Source of the DNA: Candidatus Aminicenantota bacterium
GTDB taxonomy: Bacteria > Acidobacteriota > Aminicenantia > UBA2199
NCBI GenBank assembly: GCA_026393835.1
Contig: JAPKZK010000113.1
Span: 1-64,000, forward strand
DNA: 64,000 bases
Reading direction: 5' to 3'
Below are positions 1 to 64,000 of this stretch, piece after piece (position 1 is the stretch's first letter; every line of letters begins with the position of its first letter). Both the position numbers and the translations under genes were made by a program. The notes beneath the pieces were generated by a model. The model did not search any database. It was not told the DNA's origin and saw nothing but the letters and a program-made list of their open reading frames with translations.

Positions 1-1
1 A

Positions 2-577
2 GGAGATACGTTTACGAAACAACCGTTACCCCTGATAACTATTTATATTTTAGGGTACTATCTATCCCGGACATTACCCGGTGTAATCAAAGTAAACCGC
101 AATTATATCGATTTATTGGCGGGCGAGGAAATCTCCGAACGAAACGAGTTTATCGAATGTTTAACCCATGATTCTTATGTGATCCAGATACCGGGTTTGC
201 ACTTGCAGATGAAGAACCGGTTGGAATATGTATTGTCGATATTCAAGCAGGAGAGATTTATCGCCGATGATCATCGTTTGAAAGACTATAACTATGAGAT
301 CGACGACGTATTACTGAAAAAGATTTTGAAGCAACTGGAGAAGGCGGCCGCAAATAAAGAATTACTTCGCCAATTGGAAGTAGAGGAAATGGCCTATAGA
401 GAGTATGATAGTACGATCGGTAGGTTTGAGAGACAGTTGGAACAGAAAGAAATGGCCCTCATCGAACATAAACAAACGATCGAAAAAAAAGATAAAGCGC
501 TCGAAGAGAATAAGAAAGCGCTCGAAGAGAAGGATAAATACATCAGCGAACTGTTAAAGAAGTTAAAAATGGAATGA
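2..577 (+). CDS. PD-(D/E)XK / Rpn-family transposase-like nuclease, C-terminal part
   Basis: The reading frame is open from the left edge of the window, so this is the last ~191 residues of a longer gene; an internal TTG at 116 is not a convincing start. The visible part resembles the C-terminal half of PD-(D/E)XK family transposases (recombination-promoting nuclease, Rpn-like): a block around 'PLPLITIYILGY' followed by 'GLHLQMKNRLEYVLSIF'. The nuclease motifs themselves would lie off the edge. The last ~70 residues are a charged coiled coil with a duplicated 7-residue unit (KALEENK/KALEEKD) encoded by a 21-bp DNA duplication at about 496-536. A second family member sits at 60526-61383. Family assignment is by recall of the motif pattern. 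Confidence 0.7.
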   Translation, partial: GDTFTKQPLPLITIYILGYYLSRTLPGVIKVNRNYIDLLAGEEISERNEFIECLTHDSYVIQIPGLHLQMKNRLEYVLSIFKQERFIADDHRLKDYNYEIDDVLLKKILKQLEKAAANKELLRQLEVEEMAYREYDSTIGRFERQLEQKEMALIEHKQTIEKKDKALEENKKALEEKDKYISELLKKLKME

Positions 578-634
578 ATCGGTTAAATTTGTTTGTACAA
601 GGGTACGGGTAGTGTAAAAAGAGAAAGGAGAAAA

Positions 635-1747
635 ATGAAAGAATACGCCATGATCTCAATCTTATTATTACTTTTAACTTTATTTGCTTCACCAGCCGAT
701 GTAAAAACTGTAAACCCCGACAAACCCCTAAACGGCGCCTGGGATTTCAAACTTGAAAAAACCTGGACAATCGATAAGGCAGGCAAAGATGCACTCGCTG
801 CCCCAGCCATTGTGGTCTCCGATGATGGGACCGTCTGCGTCCGTGATTGGAAAAATAGATCGTATTACCTTTTCAACAGCAGCGGTGCGTTTAAGAAAGC
901 CTTTGGGAAACCCGGGGAAGGCCCTGGAGAAATTCGCTGGCACGCCTTACCCTCCTTCGCCATCCATAACACGTTTATCGCCGCCGATATGGACAGACTT
1001 CACTTTTTCAATCACGAAGGAGTATTTATCAAATCCATTCCCCATATGTTTCCCGGCAGAGAACCTCTCCTGTTCATCGATGAAGACCAACTCATCGCCG
1101 CCCCCCTTTTCAATTTTCCCGAAGGCAAAGGAAATATCTATCTCTGCAATCTCAAAACAACAGAAAAAAAAAGCATCAGGGAATTTACGGTTGACAGCCA
1201 CGAAAACCGCCGGGGTCCTGTCCCACACTTGTTCGGTTTATCTCCCATGCCGGTGGTAGGGTATGATGACGCCGACCGGAAACTTTACGTCGGAGTCAAC
1301 GATTCCTACGTGATATATGTCGTTGACCTAAAAGGAAACATTCTTAACACTTTTTCACTTGACCGGAAAAAGAGAGAAATCTCCGTTGAGGCATTAAAAA
1401 AGCAGCTTGATGCTATCGACCCGGGGGGCCCAAACAGCGAGACAGTCAAACTCCTACCCAGGGAACTCACTCATTTTCGGAAAATTCAAATCATCAACGG
1501 GTTGGTTTACGTATTCCAGGATAATTTCGGTATCAACTGGGATAACCAGCAAATCGATATTTTTTCCCCTGAAGGTAAATACCTATACCGTTCCGTCATC
1601 AAACCCGACAATGGTTCCCATATCTATTTCTCCCCCAACAATTTTTTAATAAAGAACGGGCATATGTATGCTGTCCTGGAAGATGCGGAAGGTGAAATCG
1701 TGATCGTAAAGTATAAAATAACGCTGCCGGAGGAATTATCCCGGTAG
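635..1747 (+). CDS. Secreted 6-bladed beta-propeller protein
   Basis: A 370-aa protein with an N-terminal hydrophobic signal segment (residues ~5-18, ISILLLLLTLFASPA), so it is exported. The ATG at 635 is chosen because AAAGGAG lies just upstream; the frame is open further upstream to a TTG at 593 without a ribosome site. The body has the '6-bladed beta-propeller' pattern, with a GKPGEGPGE turn near residue 90 and repeated strands ending in VYVVDLKGN- and IFSPEGKYL-type turns. Such proteins are abundant in Aminicenantes and Bacteroidetes; their ligand is usually unknown. It stands alone, convergent with the molybdenum hydroxylase operon. Confidence 0.75.
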   Translation: MKEYAMISILLLLLTLFASPADVKTVNPDKPLNGAWDFKLEKTWTIDKAGKDALAAPAIVVSDDGTVCVRDWKNRSYYLFNSSGAFKKAFGKPGEGPGEIRWHALPSFAIHNTFIAADMDRLHFFNHEGVFIKSIPHMFPGREPLLFIDEDQLIAAPLFNFPEGKGNIYLCNLKTTEKKSIREFTVDSHENRRGPVPHLFGLSPMPVVGYDDADRKLYVGVNDSYVIYVVDLKGNILNTFSLDRKKREISVEALKKQLDAIDPGGPNSETVKLLPRELTHFRKIQIINGLVYVFQDNFGINWDNQQIDIFSPEGKYLYRSVIKPDNGSHIYFSPNNFLIKNGHMYAVLEDAEGEIVIVKYKITLPEELSR

Positions 1748-1762
1748 ACTGGGGTTATTATT

Positions 1763-4012
1763 TCAATACAAAAATTTCAACACTTTCTCCGGCGTTAAGG
1801 GAGAATCGAAAAATATTTCTTTATCCGGGCGGAACGCTTTCATGGCATCGAATATAGCAAAATAGGCGCCGATGCCATACATAAACGGCGGCTCCCCTAT
1901 GGCCTTGGAACTTAACACCGCCCGCGGATTGTCCGCATCCTCCAGGAAATGTACATTAACTGTCCGCGGCGCGGACTTTATGTCCGGGACTTTATACGTA
2001 CCGGTATTATCGGTTAATAGTTTCCCTTCCGCATTGTAAATCAATTCCTCCATGGTCATCCAGCCGATGCCCTGGAGTAATCCCCCTTCTACCTGGCCCA
2101 GGTCGATAAGATAATCCAGGCTCCGACCGGCATCATGGGCAATATGAACGGCATCGATGTCATACGTACCCCGCAAACAATCCAACGTTACCTCCATGAC
2201 CGCCGTACCGAAAACATGATAGGCAAACGGCTTCCCTTTCTCTTTGACCCGGTCGAAATATACCCCCGGCGTGGCGTAAAACCCCTGGGCGGTAAGATTA
2301 AATCGTTTTAAATAGGCATTGCCGACAAGGGTTTCCCAGGTTAATCCCGTGGGCTTGCCGCGGAGATAGACTTTTTCATCCCTGATCGTCGCATCGGCGG
2401 GGGAAGGGATGTTGAGATGATCGGCGGCCGCTTGCTTGAGACGCTCTAATATATCGAGGCAGGCAATTTCAACCGCCTTGCCGTTCATGTCGGCGGCGGA
2501 GCTGGCCGCGGTGGGCGACGTGTTGGCCACACGGGTGGTGTTGGTGGTCTCGATCTTGATTCGTTCCTCGCTTATGGAAAAAGTTTGGGCCGCGATGCGC
2601 AGGATTTTCATATTCACCCCCTGCCCCATTTCCACGGCCGCGGAACTGACGCCGACGCTGCCGTCGGTATAGACATGCACCAACGCCCCAGCCTGGTTCA
2701 ACATGGTGTTGGTAAAAGAAATCCCGAAACAAACCGGCATCACGGCGGCGCCTTTCTTTTTTAATTTGTTGGCGGTATTAAATACTTCCACGTCTTTAAA
2801 TATTTTTTGGAAATCATATAATCGGTCGGCTTCCTGCCAACAGCGTCCGGCGCGGCAGTTTTCCACCTGCATGCCGTAGGGGAAGGTATCGTTTTCTTTC
2901 AAGAGGTTTTTTTGTTGGATTACCCAGGGCTGCAGGTTTAATTTTTCCGAGGCTTTTTGGATGGCGCTTTCCAGGACGAACATGGCCTGGGGTCCGCCGA
3001 AACCGCGGAAAGCGGTAAAAGGCGCGAGGTTGGTATAACAACAGGCGGCGGCGGCTTTGACGTTGGGGATATAATAGGAGTTGGTGCAATGGAACAGGGT
3101 GCGCTCCAGGATGGCGGTGGAGAGGTCGGCGGCTGCGCCGGAATCCTGGTAAAAGGCGACCTCATAGGCCAGGATGGTCCCGTCGGCTTTCAGGCCTATT
3201 TTGAAATCCGAGGAATAGGGATGGCGTTTGCCGGTCATCATCATATCTTCGCGGCGGTCCAGGGTCAGTTTCACGGGCCGCTGCAGGATAAAAGCGGCCA
3301 GGGCGGCCATGCAGGCCCAGGGAGTGGCCTGGTCTTCCTTGCCGCCGAAACCACCGCCCAACCGGCGGACATCCACTTCGATTTTGTGCATGGGCAACCC
3401 CAGGACCCGCGCCGCGATCCGCTGCACCACCGTTGGGGATTGCGTCGATGAGTAAAGCGTAACGCCCCTGTTTTCCACGGGTACGGCCATGGCCGATTGG
3501 GTTTCCATGTAAAAATGTTCCTGGCCGCCGGAATCCACCCGGCCTTCGACGATAACATCGCACTGCCCCCAGGCCGCGGCAACATCCCCTAAAGCAAATG
3601 TCCGCGGCGGGATGATGAGGTTTCCTTTCTTAAATGCCTCCCGTGGGCTCAGTACCGGCGATAAAGGGGTTATCTCCAGTTCGATATCTTTAAACGCCTT
3701 TTTGGCCAGGGTTTTGCTTTCCGCGATTACCAGGGCGATGGGCTCGCCGATGTATTGGACATGTTCGGCGGCCAGCAGGGTCTCATCCTGGATAATGCCG
3801 CCCACCTGGTTTTGGCCGGGGATATCGGCGGCGGTAAAGACGGCGATAACGCCGGGACTGCGCCGGGCTTTCGCTGCATCCAGCCGTTGGATTTTCCCAT
3901 GGGCCGACGGCGAAGGGAATACGGCGGCGTACAGCAAACCTCCCGGCGCCGGGATGTCATCCAAAAAAACAGACTCGCCGCGCACATGAAGCGGTATATC
4001 GAAATTTTTCAT
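1763..4012 (-). CDS. Xanthine dehydrogenase-family molybdopterin-binding subunit
   Basis: A 749-aa large subunit of a molybdenum hydroxylase, which oxidises purines or other N-heterocycles or aldehydes with water as oxygen donor. The order is an aldehyde oxidase/xanthine dehydrogenase a/b hammerhead domain (~1-110) followed by the Moco-binding domains. Key motifs are GGGFGGKEDQ near residue 220, FRGFGGPQ near 340, a GMGQG-type motif near 470 and the catalytic-Glu motif GEPP near 705. The length matches E. coli-type XdhA (~750 aa). AAGGAG precedes the ATG. It is the last gene of the operon, 221 bp after the FeS/FAD subunit; that gap holds dispersed repeats. The true substrate cannot be told from sequence. 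Confidence 0.93.
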   Translation of the reverse strand: MKNFDIPLHVRGESVFLDDIPAPGGLLYAAVFPSPSAHGKIQRLDAAKARRSPGVIAVFTAADIPGQNQVGGIIQDETLLAAEHVQYIGEPIALVIAESKTLAKKAFKDIELEITPLSPVLSPREAFKKGNLIIPPRTFALGDVAAAWGQCDVIVEGRVDSGGQEHFYMETQSAMAVPVENRGVTLYSSTQSPTVVQRIAARVLGLPMHKIEVDVRRLGGGFGGKEDQATPWACMAALAAFILQRPVKLTLDRREDMMMTGKRHPYSSDFKIGLKADGTILAYEVAFYQDSGAAADLSTAILERTLFHCTNSYYIPNVKAAAACCYTNLAPFTAFRGFGGPQAMFVLESAIQKASEKLNLQPWVIQQKNLLKENDTFPYGMQVENCRAGRCWQEADRLYDFQKIFKDVEVFNTANKLKKKGAAVMPVCFGISFTNTMLNQAGALVHVYTDGSVGVSSAAVEMGQGVNMKILRIAAQTFSISEERIKIETTNTTRVANTSPTAASSAADMNGKAVEIACLDILERLKQAAADHLNIPSPADATIRDEKVYLRGKPTGLTWETLVGNAYLKRFNLTAQGFYATPGVYFDRVKEKGKPFAYHVFGTAVMEVTLDCLRGTYDIDAVHIAHDAGRSLDYLIDLGQVEGGLLQGIGWMTMEELIYNAEGKLLTDNTGTYKVPDIKSAPRTVNVHFLEDADNPRAVLSSKAIGEPPFMYGIGAYFAIFDAMKAFRPDKEIFFDSPLTPEKVLKFLY

Positions 4013-4233
4013 GGTAACTCCTTTTTAAAAAACATCGCCCACGAATTACACGAATTTTCACGAATCGTTTTTGTCCACAGATTACACTGATTAACACTGA
4101 TTAAAAAAAAAGATGAAATGTATAAAACACAAATCGGGCGAACACGGGGGTTCGCCCCTACGGGAATTTGACCCCTGTTTTTAATCTGTGTCAATCTGTG
4201 TAATCTGTGGACAGGTGTTTTTTTCATTCTTAA
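4013..4233. repeat. Composite intergenic repeat with nested inverted repeats
   Basis: This gap between two genes of one operon is filled with repeats. At 4038-4065 lies a CACGAATTACACGAATT-type 11-bp quasi-repeat. A ~33-bp inverted pair follows, 4073-4102 (CCACAGATTACACTGATT) and 4178-4212 (AATCTGTGTAATCTGTGG). Nested between them is a hairpin, GGGCGAAC-ACGGGG-GTTCGCCC, within 4134-4160. Related elements occur in other gaps of the window. They would be transcribed with the operon and could fold as RNA. Confidence 0.7.
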
Positions 4234-5700
4234 TCAATCCGTGGACAGATCTTTTTCCGGGAAAAGGGTGATGAAATGGGCAAATATTAAGTTCCGCAGC
4301 AGCAAGGTTTTGTACTGCGCACTGCCCCGAACATCGTCGATGGGAGAGATTTCACCGGTGGTTATTTTTATTGCTTCCCGGAGAGTGTCGGTGGTTATTT
4401 CTTTTCCTTCCAGGAAAGCGCTGGTTTTTGCCAGGAACAGGGGAATAGGCGCCACACCGCCGGCGGAGAGGCGTATGTTATAAATAGTACTGCCATTTGT
4501 CTCCAGGGAAATGGCCGTGTTGCAGGAAGCAATGTCCAGGTGCTTGCGCTGGGATACTTTCTCGAAATGGTAATGAAAACGCAGCCCTTTTCCCGGCGCG
4601 GGGACCGGGAACCTGAGGAACCGTACGATTTCCCCTTCCGCCAGATCTAATTGTTTGTAACCTTTAAAAAATTGTCTTAGGGGTAGTTCCCGCAGGACGT
4701 TGTTCCCGGACAGGCCGATAACGGTATTAAGGGCCAGCAGCATGACGGTTAGGTCCCCGATGGGAGAGGCGTTCACAATATTACCGGCCAGGGTGGCGCG
4801 GGTGCGCATGATGGTGGAAGAGACCAGGTTGAGATCGTTTTTCATGTTGGGAAACAGTTCGTTAATAAGGGGGGACTGTTTCATTTCTTCCATGGTGGTT
4901 CCCGCGCCGATGTAGATCATATGGTTTCTTTCGCGGATATAAGCCAGGTCGGCGCGGCGGGAGATAAATTGTAAATTTTCATCCAGCAGCGCCCCGGGTT
5001 TTTGCACGTAAAGGTCTGTGGCCCCGGCCACGATGATCCCGGCGCCCGGGTCGGGGAGCGTCCGGGCGTCGGCGTCTGGGGGTTCCTGGGTTTTTAAAGC
5101 CGCTAACCGTCCCGGGATGTGCAGGAAATAGCCGGGTAAAATGGACCATTCCACCAGTTGTTGGATGCGGTTTTTATCGGTATCCAACAGGGGCGAAAAC
5201 GTATCGCAGAGTTTTTGGGCGGCGCGGCGGATGGAGAGATAGCCCGTGCACCGGCAGATATTGCCGTCCAGGGCATCGATGGCATCCCGGTAGTCCAGGG
5301 TCGCGGAAGCGAGGAAAAACCCGGTCAGGGACATGACGATTCCCGGCGTACAAAAGCCGCACTGGGAAGCGCCTTCATCGGTAAGCGCCTGCTGTATGGG
5401 CGTCAGTGCGCCGGCGGCGCCGGCGGCGCCGGCTATATTAATGCCTTCTACGGTAACGATGTGTTTGCCGGCCAGTTCCCCCAACGGCAGCAGGCAGGAA
5501 GCCACGGCTTTGTATTGAACTCCGTTGTCTTTTAACTCCCCCAGCAATACCGTACAGGCGCCGCATTCGCCTTCCCGGCAGCCTTCCTTGGTCCCCGGGA
5601 GTTTCTGGCGTCCCCGGATGAAATCCAGGGTAACGGTCCCGACCGGGGCCGATGTTTCAACTTCCCGGTCATTTATAATAAACTTAAGCGGATTTCTCAT
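4234..5700 (-). CDS. Xanthine dehydrogenase FeS/FAD fused small subunit
   Basis: A 488-aa subunit carrying the electron-transfer cofactors. Residues 1-~75 form a plant-ferredoxin-type [2Fe-2S] domain with Cys41, Cys46, Cys49 and Cys69. Residues ~80-165 form the second [2Fe-2S] domain, with CGFC near 110 and CRC near 145. Residues ~200-480 form the FAD-binding domain, with a GAGTTMEE-like segment and TLAGNIVNASPIGD, the usual FAD loop. FeS and FAD modules are fused as in XdhA-type small chains. AAGGAG precedes the ATG. It pairs with the molybdopterin subunit downstream. Confidence 0.93.
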   Translation of the reverse strand: MRNPLKFIINDREVETSAPVGTVTLDFIRGRQKLPGTKEGCREGECGACTVLLGELKDNGVQYKAVASCLLPLGELAGKHIVTVEGINIAGAAGAAGALTPIQQALTDEGASQCGFCTPGIVMSLTGFFLASATLDYRDAIDALDGNICRCTGYLSIRRAAQKLCDTFSPLLDTDKNRIQQLVEWSILPGYFLHIPGRLAALKTQEPPDADARTLPDPGAGIIVAGATDLYVQKPGALLDENLQFISRRADLAYIRERNHMIYIGAGTTMEEMKQSPLINELFPNMKNDLNLVSSTIMRTRATLAGNIVNASPIGDLTVMLLALNTVIGLSGNNVLRELPLRQFFKGYKQLDLAEGEIVRFLRFPVPAPGKGLRFHYHFEKVSQRKHLDIASCNTAISLETNGSTIYNIRLSAGGVAPIPLFLAKTSAFLEGKEITTDTLREAIKITTGEISPIDDVRGSAQYKTLLLRNLIFAHFITLFPEKDLSTD

Positions 5701-5723
5701 CGGATCTCCTTAATTAATTCGTG

Positions 5724-6233
5724 TTAATTCGTGTAATTCGTGGGCCCAGTTTTTACTCTTATTAATTCGTGTTCCCGGATATTAAATTTCCTCAGCACCT
5801 CTTCAACGCAGTGATTTCTGACGGTAATGTAAACATCTTTCCCGGTTGTCAAGATTTTTTCCAGGAGCGGGGCGAATCCTTTGCCTTCCAATTCCAGGGG
5901 ACCGATCTCATCGATAAACACCGGGTTTATGTCCCGTGCGATGATATCGTCGCTAATGGCTTCGGCAAAAACAAACGCGGCCTTTGAAAAATGGAAAGGA
6001 CCGCGGCGATAGATTTCGTCCCAACCCGGGGGTACGTGTTGCGACCGGTACGCCAGCGGCATTTTTTCATTATTACTCAAGCGTACGATCTCATACCCGG
6101 TAAAATCGGCGTCATCCGGGAATATTTTTTTGGACGCGAATCCGTCGCCCTGTTTTGTTTGCTGTTGTCGATAGATGGAAATCATCCGCCGGGTTTTTCC
6201 CTGGTTGATTTCACCGGTAATAATGTAGATCAT
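5724..6233 (-). CDS. THEP1-like nucleoside-triphosphatase of the molybdenum hydroxylase operon
   Basis: A 169-aa P-loop NTPase of the NTPase_1/THEP1 family. Walker A is GEINQGKT at residues 7-14 and Walker B is PVFIDEIGPLEL near 105-116. Its start lies 1 bp after the XdhC-like stop, so the two are translationally coupled. Small NTPases of this family recur in molybdenum hydroxylase clusters. A role in cofactor handling or enzyme activation is an inference from context. Confidence 0.8.
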   Translation of the reverse strand: MIYIITGEINQGKTRRMISIYRQQQTKQGDGFASKKIFPDDADFTGYEIVRLSNNEKMPLAYRSQHVPPGWDEIYRRGPFHFSKAAFVFAEAISDDIIARDINPVFIDEIGPLELEGKGFAPLLEKILTTGKDVYITVRNHCVEEVLRKFNIREHELIRVKTGPTNYTN

Positions 6234-6234
6234 T

Positions 6235-7047
6235 TTACCTTTTGCTTAAGTGCTTGTGTCCGGGTTTGTTGTAACGGACCGCCTGGAGTTCGGAGATAAT
6301 GGAGATAGCGATTTCGTCCGGGTTTTCGCCGCCGATATCCAGGCCCACCGGCGTGTAGAGGGTATTCAAATCAATATCGGGTCCCAGGTCTTCGGTCAGT
6401 TGTTGAATCATTAATTCCCCTTTGTTCCGGGAAGCGATCAAGCCGATGTATTTAGGGTCCCACCGGGCTTCATAGATGCGTTTCAGGATAACATAATCCA
6501 GCGCGTGAGAGTGGGTAGCGATGACAAAAAAACTACCGCCCGGTACATCTTCGTCTTTAAGGGCGGTTTCATAGTTGACGGTAATGCTGTATTGGGCGCC
6601 GTCGATGGTTTCCACCATGCCTTCGCGGTCATCGATAAGCGTTATGTAATAATTCAGGTTCTTGAGGTGGTAAACCAGGGCTTTGCCGATGTGCCCGGCG
6701 CCGAAGAGGTACAGCCGGGCGCCGGACCCGATGTACTCGTAGAAGAGGGTGACCGCGCCGCCGCAGATCATGCCGGTTTGTTCGCAGTCGATAATGTCAT
6801 TGTCAGGGCTGAGCGAGTATTTTTTCAGATAGTTATTTTTATCTTTCAGGCATTGGGACGCTTTTTTAACCGCCGCATATTCCAATGCGCCGCCGCCCAC
6901 CGTACCTTCTAGCCTGCCGTCCGGGGTCACCAACATCTTGGTCCCCATGCCGGCCGGACCGTGACCTTCTTTTGCCACTACCGTAATCAAAACGCCTTCT
7001 TCGCCTTTTTGTCTTACCCGCAAAATTTCTTCGTATATATCAGCCAT
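6235..7047 (-). CDS. XdhC/CoxI-family molybdenum hydroxylase maturation factor
   Basis: A 270-aa protein with the XdhC two-domain pattern. The N-terminal domain has VAKEGHGPAGMGTKMLV and the GTVGGGALE motif. The C-terminal Rossmann domain begins with LYLFGAGHIGKAL near residue 132 and ends with TPVGLDIGGENPDEIAISI. XdhC proteins bind Mo cofactor, promote its sulfuration and insert it into the large subunit. AGGAAGG lies upstream of the ATG. It sits between the membrane protein and the NTPase in the same operon. Confidence 0.92.
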   Translation of the reverse strand: MADIYEEILRVRQKGEEGVLITVVAKEGHGPAGMGTKMLVTPDGRLEGTVGGGALEYAAVKKASQCLKDKNNYLKKYSLSPDNDIIDCEQTGMICGGAVTLFYEYIGSGARLYLFGAGHIGKALVYHLKNLNYYITLIDDREGMVETIDGAQYSITVNYETALKDEDVPGGSFFVIATHSHALDYVILKRIYEARWDPKYIGLIASRNKGELMIQQLTEDLGPDIDLNTLYTPVGLDIGGENPDEIAISIISELQAVRYNKPGHKHLSKR

Positions 7048-7067
7048 TAATAGCCTTCCTTATTGTT

Positions 7068-7760
7068 TTATATGACCGGGGTAAATCCCGACAGGATTAT
7101 CCTGGTAAGAATTGCCGCGGCAAACACCGTACAGGAAAAAGACAACCCCGCATCGACAGCGCCGATCGACTTCCATTGAATCCCGGAACGATTCCTTTCG
7201 AGGGATTGTCCCGTTTTGAGGTAAACAATGATAATGGCGGCGTTCACCAGGGATTCCAGCAGGAAGAAGCGGATGATATTTCCTATCCCGATTTGGAAGA
7301 AATCATCGGAGATAGAAAAAATAAGCAGGCTGAAGGAGTAAAGGATAAAGGCGGCGCGCCATCCGGCGGCGGCCGTCAGCGCCTCCCGGAAACGGAAGAC
7401 CCGCCGGTTTTCCAGCAGGACTTTGTAAATAATCATTAATACGGCGCCTTCCATGAGGATGGCCAGGGCGGGATTAATGGTTACAATTGGGCCGGGACCG
7501 GGTAAAAAGAGGTCCGCCAGTTTGACGGCAGCCGCCGTGACGGATACGCTGAACAGGGAGATGGCTTTCCCGCTTTCTCGATAGGCGCGGGTCATAAAAT
7601 AGAAACCGATGGGGAACATGATAAAGCCCGCGATGCCGGGGATAATCGCGACCAGGTGGACCAGGTATCCCAGGGTCGCTTCGGCGATGCCCCACAGGGA
7701 ACCCCAGAACAGCGATACGGTCAGTATTTCTTTTATGTTGGTTTTATTCATTTTCATCAA
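7068..7760 (-). CDS. Integral membrane protein at the head of the molybdenum hydroxylase operon
   Basis: A 230-aa protein with about six hydrophobic segments (residues ~14-34, 40-58, 68-88, 95-115, 130-152 and 200-225). I do not recognise the family. It is the first gene of the operon: AAAGGAGG lies upstream of the ATG and a promoter with a dyad lies just beyond. Co-transcription with xdhC-like and hydroxylase genes suggests a substrate- or cofactor-related membrane function, for example an ECF S-component-like carrier. No sequence motif proves it. Confidence 0.75.
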   Translation of the reverse strand: MMKMNKTNIKEILTVSLFWGSLWGIAEATLGYLVHLVAIIPGIAGFIMFPIGFYFMTRAYRESGKAISLFSVSVTAAAVKLADLFLPGPGPIVTINPALAILMEGAVLMIIYKVLLENRRVFRFREALTAAAGWRAAFILYSFSLLIFSISDDFFQIGIGNIIRFFLLESLVNAAIIIVYLKTGQSLERNRSGIQWKSIGAVDAGLSFSCTVFAAAILTRIILSGFTPVI

Positions 7761-7794
7761 GCCTCCTTTGAAGGTTAACGGGATTTAGAATTTA

Positions 7795-7822
7795 ATTATA
7801 CCACCGGTAGTATAAAATTCAA
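7795..7822 (-). promoter_or_regulatory. Promoter and operator-like dyad of the molybdenum hydroxylase operon
   Basis: Read on the minus strand: TTGAAT (-35, 7817-7822), a 16-bp spacer, then TATAAT (-10, 7795-7800), about 35 bp before the first gene. The spacer and -10 overlap a near-perfect dyad, ATACYACCGGTRGTAT (7798-7813), which suits a repressor or activator site. The same dyad could also act as a terminator hairpin for the gene ending at 7827. Confidence 0.55.
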
Positions 7823-7826
7823 AGTT

Positions 7827-9125
7827 TTAAAGCGAATTTTCCCAAATGTGACAGAGGTTGTTTTGACCCAGGGCATACTCATAATTCGACAGGGGGGGGC
7901 ATAATGCATTAAAGGTACAGCGCCGGCAGGGCGTCGCTTTTTTTCTTGTCCTCCGCCAACTAGAGCCCCGGTACATCTCTTTGTACACCATATCGTAAAT
8001 ACTATCCCCGGCAAGAGTTCCCAGGCGGGGGGCGTTGACATCGGCATGGATATGACCGTTACTTAATATGGTTAATGTTCCGAAATGAAGCGGATTAATA
8101 CACTGGCGGGCCAGGATTTCCGTCATTGTGGGCCTGGCTTCCTCCAGGTCTTGCTTATCGACAAAAACCGCCTGCCGGAAAAACTCCCGGTTCCTGCCGT
8201 TAAAAAATGGATAAAATGAGTGGTTTTCCAGGCGATGCCGGGCAATCAACTCTTCCGCTGCATCGCTGTCCGCTTCCCCGGCAATAATAAAAAGAAAGTG
8301 CGTACCCGGCCGGTTTACCGCCGGCGCCCCTATTATCTCCTCCCATTGCCGGGTTTTTACGGGAAACGGGACCACGATCTTTAAGGAAAAAGAGCCGGCC
8401 GGGAACTGCGCTATTTTTTTTTCTTGACCGGCCAGGTTCAAGTAATGGGTATAAAAAAATTTCTCGGCGGGCAGCGCCGGCGCGTTTAATATTTCCGGCA
8501 ATTGCTCCCATTGGGAAAATTTGAAAATATCTCCCCCCAGGATATTCAACCGCGCCAATGAAGACCCCTGCAATTGCTGCAACAGGTTTTTTACAGACCG
8601 GGGTTCCAGTTCCGCCCGGGTGTTCCTGCCGCGGGTACAGCACAGGAATTGCCGGTGGGCGGAACCACACAGGCCGCAATCCAGGCCGCAGGCAGAGTTT
8701 ATGTATATGGAAACTTCCGCCGCGTATTTCATCATGCGGTCGCCCACCGCCGCCGAACCCCGGGTGCTTTTTTTGATAACTTCGACATCCTGCTGGATAT
8801 TCGGATAAGGCGCCATTTGCATGGGCTTGCCCCGGGTAAGCGCCGCGTCGATTAAATCCCCCATAAAAAAAGTCCTCATGTCCTTTACAAACCGGGATAC
8901 CCCCGGGTTGGCCAACTCCTTACCGGTTAAACCGACGACCTGTAAATTCCCGGGAGAGCGCAGGCGCTTTACCAATCGAATCACTGTTTCACAATCCCGG
9001 TATTCCAGGATTTTCCCGGTCAGGGAGTTATAGAACAAGGCGGACTTTCCGCGCACGGACACATGGACATAATTATCCAGGATAAACCAAAAACTTTGAG
9101 ATTTTTTTGGGGATTGTTTAGGCAA
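7827..9125 (-). CDS. Second radical-SAM-like SPASM protein of the GG-leader RiPP system ('pseudo-rSAM' family)
   Basis: A 432-aa protein resembling the pseudo-rSAM proteins of GG-Bacteroidales natural product systems. The N-terminus has the typical 'FWFILDNYVHVSVRG...LFYNSLTGKILEY' layout, split here around residues 12-42. The middle has CGLDCGLC (residues ~145-152), a complete CxxxCxxC pattern despite the family name. The SPASM-like C-terminus has Cys near 340, CRRC near 400, and further Cys. Its start overlaps the stop of the maturase gene by 8 bp, so the two are coupled. It probably assists or carries out a second modification of the precursor at 10851-11021. Confidence 0.82.
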   Translation of the reverse strand: MPKQSPKKSQSFWFILDNYVHVSVRGKSALFYNSLTGKILEYRDCETVIRLVKRLRSPGNLQVVGLTGKELANPGVSRFVKDMRTFFMGDLIDAALTRGKPMQMAPYPNIQQDVEVIKKSTRGSAAVGDRMMKYAAEVSIYINSACGLDCGLCGSAHRQFLCCTRGRNTRAELEPRSVKNLLQQLQGSSLARLNILGGDIFKFSQWEQLPEILNAPALPAEKFFYTHYLNLAGQEKKIAQFPAGSFSLKIVVPFPVKTRQWEEIIGAPAVNRPGTHFLFIIAGEADSDAAEELIARHRLENHSFYPFFNGRNREFFRQAVFVDKQDLEEARPTMTEILARQCINPLHFGTLTILSNGHIHADVNAPRLGTLAGDSIYDMVYKEMYRGSSWRRTRKKATPCRRCTFNALCPPLSNYEYALGQNNLCHIWENSL

Positions 9126-10767
9126 ATCGAACCTCTTTCATAACTTTCAAATACGTTTGGGGATTTTTTTCCAGGTACGATAACTGGGTAGATAGGTAGC
9201 GGGCGAATTCTTCATCATTAAGAAGACCGCTGCAGCGGGGCTGGGGTTGGTCCATATTTAAATAAAAAATACACTGTAAACAGGCTTCCCAATTGGCGCA
9301 TGAGCAGCATTGTTTTTGCAGGCGATCGAAATAGGTGTTGTACGTGTCGGCTATTTTTTCAAAATCCAGGTCTACTTTCTTTTCATCCGCCGCGCCCAGG
9401 CTGTATTGCTGCCCGATCCGTTCACAGGGTAGTATTTTCCCCTGCACGGTGATAAAGACTTTCCTGGAAAAAGGGATACATGTGCCGGTAGGGATTTGCG
9501 CCGTATGTTTTGGGGGTTTGCCCGCTTCGGTTTTATTCCCGGCGGCGGCCACGTCGTTATAGTCATTGAAGATAAAGCCGCTGCATTGCTGGAGAAAGGA
9601 TTTCATGCCCCTGATATTGGGCAGGTTAAGAAACATATCTTTTTCCAGCAGGGAATAATCTTCGGCCTGGAAAAGCGTGGTCCCGATATTGGCATAGGTC
9701 TTGCGGAACTCTTCCCGCATGGCGGGGGCGACGCCGATGGGATTTAATTCGCTGATAGTAGGGATTTTATCAAATTGAGTTTTAAAATAGTGGTGAAGTC
9801 CGGGCGCTGTGTTGCGATTATGAATAACTGCATTGAAATTAACCCTGTCTTTAAAGTAGGCCGGGTATTTGGCCGCCAGGCCATCGATATTCTTTAAAAC
9901 CTCTCGATACGCCGGCGTCCCGTCTTTAAACACCCGGTAGGAATTGCCGTATTCATCGCCGTCCAGGCTGATCAGTAAGTCGAAATCATGTTCCACCAGG
10001 AAATCCATGTATTTTCCCAGCAGGAGGCCGTTGGTGGTCATATTAAATTGAAAATGATTATGCAGGGGTTTTAATTGGCGGGCATAGGCAACCACCTCCC
10101 GGATGAAGGGAAAATCCAACAGGGGTTCTCCGCCGTAAAATCCGATATGAAAAACCTGTTGATGGGATTGGTTCAGTGGGGAGTTTAATAAATCCAGCAG
10201 GTAATTTAGCACATTTTGGGCCGTACCGGCGCTTAATTGCCTGTTCCCGCGTTGTTCATTAATATTATAAAATTTTCCATAGGCGCAGTAGGCGCATTCG
10301 AGATTGCAATAGTCCACCACTTCGAAGGTTACTTGCCTGGTATTGGCCAGGGAGGCTTTAATTTGTCCCGCGGATAACCTCCCGCTTAACAAAGACCCGG
10401 TATCCGGCGGAGAAAAATAACCGTTTTCTCGCAGCAGCCTATATTTACGATAGTAATAAGCTATTTCCGGTTTTGAAGCGGCGCCGTAATCCTCTATTTG
10501 TACGGGATCATCGTTTAACTCCCCGTACCATTGCTCCACATCCAGGCCTTGGCGGTGTAATCGAAGTATGTGGTAGAGCACCGGGTGGCACCATTGGGTG
10601 CTTTTTACGGTTGGATCATAGAGATACTTATTTTTGTTTTGGCTCTCAAGCAGCACTTGCAGTTTCCTTTGGGTATTAGCAAGGGCAATAGTATGGCAAG
10701 TAAAGGCAGTAGAAGATTGTCTTCTACTGCCTTTACAGTTTAATGCCGGGCAGTTCTCACAAAACAC
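9118..10767 (-). CDS. Radical SAM peptide maturase (SPASM), GG-leader RiPP system
   Basis: A 549-aa radical SAM enzyme. The [4Fe-4S]/SAM motif is CNLECAYC at residues ~152-159, followed by a GFYGGEPLLDF motif near 210. C-terminal SPASM-type cysteines are CIPFSR near 435, PCER near 452 and CCSCANWEACLQC near 487-499. The N-terminus has an extra Cys cluster, CENC-x4-NC. The start is a GTG at 10767: the frame closes seven codons upstream and there is no ATG. The nearest match I recall is the GG-Bacteroidales peptide maturase family. It lies 83 bp after the precursor gene and would modify that peptide (thioether or C-C crosslinks; chemistry unknown). Confidence 0.88.
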   Translation of the reverse strand: MFCENCPALNCKGSRRQSSTAFTCHTIALANTQRKLQVLLESQNKNKYLYDPTVKSTQWCHPVLYHILRLHRQGLDVEQWYGELNDDPVQIEDYGAASKPEIAYYYRKYRLLRENGYFSPPDTGSLLSGRLSAGQIKASLANTRQVTFEVVDYCNLECAYCAYGKFYNINEQRGNRQLSAGTAQNVLNYLLDLLNSPLNQSHQQVFHIGFYGGEPLLDFPFIREVVAYARQLKPLHNHFQFNMTTNGLLLGKYMDFLVEHDFDLLISLDGDEYGNSYRVFKDGTPAYREVLKNIDGLAAKYPAYFKDRVNFNAVIHNRNTAPGLHHYFKTQFDKIPTISELNPIGVAPAMREEFRKTYANIGTTLFQAEDYSLLEKDMFLNLPNIRGMKSFLQQCSGFIFNDYNDVAAAGNKTEAGKPPKHTAQIPTGTCIPFSRKVFITVQGKILPCERIGQQYSLGAADEKKVDLDFEKIADTYNTYFDRLQKQCCSCANWEACLQCIFYLNMDQPQPRCSGLLNDEEFARYLSTQLSYLEKNPQTYLKVMKEVRFA

Positions 10768-10850
10768 CCGGGGAAATAAAAGCGATTACCCATTATCACT
10801 ATTGTCCGTTGATGTTAGGCGTATGGTATAATTTTTCGCCGTTTCAGCAC

Positions 10851-11021
10851 TTAAATCTCAGGCGTCGGACAAACAAGACATGTGGCGAGAGTGTGGTGTA
10901 CATTATAATCATAAGCCGCGAGCCTGGGGTTATCATACGGGCATGCGCATTGAACGTTGCCCCCTTTGACTCGATCCAGGTTGGCGATCGTTAGTTTGGT
11001 TAATTTAAGTTTTCTTTTCAT
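10851..11021 (-). CDS. GG-leader RiPP precursor peptide (56 aa)
   Basis: A short gene read directly from the minus strand, 57 codons with TAA stop. AGGAG lies 7 nt before the ATG. The leader is MKRKLKLTKLTIANLDRVKGG, i.e. residues 1-21 in two parts: a lysine-rich head with a 'KLT-K-TIANL' recognition-like motif, then the VKGG cleavage site (Gly20-Gly21). The core (residues 22-56) has Cys25, Cys27, Cys48 and Cys51, three Tyr and two adjacent His. This is the natural product precursor layout that pairs with the two SPASM proteins downstream in the same operon. The C-x-C ... C-x-x-C spacing suggests thioether or disulfide rings. No transporter-peptidase gene is adjacent. Confidence 0.85.
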   Translation of the reverse strand: MKRKLKLTKLTIANLDRVKGGNVQCACPYDNPRLAAYDYNVHHTLATCLVCPTPEI

Positions 11022-11024
11022 GGT

Positions 11025-11264
11025 TCATCTCCTTTTTTTAATTTTTTGTGGTTTTTTGTCAACCGGCATTGGGCGCCAGGAACCCTGGCTTCCGGGATAC
11101 CGGTTAATGTCCGGATAGTTGCCCGGTTTTAAATCTAAAATGGGTATATTGCTTTCCCTGGGGGTTTTATTTTTTGGCTTTTTTATGCTGGGAAAAACGA
11201 TCGCTTTGAGCAGCACACCGGGATAAACCACCTGATAGGAGGTTAAAGATAGCGCTTCATTCAT
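11025..11264 (-). CDS. 79-aa hypothetical protein leading the RiPP operon
   Basis: The small ORF starts at an ATG with GAGG 8 nt upstream and ends 3 nt before the precursor ATG; its last codons contain the precursor's AGGAG site, so translation is likely coupled. The protein has no signal peptide, GG motif or Cys. It is rich in Pro and Lys and ends KKPQKIKKRR. I do not recognise it. Position makes it part of the RiPP operon, perhaps a second substrate, a leader-binding protein or simply a coupling ORF. Confidence 0.55.
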   Translation of the reverse strand: MNEALSLTSYQVVYPGVLLKAIVFPSIKKPKNKTPRESNIPILDLKPGNYPDINRYPGSQGSWRPMPVDKKPQKIKKRR

Positions 11265-11284
11265 TGCTCATTCCTCACACGATT

Positions 11285-11313
11285 ATTATACCATGAAAGA
11301 TACGATTTTGCAA
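11285..11313 (-). promoter_or_regulatory. Sigma70-type promoter of the RiPP operon
   Basis: On the minus strand: TTGCAA (11308-11313), a 17-bp spacer and a perfect TATAAT (11285-11290), 20 bp before the 79-aa ORF. It separates this operon from the upstream gene that ends at 11356. Confidence 0.75.
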
Positions 11314-11355
11314 AACCGGGGGAATGGAAGGGGCGGATAAAATACTTTTTGCCAC

Positions 11356-13470
11356 CTATTTCCCGAGATTGAATTTTATCCCCAGGGAAATGGCCGGGCC
11401 GGTCATGTTAAGCAGCGCTTTTCTACCGGAAGCAAGGGCTTTGTCGAAATCGGGGCCGAGGAAAAACCCGGTCGCCGGCCTCCCGGTATATGTAAGGTAA
11501 TATAAATCCCCTTCATAGTTATGCGCTGTCGAATACCCGATATAATCGATATAATGGCCCTTCCCGTACATTTCGCTAAACTTGACAAACCGTACCCTGC
11601 CCTGGAGGAAAACAAACACCCCTTTCGATATGGCCAATTCGATTGTTCCTCCCAGGTGAAAACCAAACTGCCTCTTTTTAGCGACTTCCACGCCCACCCG
11701 GTAGAAATTGCTGTTGGATTTATATTTCCACCGCCAAACGTTTCTATATTGGCCAAAGTATGCCCCGCCCCCACCGTTGAGGTAAACGTTGACGGTAGGG
11801 GAACCGACCAGTTTAAAATGGAGGTTTAAGAGGACCGGGATGGCGAAAAACTTTTGGTCCCAGGGGCCGATAAAGTCATTACCGTCAAACTGTGCGGTAA
11901 AATTTGTTAACACCTTGCTTACTTCGATACCGGCGGAAAACCTCTTGAAACTATACCCCAATTCCCCACCGTAACTCCAGTAAAAAGGAATTTTCCTGGT
12001 TTTAGATAGGTTTTCGTTACTGCGCTCGTTGGTATCCGTCATCCGGCTGTAGTCGCCGCCATTTAAAAACTCGGCCCCGCCGGCTACTTTTAAATAGAAC
12101 CTGCCTTTTCTCATTCTCTTGCCCCCGGACAAAGGCCCCCTTATCTCCTTTTGATCCTTGATAACAGACGCCATCGGTGCTGTTCCCGGGCCTGTCTCAG
12201 CGATGGATTCCCGCGGGGGTCCGGGCTTTCGGGGCGTTTCGCCGGGGGCGATTACCTTCCACCACCGGCCCACAACGGCGTCTGCGTCCGCGCCTGCTAC
12301 TTCGCCTGGACCTGTTCCCGTGTTGATGGTGTAAAGAAAGGTAAAAAAACCGGCGTCCCGGAGCTGCGGGAACTGGGATTCGCTGAGCTTTTCTTTTTCT
12401 TCTAATACCACCAGGTTATAGATTTCCACCATTTTTTGGGCGTTCTCCCCTACGAACAGTGCCTTTTGGGTTTCCGGGGCTAAGAAAAAGGAAAAGAGGT
12501 AGAAATAATTTAATTTGCCATCGTCTTTGACGGCCAGTTGGTAAAGGAATTCCAGGGGGGCTGTTTTGGCATCCTTCCCGGCCAGTTGGGACCAAAAGGG
12601 TTCGGCGTCGCTCCCCCCGGGCAGCAGCCAATGAGAATTTTGTTCAGCGCCGCTATCCGCCGTGCGCAGGGCCCCGGATAATAGGAACATGCCCATGAGG
12701 AATTTTTTGTCATTATAAATTTGCTGCCACGCCCCGGGCCGCGGGTCCTTCAGCAGGCCGCCGATATAATCGATCTCACTGTCCGTGAGGCGGTAAAGTG
12801 CGCCCAGCAGGAGGGAAAATTTTTCATCCTTTAACAGGGTTTCAAAAAAAGAGCCGGCGTCCAGTTCCAGGCCCGTGATTTGCCGGAGAAAACCGTAATC
12901 CCAGGGCACGGGGATTTCGCTCTCTTCGAATTTAAAATAAAAGTGCCGGGACTGGTTTAACTGTTTGGTAATGGTCAGGATATCCAGTTGGGCGAACCGG
13001 AAGTAATCGGGGATTTCCGCCGACGTGTTTTCGCTGACGTTGAATTCCCCTGCCGGGGTCTTTTCCAGGCGGAGGCCCAGTAAATTTAAGAGAATCGACG
13101 CATTTTCATACCCTGCCGGTTGGTCCACGTTGATGATGACAAGGTTGTTGTTACCTGTCTTGTACCGTTGGATGGATTTTTTTACCAGGTTATGCCGGCG
13201 CAGGATTTTTAGCAATTTATTTCTTAAGCCATTGGCGGCTAGTTTGCCGTCGGGTTTATCCATAAAGAGCAGGCGATCGTTCAAGAAATAAAAGAAATCA
13301 TGGGAGGGGTCATTGTAAAAGAAATCGGTATATAAACAAACCCGGTCGATATTACCGGGTATCGTGGCGATTTCGCCGGCCAAGTGTAAAGGGATGAAGC
13401 AAGCGATTAACGGGATTAATATAATGAATATGCGCCGGGCGCAGTATTTTTTTCTATTTTCTTTTTTCAT
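11356..13470 (-). CDS. Signal-peptide protein with C-terminal outer-membrane beta-barrel
   Basis: A 704-aa protein. The N-terminus has a basic head and hydrophobic segment (residues ~13-31), consistent with export. Residues ~35-400 are mostly helical and unrecognised. A Pro/Gly-rich low-complexity linker follows (~400-450). Residues ~465-704 alternate in the manner of a porin-like barrel (KGRFYLKVAGGAEF, YWSYGGELGYSF, FHLGGTIELAI) and end ISLGIKFNLGK, a typical terminal barrel strand. Its ATG overlaps the stop of the upstream gene (ATGA-type), so the two products probably work together. It lies just upstream of the RiPP promoter, so a link to peptide export is possible but unsupported. Confidence 0.7.
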   Translation of the reverse strand: MKKENRKKYCARRIFIILIPLIACFIPLHLAGEIATIPGNIDRVCLYTDFFYNDPSHDFFYFLNDRLLFMDKPDGKLAANGLRNKLLKILRRHNLVKKSIQRYKTGNNNLVIINVDQPAGYENASILLNLLGLRLEKTPAGEFNVSENTSAEIPDYFRFAQLDILTITKQLNQSRHFYFKFEESEIPVPWDYGFLRQITGLELDAGSFFETLLKDEKFSLLLGALYRLTDSEIDYIGGLLKDPRPGAWQQIYNDKKFLMGMFLLSGALRTADSGAEQNSHWLLPGGSDAEPFWSQLAGKDAKTAPLEFLYQLAVKDDGKLNYFYLFSFFLAPETQKALFVGENAQKMVEIYNLVVLEEKEKLSESQFPQLRDAGFFTFLYTINTGTGPGEVAGADADAVVGRWWKVIAPGETPRKPGPPRESIAETGPGTAPMASVIKDQKEIRGPLSGGKRMRKGRFYLKVAGGAEFLNGGDYSRMTDTNERSNENLSKTRKIPFYWSYGGELGYSFKRFSAGIEVSKVLTNFTAQFDGNDFIGPWDQKFFAIPVLLNLHFKLVGSPTVNVYLNGGGGAYFGQYRNVWRWKYKSNSNFYRVGVEVAKKRQFGFHLGGTIELAISKGVFVFLQGRVRFVKFSEMYGKGHYIDYIGYSTAHNYEGDLYYLTYTGRPATGFFLGPDFDKALASGRKALLNMTGPAISLGIKFNLGK

Positions 13471-15419
13471 TTCAGTTTTAAATATCCTTCTTTTTGTAAA
13501 TCTTTTATTGCCCCGTTCAAATGGGAATTGTTAAATACTTTGAACATAAAATAGCTAGAAAAATAGTCGTTGGGGTTATTCTGGTTGTAAACCCTGGGGG
13601 CTGTTTTGGTGAGATATGAATAAAGCAACTGGCCCATGAAATAGGCGGGTATTTTTTTCTTGTAAAGGAACCAGGCCAGCCGGACTTTAAATTCATCGAT
13701 AATCTCGCCGTTGGTCCAACCGCTTTCGAAAAGGTTCGCCAGGCCCTGGGGAAATAACCTGAAGGGCTGCGGGGTCAGGTTCCCGAAGGTGTGGTAATAA
13801 ATAGCGCCGGTCCGGGGTGGGATTTTTTTCAACAACTCTTTGTACCCAGACGCTTCCAGGTATTCCTTTTTTTTTGAAAAAACCTCGCCCAGCAGCCTGA
13901 TTTCGCTGAAAAAAAGGCGAAATTCTTTGGTTTTCCCGGTTATATAACCGGCCGTTTCGCGGTAATGGTACCCCGAGGAGAGCATCTTTAATTCCTTTAG
14001 CACATCCTTTCCGACGGCTTCATTTTCCCGGGCTTTTCGCAGCAATTCCAGGCCGAAGTCCTCTAATACGGCGGTATTTTGAACATAGTCATCCCATTGG
14101 GCGGCCCGGCCGCCGGCGGGAACCGGGTACAAATCCAGCAGGTTGATGAGTAGTCCTTGCAGTTGTGCGGGGTTATAGCTTAATGTCCGCCGGAACAAGA
14201 ATTTGTACCATTTGGCGGCAAAAGCGATGTTTAACCGGGAAAGGCCGCCGGTGAAATGGTACGCTGAAAATGCGTCGGGGACCGGCGGGGGGCCGCAGTA
14301 GTTCCAGGGGGTCCAGGTTTTGTGATCATCGAAATCATGCAGACGCGCCAGGTTGGGGTTTAAGAAAACGTAGAGCTTCGGGTTTTTGGCGTTAACCGCG
14401 TACACCAGCGCCACCAGGTAGTCCTTGAGAAGGTATACCAGGTAATTGTTTTTTATTTCCAGGATGAGGGAGGCCAACTCCGGGATAGGGGCATGGCTAT
14501 TTATTTTTTTTACCAGCGCGGTCACATCCAGGTTTAATTCCTTTTTAGAATAGGCCAACACCCGGTCCCGTATGGCCCGGGGGGCGTCTTCGCTAATCCC
14601 GGCATAGGGTAACTCTTCAAAGGCCTGGAGAATACGGTTGCCTGTTTCGATGGGTGAATCGGCGCGCTGTTTTTCCGCCGACTGATCCAGTAAACGGTTG
14701 ATCCGCAAAAGGGTTGCTGTTGAAGCGACGCCCTGGCTTTGAAGCATCTCTTCGATGGCTTTTCGATATTTGTCTTTGATCAAAAATTTATAAACGGTGT
14801 TGTTGATTTCCAGGTCCCGGTTATCGATGCCCTCTAAAACGAAATCGATGAAATTCTTTTTATTTAAGCGAATATCTAATTCCGTTTCGAAAAACCCGAA
14901 CAGTTTATCGTAGAAATCGTTGGGGGTCCAGGGGAGGGCCATCATTTTATTAATAAGCGCATCGTAGTCGTAATGGTCCGGCGCATATTTCGCCGCCTGG
15001 GAAAATAGTTCCAGCAGGGATTGGAAAACGGCGGTCAGCAGGGGCTTGTTTTTGCTGTCGAGTCTCTCGAAATTTTTGACCCAGGCAAATAATTTTATAA
15101 CGGTGGCGGGTTCTTGCACCGGGATTTTCTCCACAAAATCTACCAGGGCATTGTATGCATCGTAATTGCTGTACATGGCGGTTAGGACTTCTCCTGTCAG
15201 CAACCGCGGCCGTTGTGAGAATTTGGCGGAAATAGCCAGGTATTTTTGCAGGTCTCCAGCGGCGGGGGTTTTCTGTGTATTGGCGCGCTGCAATATTACT
15301 CTCAACAGGTCCAATGTCCCGGATGTGTTTGTTTCATTTATGCCGGGGTATAATGGGTATACCTGGCCCAACCAGCTAATAAGAAAAAACAATATGCCGA
15401 TGATCGATATTTTTTTCAT
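13467..15419 (-). CDS. Large secreted helical hypothetical protein
   Basis: A 650-aa protein with a signal peptide (MKKISIIGILFFLISWLGQVYPLYPG) shown by residues 1-~24. The rest is helix-rich with many Leu, Lys and Tyr and no motif I recognise. AGAAGGA lies before the ATG. It is translationally coupled to the barrel protein downstream (4-bp overlap). Both being exported suggests a periplasm/outer-membrane pair. A coding gene is near certain from length and start; the function is unknown. Confidence 0.7.
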   Translation of the reverse strand: MKKISIIGILFFLISWLGQVYPLYPGINETNTSGTLDLLRVILQRANTQKTPAAGDLQKYLAISAKFSQRPRLLTGEVLTAMYSNYDAYNALVDFVEKIPVQEPATVIKLFAWVKNFERLDSKNKPLLTAVFQSLLELFSQAAKYAPDHYDYDALINKMMALPWTPNDFYDKLFGFFETELDIRLNKKNFIDFVLEGIDNRDLEINNTVYKFLIKDKYRKAIEEMLQSQGVASTATLLRINRLLDQSAEKQRADSPIETGNRILQAFEELPYAGISEDAPRAIRDRVLAYSKKELNLDVTALVKKINSHAPIPELASLILEIKNNYLVYLLKDYLVALVYAVNAKNPKLYVFLNPNLARLHDFDDHKTWTPWNYCGPPPVPDAFSAYHFTGGLSRLNIAFAAKWYKFLFRRTLSYNPAQLQGLLINLLDLYPVPAGGRAAQWDDYVQNTAVLEDFGLELLRKARENEAVGKDVLKELKMLSSGYHYRETAGYITGKTKEFRLFFSEIRLLGEVFSKKKEYLEASGYKELLKKIPPRTGAIYYHTFGNLTPQPFRLFPQGLANLFESGWTNGEIIDEFKVRLAWFLYKKKIPAYFMGQLLYSYLTKTAPRVYNQNNPNDYFSSYFMFKVFNNSHLNGAIKDLQKEGYLKLK

Positions 15420-15552
15420 AAACGATCCTTCTTTCCACTATTTTAACTATAACATACGGATGCCGAAACAATATACGGAAGGTTTTGGTTGTTTCATAAT
15501 TGTTTTATACCATATATGAAGAAAGAAATCAAACCATATCATCCTGTTTTAA

Positions 15553-15800
15553 CTTCCCCCCAGAGGGGGAACTCTTCCCCCAGGTGGGGGCACTCTCCCC
15601 CCAGGTGGGGGCACTCTCCCCCTAAGTGGGGGAAACCCTCCCCCAGGTGGGGGAACTCTTCCCCTAAGTGGGGGGAACCCTCCCCCAGGTGGGGGAAACC
15701 CTCCCCCAGGTGGGGGAACTCTCCCCCCAGGTGGGGGAACTCTTCCCCTAAGTTGGGGAACTCTTCCCCCAGGTGGGGGAAACCCTCCCCCACCTGGGGT
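15553..15800. repeat. Tandem hairpin array 1 (12 units, 21-bp period)
   Basis: Twelve units of about 21 bp, consensus CTCTCCCCCAGGTGGGGGAA. Each is a hairpin: CCCCC stem, AGGT or AAGT loop, GGGGG stem. Two units are 22 and 20 bp, which restores the frame over the pair. Because 21 is divisible by 3, both strands carry long heptapeptide-repeat ORFs (for example P-R-W-G-N-S-S on the plus strand). I take these as by-products: there is no ribosome site, and the composition is unlike neighbouring proteins. Confidence 0.9.
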
Positions 15801-16014
15801 AACACTTTTTACCTGTTCCTTTCTTTTGCCATATTAACTTCTATCTTTTCCCCGTCTTTCTTTTAAGGCCTTCCAGGTTGCTTATATATTAAGTCAAATT
15901 CGGGTGAACTTTTGGGAAGAGTGTTTCCATAATCGCTGCCGCTTTTTCAGGATGGGGGGAATAGCGGAAACGAGGTACAGGGTTGGGGCGGCGCCCAATT
16001 TCTTAAAAGGCCGG
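15801..16014. other. Intergenic region between array 1 and the kinase promoter
   Basis: No gene seen. It includes a short hairpin GGGGCG-G-CGCCCC (around 15984-15997) in a GGGTTGGGGCGGCGCCC context. The same hairpin, in the opposite orientation, lies at about 36498-36515. Confidence 0.5.
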
Positions 16015-16043
16015 TTGATTTCTTCCTTAAAATCAGGTATAAA
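16015..16043 (+). promoter_or_regulatory. Promoter of the hybrid kinase gene, leaderless type
   Basis: TTGATT (16015-16020), a 17-bp spacer and TATAAA (16038-16043). Exactly 6 nt separate the -10 from the ATG at 16050, so the predicted transcription start coincides with the A of the start codon. No ribosome binding site is present. Confidence 0.6.
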
Positions 16044-16049
16044 GAAACT

Positions 16050-19000
16050 ATGAAACGACTCTTTTTTATATCGTTTTTAGCCGTCACTTCCATATTATTC
16101 GCCTTAGACCCCGGTAAAGCTCTTATCCACTATAATATTCAAATATGGGATATGGACAGCGGACTGCCCGGGAACGCCGTCTTTGCCCTCCGGCAAACTT
16201 CCGACGGCTACCTCTGGATCGGGACCCAGGATGGGCTGGTACGCTTTGACGGGCTCCAGTTGGAAGTCTACACCAGGGATACGGTTCCCCAATTAAAATC
16301 CAATGATATCCGCGCGCTCTATGAGGACCAAAACGGCGTCCTGTGGATCGGAACTTCCACCGGGGGACTCGTCCGCTTCAAAGACGGCCAATTCGTCTCG
16401 TACCCCGCCGCCGAGAATAACGCCCTTTCCAGGATAAGGGCCATCGCGGAAGACCGTTGGGGCAATTTATGGATCGGCAGCTTTACCGGCGGACTCGCCT
16501 GTCTCAATAACGACCAATTTACTACCTTTACCACCGAACAAGGATTACCCGCTAGCCAGGTGAGATTCATTTATCAGGATGATAACCGGGACCTCTGGGT
16601 AACCACTTCCGCCGGGATAGTCAAAGTACTCAAACCCGGGATATTTCAAACCTACGCCGCCCACGACGTACTTCCCTATTTAAAAACAGCCGGTCTTTAT
16701 GAAACAGACGCAGAGAATCTCTGGATAGGCACCGGTGAAAGCGGCCTATTCCAATTGAAAAAAGGAATCGCCGTCGCTTATTCCACCGGGAAAGAAGTTC
16801 AGCCATGCCCCATCAACACCCTTTATAAAGACAGGAAGAATAATCTCTGGATAGGGACGGATGGGGGTGGATTAAGACGGTTAAAAGAAGACGCCGGACT
16901 GGCTTGCGGTTCTGTTTACGCCATAACCGAAGACCGCGAAGGCAGCCTGTGGGTGGGAACGCTGGACAGGGGATTATTTCAACTGAGGGACAGCAAATTC
17001 GTTACTTATACCGCCGGGGATGGATTGTCCCACGACATCGTCCATTGCATATATGAAGGCCGCGACAACGTATGGATCGGCACCGAAGGCGGCCTGGACC
17101 GGGTTAAAAACGGTAAACCGACCACTGTTTTGACAACCGGGGAAGGTCTGTTAAACAATTCCGTGTCGTGTCTTAGTGAAGACTCCGCCGGATACCTGTG
17201 GATCGGGACCTGGGGCGGGCTGCACAGGTTTAAGGATGGCAAGCCCACCACCTTCACCGATAAAAACGGCTTATCCGATAACAGGATAAAATGCATTCTC
17301 CAGGATAAACAAGGATATACCTGGATCGGCACGGAAAACGGTTTGAACCGGTTCGACAATAGGGACGGTAAATTTACAGTATACACCACGGGTCAGGGGC
17401 TTAACGGCAACGCCATCGAATTTATATTCGAAGACCACCGGGGCCAACTCTGGATCGGAACCAATGCCGGTCTCAACCGTTTAAGCGGCGGGGTAATCAG
17501 CGCGTATAAACTCCCGGTAGGGGAAGAAGATTATTTCCTCAAATGCGCTTACGAAGATAAAGAGGGAACGCTGTGGATTGGGACCGACAGGGGACTTATC
17601 CGTGCACAGGGAAAAGAAAGCGCCCCGGGCGCCGCGCCAACGAAAAACACCCGGGCCCGGCTCACTGAAAACGGCGTAAATACCATACTGGAGGATGATA
17701 GGGGATATCTCTGGCTGGCAGGTAGGAAGGGAATTTCCCGGGTGGCTAAAAAAGAATTAACGGATTTTGTCTTTGGGAAAACCCGGCAGGTTAACTCAGA
17801 AACATACAACGAGAAGGACGGCATGAAATCCCGTTGGGTTACCGGGCTCGGTTGTAAAACCAGGGATGGCAGGTTGTGGTTTCCCACCAGTGTGGGGGTG
17901 GCCGTGATCGATCCTGATCATATTGAAAAGAATACCCGGGCGCTGTCGCCCATTATTGAAAAATTCATGGTAGATGGCGAGTCGATTAAAATAAAAAGTT
18001 TTGATCAAACTTTTCCAAAAGTTTGGTCCGTGAAGCATCGGCAGGGGCCGCCGGAGGCAGCAAGCCTGGAACTGGCCCCGGGGAAAAGGCGATTGGAATT
18101 AGATTATACCGCCGTAAGTTTTATCGATCCGCAGAAAATAAAGTTCAAAGTAAAATTAGAGGGTTTTGACAGTGATTGGGTGGATGTCGGCGCCCAGCGC
18201 AGTATGGCCTACAACAACCTTTCCCCCGGGCATTATACATTTGCCGTGACCGCTTGCAATCAAGACGGCAGTTGGAGTGAGGAAGGGGCCTCTTTATCAT
18301 TCCATTTACGGCCCTATTTTTACCAGACCTCCTGGTTTTATATCTTTTTATTTATAATGGTAAGTCTATTGGTATATGGCGGATATCGTTTGCGGGTGAA
18401 GCAAATAAAAGACAAGGCCAAAGAGTTGGGCGAATTGGTAAAACAGCGCACCCACGCCCTGGAAAAACAGAAACTCCAACTGGAAGAAGCGCACCAAAAA
18501 CTGCAGCACACCAACGACCTGGTGGAAACCAAAAACCGGCAATTGGAAGACCAATCGGAACAATTGAAAGAATTGGATAAAGCCAAATCGCGTTTTTTCG
18601 CTAATATCACCCATGAGTTCCGCACGCCGTTGACGTTGATCATAGGCCCACTGGAACTGATTCTTTCTGAGAATCCCGACAGCAAAATGAAATCCACGGC
18701 CGGGTTAATGATGCGAAACTCGAAGCGCTTGCTTAATTTGGTAAACCAGTTGCTGGAACTGGCAAAATTCGACAGCGGCAAATTAAAACTGCAATTCAGC
18801 AAGCAAAATATCGTACCCTTTTTGAAGAGCATTTTTTACTGTTTCCAGTCATTGGCCCAGCAAAACAATATCGAATTCGCCTGTATTTGTGAAGCGAGTG
18901 AAATACATGTTTATTATGACCGGGAGAACCTGGAACGAGTTATCACCAATCTCCTGGGTAATTCATTTAATTATACCCCCAAAGGCGGGCGCATAACAGT

Positions 19001-21023
19001 TTCATTAAAACAGGTTCCAGCCGCCGGGGTTTTCCCTTGCGGCAGCGTGGAAATCTACGTACAGAACAACGGACCGGGCATCCCGGCAGACCAATTGCCC
19101 CATATATTCGACCGGTTTTACCGGGGCACGGGCGAAGGGTACATGCACAAAGGCGCCGGCATCGGCCTGGCTTTGAGCAAAGAACTGGTAGAACTCCATC
19201 ACGGGCGAATCAAGGTGCAAAGTAGTTGTCAAGAAGACGACGCCAGGGGCGTTAGTTTTATTGTCTGTTTACCTTTGGGCGCGGACCACCTGGCGGCCGG
19301 CGAGGTGGTTGAGGTTACCGGGAAACATCCATACCCGTCGTCACAGTCGATGGATTTAGAGGTATTCGAAACCGCGGCAGAGGCCGGATCATCGCCGGAA
19401 CCCCCGGGGGCTCCCGCCGGCGCCCCTGGAGAAGTAAAGAACATCGTCCTGGTAGTAGAAGATAACGCGGATGTACGGAGATATATAAAAGAGGCCCTGG
19501 AACCGAATTTTAAGATAGAGGAAGCCGCCGATGGCCGGGAAGGAATCGCAAAAGCCCGGGAGCTCATTCCGGATCTTATTATTAGCGACATCATCATGCC
19601 GGCGGTGGATGGGTTTGAATTATGTAAGACCCTGAAAACCGGCATCGCCACCAGCCATATTCCCATTATTATATTAACCGCCAAAATAGGGGAAGCGGAT
19701 GTATTAAAAGGTTTTAGTTACGGCGCGGACGATTATATTACCAAGCCATTTAACACGCGGGTATTAGCCGCCCGGGCGCGGAACCTGATCGATTTGCGCG
19801 GTCAATTGCAGTTGAAACGCCAAAATCAAATGGCGCTGCAACCCGATGAAATAACGGTTTTACCCATCGATGAAGCGTTTTACCGGGAGTTAACCGGCAT
19901 TATCGAGAAGCATATTACTGATGTGGAGTTTAGTGTGCCGCGGTTAGCGGAAGAAATGGCCATGGGGCGCACGACGCTTTTCAAAAAAATTCAAGCAGTA
20001 ACCGGGGAATCGCCCAACCAGTTTATCCGTAATTACCGGTTGCAGCGGGCCGCGCAGTTATTAACGGCAGCGCCCCATGACGCCGGTATTGCCGAAATAG
20101 CGGCCGGGGTTGGGTTTAATGATTTCTCTCATTTTTCCAAATGTTTTAAAGAGCGCTTTGGCCAATTGCCCACCTTATATCGCGACGCTCATATGGAAAA
20201 CGTAACCAGCGCCGAAGAGGAAGCAACCTGGAGTGAACGTCCCGGGGAAGACGAAACCGGCCAACTGGAACCGGACCGGGAAAAGGATGTTGTGCTTATC
20301 GTAGAAGACAATGATGATGCGCGTCGATATATCCGGGAAACGTTGGAACCGGGGTGCCGGGTAGAGGAAGCCGCGGGAGGAAAACAAGGGATCGAGATAG
20401 CCTTCGAAGTCATGCCCGATTTAATCGTCAGCGATATCATGATGGCCAATGTCGATGGTTATGAGTTGTGTCGAACTTTAAAAAACGACCGTCGCACCAG
20501 CCATATCCCGATCGTTTTATTAACCGCCAAAGTCTCGGATGAAAGTGTGGTATTGGGGTTGGAAACCGGGGCTGATGATTATATTACCAAGCCTTTTAAC
20601 CGGGAAATCCTGCGGGTACGTATAAGAAACCTGGTGAATTTGCGCCGGCAGATGCAATTGAGGAGAAAGCGGCAAATGACATTGGCGCCCGACCTGATGC
20701 AAACCTCCGGTATGGATGAGGAGTTTTACCGGGAAATGCAGAAGGTGATTGAGAAGCATCTGGATGAAGCCGATTTTAGTATAGATGACTTAAGTAAGGA
20801 ATTATATATGGGGCGAACCACGTTATACCGGAAGGTCCTGGCGTTAAGTGGGGAAACGCCGGAGGCTTTTATACGTTCTTACCGGTTGAAGCGTGCGGCG
20901 CAGTTATTGCGGAAAAAATCCGGTTCGATATTGGATGTGGCATTAGAGGTAGGTTTTTCCAGTTCCTCATATTTCACCCACTGTTTCAAGGAAAAATTCC
21001 ACCAATTGCCGTCGGAGATTTAA
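16050..21023 (+). CDS. Hybrid two-component sensor kinase with two REC-AraC output modules
   Basis: A 1657-aa one-protein signalling system. In order: signal peptide (~1-19); periplasmic two-component regulator propeller repeats (~20-640; many WIGT-GL-R motifs); Y_Y_Y domain (~675-745); one transmembrane helix (~760-780); coiled coil; HisKA with phospho-accepting His855 in THEFRTPL; HATPase with N-box near 967 and NNGPGIP near 1006; REC1 (~1131-1245, D in DLIISDIIMP); AraC HTH1 (~1270-1380); REC2 (~1413-1530, D in DLIVSDIMMA, where the usual Pro is Ala); AraC HTH2 (~1545-1657). The usual family member ends after HTH1. Such proteins normally sense polysaccharide-derived ligands; none is evident nearby. 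Confidence 0.93.
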   Translation: MKRLFFISFLAVTSILFALDPGKALIHYNIQIWDMDSGLPGNAVFALRQTSDGYLWIGTQDGLVRFDGLQLEVYTRDTVPQLKSNDIRALYEDQNGVLWIGTSTGGLVRFKDGQFVSYPAAENNALSRIRAIAEDRWGNLWIGSFTGGLACLNNDQFTTFTTEQGLPASQVRFIYQDDNRDLWVTTSAGIVKVLKPGIFQTYAAHDVLPYLKTAGLYETDAENLWIGTGESGLFQLKKGIAVAYSTGKEVQPCPINTLYKDRKNNLWIGTDGGGLRRLKEDAGLACGSVYAITEDREGSLWVGTLDRGLFQLRDSKFVTYTAGDGLSHDIVHCIYEGRDNVWIGTEGGLDRVKNGKPTTVLTTGEGLLNNSVSCLSEDSAGYLWIGTWGGLHRFKDGKPTTFTDKNGLSDNRIKCILQDKQGYTWIGTENGLNRFDNRDGKFTVYTTGQGLNGNAIEFIFEDHRGQLWIGTNAGLNRLSGGVISAYKLPVGEEDYFLKCAYEDKEGTLWIGTDRGLIRAQGKESAPGAAPTKNTRARLTENGVNTILEDDRGYLWLAGRKGISRVAKKELTDFVFGKTRQVNSETYNEKDGMKSRWVTGLGCKTRDGRLWFPTSVGVAVIDPDHIEKNTRALSPIIEKFMVDGESIKIKSFDQTFPKVWSVKHRQGPPEAASLELAPGKRRLELDYTAVSFIDPQKIKFKVKLEGFDSDWVDVGAQRSMAYNNLSPGHYTFAVTACNQDGSWSEEGASLSFHLRPYFYQTSWFYIFLFIMVSLLVYGGYRLRVKQIKDKAKELGELVKQRTHALEKQKLQLEEAHQKLQHTNDLVETKNRQLEDQSEQLKELDKAKSRFFANITHEFRTPLTLIIGPLELILSENPDSKMKSTAGLMMRNSKRLLNLVNQLLELAKFDSGKLKLQFSKQNIVPFLKSIFYCFQSLAQQNNIEFACICEASEIHVYYDRENLERVITNLLGNSFNYTPKGGRITVSLKQVPAAGVFPCGSVEIYVQNNGPGIPADQLPHIFDRFYRGTGEGYMHKGAGIGLALSKELVELHHGRIKVQSSCQEDDARGVSFIVCLPLGADHLAAGEVVEVTGKHPYPSSQSMDLEVFETAAEAGSSPEPPGAPAGAPGEVKNIVLVVEDNADVRRYIKEALEPNFKIEEAADGREGIAKARELIPDLIISDIIMPAVDGFELCKTLKTGIATSHIPIIILTAKIGEADVLKGFSYGADDYITKPFNTRVLAARARNLIDLRGQLQLKRQNQMALQPDEITVLPIDEAFYRELTGIIEKHITDVEFSVPRLAEEMAMGRTTLFKKIQAVTGESPNQFIRNYRLQRAAQLLTAAPHDAGIAEIAAGVGFNDFSHFSKCFKERFGQLPTLYRDAHMENVTSAEEEATWSERPGEDETGQLEPDREKDVVLIVEDNDDARRYIRETLEPGCRVEEAAGGKQGIEIAFEVMPDLIVSDIMMANVDGYELCRTLKNDRRTSHIPIVLLTAKVSDESVVLGLETGADDYITKPFNREILRVRIRNLVNLRRQMQLRRKRQMTLAPDLMQTSGMDEEFYREMQKVIEKHLDEADFSIDDLSKELYMGRTTLYRKVLALSGETPEAFIRSYRLKRAAQLLRKKSGSILDVALEVGFSSSSYFTHCFKEKFHQLPSEI

Positions 21024-21026
21024 AAA

Positions 21027-21067
21027 AAAGGTCATTGGTCATTGGTCAATGGTTATTGGTTATTTCC
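21027..21067. repeat. GGTCATTGG tandem motif
   Basis: About four imperfect copies of a 10-bp unit (GGTCATTGGT, CATTGGTCAA, TGGTTATTGG) between two convergent genes, following an A-rich stretch. A short dispersed repeat type; it could also help end transcription. Confidence 0.55.
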
Positions 21068-21078
21068 AGTTCGGCGGC

Positions 21079-21840
21079 TCAACTTACGGTGCTTTTCTCC
21101 CGGGACTTCATAAGCTCATTCCACCACTCTTTATTTAAGAAGGCATCGTCCGGGAAGTTGACCATTTTCTCGAACCGGGCGGGTGAAACAGAGAGGCAGA
21201 GGATTTCAGGCGGGAGGTATTTGCGCATGGCGATGTCGGTGCAGCCGATGATGGGCCGGTCGCGATCAAAGCCCATCATCTCCCGCCACATCAAGCCGCA
21301 GCCGGAGGAAAAAGGGGCGGCGATTTCGTCCGGGTCGGAAGACCAATAAGCAGCCAGCGTCATGAGTGCGGACAGGCGGTCGGCATCGACGAAAAAGGAA
21401 ACGGTCCGCACTTTGTCCCAGTGTTCCAACCGGAGCGCCCCGATCAAAATATGGTCGCCGGCGGGGGTAGGGGCTTTGGCGCGGTCGAGAAATTCCTGGG
21501 CCAGTTGGGGAGTGGCTTTGAGACCTTCCCCCATGGGCGCGTCTTTGCCGTCGGTTAAAAAATGCGCCATCCACGGCGGGTAACCTTTGCCAAAACCGAA
21601 AGCATTATGCATCCCCTGGCAACCGTTTTTCGGGTCCTGGAAGCTGCCGCCGTTTCGCTCGATAACAAGGGTTTCGCCTTTCAGCCACCGTTGGTAATAA
21701 GCAAAGCAGCAGGCCCTGCCTTTGGCCTGTACCAGCGGTTCGAAGCCCGCCGACGGGTCCGTATCGTAGAGTGCAATGATAGGCGTTTCCAGTCTGAGTG
21801 CTTTTCTAAGTCTCCCGATAAGCCGTTCATCTATATTCAT
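21079..21840 (-). CDS. DUF169-family protein
   Basis: A 253-aa protein with the DUF169 pattern: an early P-I-A-L-Y segment, GRACCFAYYQRW near residues 40-51, then G-x-G-Y-P-P-W and a central SSGCGLMWREMM block near 180-191, ending CLSVSPARFEKM. AAGGAG precedes the ATG. The family is of unknown biochemical function, found in bacteria and archaea; the conserved Cys residues suggest metal or cofactor binding. The neighbouring SDR on the same strand may be co-transcribed. Confidence 0.8.
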   Translation of the reverse strand: MNIDERLIGRLRKALRLETPIIALYDTDPSAGFEPLVQAKGRACCFAYYQRWLKGETLVIERNGGSFQDPKNGCQGMHNAFGFGKGYPPWMAHFLTDGKDAPMGEGLKATPQLAQEFLDRAKAPTPAGDHILIGALRLEHWDKVRTVSFFVDADRLSALMTLAAYWSSDPDEIAAPFSSGCGLMWREMMGFDRDRPIIGCTDIAMRKYLPPEILCLSVSPARFEKMVNFPDDAFLNKEWWNELMKSREKSTVS

Positions 21841-21854
21841 TTGATTCTCCTTTT

Positions 21855-21924
21855 TTTCGTGTAAATTCGTGTAATTCGTGGGCCTTCTTTTTTCTTCGCG
21901 TCTCTTCGCGTTCTTCGCGGCTCA
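21855..21924. repeat. TTCGTG / TTCGCG 11-bp quasi-repeat element
   Basis: Runs of TTCGTGTAAATTCGTG followed by CTTCGCGTCTCTTCGCG. Same family as elements at 5715-5744, 31228-31265, 37430-37520, 60406-60440 and others. Confidence 0.7.
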
Positions 21925-21934
21925 ATATACTCCA

Positions 21935-22693
21935 TCACGATCTCAAGTAAGATGCGCCGTTGACATCGATGATGGCGCCGGTCATAAATTCCGAGCCTTC
22001 GGCGGCCAGGAACAAAACGGCCTGGGCCACTTCTTCGGGGCGCGCCACCCTGCCCAGGGGGCTTTGGTTTCGAATTCCGTCGCCTTTGGGGCCGGCGAGT
22101 AGTTCGGCGGCCATGTCGGTTTCCACGAAACCCGGGGCCACGACGCCGACGAAAATATTAAATTTCGCCAACTTTTGGGCCAGGGATTGACTCATGGCGT
22201 TCAGACCGGCCTTGCTTGCGCCGTAGGCAGGCATTTCCGGTTCGCCGCGAAAGGCGCCGCGGGAAGAGATGTTGACAATGCGACCGCCGCCGCTTTTGAT
22301 CATATATTGGGCCGCGCAGTAACACACGTTGGCGGGGCCGAAAAGATTGACCGCCAACGTCTGCTGCCAGGCTTCCTGCCATTGGTTGTAATCGACTTCA
22401 TCGATGGGATGGAATTCATGGACGCCGGCATTATTGACCACGATATCGAGGCGTCCGAATTTTTGGAAAACATTATCGACGAGTTGTCGGACTTCATCGG
22501 GTTTTGCCACATCGGCCCGGAAGGCCAAATGGGGGCCGTTGGGCAGGGATTGGATTGTTTCTTCCGCGGCCGATTGGTTGGTTTTATAGGAAATGGCGAC
22601 GCAAGCGCTGTGATTTGCAAAGGCCCTGGCTACTGCCCGGCCAATTCCCCGCGAACCGCCTGTTACAAGTACATATTTATTGGAAAAATTCAT
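21935..22693 (-). CDS. SDR-family oxidoreductase (FabG-like)
   Basis: A 252-aa classical short-chain dehydrogenase. The cofactor motif is TGGSRGIG near residue 10; NNAG follows near 88; the catalytic Ser is in NISSRG near 140 and YxxxK in PAYGASK near 155; the C-terminus has GAIIDVNGA. The frame extends upstream to 22795, but the ATG at 22693 is preceded by AGGAGG and starts at the usual position for the family. The substrate is unknown; 3-oxoacyl-ACP reductases and sugar dehydrogenases share these features. Confidence 0.88.
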   Translation of the reverse strand: MNFSNKYVLVTGGSRGIGRAVARAFANHSACVAISYKTNQSAAEETIQSLPNGPHLAFRADVAKPDEVRQLVDNVFQKFGRLDIVVNNAGVHEFHPIDEVDYNQWQEAWQQTLAVNLFGPANVCYCAAQYMIKSGGGRIVNISSRGAFRGEPEMPAYGASKAGLNAMSQSLAQKLAKFNIFVGVVAPGFVETDMAAELLAGPKGDGIRNQSPLGRVARPEEVAQAVLFLAAEGSEFMTGAIIDVNGASYLRS

Positions 22694-22744
22694 GGTTGAT
22701 CCTCCTGGGAACCTTTTAACATAATTAATGGGAAAAATCAAGGG

Positions 22745-22800
22745 TTGCCTCCGGCGGCCAGAAACCTTTTTATAAAAAGGTTTCTGGACTTCCAAAAATT
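22745..22800. repeat. CCAGAAACCTTTTT inverted-repeat element (copy 1)
   Basis: A perfect hairpin, CCAGAAACCTTTTT-AT-AAAAAGGTTTCTGG, flanked by GGCGGC on one side and ACTTCCAAAAA on the other. Further copies are at about 36467-36625, 53270-53328 and 60334-60388. Here it lies between two minus-strand genes and could serve as a terminator of the LptFG gene. Confidence 0.75.
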
Positions 22801-22805
22801 TTTGA

Positions 22806-25148
22806 TCAGGTTTTCAAATTGATAAACAGGTAAATGGAAATGGCTGAAAAAATAAACAGCGGGGCAAAAGCGGAGAGAAATGGCGATAATAGCGCCGTGG
22901 AACCTAATGCCGAGAATATCCCGAAAGCGCCCCAGAATATAATCGATATACCGATGGCAAACCCAATGCCGTACAACGTGCCCTTCTTGCCCATGGTAAA
23001 TGAAAAAGGAATGGCTATCAACACCATTACCAGGCTGGCAAATGGAAAGGCGTATTTATTGTGCAACTGCGCCTCGTATCTGACCGTTTCCGACTTGTTC
23101 TTTTCCAGGTAACGGATGTATTCCTTCAACTCGTCGATGTTCATGTACCGGTAATCTTTAACTTTGCTGGTAAAAAGCGATTCACCCACCGGGATCACGA
23201 TCTCCTTTCTCCTGAATTCCGTATAGTTCAGGGGGTTATTATTTTCAAAATCCCTTTCAAAGCCGCCTTCAAGCATAAGCCCGGTTGAACTCTTCCAGCG
23301 GGCGAATTGCGCGGATATCCTTTTTTTGATGTTAAAGTTCTTATCCAGGCTGATCATATTGAACTGGACATATTTGTTGAGTTTGGTATTGAGAAAATCA
23401 TAGAAATAAAATTCATTATTATCGCCCACTACCCAGTTTTTATGAAATTCCTGTTCTTCCGGCGAAACTTGTTTGCGGATAATATCCATGGTTTTAATTG
23501 CTTTCCGGTTGGCAGTGGGTGCGATGGCTTCCTGGATATAGAAATACCCCAGGGAGAGCAGGACGCCGATGACGATGGCCGGGAAAGCCAGGCGATACAA
23601 ACTGATGCCGCTTACCTGTACCGCCACGATCTCATTGTTCTTACTCATCATGGAAAAAGTCAATAAAACCGCCGTCAGCACCGAGACCGGTAAGACAAAT
23701 TTAATGATTTCCGGGGTATAATAGTAGATGTATTGCAGTAAATAATAAAAAGCCACCTGGTTCTCGATAATGTTGTCCACCAGTTCCATGATGGTGACGA
23801 TGTAAAATACCAACGTCATGGAAACAAATATGAAAACAAAAGTTGTCAGCAGTCGCCGCACCACATAAAGATCAAGGATATTCAATATCCTGAAACTGAA
23901 TTTCCTGATCTTGATTACCAGGACCACTTTTCCTTTTTCCTTTCCCTTTGGCCCGAGGAGTTTTTCTCCTTCGATTTTTTTCCTGGCTTTTTCTGTCATG
24001 GAAAAACGTTTTTTCGCCCGGTCCAGGAAGACAAACACCCGTTCCCAATCGATGGATTTTTCTTTAGAGGTATAGTAATAGGCAATAATGCCGGATACAA
24101 TCAAGAAAATATCCGCGGCCCACATGCCCACCACCGGGGGTACGATCTTTTTCATGACCAGGTTCTGGGAAGCGGTAATAATGCTGTAATAGACGAAAAT
24201 AATCCCCAGGGAGATGATAAACCCGCTTATTTTCCCGCCCTTTTTGGTGGAAATGCCCAGCGAGAGGGCCAGGAAACCCATGGCCAGGCAGGCAAAAGGG
24301 AGGGCAAATTTGCGGTGAAATTCGATGGTAAATAACATGTTCTGGGGTTCCTCTTTCATTTTTTTGACCAGTTCCGGGAACACGAATTGCGTGTGGCGCC
24401 GGGTTTGTTTAATTTCCTGGCGTTTGGAAATCTTTTCTTTCATACGGCCCCAGTAAGTGCAATCATAGCTTTTGTCCGGTTCCTTGATATTAAAACTGTG
24501 CACCCAGGCGTCTTGCATCACGATGTACCGGTCTTCTTCCCTGGGGTCCTGGAGGAATTTCCCTCTTTTGGCCAGGATAACCGTATCCGTGTCCCCTTGT
24601 TTGCGGGTATAGAGAAAGACATTGATCCATTCGCCGGTATTATTATCCAGGTCGTCAAAATAGATGGTATAAGGATAAAAATCTTTGTTCAGGACCCTGG
24701 ACTTGATGTCGGCCACGCTTTTGGAGAGGATGATGTTGGTATTCAACTGGCTGAACCTGAAATTGGCTTCGGGCGCCAGGTACATGATGAGATAGGAAGA
24801 AACCAGCCAGCCCACGGCGGAAAAGATCATAATGGGTCTCAATATCCTGGAGTTATTAACGCCCAGGGTTTTAAAGGCCACGATTTCCGAATCCGTGCTC
24901 ATGCGGCTCAGCCCGGCCAATACGCCCATCAGGGTGGCCATGGGAATGGTAAAGGATAACAGGTCCGGCAGCAGGTAAATCAATATTTTAACCAGGGTCA
25001 TACCGGACACGTCTTTGGAAATGAGGCGTTCGGATAAGATCAATATCATATTGATCAGCAGGGTAAAGGTATAAACCAGCAGTCCGATGCCGAAGGGCGA
25101 GGCGATCTCTTTTAATAAATACCGGTCAATCGATTTGATCTTGAGCAT
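22806..25148 (-). CDS. Fused LptF-LptG lipopolysaccharide export permease
   Basis: A protein of about 780 aa made of two YjgP/YjgQ permease units in tandem. The first spans ~1-370: an N-terminal IDRYLLKEIASPFG, membrane helices, a periplasmic beta-jellyroll, then membrane helices. A charged linker (~385-425) follows. The second spans ~425-780: ILDLYVVRRLLTTF, helices, jellyroll, helices. LptF and LptG normally form a heterodimer that, with LptB, extracts LPS from the inner membrane; here both halves are in one chain. The ATG at 25148 is preferred to the GTG at 25160; neither has a clear ribosome site. Confidence 0.88.
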   Translation of the reverse strand: MLKIKSIDRYLLKEIASPFGIGLLVYTFTLLINMILILSERLISKDVSGMTLVKILIYLLPDLLSFTIPMATLMGVLAGLSRMSTDSEIVAFKTLGVNNSRILRPIMIFSAVGWLVSSYLIMYLAPEANFRFSQLNTNIILSKSVADIKSRVLNKDFYPYTIYFDDLDNNTGEWINVFLYTRKQGDTDTVILAKRGKFLQDPREEDRYIVMQDAWVHSFNIKEPDKSYDCTYWGRMKEKISKRQEIKQTRRHTQFVFPELVKKMKEEPQNMLFTIEFHRKFALPFACLAMGFLALSLGISTKKGGKISGFIISLGIIFVYYSIITASQNLVMKKIVPPVVGMWAADIFLIVSGIIAYYYTSKEKSIDWERVFVFLDRAKKRFSMTEKARKKIEGEKLLGPKGKEKGKVVLVIKIRKFSFRILNILDLYVVRRLLTTFVFIFVSMTLVFYIVTIMELVDNIIENQVAFYYLLQYIYYYTPEIIKFVLPVSVLTAVLLTFSMMSKNNEIVAVQVSGISLYRLAFPAIVIGVLLSLGYFYIQEAIAPTANRKAIKTMDIIRKQVSPEEQEFHKNWVVGDNNEFYFYDFLNTKLNKYVQFNMISLDKNFNIKKRISAQFARWKSSTGLMLEGGFERDFENNNPLNYTEFRRKEIVIPVGESLFTSKVKDYRYMNIDELKEYIRYLEKNKSETVRYEAQLHNKYAFPFASLVMVLIAIPFSFTMGKKGTLYGIGFAIGISIIFWGAFGIFSALGSTALLSPFLSAFAPLFIFSAISIYLFINLKT

Positions 25149-25298
25149 CCTGCATTTCACACATTCGTTGATATTTTTTCAATTCACTATGATACCATAA
25201 TCAAACCATATTGCCAACACTTTGCGAATGATGAATTCTTTGCCACGGACGAACACGGACGGACACAGACTAAAAACATGTAAACAAAAAAATTAATC

Positions 25299-25327
25299 TT
25301 GACTTTTTTAGGGGGAATGGGTATAGT
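25299..25327 (+). promoter_or_regulatory. Promoter of the TIR/WD40 operon
   Basis: TTGACT (25299-25304), a 17-bp spacer and TATAGT (25322-25327), 45 bp before the TIR gene. AAAGGAG precedes the ATG. Confidence 0.7.
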
Positions 25328-25372
25328 TACCTATAACCTTAAATCTGTCGCCTTAACAAAGGAGAGAAAAAC

Positions 25373-26923
25373 ATGAGGAAATGTTTTATTAGTTATCGAC
25401 ATGTCAAACCGGATGAAGACCTGGCTCATTTTTTGGAAAAATTTCTTAACCAAAACGGGCATAAGGTTTTCGTGGATACCCAGATTCTTGTGGGCACAAA
25501 ATGGGCAAAGGAAATTGAAAAACAAATAAAATCGTCCGATTCCTTCATTATTCTTTTGTCCAAAGATTCCATCCGCAGCGATATGGTGCGGCAAGAAGTG
25601 GTACTGGCCCATACTCTGTCGCAAGAGCGGGGAGAGCAATTTATTATCTTGCCTATTCGTGTGGATTTTAAAGGGGAACTACCCTATGATCTGGGTGCCT
25701 ATCTTGATTCTATTCAATATGCGCTATGGACGCACAGTACCACGCCCGATACTATCGCAGGACAGATTTTAGCAGCCATGGAAAAGCATGAGTTCCTCCC
25801 GATAAAGAGAAAAGCGAATGATGAAAGCGCTTCAACTGAAGGTATAAAAGACCTTTACGAGGTCACCGATGGTATTGGGGCGCCGCTGCCGGCAGCAGAT
25901 CCCCGATTTGCAACCTGGGTGGAACTGGAAACCGGGATTGTAAGGCTAGATTCCCCGTTTTATGCCAAACGTCAGGCGGATGAGGATGTTATGAACCAGA
26001 TCCGTAAAACCGGTTCCACCACAATTCTAAAAGGGTCACGGCAGATGGGAAAGAGTTCGTTACTTGCCAGGGCGCATGCCGAAGCAAAAAACCTGCAAAT
26101 GCACTCCTGTTACCTTGACTTTCAATTCATCGACAAATCGCATTTAACAAGTCTGGACACACTGTTCCGGTACCTAGCGCACAAAATATGCCGAGAGTTT
26201 AAGACCGCCTTGAAACCGGATGAATGCTGGGATACGTTCCTGGGGGCCAAAGACAATCTTACGGATTTTATCGGCGTGGCTTTGTTGAAGGAAGCCGGGG
26301 CGCCGGTGCTGCTCTTACTGGATGAGGTAGACCGGTTGTTCGATTGCCCTTTCCGGGACGATTTTTTCGCCACTATCCGTGGCTGGCATAATCTCAGGGC
26401 CACTGAAGAAAGCTGGAACAAACTGAACCTGGTAATTGCCCATTCCACGGAACCTTATCTCTGGATACAGGATATCAACCAATCCCCTTTTAATGTGGGA
26501 TTGCCGGTGCAGTTGGAGGATTTTGACTTTCACCAGGTATCGGAATTGAATAGCAAACACGGCGACCCATTGAAAACAGACGATGAAATAAAAGAATCGA
26601 TGGACCTTACGGGTGGGCAGCCGTTCCTGGTACGCCTGGCATTGTATATGTTGAAAAAAGACAACTACAGCATATCCCAATTAAAAAAAGTAGCCACTGA
26701 CGACAGGGGGCCTTTCGGCGACCATTTACGGCGCTTTGCCTGGCGTTTGCAAGCGGAAAAAGAAGTGAAAAAGAGCCTTCAACAAATACTGGACAAAGGC
26801 GCGTGCGATAAGGAAGAACATTTCTTACGCCTCAGGGCCGGGGGGCTGGTGAAGGGTGAAACGCGACATGATGTACACATGCGCTGTCAACTTTATTATG
26901 ATTATTTCAAGGAGCATTTATGA
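25373..26923 (+). CDS. TIR domain - AAA-like ATPase protein
   Basis: A 516-aa protein. Residues 1-~135 are a TIR domain: it begins CFISYRH, has the FVDTQ loop, and retains a Glu in MVRQEVVLAH (~residue 85), where NADase TIRs place the catalytic Glu. Residues ~180-510 are an AAA-like (AAA_35-type) ATPase with Walker A LKGSRQMGKSS near 222-232 and Walker B LLLLDEVDRLF near 310-320. Its stop overlaps the start of the WD40 gene (ATGA), so the two form one unit. TIR fused to a STAND-like NTPase typically means ligand-triggered NAD+ depletion or signal production. Antiphage function is inferred, not shown. Confidence 0.85.
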   Translation: MRKCFISYRHVKPDEDLAHFLEKFLNQNGHKVFVDTQILVGTKWAKEIEKQIKSSDSFIILLSKDSIRSDMVRQEVVLAHTLSQERGEQFIILPIRVDFKGELPYDLGAYLDSIQYALWTHSTTPDTIAGQILAAMEKHEFLPIKRKANDESASTEGIKDLYEVTDGIGAPLPAADPRFATWVELETGIVRLDSPFYAKRQADEDVMNQIRKTGSTTILKGSRQMGKSSLLARAHAEAKNLQMHSCYLDFQFIDKSHLTSLDTLFRYLAHKICREFKTALKPDECWDTFLGAKDNLTDFIGVALLKEAGAPVLLLLDEVDRLFDCPFRDDFFATIRGWHNLRATEESWNKLNLVIAHSTEPYLWIQDINQSPFNVGLPVQLEDFDFHQVSELNSKHGDPLKTDDEIKESMDLTGGQPFLVRLALYMLKKDNYSISQLKKVATDDRGPFGDHLRRFAWRLQAEKEVKKSLQQILDKGACDKEEHFLRLRAGGLVKGETRHDVHMRCQLYYDYFKEHL

Positions 26924-29900
26924 GTAACCTGGATAAACGCGACGATGCGTTTTATATTGTGGGTGGCGCCATGCGGCCGGATGCGCCCAGTTATATCGAA
27001 AGGAATGCCGACCAGAAGCTTTATGAGCGAACATTGGCGGGTGATTTTTGTTATGTATTGACGCCCCGCCAGATGGGTAAATCTAGCTTGATGGCCCGCA
27101 CAGCCGACCGGTTAACGAAAGAGGGGGTTCGTACGGCCATCGTGGACTTGACCCAGATCGGCACGGAGCAGGAGAAAAATTCCGCCGACCGTTGGTATTA
27201 TGGTATTGCTCATCGAATTGTTAAAGAAATGGGCATCGCTGTAAAGCTGTCCCAATGGTGGGAAGAACGGGAAAAACTTCCTGCGTTACAGCGATTGACT
27301 GAATTCTTCGCCGATGTGATTCTTGCCGGAACCAATGAGCAGGTGGTAATATTTGTAGATGAGATCGATACCACCATTGGACTGCCGTTCACCGATGATT
27401 TTTTTGCTGCGATTCGCGCATGTTACAATGCCCGAGCCACTCAACCGGGGTACCGGCGTTTGAGTTTTGTACTTATTGGCGTGGCCACCCCTTCCCAGTT
27501 GATCAAAAATGCACGCCGGACACCGTTTAATATCGGCCAGCAGATCGAGCTTACAGATTTTACCTTTGAAGAAGCACAGCCCCTGTCGCGGTATCTGGGC
27601 GCAAACCGGAACCAGGGAGAAGATGCGCTTAAACGCATTCTTTATTGGTCCGGCGGTCATCCCTATTTGACGCAGAGACTCTGCTGTTTGGCGGCTGGGG
27701 AGAAATTGGAAGTTTACCTTGATGATTCCATAGACCGTCTTGTGGAAAAACATTTCCTGGCGCCTGGGGTGAATTGCGGGGATTCCAATATAAAATTTGT
27801 TCGCGATCGATTGTTACAAAAAAAAAAATACAGCCGAAAATTGCTGACGCTTTACCTCCGCATTTTTAAGGGTCGCTTCATTATGGATGAGCCACTGTCG
27901 TTCACTCATGCATTTCTAAAATTATCCGGTTTAGTGGTCCCGTCGATTAACCGGAAATTATGCGTGCGTAACCGCATTTACAAAAGTATTTTTACAAGGG
28001 AGTGGGTAAAAGAAGCGATGCCCATCAATTGGCCCAGGGATATTTCCATTGCTTCGATTGCAGTATTATTATTGGGTTTAGCTATCTGGTACACGCAACT
28101 TCTACCCAGGCTGTATATTGAGGTGATACGTACAGCAATTGACGATGTGCCAGTTGGCGCATATGAAAAATTGAGAAATATATCCAACTTTGCCGATAAA
28201 GCAGATGATCTATTAGCCGGGTATTGGGATCGCCGTGCTTTGCGTACTGTGGCGCAGGGAAAGCGGGATGAAGGATTGTTATACTACTTGAAAGCTATAA
28301 CAGTGAAGGACACAGGACCCGGACGTTATGAGGCGGGTCGTCTTACCAGCGGCGATTACACTGAGCTCCAGGTCACATACCGGTGCAATAGTGGGGTTCG
28401 TGCGGTGGCGTTCAGCCCGAAGTGCAGCCCGAACGGCGAAACCGTACTAACCGGAAGCTCCGATGGTACGGCGCGGTTGTGGCGGGCCGAAGATGGAAAA
28501 CCTATAGCTGCACCCCTCAACCATGGAGGTTGGATTAATGCGGTAGCCTTCAGCCCGGATGGCAAAACCGTGCTGACCGGAAGCTTAAATGGTACGGCGC
28601 GGTTGTGGCGGGCCGACAACGGCAGACTCTTGGCTGAACCCATCAGACATGGTGGTCGGATTTATGCGGCAGCCTTCAGCCCGGATGGCAAAACTGTGCT
28701 GACCGGAAGCGATGATGGTACGGCGCGGTTGTGGTGGGCCGATAACGGCAAACCCATGACGAAACCCATCAAACATGGAGGCTGGGTCCTTGCGGTAGCC
28801 TTCAGCCCGGATGGCAATACCGTGTTGACCGGAAGCGATGATGGTACGGCCCAGTTCTGGCGGGCAGATAACAGCAGCCCTTTAGGTAAACCCATCAGGC
28901 ATGGAGGTAGGATTACTGCGGTGGCCTTCAGCCCGGATGGCAAAACTGTGTTGTCCGGGAGCGATAATGGTACGGCGCGGTTGTGGCGGGCCGATAACGG
29001 CAGCCCCATAGGTGAACCCATCAAACATGAACGCCCCGTTACTGCGGTGGCCTTCAGCAGCCCGGATGGCAAAACAGTGCTGACCGGAAGTTCTGATGGT
29101 ACGGCACGGATGTGGCTGACCGGTAACGGTAGCCCAACAGGTGAACTCATCAACTATGGCGATTGGATCACTGCGGCAGCCTTCAGCCCGGATGGCAATA
29201 TTGTTCTCACCGGAAGCTCTGATGGTACCGCGCGGTTTTGGCGGGCCGATAACGGCAGTTCCATAGGTGAACCCATCAAAAGTGGAAGCCATTTTCTTGC
29301 GGTGGCCTTCAGCCCAGATGGCAATACCGTTCTCACCGGAAGTTCTGATGGTACGGCGCAGTTTTGGCGGGCCGATGACTGCAGTCCCATAGGTGAACCC
29401 ATCAAACATGGGGGCAGGGTTTATGCGGTAGCCTTCAGCCCGGATGGCAAAACTGTGCTGACCGGAAGCGATGATGGTACAGTGCGGTTGTGGCAGTCCG
29501 ATAAGAGCAACCCTATGGGTGATCCCCTCAAACATGGGGGTAGGATTTATGCGGTGGCCTTCAGCTCGGATAGTAAAACCGCTCTGACCGGGAGCTCTGA
29601 TGGTACAGTGCGGTTGTGGCGGACCGATGACCGAAAACCATTGAGTGAACTCATAAAACCTGGAGGTAGGATTTGTGCGGTAGCCTTCAGCCCAGATGGT
29701 AAAGCTGTAATAACCGCGACTGACTGGTGGATACATCAATATGTTGTTGATGAAAATACGCTTAAACCCAAAGCCAGTCGCTTACTTCCCGGAGTAGGGA
29801 CCGGTGCGTATCATTTTTTGGATGATAAGGGAGACACACTGCAAATGGCTGCCCTTATCACCGGGGATTCCATTAAAATTATTACAGTGCGTTTCGATAT

Positions 29901-30066
29901 CCCCGATGCCCCGCCCATCCAGGGGGACCCCAAAAAATTATTGGCGGAATGGCAAAAAAAGTTGGCCCTGAAATTAAATGATGACGGCAAGATTGAACCC
30001 ATGTACTTGGAAAATAGAATGATGAATGATGAAGAAAAGATAGAAGGTGAGAAGGTAAGAGGGTGA
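26920..30066 (+). CDS. AAA-like ATPase - transmembrane - WD40 repeat protein
   Basis: A 1048-aa partner of the TIR protein. Residues ~1-330 are an AAA_35-type ATPase homologous to the one in the TIR gene, with Walker A LTPRQMGKSS near 47-56 and Walker B VVIFVDEIDTTIG near 142-154. A membrane helix lies at ~373-393 (ISIASIAVLLLGLAIWY). From ~490 to ~945 there are 11 WD40 repeats of 42 residues (126 bp), each with AVAFSPDGKTVLTGS and DGTARLWRA motifs, and they are highly similar to one another at DNA level. The architecture (sensor repeats plus NTPase plus membrane anchor) suits a sensor component that recruits or activates the TIR ATPase. Confidence 0.85.
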   Translation: MSNLDKRDDAFYIVGGAMRPDAPSYIERNADQKLYERTLAGDFCYVLTPRQMGKSSLMARTADRLTKEGVRTAIVDLTQIGTEQEKNSADRWYYGIAHRIVKEMGIAVKLSQWWEEREKLPALQRLTEFFADVILAGTNEQVVIFVDEIDTTIGLPFTDDFFAAIRACYNARATQPGYRRLSFVLIGVATPSQLIKNARRTPFNIGQQIELTDFTFEEAQPLSRYLGANRNQGEDALKRILYWSGGHPYLTQRLCCLAAGEKLEVYLDDSIDRLVEKHFLAPGVNCGDSNIKFVRDRLLQKKKYSRKLLTLYLRIFKGRFIMDEPLSFTHAFLKLSGLVVPSINRKLCVRNRIYKSIFTREWVKEAMPINWPRDISIASIAVLLLGLAIWYTQLLPRLYIEVIRTAIDDVPVGAYEKLRNISNFADKADDLLAGYWDRRALRTVAQGKRDEGLLYYLKAITVKDTGPGRYEAGRLTSGDYTELQVTYRCNSGVRAVAFSPKCSPNGETVLTGSSDGTARLWRAEDGKPIAAPLNHGGWINAVAFSPDGKTVLTGSLNGTARLWRADNGRLLAEPIRHGGRIYAAAFSPDGKTVLTGSDDGTARLWWADNGKPMTKPIKHGGWVLAVAFSPDGNTVLTGSDDGTAQFWRADNSSPLGKPIRHGGRITAVAFSPDGKTVLSGSDNGTARLWRADNGSPIGEPIKHERPVTAVAFSSPDGKTVLTGSSDGTARMWLTGNGSPTGELINYGDWITAAAFSPDGNIVLTGSSDGTARFWRADNGSSIGEPIKSGSHFLAVAFSPDGNTVLTGSSDGTAQFWRADDCSPIGEPIKHGGRVYAVAFSPDGKTVLTGSDDGTVRLWQSDKSNPMGDPLKHGGRIYAVAFSSDSKTALTGSSDGTVRLWRTDDRKPLSELIKPGGRICAVAFSPDGKAVITATDWWIHQYVVDENTLKPKASRLLPGVGTGAYHFLDDKGDTLQMAALITGDSIKIITVRFDIPDAPPIQGDPKKLLAEWQKKLALKLNDDGKIEPMYLENRMMNDEEKIEGEKVRG

Positions 30067-30367
30067 GAGGGTAAGAAAAAAGCAGAAGAGAAGAAGAGAA
30101 GAGGAGGAGAAGAGAAGGAAAAACATTGAGATCAGGAATTTCGTAGGGGCAAGCCGCGGCGTCTCCGTGTCTGCCCGTTTATTAGACCGGGCCGCAGGCC
30201 CACCTTATAAATAATAAATCCGAAATTCGAAATCGCGACACTTGAAATCGCGTGTACAAACAAATTCAAATGACCAAAATTCAAATGACCGAAACAAAAA
30301 ACAGCCGCCCCCGGAGTAGTGACTCGGGCGCTTTATTTCACTTGCTCCAGAATAGGTCCTTCTTATT
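30067..30367. other. Repeat-rich gap after the WD40 gene
   Basis: No gene seen. The gap holds a purine-only tract (30070-30125) and a GTAGGGGCAAGCCGCGGCG element (30151-30170). Two and a half copies of a 15-bp direct repeat AAATTCAAATGACCA follow (30260-30297). A hairpin, GCCCCCGGAGT-AGTG-ACTCGGGCGC with TTTATTT (about 30307-30338), could terminate the TIR operon. Confidence 0.5.
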
Positions 30368-30706
30368 TTACACTCCCATCAATTTGTATTTTTCTATAAA
30401 TTTATTGTCCTCTTCTAAAAACATCAGTATCCTTTGCGCCGGACCTTGCGGCTTATTTCTACCACATTCCCATGCTTCAATGGTCTTTTTTGATACCCCG
30501 ATAACATAAGCGAAGGTAGATTGAGAAATACCCAATCTTTTTCTTATTTCCTTTATTTTGGGGGCTTTATAGTCAGGCAATGGAGCAATCGACATTTTTC
30601 TTGAAGTGACACCTATAACCTTTTTACCTTTCTCATAATCGACAGCTTGCTCCAGTGCAGTTATTAATCCTTCACCAACCGTCATATCTTTATAGTTTTT
30701 TTTCAT
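30368..30706 (-). CDS. HigA-like helix-turn-helix antitoxin
   Basis: A 112-aa protein starting at an ATG with a strong GGGAGG site 8 nt upstream. The C-terminal half is a Xre/HipB-type HTH: KIKEIRKRLGISQSTFAYVIG then VSKKTIEAWECGRNKPQGPA, given here in two parts. It has the length and layout of HigA2/RelB-partner antitoxins. The frame stays open upstream to an ATG at 30784; that extension looks like the start of a deleted toxin (separate entry). The antitoxin itself appears complete. Confidence 0.75.
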   Translation of the reverse strand: MKKNYKDMTVGEGLITALEQAVDYEKGKKVIGVTSRKMSIAPLPDYKAPKIKEIRKRLGISQSTFAYVIGVSKKTIEAWECGRNKPQGPAQRILMFLEEDNKFIEKYKLMGV

Positions 30707-30784
30707 AGTTTCTTCCTCCCCCACTCTTCCCTTTACTTCCCATAGTTTATTGAAAATATCCAGGTTTATAAATTCTCTATTCAT
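30707..30784 (-). pseudogene. Remnant of a RelE/HigB-type toxin, N-terminus only
   Basis: From the ATG at 30784 the frame reads MNREFINLDIFNKLWE and then about ten residues before the antitoxin ATG, in frame with it. That opening matches my recollection of RelE/HigB2-type toxins, which begin with (K/S)REF(I/V)-x-x-x-IF and continue for ~100 residues. The rest is missing, consistent with an internal deletion. The ATG lies 6 nt downstream of a consensus -10, so translation would be leaderless. Confidence 0.5.
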
Positions 30785-30790
30785 GGTTTT

Positions 30791-30819
30791 ATTATATACC
30801 CTATCCTGTAGGGTGTCAA
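30791..30819 (-). promoter_or_regulatory. Consensus promoter with internal dyad, toxin-antitoxin locus
   Basis: On the minus strand: TTGACA (30814-30819), a 17-bp spacer and TATAAT (30791-30796), a perfect sigma70 promoter. The spacer holds the dyad CCCTA-N5-TAGGG (30799-30813), an apt site for autorepression by the HTH antitoxin. Six nt separate the -10 from the ATG at 30784. Confidence 0.75.
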
Positions 30820-30876
30820 GATGTAATTAATATTGAAGAGATAAGAAGGATTGAGGCGCTTTCTGTGTGTCCCTTT

Positions 30877-31215
30877 TTCTTCCTCCTATCGTTTCCCGAC
30901 CCCCGGATGCGACATAATGGGTGCTTTATATCGCAACTCGATCCCCGGATGCCACAGGAAGGGTGCTTCCTATCGCAACTCGACCCCCGGATGCCACAGG
31001 AAGGGTGCTTCCTATCGCAACTCGACCTCCGGATGCCACAGGAAGGGTGCTTCCTATCGCAACTCGACCTCCGGATGCCACAGGAAGGGTGCTTCCTATC
31101 GCAACTCGACCTCCGGATGCCACAGGAAGGGTGCTTCCTATCGTTTCCCGACCCCCGGATGCCACAGGAAGGGTGCTTCCTATCGCTTCTCAACCCCCGG
31201 ATGCCACAGGAAGGG
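30877..31215. repeat. Tandem hairpin array 2 (about 8 units, 42-bp period)
   Basis: Units of 42 bp: CGACCCCCGGATGCCAC, then a hairpin AGGAAG-GGTG-CTTCCT, then ATCGCAACT. Six units carry the standard hairpin (starting near 30955, 30997, 31039, 31081, 31123 and 31165). The first is divergent, with ATAATG-GGTG-CTTTAT, and the last is truncated. All reading frames through it give 14-residue repeat ORFs, which I treat as by-products. The spacing of hairpins is regular and there are no unique spacers, so this is not CRISPR. Confidence 0.9.
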
Positions 31216-31283
31216 CGGAAGTTGGGGCGAACTTTGTCTCCGTGTCCCTCCGTGTTCGTCCGTGGCTACTTTATTTTAAAGGC

Positions 31284-31602
31284 GGATTATGGGACAGGCA
31301 AATTTTTCACCCTTTAGCTTTATAAATTTCTCGTGCGCGTTTAGAGGCCAATTCAGGGTCTTCGATTTCTTCTAATCGTTCGTACCCGACTTTTGCCAGC
31401 CATCTTTTAAAGGGTTCTGCTTTTGGTGAGGGGATTGATTGAACGATTCTTAGAAGTGTTTCAGTATCTGCAACATCAGTATCTCTCATTTTCCCGTCTT
31501 TGGCCATCATTTTCAACTGTCCGATTTTTTCGGACACTTCAATATAGCCTTCCTGGTGGAGCTTTGTCTTTAAATCATTCCAGGGATTATGGGACAGGCA
31601 AA
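31284..31602. repeat. 19-bp direct repeats flanking the Bro-N remnant
   Basis: GGATTATGGGACAGGCAAA occurs identically at 31284-31302 and 31584-31602, exactly 300 bp apart, bracketing the gene remnant. Related GGGACAGGC(A/G)AA strings occur near 39680 and 61450. Confidence 0.85.
31307..31583 (-). pseudogene. Truncated Bro-N / phage antirepressor-type protein
   Basis: The minus-strand frame reads PWNDLKTKLHQEGYIEV at its start and continues with SEKIGQLKMMAKDGKMRDTD, SIPSPKAEPFKRWLAKVGYE and EDPELASKRAREIY before a TGA at 31307. These are the hallmarks of the central part of Bro-N domain proteins, which normally run ~280 residues. Both ends are missing and stop at or near the 19-bp direct repeats, so this is a fragment and not a gene. 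A GTG at 31537 would give 76 aa. Confidence 0.75.
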
Positions 31603-31703
31603 GAAAAACCCTGGCGCATCGATTCCCGCAGGATAAGCGAAACCGTAAGAAAGGAAGAAAAAGGCCAGTTTTATCAACCGGCGTTCTTCGAAGAATATAA
31701 TTG

Positions 31704-31732
31704 TTGATTATGCTCTTAAATTAATGTATAAT
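31704..31732 (+). promoter_or_regulatory. Promoter of the MazEF-like locus
   Basis: TTGATT (31704-31709), 17-bp spacer and TATAAT (31727-31732), 21 bp before the antitoxin ATG, which has GGAGGTGAT upstream. Confidence 0.65.
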
Positions 31733-31753
31733 TCATGCCGGAGGTGATTTTAT

Positions 31754-32035
31754 ATGACACACCTGAATATTACACTGCCAGATGAAATCGCAAAAAGATT
31801 AGTACTTATACCAAATAAAAACCGTTTCATAGCAAAAGCCCTTAAAGAACAATTTGAACAGGAAAGACAGAAAAAATTCGAGCATCTTCTGATAGATGGT
31901 TATAAGGCATCTAAGCTCGAGGATAAGTCTGTAAATACTGAATGGGAACAGGCAAGCCTGGAAAATTCGAAGTTCTTCTACCGGCTGGAGAAAATGGTCT
32001 TTCCAAAAATTCAAAAGCAAAATGCAATCAAATAA
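31754..32035 (+). CDS. MazE-like ribbon-helix-helix antitoxin, C-terminus altered by fusion
   Basis: A 93-aa ORF with a clear GGAGGTGAT site. Residues ~1-75 are the antitoxin: MTHLNITLPDEIAKRL is an RHH/CopG-type DNA-binding start, and NTEWEQASLEN is the toxin-binding tail usual before MazF. The last ~20 residues are out of character: they are the mazF sequence read in the wrong frame. So the antitoxin is nearly complete and its end is joined to toxin DNA by a deletion. Confidence 0.65.
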   Translation: MTHLNITLPDEIAKRLVLIPNKNRFIAKALKEQFEQERQKKFEHLLIDGYKASKLEDKSVNTEWEQASLENSKFFYRLEKMVFPKIQKQNAIK

Positions 32036-32139
32036 GAACCATTGATAAACAGCGATTAATTAGGTCGCTAGGAAAGCTTCGCCCTGAGATAATTGAAGCG
32101 GTAGAAGAAGCAACAAAAATACATTTAAAAATGAAATAG
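31966..32139 (+). pseudogene. mazF/pemK toxin remnant, C-terminal half
   Basis: In the frame +1 to the antitoxin tail, the sequence reads EVLLPAGENGLSKNSKAKCN followed by QIRTIDKQRLIRSLGKL and ends IEAVEEATKIHL before TAG at 32139. This is the C-terminal ~55 residues of a MazF/PemK endoribonuclease. The N-terminal ~60 residues and the start codon are gone. The junction with the antitoxin lies near 31964. Confidence 0.75.
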
Positions 32140-32258
32140 TGGCGCTCTCTGCTTTAGGAGTTGTAAGCTGTGCCCGTGAGGATTTGATCATGGTCAAGAA
32201 AGCAGAGATTGATTATGCGCACCAATTGTGGAATGGCCCCGGGGAAAATTATATTATA

Positions 32259-34079
32259 CTACTGCTTCCGGCGGAAATGATGGATGATATCGAAAAAAGT
32301 TTTGCCGTACCTTTCCAACTTGGCTTCGCCCACGCCGTGTATGTCTAACAAATCCTCCGGGAGCCGGGGACTTGATACAGCCATCGCCGACAACGTCTTA
32401 TCCGAGAAGATCAAATATGGCGGCAAATGGTATAGGGTCGCCAACTCTTTGCGTTTCCCCCTGAGTTGTTCGAATAATTCCCGGTCCTCCTCTCCCAATT
32501 GAACCGCCGTGGCCTTTACCTTCGCGGTTTTCATTTCCGTGCGTTCTTCCTGCTCCTCTTCTTCCCGGAGAAGGCCCATAAATTTCTCCCTGCCCCGTAA
32601 CACCTCGTAACCATTCTTGTCCAATTTCAATCCCCCGAATTCCGGGTCCTGGCTCAACAGCCCTTTTTGTATGAACTGCCGCGAAAGATGGAACCACTGA
32701 CTTTTGGATAGTTCCTTGCCGATGCCGTAAGTAGAGAGTTCCTGGTGGTTAAATTTTGCTATCTTCTGCGACTTTGAACCCAACAGCACATCGATTATAT
32801 GGGCCGCGCCGAAAATCTCGCCGGTCTTGCGTACACAGGAAAGAAACTTCTGGGCCGGGATCGTCAAATCGGCGAGTCCTTGCCCCTGCCGGAGACAATT
32901 ATCGCACATGCCGCAGTTTTCCTGGGTGTAATTCTCGCCGAAATAGGCCAACAAAGGAATACGACGGCAGACATGGGTTTCGGCAAACCGCAGCAGCGCC
33001 GCGAGGTGCATATTGGCCACCTGTTGTTCCTGGCCTTCTTTCTGATCGATGAAGTACCTGATTTTCCGGATATCGCCGTACCCGAACAGCAGCAAACAAT
33101 CGGCCCTTAACCCGTCCCGCCCGGCCCGGCCGATCTCCTGGTAATAAGACTCGATGTTCTTAGGCAAATCATAATGCACCACAAAGCGGATATTGGATTT
33201 GTTGATGCCCATGCCAAAGGCAATGGTGGCCACGATGAGCTGGATATCGTCGCGGATAAATAATTCCTGGTTGCGCTTGCGCTGTTCTTCGTCCAATCCG
33301 GCATGGTAGGGTTTCACGGAGTAGCCTTTTATTTCCAGTTTTTGAGAGAGCTCGTCCACCTGGCGGCGGGTGAAACAGTAAATGATGCCGGATTGATTGG
33401 GGTATCGTTCCAGGAACCGGACCAATTGGGGAAAGGCGTTTTGTTTGGGGTCGATTTTGAGAAAAAGGTTTTCCCTGTTAAAGCTGGCGACGAATTCATT
33501 GGATTCTTCAAAATGAAGGGTTTTGGTAATATCCCGCTGGACCCGCGGGGTGGCGGTGGCGGTCAGGGCCATGCATACCGCCGATGGGAATTGTTTGCGA
33601 ACTTCCGCCATCTGGCGGTATTCGGGCCGGAAATCATGGCCCCATTCGGAAATGCAATGGGCTTCATCGATGGTGAGGCAGTCGATGGGGACCGTCGCCA
33701 GCATTTCCAGTATTTTGGGTTTCAGCAGGGTCTCCGGGGCCACGTAAAGCAATTTTACTTCGTTGCGCCGGATTTTGCCCACGTTGTGGACGTATTCCTC
33801 ATAAGACAATGAACTGTTCAGCAGCACGGCGGGGACTTTCAGGTCCGTCATTTGTTCCACCTGGTCTTTCATCAGGGAGATGAGGGGTGAGACCACGATG
33901 GTCAGCCCGTTGAAGATCAAGGCCGGGATCTGGTAGCAGAGAGATTTACCGCCGCCGGTGGGCATGATGACCAGGGTATCTTTTTTCTCCAGCACATTGC
34001 GGATGATGGGCTCCTGAAGGGAGCGGAACGCATCGTAACCAAATACTTTTTTAAGAATAAGTTTAGCTTGTTCGATCAT
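32259..34079 (-). CDS. recQ: ATP-dependent DNA helicase RecQ
   Basis: A 606-aa 3'-5' DNA helicase for recombination and replication repair. Motif I is MPTGGGKSLCYQ near residue 44, DEAH (TIDEAHCISEWGHDFRP) near 140, then IIYCFTRRQVDEL and a QEIGRAGRDG motif VI. The zinc-binding part has C(Y)-CRRIPLLAYFGE and CGMCDNC near 375. A winged-helix RQC region and a short HRDC-like end follow (~535-606). The ATG at 34079 is the family start; the frame continues upstream only into repeat DNA. Confidence 0.95.
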   Translation of the reverse strand: MIEQAKLILKKVFGYDAFRSLQEPIIRNVLEKKDTLVIMPTGGGKSLCYQIPALIFNGLTIVVSPLISLMKDQVEQMTDLKVPAVLLNSSLSYEEYVHNVGKIRRNEVKLLYVAPETLLKPKILEMLATVPIDCLTIDEAHCISEWGHDFRPEYRQMAEVRKQFPSAVCMALTATATPRVQRDITKTLHFEESNEFVASFNRENLFLKIDPKQNAFPQLVRFLERYPNQSGIIYCFTRRQVDELSQKLEIKGYSVKPYHAGLDEEQRKRNQELFIRDDIQLIVATIAFGMGINKSNIRFVVHYDLPKNIESYYQEIGRAGRDGLRADCLLLFGYGDIRKIRYFIDQKEGQEQQVANMHLAALLRFAETHVCRRIPLLAYFGENYTQENCGMCDNCLRQGQGLADLTIPAQKFLSCVRKTGEIFGAAHIIDVLLGSKSQKIAKFNHQELSTYGIGKELSKSQWFHLSRQFIQKGLLSQDPEFGGLKLDKNGYEVLRGREKFMGLLREEEEQEERTEMKTAKVKATAVQLGEEDRELFEQLRGKRKELATLYHLPPYLIFSDKTLSAMAVSSPRLPEDLLDIHGVGEAKLERYGKTFFDIIHHFRRKQ

Positions 34080-34133
34080 GGTTTTAATTTTAGCCCGCGA
34101 AACACGCGAAATACACGAAAAAATAGGAAAATT

Positions 34134-34164
34134 GGTAGGGAACAGGCGCTGCCTGTTCCCTACC
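34134..34164. terminator. Perfect 14-bp hairpin between aminotransferase and recQ
   Basis: GGTAGGGAACAGGC-GCT-GCCTGTTCCCTACC: a 14-bp perfect stem with a 3-nt loop, 8 bp past the aminotransferase stop. On the minus strand it is followed by an AATTTTCC stretch, only weakly T-rich. A related half-site, GGTAGGGAACGGGCATTGCC, lies near 59788-59807, so this may be a dispersed repeat doing terminator duty. Confidence 0.6.
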
Positions 34165-34171
34165 ATCTATA

Positions 34172-35479
34172 CTATGAAGCGCAATCGTTACAGGCGGCAT
34201 GGATGTTAGCGAACAATTTCTCCAGTTTGGCCAGCGGCGTCGAAGCAAAGGCAATCCGCAGTAAACTTTTCTCGCTGTAGCAAATCACGCCGGTGCTGTA
34301 TTTATTCAACAGCAGATCCCATACTTTTTCCGCGTCCAGGTTTTTCAGTTTAATGCACATGAAATACCCTGAATTAAACGGTAAGGCCTCGAAATGCGTT
34401 TCATATTCGGGATGCGCCTTAATAATTTCCTTTACTTTTATATACCGTTCTTTTATCTTTTCTTTGTTGCGCTCTTTTTCCGCCCGGTAAGTTTCCGATT
34501 GCAAGGCGATTAAAGCGAGGGATTGAGACGGGTGCGGAGAATTGGAAATATTTCCCCTGACGGCGCCGGCGGTTTTATCTTCTAGGGCTTTGTACAGTTC
34601 TTTATTCCCGTTTTTGACGCCGTAGGTGATGAACCCAACGCGGAACCCCCAGGCGTATTCTTCTTTGGTAATGCCGTCTATTTTAATGGCCAGGAGGTTC
34701 TCATGGCAATCGGCCAGTTGGGCGAACAGGGATTCGGTAAATATATCGTCTTCAAAGGCCAGGCCGAAATAGGCGTCATCCAGCACCACCACTAATTTAT
34801 TGCCGGCTTCGGCGGCTTTTTTCAAAACATCGATGATCTCTTTCCCGGTTTCCCTGGTGGGGGTATAACCGGAGGGGTTATTGGGGAAGTTCAAAACCAC
34901 GATTTTTTTACCGATGGAACTTGCATTAATCGTTTCCTGGAATGAAGCGATGTCGAATACTTTGTTTTTAAAGAAGTTAAAGCATTTTAGTTCGGCGCCG
35001 TAGGCATTGGTAAATACCAGGTCGTAATTTTCCCAGTACAGGTCGGCGGTGATAATTTCGTCGCCTTCTTCGGCAAACATATAACCCACCATGCTCAGTC
35101 CGTGGGTGAGTGCGCAGGTCACTAGCGGCAAACTGATTTCTTTGGCGCCGAGGGAGGGGTTTTTTACTCTCAGCAGTTCTTCCCATTTGTCTCTCAGCGC
35201 TTTGACTCCCGGGCTTGGGGCGTAGGGGAAGGCATCTTTGCCGTTAAGTACCAGGAGGCGGGCAATGCTGGGTAAAACCATGGGACTGCCGTCATCTTCG
35301 TAGGCGGTGCCGATAGTGGCGTTGATTTCTTTACCTTTGGCCGCCATGCCCTGGGCCAGGATTCCTTTCCTGGGAAAATAAATCGCTTTGCCTTTTTTTG
35401 ATAACAATTCAAATACGGTGGGGTTGTGCGTTTTTATGATACGGTTCAGCTCTTCGGCTTGTGGATTTAATAATGTCAT
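34172..35479 (-). CDS. Pyridoxal-phosphate aminotransferase, class I/II
   Basis: A 435-aa fold-type I PLP enzyme. Motifs: NFPNNPSGY near residue 205-213, the VVVLDDAYFGL Asp/Tyr pair near 238, and the PLP lysine in KIDGITKEEYAWGFRVG near 275 (shown in part). It ends with an arginine segment LLRIAFAST that binds the substrate carboxylate. AAGGAG precedes the ATG. The specific amino donor is not deducible. It lies downstream of a dimethylarginine hydrolase on the same strand, 187 bp apart. Confidence 0.85.
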   Translation of the reverse strand: MTLLNPQAEELNRIIKTHNPTVFELLSKKGKAIYFPRKGILAQGMAAKGKEINATIGTAYEDDGSPMVLPSIARLLVLNGKDAFPYAPSPGVKALRDKWEELLRVKNPSLGAKEISLPLVTCALTHGLSMVGYMFAEEGDEIITADLYWENYDLVFTNAYGAELKCFNFFKNKVFDIASFQETINASSIGKKIVVLNFPNNPSGYTPTRETGKEIIDVLKKAAEAGNKLVVVLDDAYFGLAFEDDIFTESLFAQLADCHENLLAIKIDGITKEEYAWGFRVGFITYGVKNGNKELYKALEDKTAGAVRGNISNSPHPSQSLALIALQSETYRAEKERNKEKIKERYIKVKEIIKAHPEYETHFEALPFNSGYFMCIKLKNLDAEKVWDLLLNKYSTGVICYSEKSLLRIAFASTPLAKLEKLFANIHAACNDCAS

Positions 35480-35572
35480 AAGTAAATTCTCCTTATTTTG
35501 GTTTTGTTAATCGTATATTATACTGTTTCCGGCGGGAATATCAAGTACCGGCGGTAAAGTATTTGCCACCAA

Positions 35573-35645
35573 GGCACCAAGACACCAAGAATTTTATAAC
35601 GATTAATCCCTGGTGTTCCTTTGTGCCTTCGTGCCTTTGTGGCTA
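35573..35645. repeat. CCACCAAGGCACCAAG inverted element
   Basis: GCCACCAAGGCACCAAG on the left and CTTTGTGCCTTCGTGCCTTT on the right form an imperfect inverted repeat around ~20-35 nt. It belongs to the same 11-bp quasi-repeat class as 57676-57696 and 61480-61522. Confidence 0.65.
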
Positions 35646-35665
35646 TTTTCATACCAGGTATTTTT

Positions 35666-36427
35666 TTAAAACCGCAGCGACAAACAACTGAGGCCGCCAT
35701 CCAGTTTCTTGAACTCGGAAACATCCACTTCGACGACGTTATAACCGGCTTTTGAAATGGCCGCTTTTGTTTTGGGGTAATCCATGGGAACCAGCACGGC
35801 GTCGTTGACCCAGATGCAATTGGCGGCGTAGCCTTCGGATTCAGCGATGATGATCCGGTTAAATTTCTTGAACTCTTCATGTTGGATGAATTCGCCGGCC
35901 GCCAATAGGTTGTTGTTTTCAAGATAAGCCAGGCCGGTTTTGAGATGAAGGAATTTTTCCAATTTAACGGCAGAGGCCGTATAGCGGTATTTATTTAAAA
36001 TCCCGGTGAATTGCCGGCAGCCTTCTTCATTGGTACGGGCGGACAGGCCCACATAAAAATGATCTCCTACCCGCATGACATCGCCCCCTTCTAAAGTACC
36101 GGGGGCAGTAATAGTCTCAATGGCGGTATAGAATTCTTTCAAGGCTTCTCGAATAGAAACTTCTTCGCCTTGCCGGGAAGGGGCGCCGGGGTTGGTGATA
36201 ATTGCGCACCTTTCAGCCAGGACAGCGGTATCTTCGACAAATACGGAATCCGGGAATTGTTCATCGGCTTCCAGGATTTTCACTGTGACGCCGCGGCTTT
36301 TAAGGGCGTCGATATAGCTGTCGTGCTGTTGAAGTGCACGTGCGTAATCTGGTTTCCCTAAATTTGCCGATGTGATACCTTCTACCAATGACCGTCCGGG
36401 TCTGCGTACAATAACATGTTTGAACAT
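35666..36427 (-). CDS. Dimethylarginine dimethylaminohydrolase-like amidinotransferase-fold enzyme
   Basis: A 253-aa protein of the DDAH family. Landmarks: FVEDTAVL near residue 63, TLEGGDVM near 110, the catalytic His in FLHLKTGLAYL near 160, and the catalytic Cys in the final GGLSCLSLRF. Full length for the family. It hydrolyses N-methylated arginine or a related guanidine (for example to citrulline). AGGAGG precedes the ATG. Confidence 0.88.
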   Translation of the reverse strand: MFKHVIVRRPGRSLVEGITSANLGKPDYARALQQHDSYIDALKSRGVTVKILEADEQFPDSVFVEDTAVLAERCAIITNPGAPSRQGEEVSIREALKEFYTAIETITAPGTLEGGDVMRVGDHFYVGLSARTNEEGCRQFTGILNKYRYTASAVKLEKFLHLKTGLAYLENNNLLAAGEFIQHEEFKKFNRIIIAESEGYAANCIWVNDAVLVPMDYPKTKAAISKAGYNVVEVDVSEFKKLDGGLSCLSLRF

Positions 36428-36466
36428 TTCGTCCTCCTGGCTTATATTTTATATGAAACCAGAAGT

Positions 36467-36625
36467 TTTTGGAAGTCCAGAAACCTTTTTTCAAAATGGG
36501 GCGGCGCCCCAACCCTCTTTGCACGGCCCTGGGTTTTCCTTCTCTGAAGACAGTGTCTCAAATCCTTGTTTTTTTTGCACGCTTTTTTGAGGTATTGGTA
36601 AAAAGGTTTCTGGTCGCCGAAGGCA
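36467..36625. repeat. CCAGAAACCTTTTT element (copy 2) with arms separated by an insert
   Basis: The left arm GGAAGTCCAGAAACCTTTTT (36471-36490) and right arm AAAAAGGTTTCTGG (about 36600-36613) match copy 1 but are separated by ~110 bp. The insert holds the GGGGCG-G-CGCCCC hairpin and a TGCACG...TGCACG pair. Confidence 0.65.
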
Positions 36626-36628
36626 TTA

Positions 36629-37366
36629 TTACATAAATTCCGGCAAATACTGCGATGATTTTAGACTCAATTCGCCGTGGTATTCGATCATTTGCTTAAA
36701 GGTGCGTATCAATCCGGCGCAGTCGATTTTTTCTTTCCACACTTCCAATTCTTTGGGGGCATGTTTTTCCGTCCAGGCAAGGAATTCCAGGTCGCTGCCG
36801 GTAAACATAACATTCTCATCGGTTTTGCATCGAGGACACAGGATGCCCCGGAAATCGATCTTTAGCCACGCCTGGCGGATATCTTTCGCAAAACAGTTGT
36901 GGCAGATTCCAGGGCTAAACATCAAGCCTTCGATTCTCAGTATCCATACCAGGAAATAAAGGAATAAAAGGTTCATTCCAATCCCCTCGGCCCGGTTCTC
37001 CAGGAAAGACCGCACCAGGCGGTAAATACGACTATCATTGTGATTGTAGGGGACAAACCGCAATAAAATTTCCGCCAACAGGTAGAAGTAAAAAATATTC
37101 CCAGGATCGGAGACCAAATGGAAGTAGCTTTTAACCAGGTCTCCTTTGGATAGGGTAATCAGTTCTTTTTCTTCTTTCCAGTAGTATTGGAATTCCACTT
37201 CTGTAAACAGTTCCAGCATGGAGCCGAAGCGGTTTTTGTTTTTCAAGGCGCCGGGAGCGATGGCTTTAAGTATCCCCCTGTATTCGGTGAGCAGGTGGAC
37301 CAGTTTATCCTGTTCAAAATATGGGGTTGTCCCTAACACAAAGGCCCGGGTGGCGGCAATCGGCAT
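36629..37366 (-). CDS. recO: DNA repair protein RecO
   Basis: A 245-aa recombination mediator. The N-terminal OB-fold region reads ATRAFVLGTTPYFEQDKLVH; the middle is helical; a zinc-binding motif is present as CHNC near residue 155 and CPRC near 179. GAGGTGA precedes the ATG. RecO works with RecF and RecR to load RecA on SSB-coated DNA. Confidence 0.88.
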   Translation of the reverse strand: MPIAATRAFVLGTTPYFEQDKLVHLLTEYRGILKAIAPGALKNKNRFGSMLELFTEVEFQYYWKEEKELITLSKGDLVKSYFHLVSDPGNIFYFYLLAEILLRFVPYNHNDSRIYRLVRSFLENRAEGIGMNLLFLYFLVWILRIEGLMFSPGICHNCFAKDIRQAWLKIDFRGILCPRCKTDENVMFTGSDLEFLAWTEKHAPKELEVWKEKIDCAGLIRTFKQMIEYHGELSLKSSQYLPEFM

Positions 37367-37429
37367 AATTCACCTCATCCAGTATCGATCGTTTCAAATC
37401 GTTAATTTAACACATAACGGGGAAAATTA

Positions 37430-37520
37430 CAAACCACAAACCACGAATTACAAACAAAAACTGCCCCCGAATTACCACGAATGAAAACTTAGTCACGGAC
37501 AGACACGGACGAACACGGAC
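37430..37520. repeat. CACGAATTAC / CACGGACGAACACGGAC element
   Basis: Runs of the 11-bp quasi-repeat family in the 288-bp gap between recO and the LysE gene: CCACGAATTACAAAC, ACCACGAATG, then CACGGACAGACACGGACG. No gene seen in the rest of the gap. Confidence 0.65.
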
Positions 37521-37654
37521 AGGGAAAAATAAATCCGGAGCACGCCTAATGAAGCGCGAAATTCGAAACAAATCCAATCTATCGCCTATCGCTATTGAAA
37601 TTCCGACCGGGTTTCCTTATAATTCTCCCTTATTTGAATAGGAGATAATACATC

Positions 37655-38269
37655 ATGTCGGTTTACTTGATTACTGGATTAACCTTTGGTTTTGCCGCCG
37701 CGGTGACGCCCGGACCTTTATTAACTTATCTCATATCGCAAACATTGAATAATGGGTGGCGGCGCACTCTGCCGGCTGTTTTTTCCCCGCTTATCACCGA
37801 TGGACCCACCGCCGTGTTGATATTGTCGATATTGAGTCGTGTACCGCCTTCATTGATAGGGTATCTACAACTTGTCGGGGGTATTTTTATTCTATATTTG
37901 GCATACGGGGCGTTTAAGGCGTGGCGGGTTTATGATATAAAGAAAACAGTATCGGTTCAATCCATCCGGCAAAACGTCCTGAAAGCCGCCATTGTCAATT
38001 GGCTCAACCCCAATCCTTATCTCGGTTGGAGTTTGGTGTTAGGTCCACTGCTGCTGAAAGGGTGGCGCGAAGCGCCGGTCAACGGGATTATTTTGCTGGT
38101 AAGCTTTTATGGAATTATGTTTGCCAGTATGACAGCGATAATCATGCTTTTCCATGCGGCCAGGAACCTGGGACCAAAGGTGAATCGGGCGATGATCGGG
38201 TTATCTGCCGCGGCGTTGGCCTGTTTTGGGCTTTATCAATGGTGGTCGGGGATAAAAGCAATCTGGTAA
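37655..38269 (+). CDS. LysE-family amino-acid exporter
   Basis: A 204-aa membrane protein with six hydrophobic segments and the family start TFGFAAAVTPGPLLTYLIS, with the G-x-x-x-x-x-x-PGP pattern at residues 11-21. A NWLNPNPYLGW motif lies near 113. AGGAG precedes the ATG. LysE/RhtB-type carriers export basic or other amino acids and related metabolites. Confidence 0.88.
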   Translation: MSVYLITGLTFGFAAAVTPGPLLTYLISQTLNNGWRRTLPAVFSPLITDGPTAVLILSILSRVPPSLIGYLQLVGGIFILYLAYGAFKAWRVYDIKKTVSVQSIRQNVLKAAIVNWLNPNPYLGWSLVLGPLLLKGWREAPVNGIILLVSFYGIMFASMTAIIMLFHAARNLGPKVNRAMIGLSAAALACFGLYQWWSGIKAIW

Positions 38270-38317
38270 AATTCAAGGTTAGGCGATAGGCGGATTTCGA
38301 TCCCGTTTTTAAGGCAA

Positions 38318-39559
38318 TTAATATAGGAAACCAAAAAACCAGAGGGGTATCTTTTGCTTAAACCCGGTCTCAATATCATCTACTGCCAGGAATGAATCTT
38401 TAACCCCTTTTACCTGGATAAACCCTTTGTTCTTTCCACCCACTTCAAAGGTATACCTGTCATCCACTAAAAAATCCCCGGCATCCGCAATACGCAATTT
38501 ATAAAAAGACGATACGATATTGGCAAAAAATGTCTCCCTGAGGTTCCCCTTATCCACTTTTTTCGTTTGCCCCAGGGCATACGCCAGGTTGGAATTGTTG
38601 AGGTATATTTTTTCCGGTTTTTCAAGTTCGCTGAAGCCGCGCCCTCTTTTTGATACTGAAAATATAACATCCCCATCCTCAAGGAATTTAAGATACTGTT
38701 TCAGGGTCCGGATATCCCCGATATCCAGTTTTCGTTTCAAATCATTGAGATCCGGGCTATATGGGACAGATTCGGTCAGTAAACTCAACAATTTTAATAT
38801 TTTATTTACCGCGGCGCCGTTCAGGTTGGGATAAACATCGATTAAATCGTTCAAGACCGTTTTACGGACTTCCTGTTCCAACTTCACATGAAACTCCTCG
38901 ACCTGGTCCAGGTGCTCGATAAAATAGGGATAATAACCGAACTTGAGATAATCCTTGAAAAGAGGCAGAACCTGTTTCTTTTTGGTTTCAAGTTTTTCGA
39001 CGATTTGATGGGTAATCGCTTCGTGACCGGTTACCAATTCATCCAGGGGATAGCTCTCCAATGAAATATCCAGGGTGAACTCGAGAAATTCCCTGAAAGA
39101 CATACCGGCCATTTTGTAACCGATGGCCCTCCGGCTGAGGTCAAAAGCGCTTTTATGTATTTCCATGGCGGAACTGCCGGAAGCCAGGATATAGAGATCG
39201 GGGAAAACATCGTATATACTTTTCAAATCCCGGGACCATTCCCGGTATTTGTGGATTTCATCGAAGAATATCAATTTGACGCCTTCTTCCTTATAGAATG
39301 TCTCGGTGATGTCATATAAAGAATGCCGGGTAATAAGCGTATGGTCTACGGGGACATATAATGCTTTCCGTGTATGGGTATTTTGTTCGTACATATCCAG
39401 CATATGCTGGATAAGGGCAGTGGTTTTTCCGACGCCCCTCTGTCCGGTTACGATATAGAACCGGCCTTTAAGCGGGTGCTTTTTTAAAAAATACCGCCTG
39501 TACTTTTTGTTAAAGTTTTTCAAGTAATAATGGCTCAATTCAAATAATTTCTCAACCAT
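38318..39559 (-). CDS. AAA_14/DUF4143 ATP-binding protein
   Basis: A 413-aa P-loop protein. Walker A is TGQRGVGKTT near residue 38-47 and Walker B is LIFFDEIHKYREW near 95-107, the classic AAA_14 signature. The C-terminal part (~200-410) resembles DUF4143, with a PD-(D/E)XK-like trace (YTFEVGGKNKGFIQVKG). GAGGT precedes the ATG. Proteins of this family occur widely in bacteria and archaea, often many per genome, and remain uncharacterised. Confidence 0.85.
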   Translation of the reverse strand: MVEKLFELSHYYLKNFNKKYRRYFLKKHPLKGRFYIVTGQRGVGKTTALIQHMLDMYEQNTHTRKALYVPVDHTLITRHSLYDITETFYKEEGVKLIFFDEIHKYREWSRDLKSIYDVFPDLYILASGSSAMEIHKSAFDLSRRAIGYKMAGMSFREFLEFTLDISLESYPLDELVTGHEAITHQIVEKLETKKKQVLPLFKDYLKFGYYPYFIEHLDQVEEFHVKLEQEVRKTVLNDLIDVYPNLNGAAVNKILKLLSLLTESVPYSPDLNDLKRKLDIGDIRTLKQYLKFLEDGDVIFSVSKRGRGFSELEKPEKIYLNNSNLAYALGQTKKVDKGNLRETFFANIVSSFYKLRIADAGDFLVDDRYTFEVGGKNKGFIQVKGVKDSFLAVDDIETGFKQKIPLWFFGFLY

Positions 39560-39747
39560 CGAATTCTACCTCGCACGGATTGCGTTCCACTTTTTGCCTT
39601 TAAAAAAGTGGAAGGCATTCCCATTTTAACTCTTTTCAAAGAAAAATGCAACCGGCTCTTGTCGGAAAATAAGCTTTGGGGACAGGCGAATTTCCCTTGT
39701 CGAATTTCCCTTTTAAAAAAACCGGTAATTCTTACCAGGGAAATTTC

Positions 39748-39776
39748 TTGACAAAGCGACGGGATTTATTTATTAT
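39748..39776 (+). promoter_or_regulatory. Promoter of the DUF4062 gene
   Basis: TTGACA (39748-39753), 17-bp spacer, TATTAT (39771-39776). A GC-only hairpin-forming stretch (GGCGGCG... and ...CGCCGCC, 39784-39821) lies in the 5' leader before the ATG at 39850. Confidence 0.7.
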
Positions 39777-39849
39777 TAACCCTGCGGCGGCGCCGCGGCC
39801 CGCAGCCGCCGCCGCCAAATAGTGAATAAAAAAATGAGGTAATCCGTGC

Positions 39850-42800
39850 ATGGACCGGTTAAAAATTTTCATCAGCAGCACTTATAGAGACCTGGCAATA
39901 TACAGGGAACGCGTCATCCGACAACTCCTCCATATGAAACAAATCCCTATCGCCATGGAATTCTTCGGTTCCCAACCGGGAGACCCCACCGGCATCTGTT
40001 TCAAAGAGATAGAAGAATGCGATGTTTTTGTCGGCATCTACGGATTCTATTATGGCTTTACCCCGGGAGAAGGCTCCCCCTCTATTACGGAACAGGAATT
40101 CGCTTACGCCCGGGACCTGGGGAAACGCCGCTTGTGCTATTTTGCCGAAGAATCCTTAAAGCCGGAACTCCAGGGAAAAACCGGCAGCGAACCGGAAATT
40201 AAACAACAAGGCCTAACCGCTTTTAAAAACCGGATCGACAAAGAATTGGTTCGCTCCCTCTTTCACTCGGCCGACGACCTGAGCGCAAAGTTAGGCGCGG
40301 ACCTGGCCCTTTTACTCCAGGGCGAACCCATCGGCCTGGTTTTCGACGACGTGGTGAAGAAATGGCTAAAATGGGAAACAGACCTCAAAATCCAGGTTTG
40401 CGCCGAAGAATTCAACGGCAAAAATATGCCCTTCGATTATAACTCGCCTCTCAGTTGGTACTGGTACAAATTCGCCGCGGCCGATAGCTGGCACAATAAA
40501 CTCTCCGGGCTCGCCGATAGCATTCGAAATGCCGTCAAATCCCTTGCCCACTTAAACGCCGCGGATAATCCATTTTTATCTCTGGCCCGGGAACTGAAAA
40601 CAATCGACTGGACCGCCAATTATTACGATATTATAAGCGCCGTCGCCGCCTCTTTAAAATCTAAAATCGATAACGCCTTGAGCTTTATTCAAACTGTCCT
40701 GGAAAACGATGCCGATAAAAATAATCCCGCGAATATCGACTACCACTTCAATCTCTTTAACCTGCGGGATACGCTGCAAAAATTTAAAGGGAAAATCGAA
40801 ACCCCATCCTACAACAAATGTTTCCTGGCGGTGGGCAGCATCGGGAGCGGAAAAACGCATTTGATCGCCTCTTTAATGGGCGAACGTGACGCCGGGCAAA
40901 AGGGCCAGGATTATTTAATCTTAAAACCGACTGTTCCATATAATACTACTGAAACCCTGGAAGAATTGATTCTAAAAGGGATACAAACTGCCTGCAGCGC
41001 ATCCTGGAGAAGCCTGGAAGATTTCGATGCATTCCTTAAAAAAACTTATGATAAGAGAAATACCCCGGAGCGTAAACTGGCCAACGCCATCAGTAGATCG
41101 AATCTCTCATTAAATATTCCCAAACTGGTGGTCGCCATCGATGATCTGCATAAATGGATTTCCTGGCGACCGGGGTTTTTGAATGAACTGATCCGCTTCA
41201 TTTCCACTCATACCCGGCTGCATTCTATTTACTGGCTGCTGACCATCGATTATAATTGTTATCACTATTTATCCAGGAATGACCAGGATATGTTTTTAAC
41301 TTACAGTTGGATCGATACGCGCGAAACCTTCCATGAAAACCCGGCGTACCCGGCGTACGCGGAAACCACGCCGCAACCTATCTATCACATTGCCGGTTGG
41401 TTTGTCCTGGATGAGTACAATATAATGACCGGGGTAGGTCTCCAGGTGCTGCGGCGGGAATTGGGGGCGGAAAACGGCGAAAGCTCGCTGGCCCTTGATT
41501 ATATCAGCCGGGACGAAGCGATTTTACGCAAAATTGCGCCCCCTTTTATGGCCTGGACGCTGCTGGAATTAAAGGGTGAATTACCGCTAACGGATATGGT
41601 GGATTTAAATTATATCGAAGTGGTGGAACGTTTCTGGATAAAACGTACCTCCAGTCTCAATAAAAAAGAAGAAACCCTCCTGAGACAATGCACGATATTT
41701 ATCGCGCGCTATTTTGTTGAAACAAAGGACTTTTCCCCGATTTTTACCCGTTTGAAGAATAAAATCGCGGCGGATGGAGAAGGGATATGCGATCTCCAGG
41801 AACGAAGCACGCTGGAATCCACCTTAACGAAATTGGCGGAAGCGAATTTAATGTCCACTTTTGAAGCTGCAGAAAACGGCATTCCCGTGGAAAAAGTACA
41901 AATAAAACAAGAGACTTTCTGGGAATGGCGTTTGGCCGAGCGCCTGCTGGCGTCCGAAGGAATCGCCGAACAACAGGTAACCCGGGTACAGGCGGAATTG
42001 GAAACCTGGTTTGCCGGGGAAGAATGGCGTGACATCAAAGAGGGTATTTTTGAGTTCATGCTCCTGATGCTAAACCCGGGATTAAAAAAAGATGGCGCTG
42101 TTTCGCCTTTTAGCGAAGAATTCTGGACCCTGGGGCTCCGTTCGGAGCACCTCCCTACCCCGGCTGTTTGGTTCGCGGCTTCCAAGGCCCCGGTTTTTCT
42201 CCAAAAAAAATTAATCCGATGGATTGCTAAATCCAGGTACCGGCCCGCGGCCAAAAGGGAGCTTTTCGCATATATGCATTTTTTATGCGAAGCCTCGCCA
42301 GGGGTAATGGATGTCCGGGATAGGCTGAAATTTCTCCAAAAAAACTTTAGTGCCATCCGAAAAAATGATTTCATCTACTATTACTTTTTTATTGTCCGGA
42401 AGATGATAACCGCGATTACGGATAATCGGCTCCTGGTCTCTTGCATGGTTTTGTGCCGGGGCTGCGAGGTATTGGGAATTGCAGACCGGTTGGCGACATT
42501 GGCTGTTCACCGGTTAATCGATAATGTAAGGGCAGTCGAAAGCGGTTCCAAGGCAAATGAAAAAATATATGACGGCGTGTTCGAATTTATTAAACAATAC
42601 CTTACCGGCGAAAATAAGTACGCAAGATACGATTACAATAAAATGAAAAAAGAGAACCCACAGCAGAAATGGCAGCGCTATTTTTTCCGGGAATGGGTGT
42701 TATATGAGTTTACCCACTACCTGGCCGGGGAAAAAACAGTATCGGACTTCTTTGCCATGCTGGGCCAATGGAAATGGTTCAGGCCGGAGTATTTCGGTTT

Positions 42801-43128
42801 TAGTCACCAGGTGGCGCTGGAAATGGAGCGCGAGGCGACCATCGCCGCCGGGTGGAGTTACCGATCAGGCTTTGGACCGCTGACGCCGGAAGGAAACCCG
42901 GTGGAAACCGCGATCGAAAATCTCCTGGCAAAGAAACAGGTAAGGGAGCGCAAATTGGCGTTTTATTTAATTCGTCATACAATAGCCGCTGAAGGAGATG
43001 TGGAGGTCAAAGTAAACCCGGCGCTGCGTCCATTTCTTAAGAAAATCTACCAGGACCCCGAGATGAAACGAATAGTAAAGAGTTTTCCAAAATTCTTTCA
43101 ATGCAATTTAAGCGCAGACCATAAATAA
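39850..43128 (+). CDS. DUF4062 - STAND-like ATPase, single-gene immune-type sensor candidate
   Basis: A 1092-aa protein. Residues 1-~110 are DUF4062: KIFISSTYRDLAIYRERV, then a G-Y-x-x-P-like ECDVFVGIYGFYYGFTP block; this TIR-related domain often heads STAND/NLR-like proteins. Residues ~300-620 are a NACHT/AAA-like NTPase with Walker A VGSIGSGKTHLI near 330-341 and Walker B KLVVAIDDLHKW near 423-434. The remaining ~450 residues are helical and rich in Trp and Arg, with no repeat I can name. The gene has its own promoter. By architecture it is an NLR-like sensor-effector; function in defence is inferred. Confidence 0.8.
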   Translation: MDRLKIFISSTYRDLAIYRERVIRQLLHMKQIPIAMEFFGSQPGDPTGICFKEIEECDVFVGIYGFYYGFTPGEGSPSITEQEFAYARDLGKRRLCYFAEESLKPELQGKTGSEPEIKQQGLTAFKNRIDKELVRSLFHSADDLSAKLGADLALLLQGEPIGLVFDDVVKKWLKWETDLKIQVCAEEFNGKNMPFDYNSPLSWYWYKFAAADSWHNKLSGLADSIRNAVKSLAHLNAADNPFLSLARELKTIDWTANYYDIISAVAASLKSKIDNALSFIQTVLENDADKNNPANIDYHFNLFNLRDTLQKFKGKIETPSYNKCFLAVGSIGSGKTHLIASLMGERDAGQKGQDYLILKPTVPYNTTETLEELILKGIQTACSASWRSLEDFDAFLKKTYDKRNTPERKLANAISRSNLSLNIPKLVVAIDDLHKWISWRPGFLNELIRFISTHTRLHSIYWLLTIDYNCYHYLSRNDQDMFLTYSWIDTRETFHENPAYPAYAETTPQPIYHIAGWFVLDEYNIMTGVGLQVLRRELGAENGESSLALDYISRDEAILRKIAPPFMAWTLLELKGELPLTDMVDLNYIEVVERFWIKRTSSLNKKEETLLRQCTIFIARYFVETKDFSPIFTRLKNKIAADGEGICDLQERSTLESTLTKLAEANLMSTFEAAENGIPVEKVQIKQETFWEWRLAERLLASEGIAEQQVTRVQAELETWFAGEEWRDIKEGIFEFMLLMLNPGLKKDGAVSPFSEEFWTLGLRSEHLPTPAVWFAASKAPVFLQKKLIRWIAKSRYRPAAKRELFAYMHFLCEASPGVMDVRDRLKFLQKNFSAIRKNDFIYYYFFIVRKMITAITDNRLLVSCMVLCRGCEVLGIADRLATLAVHRLIDNVRAVESGSKANEKIYDGVFEFIKQYLTGENKYARYDYNKMKKENPQQKWQRYFFREWVLYEFTHYLAGEKTVSDFFAMLGQWKWFRPEYFGFSHQVALEMEREATIAAGWSYRSGFGPLTPEGNPVETAIENLLAKKQVRERKLAFYLIRHTIAAEGDVEVKVNPALRPFLKKIYQDPEMKRIVKSFPKFFQCNLSADHK

Positions 43129-43256
43129 TGACATCCGGTTCATTCGTGGAATTGGTGGGCCTGTTTTTCAACGAAGCTATTTTAAAATTTCCCCTGTCGC
43201 CCATTGACATTCTCGGCTATATCTCTTAAAATTTCATCTAAACTTAAGGAACAATG

Positions 43257-43970
43257 ATGAAATGTTTAATTATCGCAGCGGGGCTGGGCAGCCGGTTGGC
43301 CAACAGGGGCGACTCCAAACCCCTCGTCCGATTGGGAGGAACTCCCCTCATCGAACGTGTGATCCTTACCGTCATGCAAGCCGGGGTCACGGATTTTTAT
43401 GTGGTAACCGGTTACAACGGCGCTAAAATCCGGGATCGATTGACAACCTTTTCCCGGCAAAACCCGGTAACCATCGATTTCATTCACAATGAACAATGGG
43501 AAAAACCCAACGGCATTTCCGTACTTTGCGCCCGGGAAAAACTGCGTGAACCGTTTTTCCTGGTAATGTCGGATCATTTGTTCGACCCCGCTATCGTTAA
43601 AGACCTCCGCCGGGAAGGAATCGCCGAAGGAGAGATCAAACTGGCCGTGGACATGAGAACCGTGGATAATCCCCTGGTGGACCTGGACGACGTCACCAAA
43701 GTACTGGTGGAAGACGGTAAAATCATGGACATCGGCAAAACCATCCCCAATTATAATGCCTTTGACGCCGGCATTTTCCTGAGCAACCCCGTTCTTTTCC
43801 AGGCCCTGGCGGAAAGCATTGCCGGCGGCAATGAATCCCTTTCCGGCGGCGTTCGCAAAATGGCCGACAAGAAAAAAGCCCGCGTGTTCGACATCGGGAA
43901 CCGCACCTGGCTGGACATCGATGACGAAGCTGCTTTTATCAAAGCAGAAACATTATTTTTAATTAACTAA
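43257..43970 (+). CDS. Inositol-1-phosphate cytidylyltransferase-like nucleotidyltransferase
   Basis: A 237-aa sugar-phosphate-type nucleotidyltransferase. It opens IIAAGLGSRLANRGDSKPL (nucleotide-binding loop with G-x-G-x-R and the K of SKPL), then has EKPNGISVLCAR near 80 and FLVMSDHLFDP near 102, matching archaeal/bacterial IPCT enzymes that make CDP-inositol. ATG at 43257 is preferred to 43254 by spacing from AAGGA. It lies 12 bp before the inositol-phosphate synthase gene, which supports the assignment. The DIPP synthase membrane domain, fused in many archaea, is absent. Confidence 0.78.
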   Translation: MKCLIIAAGLGSRLANRGDSKPLVRLGGTPLIERVILTVMQAGVTDFYVVTGYNGAKIRDRLTTFSRQNPVTIDFIHNEQWEKPNGISVLCAREKLREPFFLVMSDHLFDPAIVKDLRREGIAEGEIKLAVDMRTVDNPLVDLDDVTKVLVEDGKIMDIGKTIPNYNAFDAGIFLSNPVLFQALAESIAGGNESLSGGVRKMADKKKARVFDIGNRTWLDIDDEAAFIKAETLFLIN

Positions 43971-43982
43971 AGGAGGAACAAC

Positions 43983-45323
43983 ATGAGTAAAATACTAAGA
44001 GGAAATGAAATAACCCCCGCGGAAGGAAAACTCGGCGTATTAATCCCCGGGATCGGCGCTGTGACGACTACCCTGTTGGCCGGAGTATTTTCCAGCCGCA
44101 GGGGTCTGGCAAGGCCCCTGGGTTCGGTTACCCAGACGGGTAAAATCCGGTTGGGCAAGCGGACCGATAAACGCATGGTCCCGGTCAAAGAATTCGTTCC
44201 CCTGGCCAATTTGCAAGACATGGTGTTTGGCGGCTGGGATATATTTCCCGATACAGCCTTTCAGGCGGCCGGTAGGGCCCGGGTGCTGGAACGCTCCCAC
44301 ATCGATGCGGTTAAAGAAGAACTGGACAGCATTGTACCCATGAAGGCCGTTTTCGATAAAAATTATGTGAAACGACTGGACGGCCCCAATGTAAAAACAG
44401 GTAAAAATAAAATGGACCTGGCGGAACAGGTAATGGCGGATATCGAAAACTTTAAAACAAAGAACAAGATAAACCGGGTGGTGATGTGTTGGGCCGCCTC
44501 CACCGAAGCGTATCATCAAGCATCGAAAGTGCATTACAGCCTCAGGGAATTCGAGGAAGGTTTAAAAGCAGACAATCCAGCGATCTCCTCCAGCCAGGTT
44601 TATGCTTACGCGGCATTAAGGATGGGCATTCCTTATCTTAACGGCGCGCCGCATTTGACCACGGATTGCCCGGCGCTGCTGGAATTGGCGGAAGAAACCC
44701 ATTCACCGATCTGCGGCAAGGATTTCAAAACGGGCCAGACGCTGATGAAAACCATTATCGCCCCAGGTCTCCAGGCCCGGCTGCTGGGTGTAGCGGGCTG
44801 GTTTTCCACCAATATCCTGGGAAACCGCGACGGCGAAGTATTGGATGACCCGGACTCGTTTAAATCCAAAGAGGTCAGTAAGTTGGGCGTGCTGGATACG
44901 ATTTTAAGGCCCGACATTTACCCTGAATTATACAATGATCTCTACCATAAGATACGCATTAATTATTATCCGCCCCGGGGCGACAATAAGGAGTCCTGGG
45001 ATAATATCGATATTTTCGGGTGGATGGATTATCCCATGCAGATAAAAATCAATTTCCTGTGCCGCGACTCGATCCTGGCCGCGCCGGTGATGTTGGATTT
45101 GATATTGTTTTCCGATTTGGCGCAGCGGGCCGGTATGCACGGCATCCAGGAATGGCTTTCTTTTTATTTTAAGTGCCCCATGGTAAAAGAAGGTCTTTAT
45201 CCTGAGAATGACCTGTTTGTACAGCGGGATAAATTAGAAAATACGCTCCGTTACATGATGAAAGAGGAATTGATCCACCATACGGGCCTGGATTATTATT
45301 ACGATCTGGAAGATGCGGAATAA
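43983..45323 (+). CDS. Inositol-3-phosphate synthase
   Basis: A 446-aa NAD-dependent isomerase converting glucose 6-phosphate to myo-inositol phosphate. The N-terminus has the cofactor motif LGVLIPGIGAVTTTLLAGV; the core has NGAPHLTTDCPALLELAE and GKDFKTGQTLMKT, the phosphate-binding block with the conserved Lys residues. AAAGGAGG precedes the ATG. Together with the cytidylyltransferase it would make CDP-inositol for inositol phospholipid or di-inositol phosphate. The final phosphotransferase is not in the window. Confidence 0.93.
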   Translation: MSKILRGNEITPAEGKLGVLIPGIGAVTTTLLAGVFSSRRGLARPLGSVTQTGKIRLGKRTDKRMVPVKEFVPLANLQDMVFGGWDIFPDTAFQAAGRARVLERSHIDAVKEELDSIVPMKAVFDKNYVKRLDGPNVKTGKNKMDLAEQVMADIENFKTKNKINRVVMCWAASTEAYHQASKVHYSLREFEEGLKADNPAISSSQVYAYAALRMGIPYLNGAPHLTTDCPALLELAEETHSPICGKDFKTGQTLMKTIIAPGLQARLLGVAGWFSTNILGNRDGEVLDDPDSFKSKEVSKLGVLDTILRPDIYPELYNDLYHKIRINYYPPRGDNKESWDNIDIFGWMDYPMQIKINFLCRDSILAAPVMLDLILFSDLAQRAGMHGIQEWLSFYFKCPMVKEGLYPENDLFVQRDKLENTLRYMMKEELIHHTGLDYYYDLEDAE

Positions 45324-45553
45324 TGAAATAATGCACCATCCTGGGGGGCGTCGGCGGCGTGTTTGTTTCATTGTAATCGCCTGATCCCAGGGTGGGGATA
45401 TTGATTCTAACACACCAAAATTTAATATGTCAAGCCCCCCTTCTGAACCGGGATGAGTGGGATGAAAGGATGACCAGGATGTTTATACAAATTTGACTAA
45501 TCCGGAGGCTCACCGGGATTCTTAAATCGTTTTTTTGATCAGGTTTTGGCAGG
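45324..45553. repeat. Gap with a gene-fragment echo and CTGAACCGGGATGAG repeat
   Basis: No gene. At 45338-45364, a 27-bp string GGGGGGCGTCGGCGGCGTGT... matches (26/27) part of the broken secreted gene at 54036-54062. At 45423-45488 lies a copy of the dispersed repeat with GGATGAGTGGGATGAAAGGA, also at 51196-51258 and 54702-54742. Confidence 0.65.
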
Positions 45554-46222
45554 TCAAATTTTGAACAAAATCCCCGGGGAAATGGACATCTTATCTTTGT
45601 TTTCCCATATGACCCCGGCCAGCCGTTTCAATTCTGCTTGTTTTTTCCGCTCTTCAATAATACTGAGAAACTGGAAAGATACCTGGTAAAGAAAAAGAAA
45701 CGGGTTAGTGGTTGGCATTCCAAGCCGTATTTCATGGATATCCGTTCTGGGGAATATTTCTTTCAAAATTTCACCGTCCATATGGCAATGAATGGCCGGA
45801 TGAACAATCATATTGTTAAGGATAATATTCAATTCGCCTTCATTAAAAGACTTGTCTTTTTGGCATATCTTCGATTCATTTATGTAATCCCATTCACATT
45901 GAAAACTCGAATCATATTCAAATTGAAGGTTGGCTTTATCCGAATTATTTTTTCCCCATTTTAACTCGACGGAAAAATTGGGAATATTATTGGCTGGCTT
46001 TATACTGAATTTTAACCTGGTATCGATGGAAGAAAATATAAGCTCACTACAAAATTTATTCTCTCCTTTATCTCGTGTTTTAGGAAAGTTAGTGCCCCGC
46101 TCATATATTGTATAAAAGAATGTCACAAAACAGTTTAACCACCTTTCGATATCTTTAGGCCCAGGGGAAAAGGCTCTTTTCTCTATATATTTCCAGCATT
46201 CGTAGAATTTTTTACTATCCAT
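45554..46222 (-). CDS. Unrecognised protein at the 3' end of the SIR2-HerA cassette
   Basis: A 222-aa protein without signal peptide or membrane segment. The N-terminal half has many aromatic residues (KFYECWKYIEKRAF); the middle has VELKWGKNNSDKANLQFEYD and a HCHMDGEILKEIFPRTDIHE stretch. I do not recognise the family. Its ATG lies inside the 3' end of the ATPase gene (8-bp overlap), so it is translated with the SIR2-HerA operon and likely belongs to its mechanism, for instance as a regulator or specificity subunit. Confidence 0.7.
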   Translation of the reverse strand: MDSKKFYECWKYIEKRAFSPGPKDIERWLNCFVTFFYTIYERGTNFPKTRDKGENKFCSELIFSSIDTRLKFSIKPANNIPNFSVELKWGKNNSDKANLQFEYDSSFQCEWDYINESKICQKDKSFNEGELNIILNNMIVHPAIHCHMDGEILKEIFPRTDIHEIRLGMPTTNPFLFLYQVSFQFLSIIEERKKQAELKRLAGVIWENKDKMSISPGILFKI

Positions 46223-48110
46223 TCTTCCGGGCTTCCAGGTATTTGAGTATTTTTTTCAAACGGCGCTGCACATGGGTTTTATTTTGGGTTTCAAAATCGA
46301 TATGCCTGGCATAATCCAGGTCCTCTTCGATCTCCTCTTTTGTCAGGCTGCCCAGGATATCCGCTTCCAGGTGAAAAATTTTAAAGAATTGCCGCAGTTG
46401 GGTCCAATGCCTTAAATAGTCTTTCAGATGGTCGAAAGGGATCCACCAGATCATTTTATAATCGATGAATTTATCTCTTTTTTGATCGAAAGAAAGCAGC
46501 TCTTTTTCGTTGAGTTTCTGCTGGAAAAAAATCGAATACCCATCCGCGGGTGCTTTTTTAGTTGAATCCACTTCAATGGAATCCACGATGAATTCTACTA
46601 TGTCTTTTTTACCGGGTTTGGTGATAAAGATATCTTTAAAATGGCCGGGCCGATAGGTTCCTGCTTTACCGATGAGAAAGTCGTTTGCCAGTTCCACGGC
46701 ATCCCTGTTTTCATAGCCGATAATGACTTTGTCTTTCCTTTCAATATCGAGAAAATAAGACGCCATACTGTCGAGGATTTCGGTTATTTTGAAAGGGGAA
46801 AATTTGGAATGCGCGCTGCTTAACAACTCGAATAGTTGACCGTGCTCCAGGGTAGGGTCGATATCATACCCGTAGGGATCAAGGCCGTAAGGGCTGACAT
46901 CATGAGCCCGCGCCCATTCTTTTAATGCCCTGACCTCAGTTGATTCCGGGAGAGTTTTAAAGGATTCTACGGCGGGCAATAAAAGGGGGTTAATGGCCGC
47001 GGGCCACCGGTTGCTTTCATCGGCTTCATCGCCGATCAGTATCCGATTCATGTATAAAGAGTCCACGGCGCTCATGCTTTTAAAATCGGCTACAACGCCC
47101 GAAAGGATATATTTGTCGTGATGGATTGTTTTTAATAATTCAGGGTCCATAACGGCAGTGGGTGAATCCAGGAAATCGTTTCGTACTCTTTGAAGGGAAT
47201 ATTCGATGGCCCCCGGTATATCTTTTTTTAATTGGGTTTCCGCATAATCGTATTCCAACAGCAAACGCAGCGCCTGCCTCAGGTTACCCCCTGAAAGCCG
47301 GGATATAACAGGTAGTATTTCTTTCCTGGCGGCAGCGTAGATACCCAATCTTCGTTTTAAAGTCTCCTCGATCTTTTCGAAGGCAGCCGCGGTCAAAATG
47401 ATCTTTTGTCCTTTTTGCCATTCGTATTGGCTGCCGAATGCATGTACCAGGTTAACTTCGTAAAGGGTTTTATAGGGGGTAAGGAAATCCAGGAAATCCA
47501 GGAGGAGGGTATATTCGGATGTTTGAGGTCTGAATTTATCCACTCCTTCCGCAAAGATGAACAATTTCCGGCCCTGTTTTGTTTCAATTTCCCGGATAAT
47601 AATGCGCAGTAGGGTTTTTAACGCATTGAGTTTTTTATCGATTCTTTTAAACAATGCCTCTTTTTCTTCAACTGTTTTAATTGAGATAGCCTGCCCGGTC
47701 AGGATTTCTAAGAGGGTATCCAGGTTTTTATTTTTATATTTAGGGGGTAATAAATCCCCGGGTAAATTATAGGGGGATAGAGGGATGTTTAATTTATTTG
47801 CGTATTCCAATATTTTGCCCAGGAAAACACCGAAGAATGCGCCGGTGGTATATATAGGAATTTCGGTGTCCAGGGATATTTGTATGTCATAGGTTACCGG
47901 GGCTTCCTTGAATCCTTTTTCAATAAAAGTGGTTTTACCTGTGCCGATCTGGCCGGCGATGAGGAGGTGTTTTTCATTTTCATCTTTGATCCATTTGATG
48001 AACCGGAGTTTTTTTTCTTCGTTGAGTTCGACATAGAGCAATTGAAAATCTTCTTCAGATTTCAGGGGCACTCCCAGGTCGAAGTTGATGCCGTATTTAT
48101 TTCGAATCAC
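46215..48110 (-). CDS. AAA ATPase of the extended SIR2-HerA cassette
   Basis: A 631-aa protein. Walker A is LIAGQIGTGKTTFI near residue 50-62; the Walker B region is KLFIFAEGVDKFRP near 182-195, unusual for ending in EGVD instead of DE(A/V)D. A sensor-like SGGNLRQALRLLLEYDYAE block near 275-293 recalls Orc1/Cdc6-type AAA+ ATPases. The C-terminal 200 residues are unrecognised, with aromatic-rich stretches. Its ATG overlaps the HerA stop by 4 bp. It is not part of the textbook two-gene SIR2-HerA system. Confidence 0.75.
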   Translation of the reverse strand: MIRNKYGINFDLGVPLKSEEDFQLLYVELNEEKKLRFIKWIKDENEKHLLIAGQIGTGKTTFIEKGFKEAPVTYDIQISLDTEIPIYTTGAFFGVFLGKILEYANKLNIPLSPYNLPGDLLPPKYKNKNLDTLLEILTGQAISIKTVEEKEALFKRIDKKLNALKTLLRIIIREIETKQGRKLFIFAEGVDKFRPQTSEYTLLLDFLDFLTPYKTLYEVNLVHAFGSQYEWQKGQKIILTAAAFEKIEETLKRRLGIYAAARKEILPVISRLSGGNLRQALRLLLEYDYAETQLKKDIPGAIEYSLQRVRNDFLDSPTAVMDPELLKTIHHDKYILSGVVADFKSMSAVDSLYMNRILIGDEADESNRWPAAINPLLLPAVESFKTLPESTEVRALKEWARAHDVSPYGLDPYGYDIDPTLEHGQLFELLSSAHSKFSPFKITEILDSMASYFLDIERKDKVIIGYENRDAVELANDFLIGKAGTYRPGHFKDIFITKPGKKDIVEFIVDSIEVDSTKKAPADGYSIFFQQKLNEKELLSFDQKRDKFIDYKMIWWIPFDHLKDYLRHWTQLRQFFKIFHLEADILGSLTKEEIEEDLDYARHIDFETQNKTHVQRRLKKILKYLEARKNG

Positions 48111-49885
48111 AGGTTTCTCCGACTTTGCTTGCGCATGTTCTCCACTGCCTGGACGATATCTGTTTCTTTATCTTTAGCGGACCATTCTTTCCAGAAATCG
48201 ATGGTGGCGCTGGATGGCTTGCAACGAGGTTCGGATATTTTAATTTTGGTGGGTAAAAGTACGGAATCGCCGACGATCAAGGCTTCGCCGATTTCCAGGA
48301 CGGGGAGTATATCGGCGAATGTTTCCAGGCTTTCCGGCAGCAGCTTTTTGACTATGGCCTGATCTTCGGCATTGGTCAATCGGAGCACGATAAAATTATT
48401 GCACTGGCTTAAAATCGTGTCGCTGACCTCCGAGGGTCGTTGGCTGACGACAAAGAGTCCCACGCCGTATTTTCTGCCTTCTTTGGCAATTTTTTCAAAA
48501 TTTTCCAGCGCCCTTCGTTCGATGGAATTGGTTTCGCTGCGTTTGGGCAGATATTGGTGGGCTTCGTCGCATATAAAAGCGATGGGTTGGCGTTTGTCGG
48601 CATCCATCCAGAATTGAACCTGGTAAATGAGCCGCGCGGCGAGTCCGACGATGACGGGTAAAATATCGGCGGGAACTTCGGAAAAATCGATGATCTTGAT
48701 CTGTTTCTTCTCTCCTTTGAATCCCATCAAGTTTTCGGCTAATTGGTGCATCGAATTGTATCGATGGTATGCGGGGGGAGCTTGAAATAAGAAGCCGTAC
48801 CGTTTATCGCTAATTTTGCTTTCAAGTCTTACCAGGAGGCGGCTGAATTGTCCGAAGAATTTTCCCTGTTTCAATCCCCTGTCGCCTTGCACCATTTGTT
48901 CATCATAAAATTGAATATTTTTTAATACGGATTCCAGGGAGAAAGGAACGGGGCTGTCAATGGTAAAGGATTTTAGAACCTGTGTTTTTCCTTCTTTTGT
49001 AAGGACATCTTTTTTGGCTTTGATGACCGCTTCATAAAAGACCAGCGCCTGGTTATGGGCGGTGAATTCGGAGCGATCCACAAACATGGTTTGCAGTTCG
49101 TCGGCATTCAGCAGCCAGTAAGGTAAGAATAATACGGACCGATCGCCGCCGTCGAGGTCGTCCGGGCCGGCGATTCTCAATTGTTTGGCGTAATCCAGGG
49201 TTTTATATTCGCCGTGGAGGTCAAAAACGATGATATTGGAAGTGGGTAATTGCGCAGCCTTTTCCAGTATTTTAGCGACGGCCCAGGATTTCCCCGAGCC
49301 TGTGCTGCCAAGAAGCGCCGCATGTCTTTGAAATAATTTGTTGCCCTCCAGGTAAGCCTTTGCCTTTGCCTCAGGATCAAGGGTATAATGCCCGATATCC
49401 AACGTATGCTCTCCTTTGGATTTTTCGGATACGATATTCATAAATTTTTCGAGTTCTTTACCTTCCAGTGTGTAGCATTCGGATTCGATATCCGGGACTG
49501 TAAGAATCGACCGGGTGAAATATTTTTTTTCAACTCCTTCTTTTTCCCTATAAGTCCCAATCAATAGTACCTTCACGCTGTTTATTTCAGTCATAAGCGG
49601 TTGTGTCTCCCAACCGGTATTATCGCCTGTTTGTTCAATTGCTTTGTTCTTCTTACTTTCTTCTTGTGAAATTACCGCGTCGGAGATAGATGTTTTGATA
49701 ACCCGGGTTACAATGGAAATCAACCATTCCGGGGGCGTTCCCGCGGCTTTTATGGCGACAAGGCTTCCCACATGTGCGTTTCTCAGTTTTTCCAGCTTTG
49801 CATTTATCGTTACATTCCGGGTATCGACATCCACCACATCTCCGAGAAAATATGGCGAATCATAGGTAAAATTAAATACAGGCAT
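48107..49885 (-). CDS. HerA/VirB4-type hexameric ATPase (SIR2-HerA system)
   Basis: A 592-aa DUF87/HerA helicase. An N-terminal HAS-barrel-like domain (~1-150) precedes the motor: Walker A LLGSTGSGKSWAVAK near 190-203, FDLHGEY near 220, Walker B PIAFICDEAHQYLPK near 445-458, then SQRPSEVSDTILSQCNNFIV, the arginine-finger/sensor block. AAGGAG precedes the ATG, one base after the SIR2 stop. HerA in such systems assembles with SIR2 into a large NAD-depleting nuclease complex against phage. Confidence 0.9.
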   Translation of the reverse strand: MPVFNFTYDSPYFLGDVVDVDTRNVTINAKLEKLRNAHVGSLVAIKAAGTPPEWLISIVTRVIKTSISDAVISQEESKKNKAIEQTGDNTGWETQPLMTEINSVKVLLIGTYREKEGVEKKYFTRSILTVPDIESECYTLEGKELEKFMNIVSEKSKGEHTLDIGHYTLDPEAKAKAYLEGNKLFQRHAALLGSTGSGKSWAVAKILEKAAQLPTSNIIVFDLHGEYKTLDYAKQLRIAGPDDLDGGDRSVLFLPYWLLNADELQTMFVDRSEFTAHNQALVFYEAVIKAKKDVLTKEGKTQVLKSFTIDSPVPFSLESVLKNIQFYDEQMVQGDRGLKQGKFFGQFSRLLVRLESKISDKRYGFLFQAPPAYHRYNSMHQLAENLMGFKGEKKQIKIIDFSEVPADILPVIVGLAARLIYQVQFWMDADKRQPIAFICDEAHQYLPKRSETNSIERRALENFEKIAKEGRKYGVGLFVVSQRPSEVSDTILSQCNNFIVLRLTNAEDQAIVKKLLPESLETFADILPVLEIGEALIVGDSVLLPTKIKISEPRCKPSSATIDFWKEWSAKDKETDIVQAVENMRKQSRRNL

Positions 49886-49886
49886 T

Positions 49887-50987
49887 TTAATCTCCTTGCA
49901 GCACTTCTTTGGTAAATGTATCTATCTGCCATATGCGTGAATTTTGAATTATTAAGGGCTTTTTAAATTGCCCATTTTCTATACAAGCATTGGGATTTTT
50001 ATCGGCGCCGGTTTCTTGATAAATAGCCCACAGGTTTTTTGATTTTTTTAGCCATTCTTTTGCATTGGAAGAAAGCGTCCTGGTTATAATAATTCCCGGT
50101 TTATCTTTTTTCCCCAACTCCTCTTTGATCTTCAGTTCTATTTGAACATCATTGAACCCGTAGCCTACAAATATGTAAGCCCCTGCGCCGGGAATCGCTT
50201 CATCCGCGTGGGTGAAGAAATCACGGTAATGTAGAGCTACATTTTCATGTTTTGTATCGCCGGGAGTAATGATCCCACGTTCATCACTGCATGTATTATC
50301 ATATACGAGAGAATTGTCTTCGAAACCCTGCATACCTTTTCCAAACCGGTTGATGGAACCATGAACTTTATGTAAGCGGATATGTTTTTTTAAGCGCTTT
50401 ACTTCAACCTTTTTTTTCGCTTTCACCAGGGATTTAATATAAACCATCTCTGCCGCGGCGCTGTCCCAATCGTAAGGTTTTCGGATTCCTCCCAAAAAAC
50501 CGGTGCAATAAGGAATTTTCAATTTATCGCAGGTATGCTCGATAAGCAGGTCATAATTTGGGGTTATAATATCCAGGAGTGGATCGCTTTCAGGAAGACC
50601 TTCTATCATTGCCTGGATTAATTTTTCGAGCGGAGGTTCTTTTTCTCCGCTCATTATTTTTAGTTTATTTTCCCTGTCAATTTTCGCGATAAAATTACCG
50701 GTTACCCGGATAATGGCTGTTAGTAACTCTTTATTATTTATGCCATTCAGTGATGTTTCCAGGTCCTTTCCATTGTCAAGATTTTCTTCCACTGTTTTCC
50801 ATTGCGCCGACGCCGGGGCGTTGGCAGATATCTCACCAGGAATTTTTTTTTTGAGCTCATCAGCCAATGCCGGCATGCCGAATCGAGGATCGATTGCACA
50901 AGATGCCCCCGTTCCGATTATCAGCAGTATTTTCTTTTTGAAAATTGCCTGCAACGCTTTATAAGCAGAATCTCTTGTTAATTCCAT
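49887..50987 (-). CDS. SIR2-domain NADase (SIR2-HerA system)
   Basis: A 366-aa protein. NAD-binding motifs: LLIIGTGASCAID (GAGAS-type) near residues 20-32, IITPNYDLLIEH with the N and D of TxNxD near 137-148, and catalytic His in LHKVHGSIN near 205-213, followed by FVGYGFND near 280. The order matches defence-type SIR2 proteins that hydrolyse NAD+. The start has no ribosome site but sits exactly 6 nt after TATAAT, suggesting a leaderless mRNA. First gene of a four-gene operon. Confidence 0.88.
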   Translation of the reverse strand: MELTRDSAYKALQAIFKKKILLIIGTGASCAIDPRFGMPALADELKKKIPGEISANAPASAQWKTVEENLDNGKDLETSLNGINNKELLTAIIRVTGNFIAKIDRENKLKIMSGEKEPPLEKLIQAMIEGLPESDPLLDIITPNYDLLIEHTCDKLKIPYCTGFLGGIRKPYDWDSAAAEMVYIKSLVKAKKKVEVKRLKKHIRLHKVHGSINRFGKGMQGFEDNSLVYDNTCSDERGIITPGDTKHENVALHYRDFFTHADEAIPGAGAYIFVGYGFNDVQIELKIKEELGKKDKPGIIITRTLSSNAKEWLKKSKNLWAIYQETGADKNPNACIENGQFKKPLIIQNSRIWQIDTFTKEVLQGD

Positions 50988-50993
50988 ACCTCT

Positions 50994-50999
50994 ATTATA
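50994..50999 (-). promoter_or_regulatory. -10 element of the SIR2-HerA operon
   Basis: A perfect TATAAT on the minus strand, with 6 nt before the ATG at 50987. The -35 region is poor (TTAAAT at 17-bp spacing). Confidence 0.55.
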
Positions 51000-51302
51000 C
51001 CATACCGGCAGGAATAATTTAAATATAAAAACATTCCATCGACACCCTTGGGGAGATTTTTATTAAATTCATGTTCAAGGGGAGGGGGAGACATACTTCC
51101 TGGTTGTCCCCTTTCCTCTCAAACATATGCCCTTCTTTCGTCCAGGGGGCTAGTTGATTTAATTTTAGCTGTAGAAGCTGATTTTTTCACAGCCATATTT
51201 AATAAGTCAAGCCTGAACCAGGATGAGTTGGATGATTGGATGACCGGGATATTTATTTAGAACCGGCCAGGAACTATTGGCCAGGCAAATGCTGTGACTG
51301 CG
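51000..51302. other. Gap between ATPase-PIN pair and SIR2 operon
   Basis: About 300 bp without a gene. It holds a copy of the GAACCAGGATGAG repeat (51196-51258) with an upstream TTTAATAAGTCAAGCC shared with 45423-45438. A hairpin, GGCCAG-GAACTATT-GGCCAG-like direct motif, lies near 51265-51288. Confidence 0.5.
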
Positions 51303-51812
51303 TCATTTTATATATAGGGTCTTCTTCACTAACTCCGGGCATAAAAATTTAATCTTTACGCCTACTTTTTCCAAAGGTTTTTTAAAAATCCACCAATCTG
51401 AATCGGATGCATTGCATATAAGCGCATCAAATTTACTTGAAACAGCGACAGCTACGAATTTCCTATCCGACCAATCGAAATTCTCCAGGCTTTTTTCTCC
51501 AGGGAATTCTAAAAATCCTCTTGTTCCATCGGTATCCGGGGTTATCTCAACCTGTTCACATATGGATTCATACCCCTGATTATCCCAGAGCCATTTGACA
51601 AAAGCATCGCCAATTCCCGGCTGACCGGCCATTCTGGCATGGTTAAAGTATTCATTAAAAATCAATCCCAGGGAATCGACAGAGAGTCGTTTTTCATTTT
51701 TTTGGATATCGATAAGGAAACGTTGGCATTCGAAAACATCCTCAAAACCGGCCTTATCATATTTATCATTGGCCACGACCAATACGTTGGTATCAATGAT
51801 ATAACTATTCAT
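51303..51812 (-). CDS. PIN-domain-like nuclease partner of the ATPase
   Basis: A 169-aa protein starting MNSYIIDTNVLVVAND, the usual PIN opening with the first acidic residue. A second acidic site is in FNEYFNHAR near 60, and WSDRKFVAVAVSS then a D-S-D-W-W near 140 complete a PIN-like acidic set. The ATG at 51812 overlaps the ATPase stop by 8 bp; an in-frame start at 51878 would lie within the ATPase gene. PIN proteins are ribonucleases. Paired with an OLD-like ATPase it resembles an effector, not a VapC toxin. Confidence 0.75.
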   Translation of the reverse strand: MNSYIIDTNVLVVANDKYDKAGFEDVFECQRFLIDIQKNEKRLSVDSLGLIFNEYFNHARMAGQPGIGDAFVKWLWDNQGYESICEQVEITPDTDGTRGFLEFPGEKSLENFDWSDRKFVAVAVSSKFDALICNASDSDWWIFKKPLEKVGVKIKFLCPELVKKTLYIK

Positions 51813-53187
51813 TTTTGCCTGACTTTCTTTTATATATTGCTTCAGACATCGCGGCCAATTCAGCCATTTCATCTCCAAAAAAGCCTTGCGGCCAATTCAA
51901 GATATTCCCATATAAATCGATTTCCAATTGTTTAAGAACCGACTCCCCTTTAATGGCTTCGCAAAAATACAGGGCCGAAGAGTCGCTGCTGAATTTTTCT
52001 TCGGCAATACGCCTTTGCAGCCGTCTCAACAGGTGTTCGCTGTGGCTTTCTAAAATAATCCGGATATTCTTCTTTTCAATGGCGTCTATAAAAACATCCG
52101 CCAGTCCGGCTTGAACTTTGGGGTGTAAATGAATTTCCGGTTGCTCGATAATCAATGTAGAACCTTCCGGCGCATAATAACAAAGTGTTATTACCGGGAG
52201 TATTTGAGACACCCCGAATCCCACATCCGTTATTTTTACTTCCGGACTTTGTGAAGAGATTTTTAACAGTACCTGGTAAAGATTTCCCACCTCTACGATT
52301 TGTTGAACATGGAACTCATCGATTAATTCCAATTCTTTTAACCAATAGGCTACATACTCTTCAACAGTTAATCTTTTCTTTCCTCTTCCCTGCCCCCGGG
52401 ATATCATTTGTTTTCTTTCCCTTAATGCCAACATGGCATCAATAACCCGTTCGCCGCGCCTTCCCATATCCGCTGGTTGAGCTCCGGCCCAGGTATACTG
52501 TCTCCTGGGGTAATCCCGCAGCGGTCCTAAATAATAAATCCCGGCGAAGAGTTCTTCGAATTTCAATTGTAAATCAGATAAAAAACCTGCATTGGTATAA
52601 TAAGCCTTTACCTGGTCGGGGAATCCATAACATTTAATCGGAACCGGTAAATTCCAGGCCCTTCCTTGAGCCCGTTTAAAATCAAAGCCCCCTTTTTCTC
52701 CATTGATCAATTCCGCGGACAAACTATATTCGTACCTGTCTTTATTTTCTTTTTTCATCAAAAACCTGGATTTATCGAACGTATAGGAAAAATTATCGAC
52801 ATACATCGTACCTTGCGTTTGCTTTATCGCCGATTTAAAGGATAAATCCTTTCCTTCGAATAATGTATCATTCTTCTTTTCCGGGTTAAATATCTTAAAT
52901 GTTTTATCAAGACTCCAGTCTATTTGGAATTCCAGGGGCTCATCGATGTTATGTTTAAAGATAATATCTTTAAATGTGCCCAGTTCAAGGAAAGACCTTT
53001 CGTTTCCCAGGTCAAGTACCTGGGAGCGATCGGATGACTCAGTGGTTTGTTTCAATAAAAGTAAAAGTTGAAGTAGGCTTGTTTTCCCTGAGCTGTTGGT
53101 CCCAAAAAATCCTGTCAACTTCGAAAACCGGATATCGTTTGTCGAGCGCCAGGATTTAAATCTATCAATTCTTAATTTTGTAATCAT
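51805..53187 (-). CDS. AAA family ATPase (AAA_15/DUF3696-like, OLD-type head)
   Basis: A 460-aa SMC/RecF-like ATPase. Walker A is GFFGTNSSGKTSLLQ near residues 27-40; an ABC-type signature is in TDVGFGVSQILPV near 320-332; Walker B is STLIIEQPEIHLHPK near 345-358; the H-loop is ILESHSEHLLRRL near 380. No TOPRIM domain follows, unlike OLD nucleases; the nuclease role seems to be supplied by the separate PIN gene. AAGGAAG precedes the ATG. The pair lies just upstream of the SIR2-HerA operon, in a defence-island-like setting. Confidence 0.87.
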   Translation of the reverse strand: MITKLRIDRFKSWRSTNDIRFSKLTGFFGTNSSGKTSLLQLLLLLKQTTESSDRSQVLDLGNERSFLELGTFKDIIFKHNIDEPLEFQIDWSLDKTFKIFNPEKKNDTLFEGKDLSFKSAIKQTQGTMYVDNFSYTFDKSRFLMKKENKDRYEYSLSAELINGEKGGFDFKRAQGRAWNLPVPIKCYGFPDQVKAYYTNAGFLSDLQLKFEELFAGIYYLGPLRDYPRRQYTWAGAQPADMGRRGERVIDAMLALRERKQMISRGQGRGKKRLTVEEYVAYWLKELELIDEFHVQQIVEVGNLYQVLLKISSQSPEVKITDVGFGVSQILPVITLCYYAPEGSTLIIEQPEIHLHPKVQAGLADVFIDAIEKKNIRIILESHSEHLLRRLQRRIAEEKFSSDSSALYFCEAIKGESVLKQLEIDLYGNILNWPQGFFGDEMAELAAMSEAIYKRKSGKNE

Positions 53188-53269
53188 AATAATCTTCCTT
53201 AAGCATTCCTTTAGTATTGTATTAAATTACATCGATAATGTCAAATTGCCTGCGCCCCAGGATTTATAT

Positions 53270-53328
53270 TAAAAGCTTTGGGAAGTCCAGAAACCCTTTC
53301 TCGAAATGGTTTTTGGTCGTCGAAGACA
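53270..53328. repeat. CCAGAAACC element (copy 3)
   Basis: AAAAGCTTTGGGAAGTCCAG, then AAACCCTTTCTCGAAATGG and TTTTTGGTCGTCGAAG: a decayed copy of the inverted element seen at 22745-22800. Confidence 0.6.
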
Positions 53329-53365
53329 ATACTTGACGGCGGATTTAGGCCAACGCGCCGCGTGC

Positions 53366-54122
53366 TTAATTGCGGATGATGAAATAACGGCTGCCGATGC
53401 CTTCGGCGTTCCCGGCATTGTCGGTTACAATCCAATGGATATTGTGCACCCCGTTTTCATAATTCGTGGTGTCCAGGTAAAAATATCCTACCGCCCCATT
53501 ACTGTTGGCATAACCGGGAAACAAGGCGGCAATATCCTCCCTATAATTATTGTAAACCGGGCGCCCGACAAACATATTATCCACATAAATATCAATCGTG
53601 GAACCATCCGTGGGTCAAATCATTATCTTCCTGGAAATGTGCGCCCCGGCAAAAATAGAGTTTCCCACTTGTTTGGGAGCCCTGTTTTGGTAAATATTCC
53701 AGGTCGGTCCGGGGTATTTCCAGGTTCTTTACATTGAAAATATCGTGGAATCCTTGTAAAGTGGTTGCGGTATGAAGAGCATCGAGATTTTTCGCGGCGG
53801 AAATCACGGGCGCCGGGATACTGATTTCGGATACCTGGTGTTCCCATTCATGACTGGCGGCGAACAGCGAGCCAGGGAAACCGTCATGCGGTCCATTGGG
53901 GTCGCCGTTAGGGTAATAGGTCATGGCGGTTCCGCCGTAATTCCAGGTTTTGACTTCCGGGCCCGGTTCGCCCTCGGGTAAACGAAAGGCGCCGAGGTAG
54001 ATTAGGTCTGCGGGTTGAATTCGTTTGGACGCATCGGGGGGCGTTGGCGGCGTGTTTGTTTCGCCATATCCCCCGGCTAAAAGTAAAAAAAACATGAAAG
54101 CGGCAATTAATGTTTTGTTCAT
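53366..54122 (-). pseudogene. Secreted protein broken by internal deletion (Ig-like C-terminus)
   Basis: The first part (53592-54122) has AGGAGG, a signal peptide (residues 1-~20) and the linker ETNTPPTPPDASKR, then a domain with LIYLGAFRLPEG and SLFAASHEWEHQVSEI; it stops after HGWFHD. Shifted by one frame, the sequence continues GSTIDIYVDNMFVGRPVYNN and IHWIVTDNAGNAEGIGSRYF to a stop at 53366. That second part is the end of an Ig-like/cadherin-like domain usual at the end of longer secreted proteins. The most economical reading is one large gene that lost its middle. Confidence 0.7.
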
Positions 54123-54261
54123 AATTAACCTCCTGTTTCAGTCTTTAAAGAACTCAGACGATTTATCCTTGGTTAGTCATTATTGCCCATGGTAATTAAT
54201 TATAGCTCGGCGTTTTTTTTAAGTAAAGCATTTTGAATATTTAAGGGCGACCACTGAATTG

Positions 54262-54290
54262 TTGAAAAAAAACAGGAATCAAGATATAAT
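54262..54290 (+). promoter_or_regulatory. Promoter of the vapBC-like locus
   Basis: TTGAAA (54262-54267), 17-bp spacer and TATAAT (54285-54290). CAGGAG precedes the antitoxin ATG at 54310. Confidence 0.7.
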
Positions 54291-54309
54291 GATGCAGGAG
54301 GTAAAAAGA

Positions 54310-54531
54310 ATGCAAGTAGTAAGAGCTTTATTTGATGGGCATGATATCAAACCGATAGAACCTATACGAACAAAATACAAAACCGAAGTTCTTATAATTT
54401 TCCCAAATCAGGTAGAAGAAATTTTGCCTGCGGAAGCGAGAAGATTATTGAGGGGCTCCGGGAGAGGAGAAAAACTCACCGAAAGGTTGCTCAAATCAAG
54501 AGCGGATGACATTAAATATGAAACAAGATAA
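54310..54531 (+). CDS. VapB-like antitoxin (73 aa)
   Basis: The ATG at 54310 has AGGAGG 9 nt upstream; the longer frame from 54259 begins before the -10 element and is rejected. The protein reads MQVVRALFDGHDIKPIEPIR and ends RGEKLTERLLKSRADDIKYE, the layout of short antitoxins next to PIN toxins in uncultured bacteria. Its end overlaps the start of a PIN toxin remnant (ATG at 54518). It looks complete. Confidence 0.7.
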   Translation: MQVVRALFDGHDIKPIEPIRTKYKTEVLIIFPNQVEEILPAEARRLLRGSGRGEKLTERLLKSRADDIKYETR

Positions 54532-54571
54532 AGGAGTTTATATACTGGATACATCGGCCCTTTTAACATAT
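54518..54571 (+). pseudogene. vapC PIN toxin remnant, first 18 codons
   Basis: MKQDKGVYILDTSALLTY is the standard PIN/VapC start with the first catalytic Asp in LDTSALL. Directly after it the frame becomes unrelated to any PIN domain and runs into repeat DNA (54702-54742). The remaining ~110 residues of a VapC are absent. Confidence 0.7.
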
Positions 54572-54767
54572 AATGGGAGAACTTCCAGCGCCCGCATCTT
54601 TTGCGGCTTTTGTTTAAAATTAACGATACCTTTCGGATATGCTCCTGCCCCAGCCAATAATAAGTCCACGTTCACAGGAAGAGACCCATCATCTTGGGTT
54701 AACATCCTGTTCATCCTTTCATCCTATAAATCCCGGTTCAGACAGGAAAAGCCGCGGGAATGTAAAT

Positions 54768-57566
54768 TTAAAACATCAACTTTACTCCCAATCTTGCCGC
54801 GATAGGGTCAAGATAATCGTACGCCTTATTGTAACGGGGATCAAGATGCGCCCCTTTTTCAGCAATGACCCGGATATAATCGAAACCACTTAAGAAATAA
54901 GCCTCCGGCAGGTTAATATTCGCATCGTTGTAAAGCATGTACCTGTTCCGGGCCATATCGTTATCGGTGAGATTGGTCACATTCGCATTCAATTGAAGCG
55001 TAAAGGTATCGCTGAGTTTGAGATTGTACTCGGCGTAAAGATCGATCTGCCACAACCATGGGGTCCGGCCGGCACTGCCCCTGCCCAACGGATAAAATCC
55101 CTTGAGGTTATTTACGTATATCTCGGTTTGTAACGGGACGCCGCTCATGGCATAGGCGCTGCAACCAAGGGTGAGCCCGAAATCGAAAACATAAGCGCCG
55201 TAAATTTTGAACTGGTGGGGACGATCGGTTCTCAAAAGGCCCAATTCTTCCTTCCCGTACTGGTTATACCCCTGGAACCAATTATCGAAATATCTTAGAA
55301 CCCCGGGCGCGTTCCGGCCCTCTTCATCTGAACCGGCCAACCCGGAATAATTCCCATAAAGACGGCTCCAGGTGTAGGAAAATCCCCCGAACCAGTTGTT
55401 TTTAAACTTTCTATCCAGGTGGACGGCGGCGGATGTGTACCTGCGGATAGCCCTGGAAGCTTTGACGCCCCCCGGCATAAAACCACCATCTTGAGCCCCT
55501 TGATACCACGCCTGTATCCAGGCGGAACCGGGGTTACCGCAATAATAAAATTCAGAGCCGCCGGCCAGGACCCCGATATCTTCGACGGCGTTCACGATGT
55601 AGTTGTAAAGGAATCTACCGCTGACGGTCCAATCTTCATTCAATGTTTTCCGCACACCGAAAGTAAATTCATTCTTCCGGAAGGGCTTGATGTCGGGCTG
55701 GGTGTTTGCAAAGGAAACTTCGCGCCAATTGATGGTTTCAAAATAGCGACCCCCGGCATAACCGCCGGGCTGGGGATGCGTCGCTTCGGGAAAACCGTTT
55801 TTCCAATCCCAATTAACGATGTCATAGTAATGGGAAAGCCATTTAAACCCCCCATAATATTTCTCAGCCAATGCCAGCTTCATAATATCATAGTAAACGC
55901 CAAAACTCCCGAATATTTGCAGGCTGGAATCCTTAAGCATATTGTAAGAGAACCCGATCCTGGGCGCCAATTTATCTCCAAAATTCCAGCGGATAGGGGT
56001 TGCATTTTCAGTGGTAAAAGCCGGGATATCTTCTTTCTCGGCCCTCAAACCCAGGTCCAGGGTCAAACGGTCGCAGATAGTCCAACTGTCCTGGAGGTAA
56101 ACAGCCAAACGGGCGCTGTGGACCTTTGCCTCAATCCCCCAGGGCTCTCTTACCTCGATATATCCCAGGGTCGTCGGTGTGATTGGCCCATCGACATGTC
56201 CATAATCCCTACCCCAATAAAACCTTTTATATGTGCGGGGAATGTCGGCGTCCTTATCGATACCGGTGCGCACCACCTGGACACCGGCCTTAACGGAATG
56301 TTGCCCAACCAGGTTAAAATAATAGGATAAATCGAAAGCGCCGCTTAAGGTATCCTGGATATTTTTGGTGAGTTGAGGCGCGGCGTATCTGAGGTAAATA
56401 CTCGACCGCGGCGTCACGAATTCCGGGGGGATGCCGGGAATTTCTTCATTTGACGTCATGTGAATCTTAAAAGGAAGGTCCGGCGCCGCCAATTCCCTTT
56501 CATTGCTCCTGTAATAACCGCCTGTCAAGGAAAGAGACAGCCTGTCGCTTACTGTATAATCGATACTGCCGCCGATACTCAATTTCGGGTACTCATAGGC
56601 AATCGGTGCATAATCTCTATTGGGTTCCCCGCTGCCGTCCACGGGCGGCAGTTCGCCTTTCCATTTGTAGTAATCCACCAGGCCATAAATAGAAAAACGC
56701 AGGTTCTTTAGGGGCTGACCCGTGAATTTCAATAACCCGGCGTAATAAGTATCTTTCCCGGTAAAAAGGTTAGAGCCGGAGAAATGATTCTCACCGCCAA
56801 AAATGGTGGAAATTCTCTCCCCTGTACTCAAATTCGGCGCAGGCCAGTGGTTGCCGTTTCTTGTGGTGGTTTTGAACCTGGGCATAACGCCGGCGAAAAA
56901 CCATAATTTGTCTTTGATAATCGGGCCGCCCAGGGTGAAACCGGGTTCAATGGAATGCCATTTGTCTTTAGGGTAGGCGACATAGTCTGCTTTATCTTGA
57001 TCCAGGGGATCCACTCGCAAGGTTTCCCGCGGTTTGCCGGTGAGGGCGCTGCTTTCGAAATAGAACGAGGCCGTCCCGTGAAATTCATTGCCGCCGCCCC
57101 GGGTTTTTACCCGGATCACGCCGCCGGTGGACCCTGTGCTCTCAGCCGATATTCCCGCGGCCCGGACCCGCACCTCTTCGATAAAATCGAAATTAACCCG
57201 CATACCGCTTTCCCCGGTGTACTGGGTGGTGGTATCCACCCCTTCGATATAATACCTGTTTTCCGCCCCACTGGCGCCGTCGATGGAAACGCCGCCCAGG
57301 AGTTGTTCATAGTTCACCCCGGGAACCAACGTCACAATGGATAAAAAATCCCGGCCTTTGGGCAGTTTTTCAAACATATTTTGTGTGAATACCTGCTCAT
57401 TCATAGTTTTCGCGGGTTGAACTTTTTGAACCTTTTTTCCTTTCTTATCTTTTCCTTCATTTCCCGTTTTTTCTTTTCCCCTGGCCGCGCCCAGGGATAA
57501 AGTAGAAAACAAGAAAATGAACATAATCCCCAACATAAGGGGGTTGTTTGTTTTTAATTTAGCCAT
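54768..57566 (-). CDS. TonB-dependent receptor, plug and beta-barrel
   Basis: A 932-aa outer-membrane protein. The ATG at 57566 has AGGAGG upstream; the signal segment is PLMLGIMFIFLFSTLSLGAA. After a Lys-rich stretch the plug domain appears: LPKGRDFLSIVTLVPGVNY, YYIEGVDTTT, FDFIEEVRVRAAGISAEST and GGVIRVKTRGGGNEFHGTAS, typical of Oar/CarboxypepD-type TonB receptors, though the usual N-terminal carboxypeptidase-regulatory domain is missing. Many aromatic barrel strands follow, ending DPIAARLGVKLMF. It imports an unknown ligand. Confidence 0.9.
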   Translation of the reverse strand: MAKLKTNNPLMLGIMFIFLFSTLSLGAARGKEKTGNEGKDKKGKKVQKVQPAKTMNEQVFTQNMFEKLPKGRDFLSIVTLVPGVNYEQLLGGVSIDGASGAENRYYIEGVDTTTQYTGESGMRVNFDFIEEVRVRAAGISAESTGSTGGVIRVKTRGGGNEFHGTASFYFESSALTGKPRETLRVDPLDQDKADYVAYPKDKWHSIEPGFTLGGPIIKDKLWFFAGVMPRFKTTTRNGNHWPAPNLSTGERISTIFGGENHFSGSNLFTGKDTYYAGLLKFTGQPLKNLRFSIYGLVDYYKWKGELPPVDGSGEPNRDYAPIAYEYPKLSIGGSIDYTVSDRLSLSLTGGYYRSNERELAAPDLPFKIHMTSNEEIPGIPPEFVTPRSSIYLRYAAPQLTKNIQDTLSGAFDLSYYFNLVGQHSVKAGVQVVRTGIDKDADIPRTYKRFYWGRDYGHVDGPITPTTLGYIEVREPWGIEAKVHSARLAVYLQDSWTICDRLTLDLGLRAEKEDIPAFTTENATPIRWNFGDKLAPRIGFSYNMLKDSSLQIFGSFGVYYDIMKLALAEKYYGGFKWLSHYYDIVNWDWKNGFPEATHPQPGGYAGGRYFETINWREVSFANTQPDIKPFRKNEFTFGVRKTLNEDWTVSGRFLYNYIVNAVEDIGVLAGGSEFYYCGNPGSAWIQAWYQGAQDGGFMPGGVKASRAIRRYTSAAVHLDRKFKNNWFGGFSYTWSRLYGNYSGLAGSDEEGRNAPGVLRYFDNWFQGYNQYGKEELGLLRTDRPHQFKIYGAYVFDFGLTLGCSAYAMSGVPLQTEIYVNNLKGFYPLGRGSAGRTPWLWQIDLYAEYNLKLSDTFTLQLNANVTNLTDNDMARNRYMLYNDANINLPEAYFLSGFDYIRVIAEKGAHLDPRYNKAYDYLDPIAARLGVKLMF

Positions 57567-57675
57567 GCTGCCTCCTAAAACTTTCCTCAAACATTGCACT
57601 TCCTTAAAATTATACAGGGCTATATTATATTAAAAAAAAATCCGGCGATCAATGCCCCCTTCCCAATAATAAAAA

Positions 57676-57696
57676 TTGCCACAAAGGCACGAAGGC
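57676..57696. repeat. GCCACAAAGGCACGAAGGCG element
   Basis: A short copy of the 11-bp quasi-repeat family upstream of the TonB receptor gene. Confidence 0.55.
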
Positions 57697-57729
57697 GTAA
57701 AAGTAACAGTTAGGGCTGTGGTCTGAACT

Positions 57730-57871
57730 GTTTAAAATTATAAATGATAAATGATAAATTATTAATTATAAACGGAAAGCCGCGTCCTACGGACGATATC
57801 ATTATATTTGCCCGTAGGGCGCCAGCGTTTTTCATTTATCATTTATCATTTATAATTTATAATTTATAATT
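57730..57871. mobile_element. MITE-like element with AT-rich inverted ends
   Basis: About 140 bp bounded by inverted ~38-bp AT-rich arms built of ATAAATGATAA units (57733-57772 and 57834-57871). The core holds two tiny perfect hairpins, CGTCC-TAC-GGACG and GCCC-GTA-GGGC. No coding capacity. The right arm provides the last ~7 codons and the stop of the small ORF at 57850-58026, as if it had inserted into that gene. Confidence 0.6.
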
Positions 57872-58026
57872 TTTTTTTTATTCAAAATATCTGCCCAATG
57901 CTCCACCTGCGCAAGCCACCCGGAAGCTTCACGGATACCGAAACTCTTCTCCGAACCAATGTCATATAATAACTGGTCCCGAAGCAAAAGCACAACCCAT
58001 TCACGCCGACTGCTTAACTCCTCCAT
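57850..58026 (-). CDS. Small ORF (58 aa) after the HTH gene, probably truncated
   Basis: Starts at an ATG inside the 3' end of the HTH regulator gene, with GGAG-like bases around it, and reads MEELSSRREWVVLLLRDQLL then IREASGWLAQVEHWADIL, an amphipathic, protein-like sequence. The last seven or so residues come from the AT-rich arm of the MITE-like element. I do not recognise it. It may be the intact N-terminus of a longer gene cut by the element. Confidence 0.5.
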   Translation of the reverse strand: MEELSSRREWVVLLLRDQLLYDIGSEKSFGIREASGWLAQVEHWADILNKKKIINYKL

Positions 58027-58498
58027 CTACTTTTTTATCAACACTGCCGCTAGGTTCTTGTTCTTTTTTTTCTTTTTCATAGTCAATATCGTGTTTTAAA
58101 ACCACTCCATTCTCGAGGATATATTCTTTCGCAAGAGTAATAAAAGCGAACCGTGCCAAACTGGAATTCTGCATATACCACAACATTTCCCTTACCTCAT
58201 TTGTTAAAACCCCGAAGGCATTATCCTCTATCGTTACCCCATTGATTTCCTTGACCTGGCGAAACATACTCCCTATCCCGTGCAGCAAAAAATCCAGGTT
58301 AACATTGTACAATTCTGAAAGGTTATATAAGGTGTAGCCCCCCGGCTGTTTTTTCCCGGTTTCAATGTCGGAGAGGGTAACCATTGTTATATTCAAAACA
58401 TCGGCGAATTCTTTTTGTCTTAAATTCAATTTTTTCCTGATGTCCTTCAATCGGCTGCCAATGCCGGCCAGGTCCATGTTTGTTTTTTTCTTTTTCAT
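58001..58498 (-). CDS. Xre-family helix-turn-helix regulator
   Basis: A 165-aa protein. Residues ~12-70 form an Xre HTH: RLKDIRKKLNLRQKEFADVL, then VTLSDIETGKKQPGGYTLYN, shown in part. The C-terminal half (~90-140) has EVREMLWYMQNSSLARFAFI, perhaps a dimerisation helix, and an acidic/basic tail. AAGGTG precedes the ATG. A perfect CGGGCGCCCG palindrome (58543-58552) lies 45 bp upstream, between this gene and the divergent small ORF, and could be its operator. Confidence 0.8.
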   Translation of the reverse strand: MKKKKTNMDLAGIGSRLKDIRKKLNLRQKEFADVLNITMVTLSDIETGKKQPGGYTLYNLSELYNVNLDFLLHGIGSMFRQVKEINGVTIEDNAFGVLTNEVREMLWYMQNSSLARFAFITLAKEYILENGVVLKHDIDYEKEKKEQEPSGSVDKKVDGGVKQSA

Positions 58499-58587
58499 TT
58501 TATGTTCACCTTTTCAGTTGTACATTTGTTTACCCGTTCACCCGGGCGCCCGCTCAACAGAAAATTAAATTTTTCTTTATATTTTTC

Positions 58588-58616
58588 TTGACAAAATAAA
58601 GTATTCTTAATAAAAT
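58588..58616 (+). promoter_or_regulatory. Promoter, leaderless type, divergent from the HTH gene
   Basis: TTGACA (58588-58593), a 17-bp spacer and TAAAAT (58611-58616). Exactly 6 nt separate it from an ATG at 58623. Confidence 0.65.
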
Positions 58617-58622
58617 GGGCGC

Positions 58623-58787
58623 ATGAATTGCAGTGAACGATTTCCAGGGTCATGGGCCCGTGTATGGTATGAGCGGCGAATGCGGCAAAAGCGATATAAG
58701 TACGCGGAAAAAGATGCACAAAGATTACGGCGGTTTTCTGACGCAATAAGAATAGACAGGATAGGATGTTCCTATGTTTACCTTTAA
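58623..58787 (+). CDS. Small basic ORF (54 aa) with leaderless start
   Basis: The ATG lies 6 nt after a near-consensus promoter and has no ribosome site. The product is rich in Arg, Lys and Tyr (WARVWYERRMRQKRYKYAEK near residues 11-30). No family recognised. It is divergent from the HTH regulator. The opposite-strand ORF here (58495-58827) is a competing reading; the promoter favours this one. Confidence 0.4.
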   Translation: MNCSERFPGSWARVWYERRMRQKRYKYAEKDAQRLRRFSDAIRIDRIGCSYVYL

Positions 58788-59035
58788 TATCCATATAGCC
58801 AACGAATCTCCGGGAAAATTTACCCATCCGGGGAATTTATTATATCAGAAGGTGTACCGGCAGTCAATAGCAGCTTTTTGTTTTCCGCAGGGAGAACCCC
58901 CTTTCCCTTCAATGATGAACAATGCCTTTTAAAAATTTCAAAAATATTTTATATTTGCTTCCTTTATCAAGGTGCAGCCGGGAAAAACGAGGGAAAAATG
59001 TGTGGATTGTCACAAACGCCCGGGGAATGGCAATT

Positions 59036-59196
59036 CTACCGGTTAAACTGTCGGGGTTCCGGTTAAATCGTCTATTTAACCGGTTAAAAGGGGAAATCCA
59101 CCGGTTAAATTGTCTGTTTAACTTGTTAAAGTGTCCGTTTAACCTGTTAAAAGATTTGTTTAACCGGTTAAAATGGCAATTTAACCGGTTGCCGGG
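59036..59196. repeat. Tandem hairpin array 3 (about 8 units, 21-bp period)
   Basis: Units of 21 bp with the palindrome TTTAACCGGTTAAA and a 7-bp variable spacer. The stem TTTAAC/GTTAAA is kept while the centre varies (CG, TT, CT). Both strands read as heptad repeats (LFNRLKx or LNRxFNR), which would look like coiled coil. No ribosome site or promoter supports translation. Confidence 0.85.
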
Positions 59197-59303
59197 AGTT
59201 AACAATGGTTTTTTGAAAATCAAAGTGGGATTTACAGGAAAATATCTGGCTAGTACAAGGTTTCAGAGGTTTCAAATATAAATAAACAAAGAGGAGATAA
59301 ATA

Positions 59304-59678
59304 ATGACAGACACAACAACAACAGAAACAAAAAAAGAACCCACTACGGGTTCGAAACGATTTCAACATCGGAATTTCCATACCCGGCTGGGACTGGCGC
59401 AGTTCCTTTTGAGAGAGCTTCAAGGGGAGGAACCGCAGAACCTGGTCAATTTCGGTATCCAATCACAAGCGGTAACCGATTTCGAGACCGCTGTCAACAA
59501 GGTAATAGGCACGGATAAGAAGCAGGAAGAGACAAAGGCCCTGTTAAAAACCTTGACCGCGCAGTTCCAGGAAGAAATGGATGCAGTGGACGCCATGTAC
59601 ATTACGCTTAAGAAGAAGATCAAGGCCGAGGCGGACCTGGTGACGTGGAAGAAGTATGGATTTGCCGACAAACAGTAA
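59304..59678 (+). CDS. Conserved-looking hypothetical protein (124 aa)
   Basis: GAGGAG lies 9 nt before the ATG. The N-terminus is Thr-rich; the remainder is helical and charged, with HRNFHTRLGLAQFLLRELQG and LLKTLTAQFQEEMDAVDAMY as its main segments. No membrane segment or signal. I do not recognise a family. Coding is supported by the ribosome site and amino-acid composition. Confidence 0.6.
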   Translation: MTDTTTTETKKEPTTGSKRFQHRNFHTRLGLAQFLLRELQGEEPQNLVNFGIQSQAVTDFETAVNKVIGTDKKQEETKALLKTLTAQFQEEMDAVDAMYITLKKKIKAEADLVTWKKYGFADKQ

Positions 59679-59711
59679 GCTGGGCGTTTGGTGAACCGGC
59701 GTGAGGCAAAC

Positions 59712-59775
59712 GACAGGATAACAGGATGGACCGGGTAGACAATGGTATCTATCCCTTTCATCCTGTTATCCTGTC
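59712..59775. repeat. Perfect 17-bp inverted repeat (GACAGGATAACAGGATG)
   Basis: GACAGGATAACAGGATG at 59712-59728 and its exact reverse complement at 59759-59775, with a 30-nt loop. It lies 34 bp after the 124-aa gene and may terminate it. Related to the GGATGA-type repeats at 45423, 51196 and 54702. Confidence 0.75.
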
Positions 59776-59829
59776 CATTTTTCATGGGTAGGGAACGGGC
59801 ATTGCCTGGCGCGTAAATTATCCAGCAGC

Positions 59830-59858
59830 TTGCATTATTCTCAAGCAAGAGTTATAAT
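59830..59858 (+). promoter_or_regulatory. Promoter of the antitoxin-PIN locus
   Basis: TTGCAT (59830-59835), 17-bp spacer, TATAAT (59853-59858). AAGGAG precedes the ATG at 59887. Confidence 0.7.
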
Positions 59859-59886
59859 GCTCTAATGAAATTAATAAGGAGTTTCC

Positions 59887-60147
59887 ATGGTGCAAAGAAA
59901 ACTGACAATTTATCTTCCAGGGTCGGCAGAAGCTCTTCATAATGCCCTAAGAATGCTTTTGCAATACGGACTTATTTCAGAAAAAAAAGCGCACACCATC
60001 GAAGTTGGAGCGACTGCAAAAAGCAAGACAAAACAAAGCCGATGGGGAAATGCCGCTGACCGATTGAGAACGGAAAATTGCCTCAAAGGACGATCCAAAG
60101 AGGTAGGGAAATTATTTGGAGAGTTTAGAGAAGATTTCGAACTCTGA
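59887..60147 (+). CDS. Putative antitoxin of a PIN toxin (86 aa)
   Basis: AAGGAG precedes the ATG. An N-terminal YLPGSAEALHNALRMLLQYG may be a small DNA-binding or dimerisation unit. The C-terminus SRWGNAADRLRTENCLKGRS and ending FREDFEL resembles toxin-neutralising tails of antitoxins beside PIN proteins. It is followed, 8 bp later, by a truncated PIN-like ORF. The call rests on this layout and recollection of similar tails. Confidence 0.55.
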   Translation: MVQRKLTIYLPGSAEALHNALRMLLQYGLISEKKAHTIEVGATAKSKTKQSRWGNAADRLRTENCLKGRSKEVGKLFGEFREDFEL

Positions 60148-60155
60148 TTAATCCC

Positions 60156-60239
60156 ATGGAGTGCTATATCCTCGATTCGGAATTTTTGGGTGCAGAGATA
60201 AAATTTTTTCAAGAATTAAAAAATTTGAGCAAGCGTTAA
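60156..60239 (+). pseudogene. PIN-like toxin remnant (27 codons)
   Basis: An ORF of 27 residues beginning MECYILDSEFLGAEIKFFQE. The YILDS start recalls a PIN domain with its first Asp. It stops after LSKR, far short of a toxin. Together with the intact antitoxin upstream it repeats the pattern at 30368, 31754 and 54310. Confidence 0.5.
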
Positions 60240-60333
60240 AAATAGAAAGCTGGGCAAAATAAAAGCGAACATAGGCATTACCTTACCTGGCGCATCCCCG
60301 CGCTTAGCCTAAATTCACCGCCTAATTATGTCT

Positions 60334-60388
60334 CCGACGGCCAAAAACTTTTTCGAGAAAAGGTTTCTGGATTTCCAAAAGCTTTTGA
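60334..60388. repeat. CCAGAAACC element (copy 4)
   Basis: GGCCAAAAACTTTTTCGAGA then AAAGGTTTCTGGATTTCCAA and AAGCTTTTG: inverted-repeat element of the 22745 type, in reverse orientation, with some stem changes. Confidence 0.65.
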
Positions 60389-60525
60389 TTGGATGTTTTT
60401 TCTTATTATTTTCTTCGTGCCCCTTCGCGTTCTTAGCGGCTCTTAATATAGAGGCGGTGGATCCAGGTTAGGGTGGAGGGTTGAAATATTGTTCGAATTA
60501 TATTATTATAACCCAGGAGGAAATA

Positions 60526-61383
60526 ATGCTGACCTCACTGGAAAATGAAACGATTTTTAAGAAAGCCTTTACCGATAAAACCGTATTTACTCGCTTTGTA
60601 AAAGACATCCTGGACATCGACTTTACCGTGGACAAAATCGAGACGGAGAAGAAGTTCGAACCGAAAACCGGGGACATATCGATTTCCTATGATATATTTG
60701 CCGAATCCCTGGACCACCGCGTCGTGGTGGAAATACAACGGGTGGATTACGATTATAATTTCGACCGTTTTCTTCATTACCACATGATGGCTATCGCTGA
60801 ACTCCAGCGCAGCGCCAGGGAATATCGCATCGAAAAGACCGTATATACCATCGTCGTAATGACCGCGCCTTATAAAATCATGCAAAAGACGGGCGAACCG
60901 GTTATTGATGAAGTCATGATTTCATCGGTGGACCCGCGGAACTTGAATGATAAAGTCGTAAATTTGTATGGCCACCGGTTGGTGTTTTTAAACCCCCATT
61001 ACGTGACCGAAGACACACCCCAAAAATACCGGGATTGGCTGGAACTGGTATACCAGTCCAGTCATAACCCGGGGAATTTCAAGGTTAATCTTGACAATGA
61101 AGGGATTCGGAAAGTGGTGGAACTCATCGATTATGATCGCCTGGACCCTGAAGTCATCGATAAAATGAAAATCGATAACCAACGAAGAGCAATGCTGAAA
61201 ATCGTCGAAACCGAAGGATATGAAAAAGGGAAACAGGAAGGCATCGAAGAAGGGATCGAAAAAGGCATCGAAAAAGGGAAAATTGAAATGGTTGTTAAAA
61301 TGAAAGCCAATGGAATCAACGCCGATATTATTTCCAGGATGTCCGGGCTTTCCGTGGAAGAAATAGAAAAATTAGGTTCCTGA
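60526..61383 (+). CDS. PD-(D/E)XK / Rpn-family transposase-like nuclease
   Basis: A 285-aa protein. The ATG at 60526 has AGGAGG 5 nt upstream and begins LTSLENETIFKKAFTDKTVF, as in the family. The nuclease core is visible: SYDIFAESLDHRVVVEIQRV, with the D and the E-x-Q of the PD-(D/E)XK fold near residues 55-75, then FDRFLHYHMMAIAEL. The C-terminus has an E-G-I-E-K-G tandem (GIEEGIEKGIEKGKIE), a low-complexity tail usual in Rpn proteins, followed by a small HTH-like end. Full-length and likely functional. Confidence 0.82.
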   Translation: MLTSLENETIFKKAFTDKTVFTRFVKDILDIDFTVDKIETEKKFEPKTGDISISYDIFAESLDHRVVVEIQRVDYDYNFDRFLHYHMMAIAELQRSAREYRIEKTVYTIVVMTAPYKIMQKTGEPVIDEVMISSVDPRNLNDKVVNLYGHRLVFLNPHYVTEDTPQKYRDWLELVYQSSHNPGNFKVNLDNEGIRKVVELIDYDRLDPEVIDKMKIDNQRRAMLKIVETEGYEKGKQEGIEEGIEKGIEKGKIEMVVKMKANGINADIISRMSGLSVEEIEKLGS

Positions 61384-61597
61384 TTACCGGCTCGGTCTTC
61401 GCTGCAAAAGCTTTCTCCACCCTGCGTTTTGTCTTATTTCTCTAACATAGGGACGGGCAAAAAATATTTCATGAAAATAGCCACCAAGGCACGCCAGTAC
61501 AAGGCACCAAGGTACACCAAGAGGTTTTTATGGTTCTCTACGAAACGGTTATGAAAATGGTATCGGGCAGACACTCGCGGACTCTCGAAAGAGGGAA
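61384..61597. repeat. Gap with CCACCAAGGCACG repeat
   Basis: No gene. It contains GGGACGGGCAAA (61450-61461), similar to the direct repeats at 31284, and a CCACCAAGGCACGCCAGTAC element (61486-61522). Confidence 0.5.
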
Positions 61598-61626
61598 TTG
61601 AAATTTTTTTATTTTTCGTTTAAAAT
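61598..61626 (+). promoter_or_regulatory. Promoter of the rhuM-like gene, leaderless type
   Basis: TTGAAA (61598-61603), 17-bp spacer, TAAAAT (61621-61626), then exactly 6 nt to the ATG at 61633. No ribosome binding site. Confidence 0.65.
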
Positions 61627-61632
61627 AGTGCC

Positions 61633-62553
61633 ATGAATGATGTGCAACCGGATAATTTTTTAATTTTACCTGCCGATGATAATAATAGTCGTTTGGAAGT
61701 AAGTAAACCTTTTGTCTTATACTCCGCAGCCGATGGGAAAATAAAACTTGAAGTTTTTTTGCAAGACGAAACCCTCTGGCTCAACCAGAAAATGATGGCT
61801 GAACTATTCGAGGTTGAAGTGAATACGATTAATTACCATCTTAAGGAAATATTCAACGGCGGTGAATTACAGGAAAAAGCAACTATTCGAAAAATTCGAA
61901 TAGTTCAAAAAGAAGGGCGCAGGGACATCACCCGGCAAGTGGAGTTCTATAATCTAGATGCTATTATCTCCGTCGGGTACCGCGTAAATTCTAAAAGAGC
62001 AACACAATTCAGAATTTGGGCAACACAGCTATTAAAAGAATTTATCATCAAAGGATTTGTTTTAGATGATGAGCGTTTAAAGCAAGGTGAAAAAAATTTT
62101 GGGAAAGACTATTTTAAGGAACTACTGGAACGAGTGCGATCGATCCGGGCCAGTGAAAGGCGGATTTACCAGCAGATTACCGATATTTTTGCCGAGTGCA
62201 GCATCGACTATGATCCTAAATCGGAAACCACCAAAGAGTTCTTTGCAACCGTGCAAAATAAATTCCATTTTGCCATCACTGGGCAGACCGCAGCAGAAAT
62301 AATTTATAAAAAAACAAATAAGGCAGAACCTTTTATGGGGCTATCTACCTGGAAAAACGCACCCCAGGGACGAATACTACCATCCGATGTTGTGGTTGCT
62401 AAAAATTATTTAACGGAAAAAGAAATTAAAAAATTGGAAAGAACAATAACCGCTTTTTTTGACTATATTGAAAATATTATTGAAAACAAACGGATTTTTA
62501 CGATGAAGGAATTTTCTGAAAGTGTGAATAAATTCCTAAGTTTTAATGAGTGA
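61633..62553 (+). CDS. RhuM-family protein
   Basis: A 306-aa member of the virulence RhuM family. Typical blocks: VFLQDETLWLNQKMMAELFE near residue 40, VNTINYHLKEIFNGGEL, REDITRQVEFYNLDAIISVGYRVNS-type segment near 105, and FRIWATQLLKEFIIKGFVLD near 125 (shown in part). The second half has FFATVQNKFHFAITGQTAAE. It ends soon after FSESVNKFLSFNE, about 25-30 residues shorter than usual members, so its 3' end may be trimmed. These proteins resemble Bro-N/Fic-associated phage proteins; function unclear. Confidence 0.85.
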   Translation: MNDVQPDNFLILPADDNNSRLEVSKPFVLYSAADGKIKLEVFLQDETLWLNQKMMAELFEVEVNTINYHLKEIFNGGELQEKATIRKIRIVQKEGRRDITRQVEFYNLDAIISVGYRVNSKRATQFRIWATQLLKEFIIKGFVLDDERLKQGEKNFGKDYFKELLERVRSIRASERRIYQQITDIFAECSIDYDPKSETTKEFFATVQNKFHFAITGQTAAEIIYKKTNKAEPFMGLSTWKNAPQGRILPSDVVVAKNYLTEKEIKKLERTITAFFDYIENIIENKRIFTMKEFSESVNKFLSFNE

Positions 62554-62598
62554 GTAATTCTCCAATCCAATTCATTTACAATGCCGCTGAATCTATTT

Positions 62599-62784
62599 TT
62601 AGCTGGACAAAATAAAATCGAACATGGTCACGGTTCCGTTCAGGTTTGCGGTGAAGACTTTCGCCGGTTGCGCCGGTTTTGTGGGCTGCGCGGGAAATAT
62701 GGAAATAAAACGGGGTGTCCAGGGAAGTGACAGGGTTTTGAGGCATTGCCAGGTTTCGATATCCCACAGCTTGAGGGGGGACAA
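62599..62784 (-). pseudogene. C-terminal fragment of a WD40 repeat protein
   Basis: The minus frame reads LKLWDIETWQCLKTLSLPW, then VFTANLNGTVTMFDF and a stop at 62599: one and a half WD40 blades, the natural end of a longer WD40 protein. Upstream the frame closes at once and non-homologous sequence begins, so only the tail is left. Confidence 0.6.
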
Positions 62785-62833
62785 TTAAGGGACATTAAAA
62801 TAATTTCCCTGGCGAAAAACAGGATTATACTTC

Positions 62834-62876
62834 GAGCCACAGGGGAAGTTACAGGGGAAGCCACAGGGGAAGTCGT
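62834..62876. repeat. 12-bp tandem repeat AAGYYACAGGGG (3 copies)
   Basis: Three-plus copies: CCACAGGGG AAGTTACAGGGG AAGCCACAGGGG AAG. It abuts the stop of the ATPase gene at 62879. Confidence 0.75.
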
Positions 62877-62878
62877 AC

Positions 62879-64000
62879 TCAAAAGTCCTTTTCTTCATCG
62901 TACAATACAATATATGTCCTGGTAAGGATATCCTCCACGATTTCCTGCTCTTCCCGGAAATATTTAAAACTCCTTCGTTTTACATAATCTTTGTAATGAC
63001 CGATAATAAGATCGAAATTTAAGCGCCGCCTTTTGCCGTCTTCACCCGGGCAAAACAGGGACTTTAAATCGATATTCATGAGAAACCGCCCGCTCTCTCC
63101 ATTGGCATAGGGATAAAATGCATCATAAACCGCTTTTTTGTACATGGGCACCCAGAATTCCACGTAACCGTCTTTGTCTTTTTTGATCAGACCGTGGGCA
63201 TGAAGGAACTTTATTTTTTCATCATTTATTTTGTATTTATGTTTCCCATCCGTAAACAGCAGGGTTTCGACGAATTTCCGATACTCTTTGGCTTTATCGA
63301 TGATATTGGCAATATTTTTATCGATGGCTTCAGTGAGATACCAATCTTCCACCACCAGGTAATCATTATAATCGATGAGTTCCTTGTCGGGATTTCGTTC
63401 AACCAGTTGATAAGCAAAGCCGTTGACCAGCCCCGGTTGATTGGCGGTTATGGCGCAAATTTTTTCTTTGACTTCCCGGTGGAAAAACTGGCCGGTCTCT
63501 TCCTCGTGCATATGCAGCAGGGCAAACGTTTCTTCCGGGGTAAAATAGGGTATTTCGAGGTTATCGGCAATATTAAAAGGGCTGGCATCTTCCTGCACCA
63601 CGCCCACGATATTGCTGACCCCTACCAGGATGACGGATTTCAGACTATGTTCATCGCGGATTTGATAAAGATTCCGGATAGTATGAAGAAATTGGCCGAA
63701 AATTTTTTGATTCAGTCCTTCAATCTCATCGATCACCAGGACTATTTTTCGATCTTTTACCCGTTTGAGTTCATCATACACATCAGAGAATATTCGTCCT
63801 TTCAATTCCAGTTGAAGCGTTTCCTTGAATTCGTTGGAGATGAAGGATAAGAAACTTTTTTCATTGGCGCTTTTGAAATTTTCCAGGTTGATGTGGAGCA
63901 CCTGGTAGCCGATGGTTTCGAGCTCTTTTGCCAGCATCCGGAAATAAGTGCTCTTACCCGTCTGGCGCGGCGCCCAGATAGTGAAGTAACTTCGTTTTTT
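62879..64000 (-). CDS. AAA-like ATPase, runs off the right edge
   Basis: The frame is open to the window edge, so the N-terminus is missing. Read from the edge: YFTIWAPRQTGKSTYFRML, a Walker A, then VLVIDEIEGLNQKIFGQFLH (Walker B) and SVILVGVSNI. The C-terminal ~120 residues (VEFWVPMYKKAVYDAFYPY, then a DLIIGHYKDY-like end) fit AAA-like ATPases with a nuclease-related tail. It resembles the AAA modules at 25373-30066 (Walker A with P-R-Q-x-G-K-S) and may belong to the same broad group. The ATG at 63937 is internal. Confidence 0.75.
   Translation of the reverse strand, partial: KKRSYFTIWAPRQTGKSTYFRMLAKELETIGYQVLHINLENFKSANEKSFLSFISNEFKETLQLELKGRIFSDVYDELKRVKDRKIVLVIDEIEGLNQKIFGQFLHTIRNLYQIRDEHSLKSVILVGVSNIVGVVQEDASPFNIADNLEIPYFTPEETFALLHMHEEETGQFFHREVKEKICAITANQPGLVNGFAYQLVERNPDKELIDYNDYLVVEDWYLTEAIDKNIANIIDKAKEYRKFVETLLFTDGKHKYKINDEKIKFLHAHGLIKKDKDGYVEFWVPMYKKAVYDAFYPYANGESGRFLMNIDLKSLFCPGEDGKRRRLNFDLIIGHYKDYVKRRSFKYFREEQEIVEDILTRTYIVLYDEEKDF

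Follow-up and report, generated by a model that had tools for sequence, protein, structure and literature searches.

A TIR-ATPase and an ATPase-WD40 membrane protein encoded as a recurrent gene pair, a candidate split STAND receptor of bacteria

A twin-ATPase gene pair in the window

The window, the whole stretch of DNA that was analyzed, comprises 64,000 nucleotides of contig JAPKZK010000113.1 from a Candidatus Aminicenantota genome of 8.2 Mb. It contains two genes that an earlier note, made from the letters alone, had described as coupled through an ATGA overlap. Both open reading frames and the overlap were found as described, and the features of the locus are as follows.

25299..25327 (+), sigma-70-like promoter match TTGACT-17-TATAGT, 5' of gene A (consensus match only)
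25358..25364 (+), Shine-Dalgarno sequence AAAGGAG of gene A
25373..26923 (+), gene A, TIR-AAA_35 chain (effector side), 516 aa (ORF and Pfam)
25373..25747 (+), TIR domain, residues 1-125 (TIR_2 at residues 5-121, E 9.6e-20; structural match to the SARM1 TIR)
25595..25597 (+), catalytic-type Glu of the TIR domain, E75, in an S-D-M-V-x-x-E helix (kept in 49/50 paired TIR domains)
25931..26914 (+), AAA_35 ATPase of chain A, residues 187-514 (E 1.6e-90; model pLDDT 88.5)
26033..26059 (+), Walker A of chain A, GSRQMGKSS (K227 in 59/60 A chains)
26309..26332 (+), Walker B of chain A, LLLLDEVD (D317 in 60/60 and E318 in 55/60 A chains)
26909..26914 (+), Shine-Dalgarno sequence AAGGAG of gene B, within the 3' end of gene A
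26920..26923 (+), ATGA stop/start overlap of genes A and B (read in the sequence; same -4 overlap in G013 C242)
26920..30066 (+), gene B, AAA_35-TM-WD40 chain (sensor side), 1048 aa (ORF and Pfam)
26965..27678 (+), AAA_35 ATPase of chain B, residues 16-253 (E 1.1e-36)
27061..27087 (+), Walker A of chain B, TPRQMGKSS (K54 in 30/30 B chains)
27346..27369 (+), Walker B of chain B, VIFVDEID (D147 and E148 in 30/30 B chains)
28048..28104 (+), single transmembrane (TM) helix candidate, about residues 373-395, coordinates for 377-395 (hydropathy; helix 371-405 in the model)
28384..29724 (+), WD40 propeller of 11 units, proposed extracytoplasmic sensor (WD40 E 7.9e-96, 10 Pfam repeats)
29725..30063 (+), C-terminal tail of chain B, 63% identical to that of the G013 chain B (no domain matched)

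The scan for promoters gave 13 sigma-70-like matches in all, with 6.9 expected by chance. The lptFG genes adjoin the pair, and a divergent lptF-type neighbor is kept in G003, whose gene A is 78% identical to that of the window (64% in G013).

Domains and folds of the two chains

AAA_35 (PF14516) was matched with 303.7 bits in chain A and 126.8 bits in chain B (Pfam gathering cut-off, 27), and it was also matched in 60/60 relatives of A and 45/45 relatives of B. The Walker A sequence RQMGKSS, previously reported for both ATPases, was indeed read in both chains, and Walker A and Walker B are intact across the family on either side. A solved structure for AAA_35 was sought at the sequence level, and none was found. 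In the model of chain A (pLDDT 88.5), a low-confidence linker joins the TIR domain to the ATPase; the best PDB match was the plant TIR-NLR RPP1 (E 1.3e-12), with a global TM-score of only about 0.4, probably because the domain orientation differs. The TIR domain by itself matched the SARM1 TIR with a TM-score of 0.72 to 0.74 by target length, and the SPARTA TIR was matched as well. The structural matches, the TIR_2 match, and the Glu, which the earlier note had identified correctly, show a TIR fold with a catalytic-type residue. That this Glu is so rarely lost suggests that the TIR domain is an enzyme rather than an adaptor. Since the kinase-bearing A chains of relatives likewise keep HRD and DFG in the 14 that have the motif, the effectors look like working enzymes. 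An NADase activity of the TIR chain is predicted.

Chain B runs from AAA_35 through helical or winged-type segments (to about residue 370), the TM helix, and a helical linker to the WD40 propeller and the tail. The single TM candidate and the 11 propeller units agree with the membrane helix and 11 repeats noted before. Each unit has about 42 aa (126 bp), the units of this protein are 52 to 79% identical to one another, and a 126-bp tandem array spans 28425-29703. Compared with the nearest relative, G003, the WD40 part is 54% identical and the ATPase 78%, as would be expected of a fast-changing sensor. The model of chain B matched Orc/Cdc6-type AAA+ proteins, Avs3, Avs4, EfAvs5, MalT (8bob), and RPP1. 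The fold matches of both models support a predicted STAND/AAA+ switch.

The pair recurs and is coinherited

GTDB genome contigs were scanned with the alignment of the B chain alone, so that loci were not selected for A. The 79 loci kept came from Acidobacteriota, Cyanobacteriota, Chloroflexota, Verrucomicrobiota, Planctomycetota, Nitrospirota, and Gammaproteobacteria, and a plasmid of Abditibacteriota with a match to the chain A ATPase added an eighth phylum. An A gene lay within 1 kb of 62/84 B chains, in every one of the 62 upstream and on the same strand; on a Chlorohelix plasmid the order is reversed (B, then A). Where B was unlinked, 14 of the 16 genomes hold A elsewhere, and no A accompanies B in G427 or G435. 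An Anaerolineae genome carries two B-type genes in tandem (L125 278-5466, +), with no A chain found there.

The same picture emerged among 396 genomes of the phylum. A was present in 9 and B-type matches in 11, and all 9 genomes with A have B (Fisher p 9e-17); the 2 with B-type matches but no A are G272 (a partial match only) and G320 (a weak match). In relatives of the same genus or family, the A and B genes are adjacent, with the identical 4-nt overlap in G013. The ATPase domains of A and B fall into two clean clades (support, 1.0). The A and B trees mirror each other with r = 0.887 (permutation maximum, 0.15), a correlation that by itself could reflect a common species history, so that the weight rests on the A|B split and the linkage. 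On this phylogeny, A and B are best taken as two ancient sister ATPase clades with a common history. Since the pair is conserved in other genomes, its pairing in the window is not due to chance. The TIR-AAA_35 gene and its AAA-TM-WD40 partner are conserved as neighbors, the homologues are not usually found singly, and the pair is a genuine two-protein unit, as the earlier note had claimed.

One scan alone gave at least 576 confirmed stretches of the module. The pair occurs mostly in large genomes, and it was also found on 36 plasmids, most of them cyanobacterial. In RefSeq, the proteins are named "AAA-like domain-containing protein".

Effectors and sensors are exchanged around a constant core

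Chain A varies at its N terminus around a constant ATPase, and chain B varies at its C terminus. Local profiles assigned the 81 A chains to TIR (20), CHAT-TIR (13), kinase (11), kinase-TIR (10), SARP/wHTH (6), trypsin-TIR, HTH-TIR, HTH, and PNP (2 each), and trypsin and CHAT (1 each); 7 more had no or a short N terminus, and 4 fell into no class, one of these being TIR by Pfam. Pfam gave a similar list for 60 A chains: TIR_2 (45), CHAT (14), kinase (13), BTAD (3), PNP, trypsin, and HTH (2 each), and bDLD1 and guanylate cyclase (1 each). The chains with SARP fused to AAA_35 are those of L131, L141, and L158. At least 27 changes of effector architecture were counted on a tree of 63 tips. On the other side, WD40 repeats form the C terminus of 23/45 B chains, and other ends are FGE-like (by motif), TPR, PEGA, and CHAT.

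Two loci have unusual fusions. At L086 457-4319 (-) on G007 C602, a divergent pair, a TIR-AAA_35 gene overlaps a gene for an AAA_35-L-asparaginase fusion by 4 nt. In L095, a kinase-TIR-AAA_35 A chain is followed by a B chain (6831-10820, +) that has the B-type AAA_35 twice in tandem; this fusion of two B ATPases fits neighboring subunits in one assembly.

Membrane topology of chain B

A single helix separates the ATP-using domain of chain B from its sensor, and the sensor is therefore expected outside the cytosol. Indeed, the flank on the ATPase side of the helix was the more positive one in 42 proteins and the less positive one in 11; in the chain B of the window, both flanks are nearly charge neutral and the bias is small. 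The placement of the sensor was read from the relatives. In L113, PEGA domains follow the helix. On plasmid pNsp_e of Nostoc sp. ATCC 53789, the B chain (L192 9040-13368, +) has the order AAA_35-TM-WD40-murein amidase with one hydrophobic segment only, and its amidase matched a solved cell wall hydrolase (E 4e-44). The substrate of such an amidase is peptidoglycan, so the WD40 repeats between helix and amidase should be outside. In the B chain of L129, a weak TM candidate is followed by a CHAT protease, which would be odd for an outside location. Taken together, these features make an extracytoplasmic sensor probable, and the pair would then be a transmembrane receptor and not a cytosolic NLR cut in two. 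Hence, of the earlier proposal of an NLR-like design split into an effector chain and a membrane-anchored sensor chain, the layout stands, also in view of the swapped effectors and sensors, and so does the NLR-like fold (RPP1 among the matches of both chains), but the topology disfavors a cytosolic sensor.

Comparison with known systems

Neither PADLOC nor NCBIfam has a model for the unit: PADLOC returned only partial matches at the level of TIR or the ATPase, and the NCBIfam scores were far below cut-off. The statement that no named defense system has this layout therefore holds against these two collections, and a literature search found no paper describing the AAA_35 twin pair. The novelty of the layout is nevertheless qualified by a related idea already in print. 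Nearest to the pair among published proposals stands the two-gene operon of nSTAND2 (Kaur et al. 2021, PMC8195603, Fig. 6C), a mobile unit for which a toroidal heteromultimer was proposed. nSTAND2 is placed there near DAP3, CR-ATPase, and RNA12, one of its NTPases is eroded, and its effector is mostly GT4 or HEPN (PMC8195603). That operon resembles the present pair in being a mobile unit of two genes with a STAND NTPase core on both proteins, a variable effector on one chain, and a proposed assembly of both proteins. Unlike there, Walker A and Walker B are intact on both chains here, and the effectors are TIR, CHAT, kinase, trypsin, and SARP, with neither GT4 nor HEPN among the Pfam families listed for 60 A chains. 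Also, among the Pfam ATPase models AAA_35 ranked first in both chains, which may set them apart from nSTAND2. The same source presents the MNS-clade (Npun2340/2341 family) and nSTAND1 conflict receptors as effector-STAND proteins whose N termini are TIR, caspase, trypsin, or kinase (PMC8195603). AAA_35 could be the MNS-clade NTPase family; as portrayed there, however, these are NTPases of effector-STAND proteins within a wider system, not an A/B twin pair with a TM sensor chain.

Paired plant NLRs such as CHS3-CSA1 cooperate and form hetero-oligomeric complexes (PMC11298796). RPP1 and the plant pairs have in common with our pair a TIR domain and a STAND ATPase fold, but theirs is NB-ARC with LRR, whereas here the sensor chain has a single TM helix and a WD40 domain that is probably extracytoplasmic. 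The three parts of an NLR-like receptor (effector, STAND ATPase, and repeat sensor) are all present here, distributed over two chains. With Avs proteins, chain B has the STAND fold in common (Avs3, Avs4, and EfAvs5 are among its PDB matches), but Avs are single-chain effector-STAND-sensor proteins, and no PADLOC Avs model matched the pair. A STAND ATPase followed by WD40 repeats is also found in Apaf-1 and in the fungal HNWD NLRs, the latter with a repetitive WD40 domain; in these proteins, a single chain that lacks a TM helix comprises the effector, the ATPase, and the WD40 domain. AfsR/MalT-type STAND regulators resemble the SARP-AAA_35 form of some A chains, and chain B matches MalT, but they are single chains with a cytosolic sensor. 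Thoeris differs in that only a weak ThsB-type TIR similarity was found here and in that the partner is AAA_35-WD40, not ThsA.

Proposed mechanism and alternatives

On balance, we think it probable, if narrowly so, that the pair is one split, membrane-spanning STAND/AAA+ receptor with an outside sensor, a mixed ATPase oligomer, and a TIR output. Chain B would be held in the inner membrane by its one helix, with the propeller facing outward and the ATPase in the cytosol. A signal at the propeller would switch the B ATPase, which would then form a mixed oligomer with the homologous ATPase of chain A in the cytosol. The TIR domains would thereby be crowded, NAD+ would be consumed or converted or a signal molecule would be made, and the cell would be stopped or killed (abortive infection or regulated death). 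With the same twin-ATPase core, relatives may deliver CHAT (caspase-like), kinase, protease, PNP, or transcription factor outputs. The A-B hetero-oligomer at the center of this scheme is supported indirectly: a joint assembly is suggested because the two ATPase clades are homologous, coinherited, and both intact and because two B ATPases are fused in L095.

A wider reading is possible but, in our judgment, falls short of even chances: the module may be an unrecognized, widespread class of transmembrane STAND receptors in which swappable outside sensors (WD40, PEGA, TPR, FGE-like, and murein amidase) are joined through a near-obligate ATPase pair to swappable cytosolic effectors (TIR, CHAT, kinase, protease, and transcription factor) for outside-in immune or death signaling.

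It is rather unlikely that the pair is a general transmembrane signaling module, not concerned with immunity, that passes an envelope or developmental signal to any fused output and uses TIR as a signaling or adaptor domain. The SARP/BTAD, OmpR-type wHTH, and HTH outputs would fit such a module, as would the many kinases with intact HRD and DFG, the weak defense gene neighborhood, the chromosomal site beside lptFG (likewise in G003), and the occurrence mostly in large genomes; the conserved TIR Glu, however, points to an enzyme and not an adaptor, and the CHAT, trypsin, and bDLD1 effectors, their frequent turnover, and the plasmid carriage also speak against it. A cytosolic split NLR, with B merely tethered and a cytosolic WD40 domain that detects a phage product, so that a mixed ring leads via TIR to abortive infection, we regard as unlikely. 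The positive-inside bias on the ATPase side of a single TM helix and the PEGA and murein amidase domains beyond the helix in relatives speak against it, whereas it could account for the fold matches to RPP1 and Avs3/4/5, the rapid change of the WD40 array, and the plasmid carriage, including the copy that has genes for a restriction enzyme and a TIR protein as neighbors; moreover, TIR, CHAT, trypsin, PNP, and bDLD1 match conflict system repertoires (PMC8195603). Finally, that A and B are independent proteins that happen to adjoin has hardly anything to recommend it, since only the few genomes with B alone (G427 and G435) speak for it, against a recurrent order, strand, and coinheritance in at least eight phyla.

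Is the pair an immune system?

The earlier note had taken the pair for an immune-type system, and for this claim the outcome was mixed. The effector set does overlap with that of conflict systems (TIR, caspase-like, trypsin, kinase, and Death-like; PMC8195603), and the plasmid carriage and the one pair with a type II restriction enzyme gene and a TIR gene nearby also speak for immunity, but there are regulator outputs as well, and the defense island signal is weak: defense genes were few among 134 neighbors of sampled loci, counted without a background control. Since A chains may also carry SARP, OmpR-type, or HTH domains, a kinase, or no effector at all, immunity is not the sole use. An immune role is thus plausible but unproven; we put an immune or death role of the TIR and CHAT versions at somewhat above even odds and that of the family as a whole lower.

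Carriage by phages was also considered. The pair had no match among 50,697 phage records. One candidate for phage cargo, L190 3475-7055 (+) on a contig that IMG/VR classes as viral, encodes a TIR-AAA_35 protein 48% identical to that of the window and a B chain, with a pectate-lyase-like fold farther along the contig (Pfam). This candidate was rejected, as PHROGs and the search of phage records did not confirm viral flanks, and it was not counted as defense evidence. On plasmid1 of Nostoc sp. HK-01 (L196), a gene for a chain A-like hypothetical protein and a following WD-40 gene adjoin genes for an NspV-like (type II) restriction enzyme and a TIR protein.

If the transmembrane reading is true, paired STAND receptors are to bacteria what paired NLRs are to plants, except that the bacterial sensor lies beyond the inner membrane. 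TIR-type immunity would then be tied to events at the envelope, for example the attachment of a phage, damage to the wall, or cell-cell contact. The claim is directly testable, since there are hundreds of relatives, clear active-site residues, and named cyanobacterial and Chloroflexota hosts. The module may also serve as a natural inventory of parts, in which one twin-ATPase core connects the sensors to the outputs.

Other AAA_35-like proteins and neighboring elements

The genome that carries the window (G000) has 61 AAA_35-like matches, most of them of about 540 aa and weak (20 to 83 bits), a large ATPase expansion; one lies at the window end (62882-64000, -). The idea that this 61-strong family belongs as a whole to the system described here was rejected, as the pair has 305 and 130 bits and the others about 20 to 83. 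Another operon, conserved and of three genes, occurs twice in the same genome (L166, G000 C95:12075-18312; L167, G000 C9:14583-20850) and encodes a protein of about 950 aa with two ATPase-like stretches, an AAA_35-like protein of about 595 aa, and a protein of about 540 aa with a kinase domain. On the 3' side of the pair, the window has a gene for a small, NadS-like HTH protein (30368-30784, -; 48 bits, cut-off 60) and, at 30897-31215, a 42-bp tandem repeat of 7.6 copies (93% matches) that gives rise to long spurious open reading frames in several frames.
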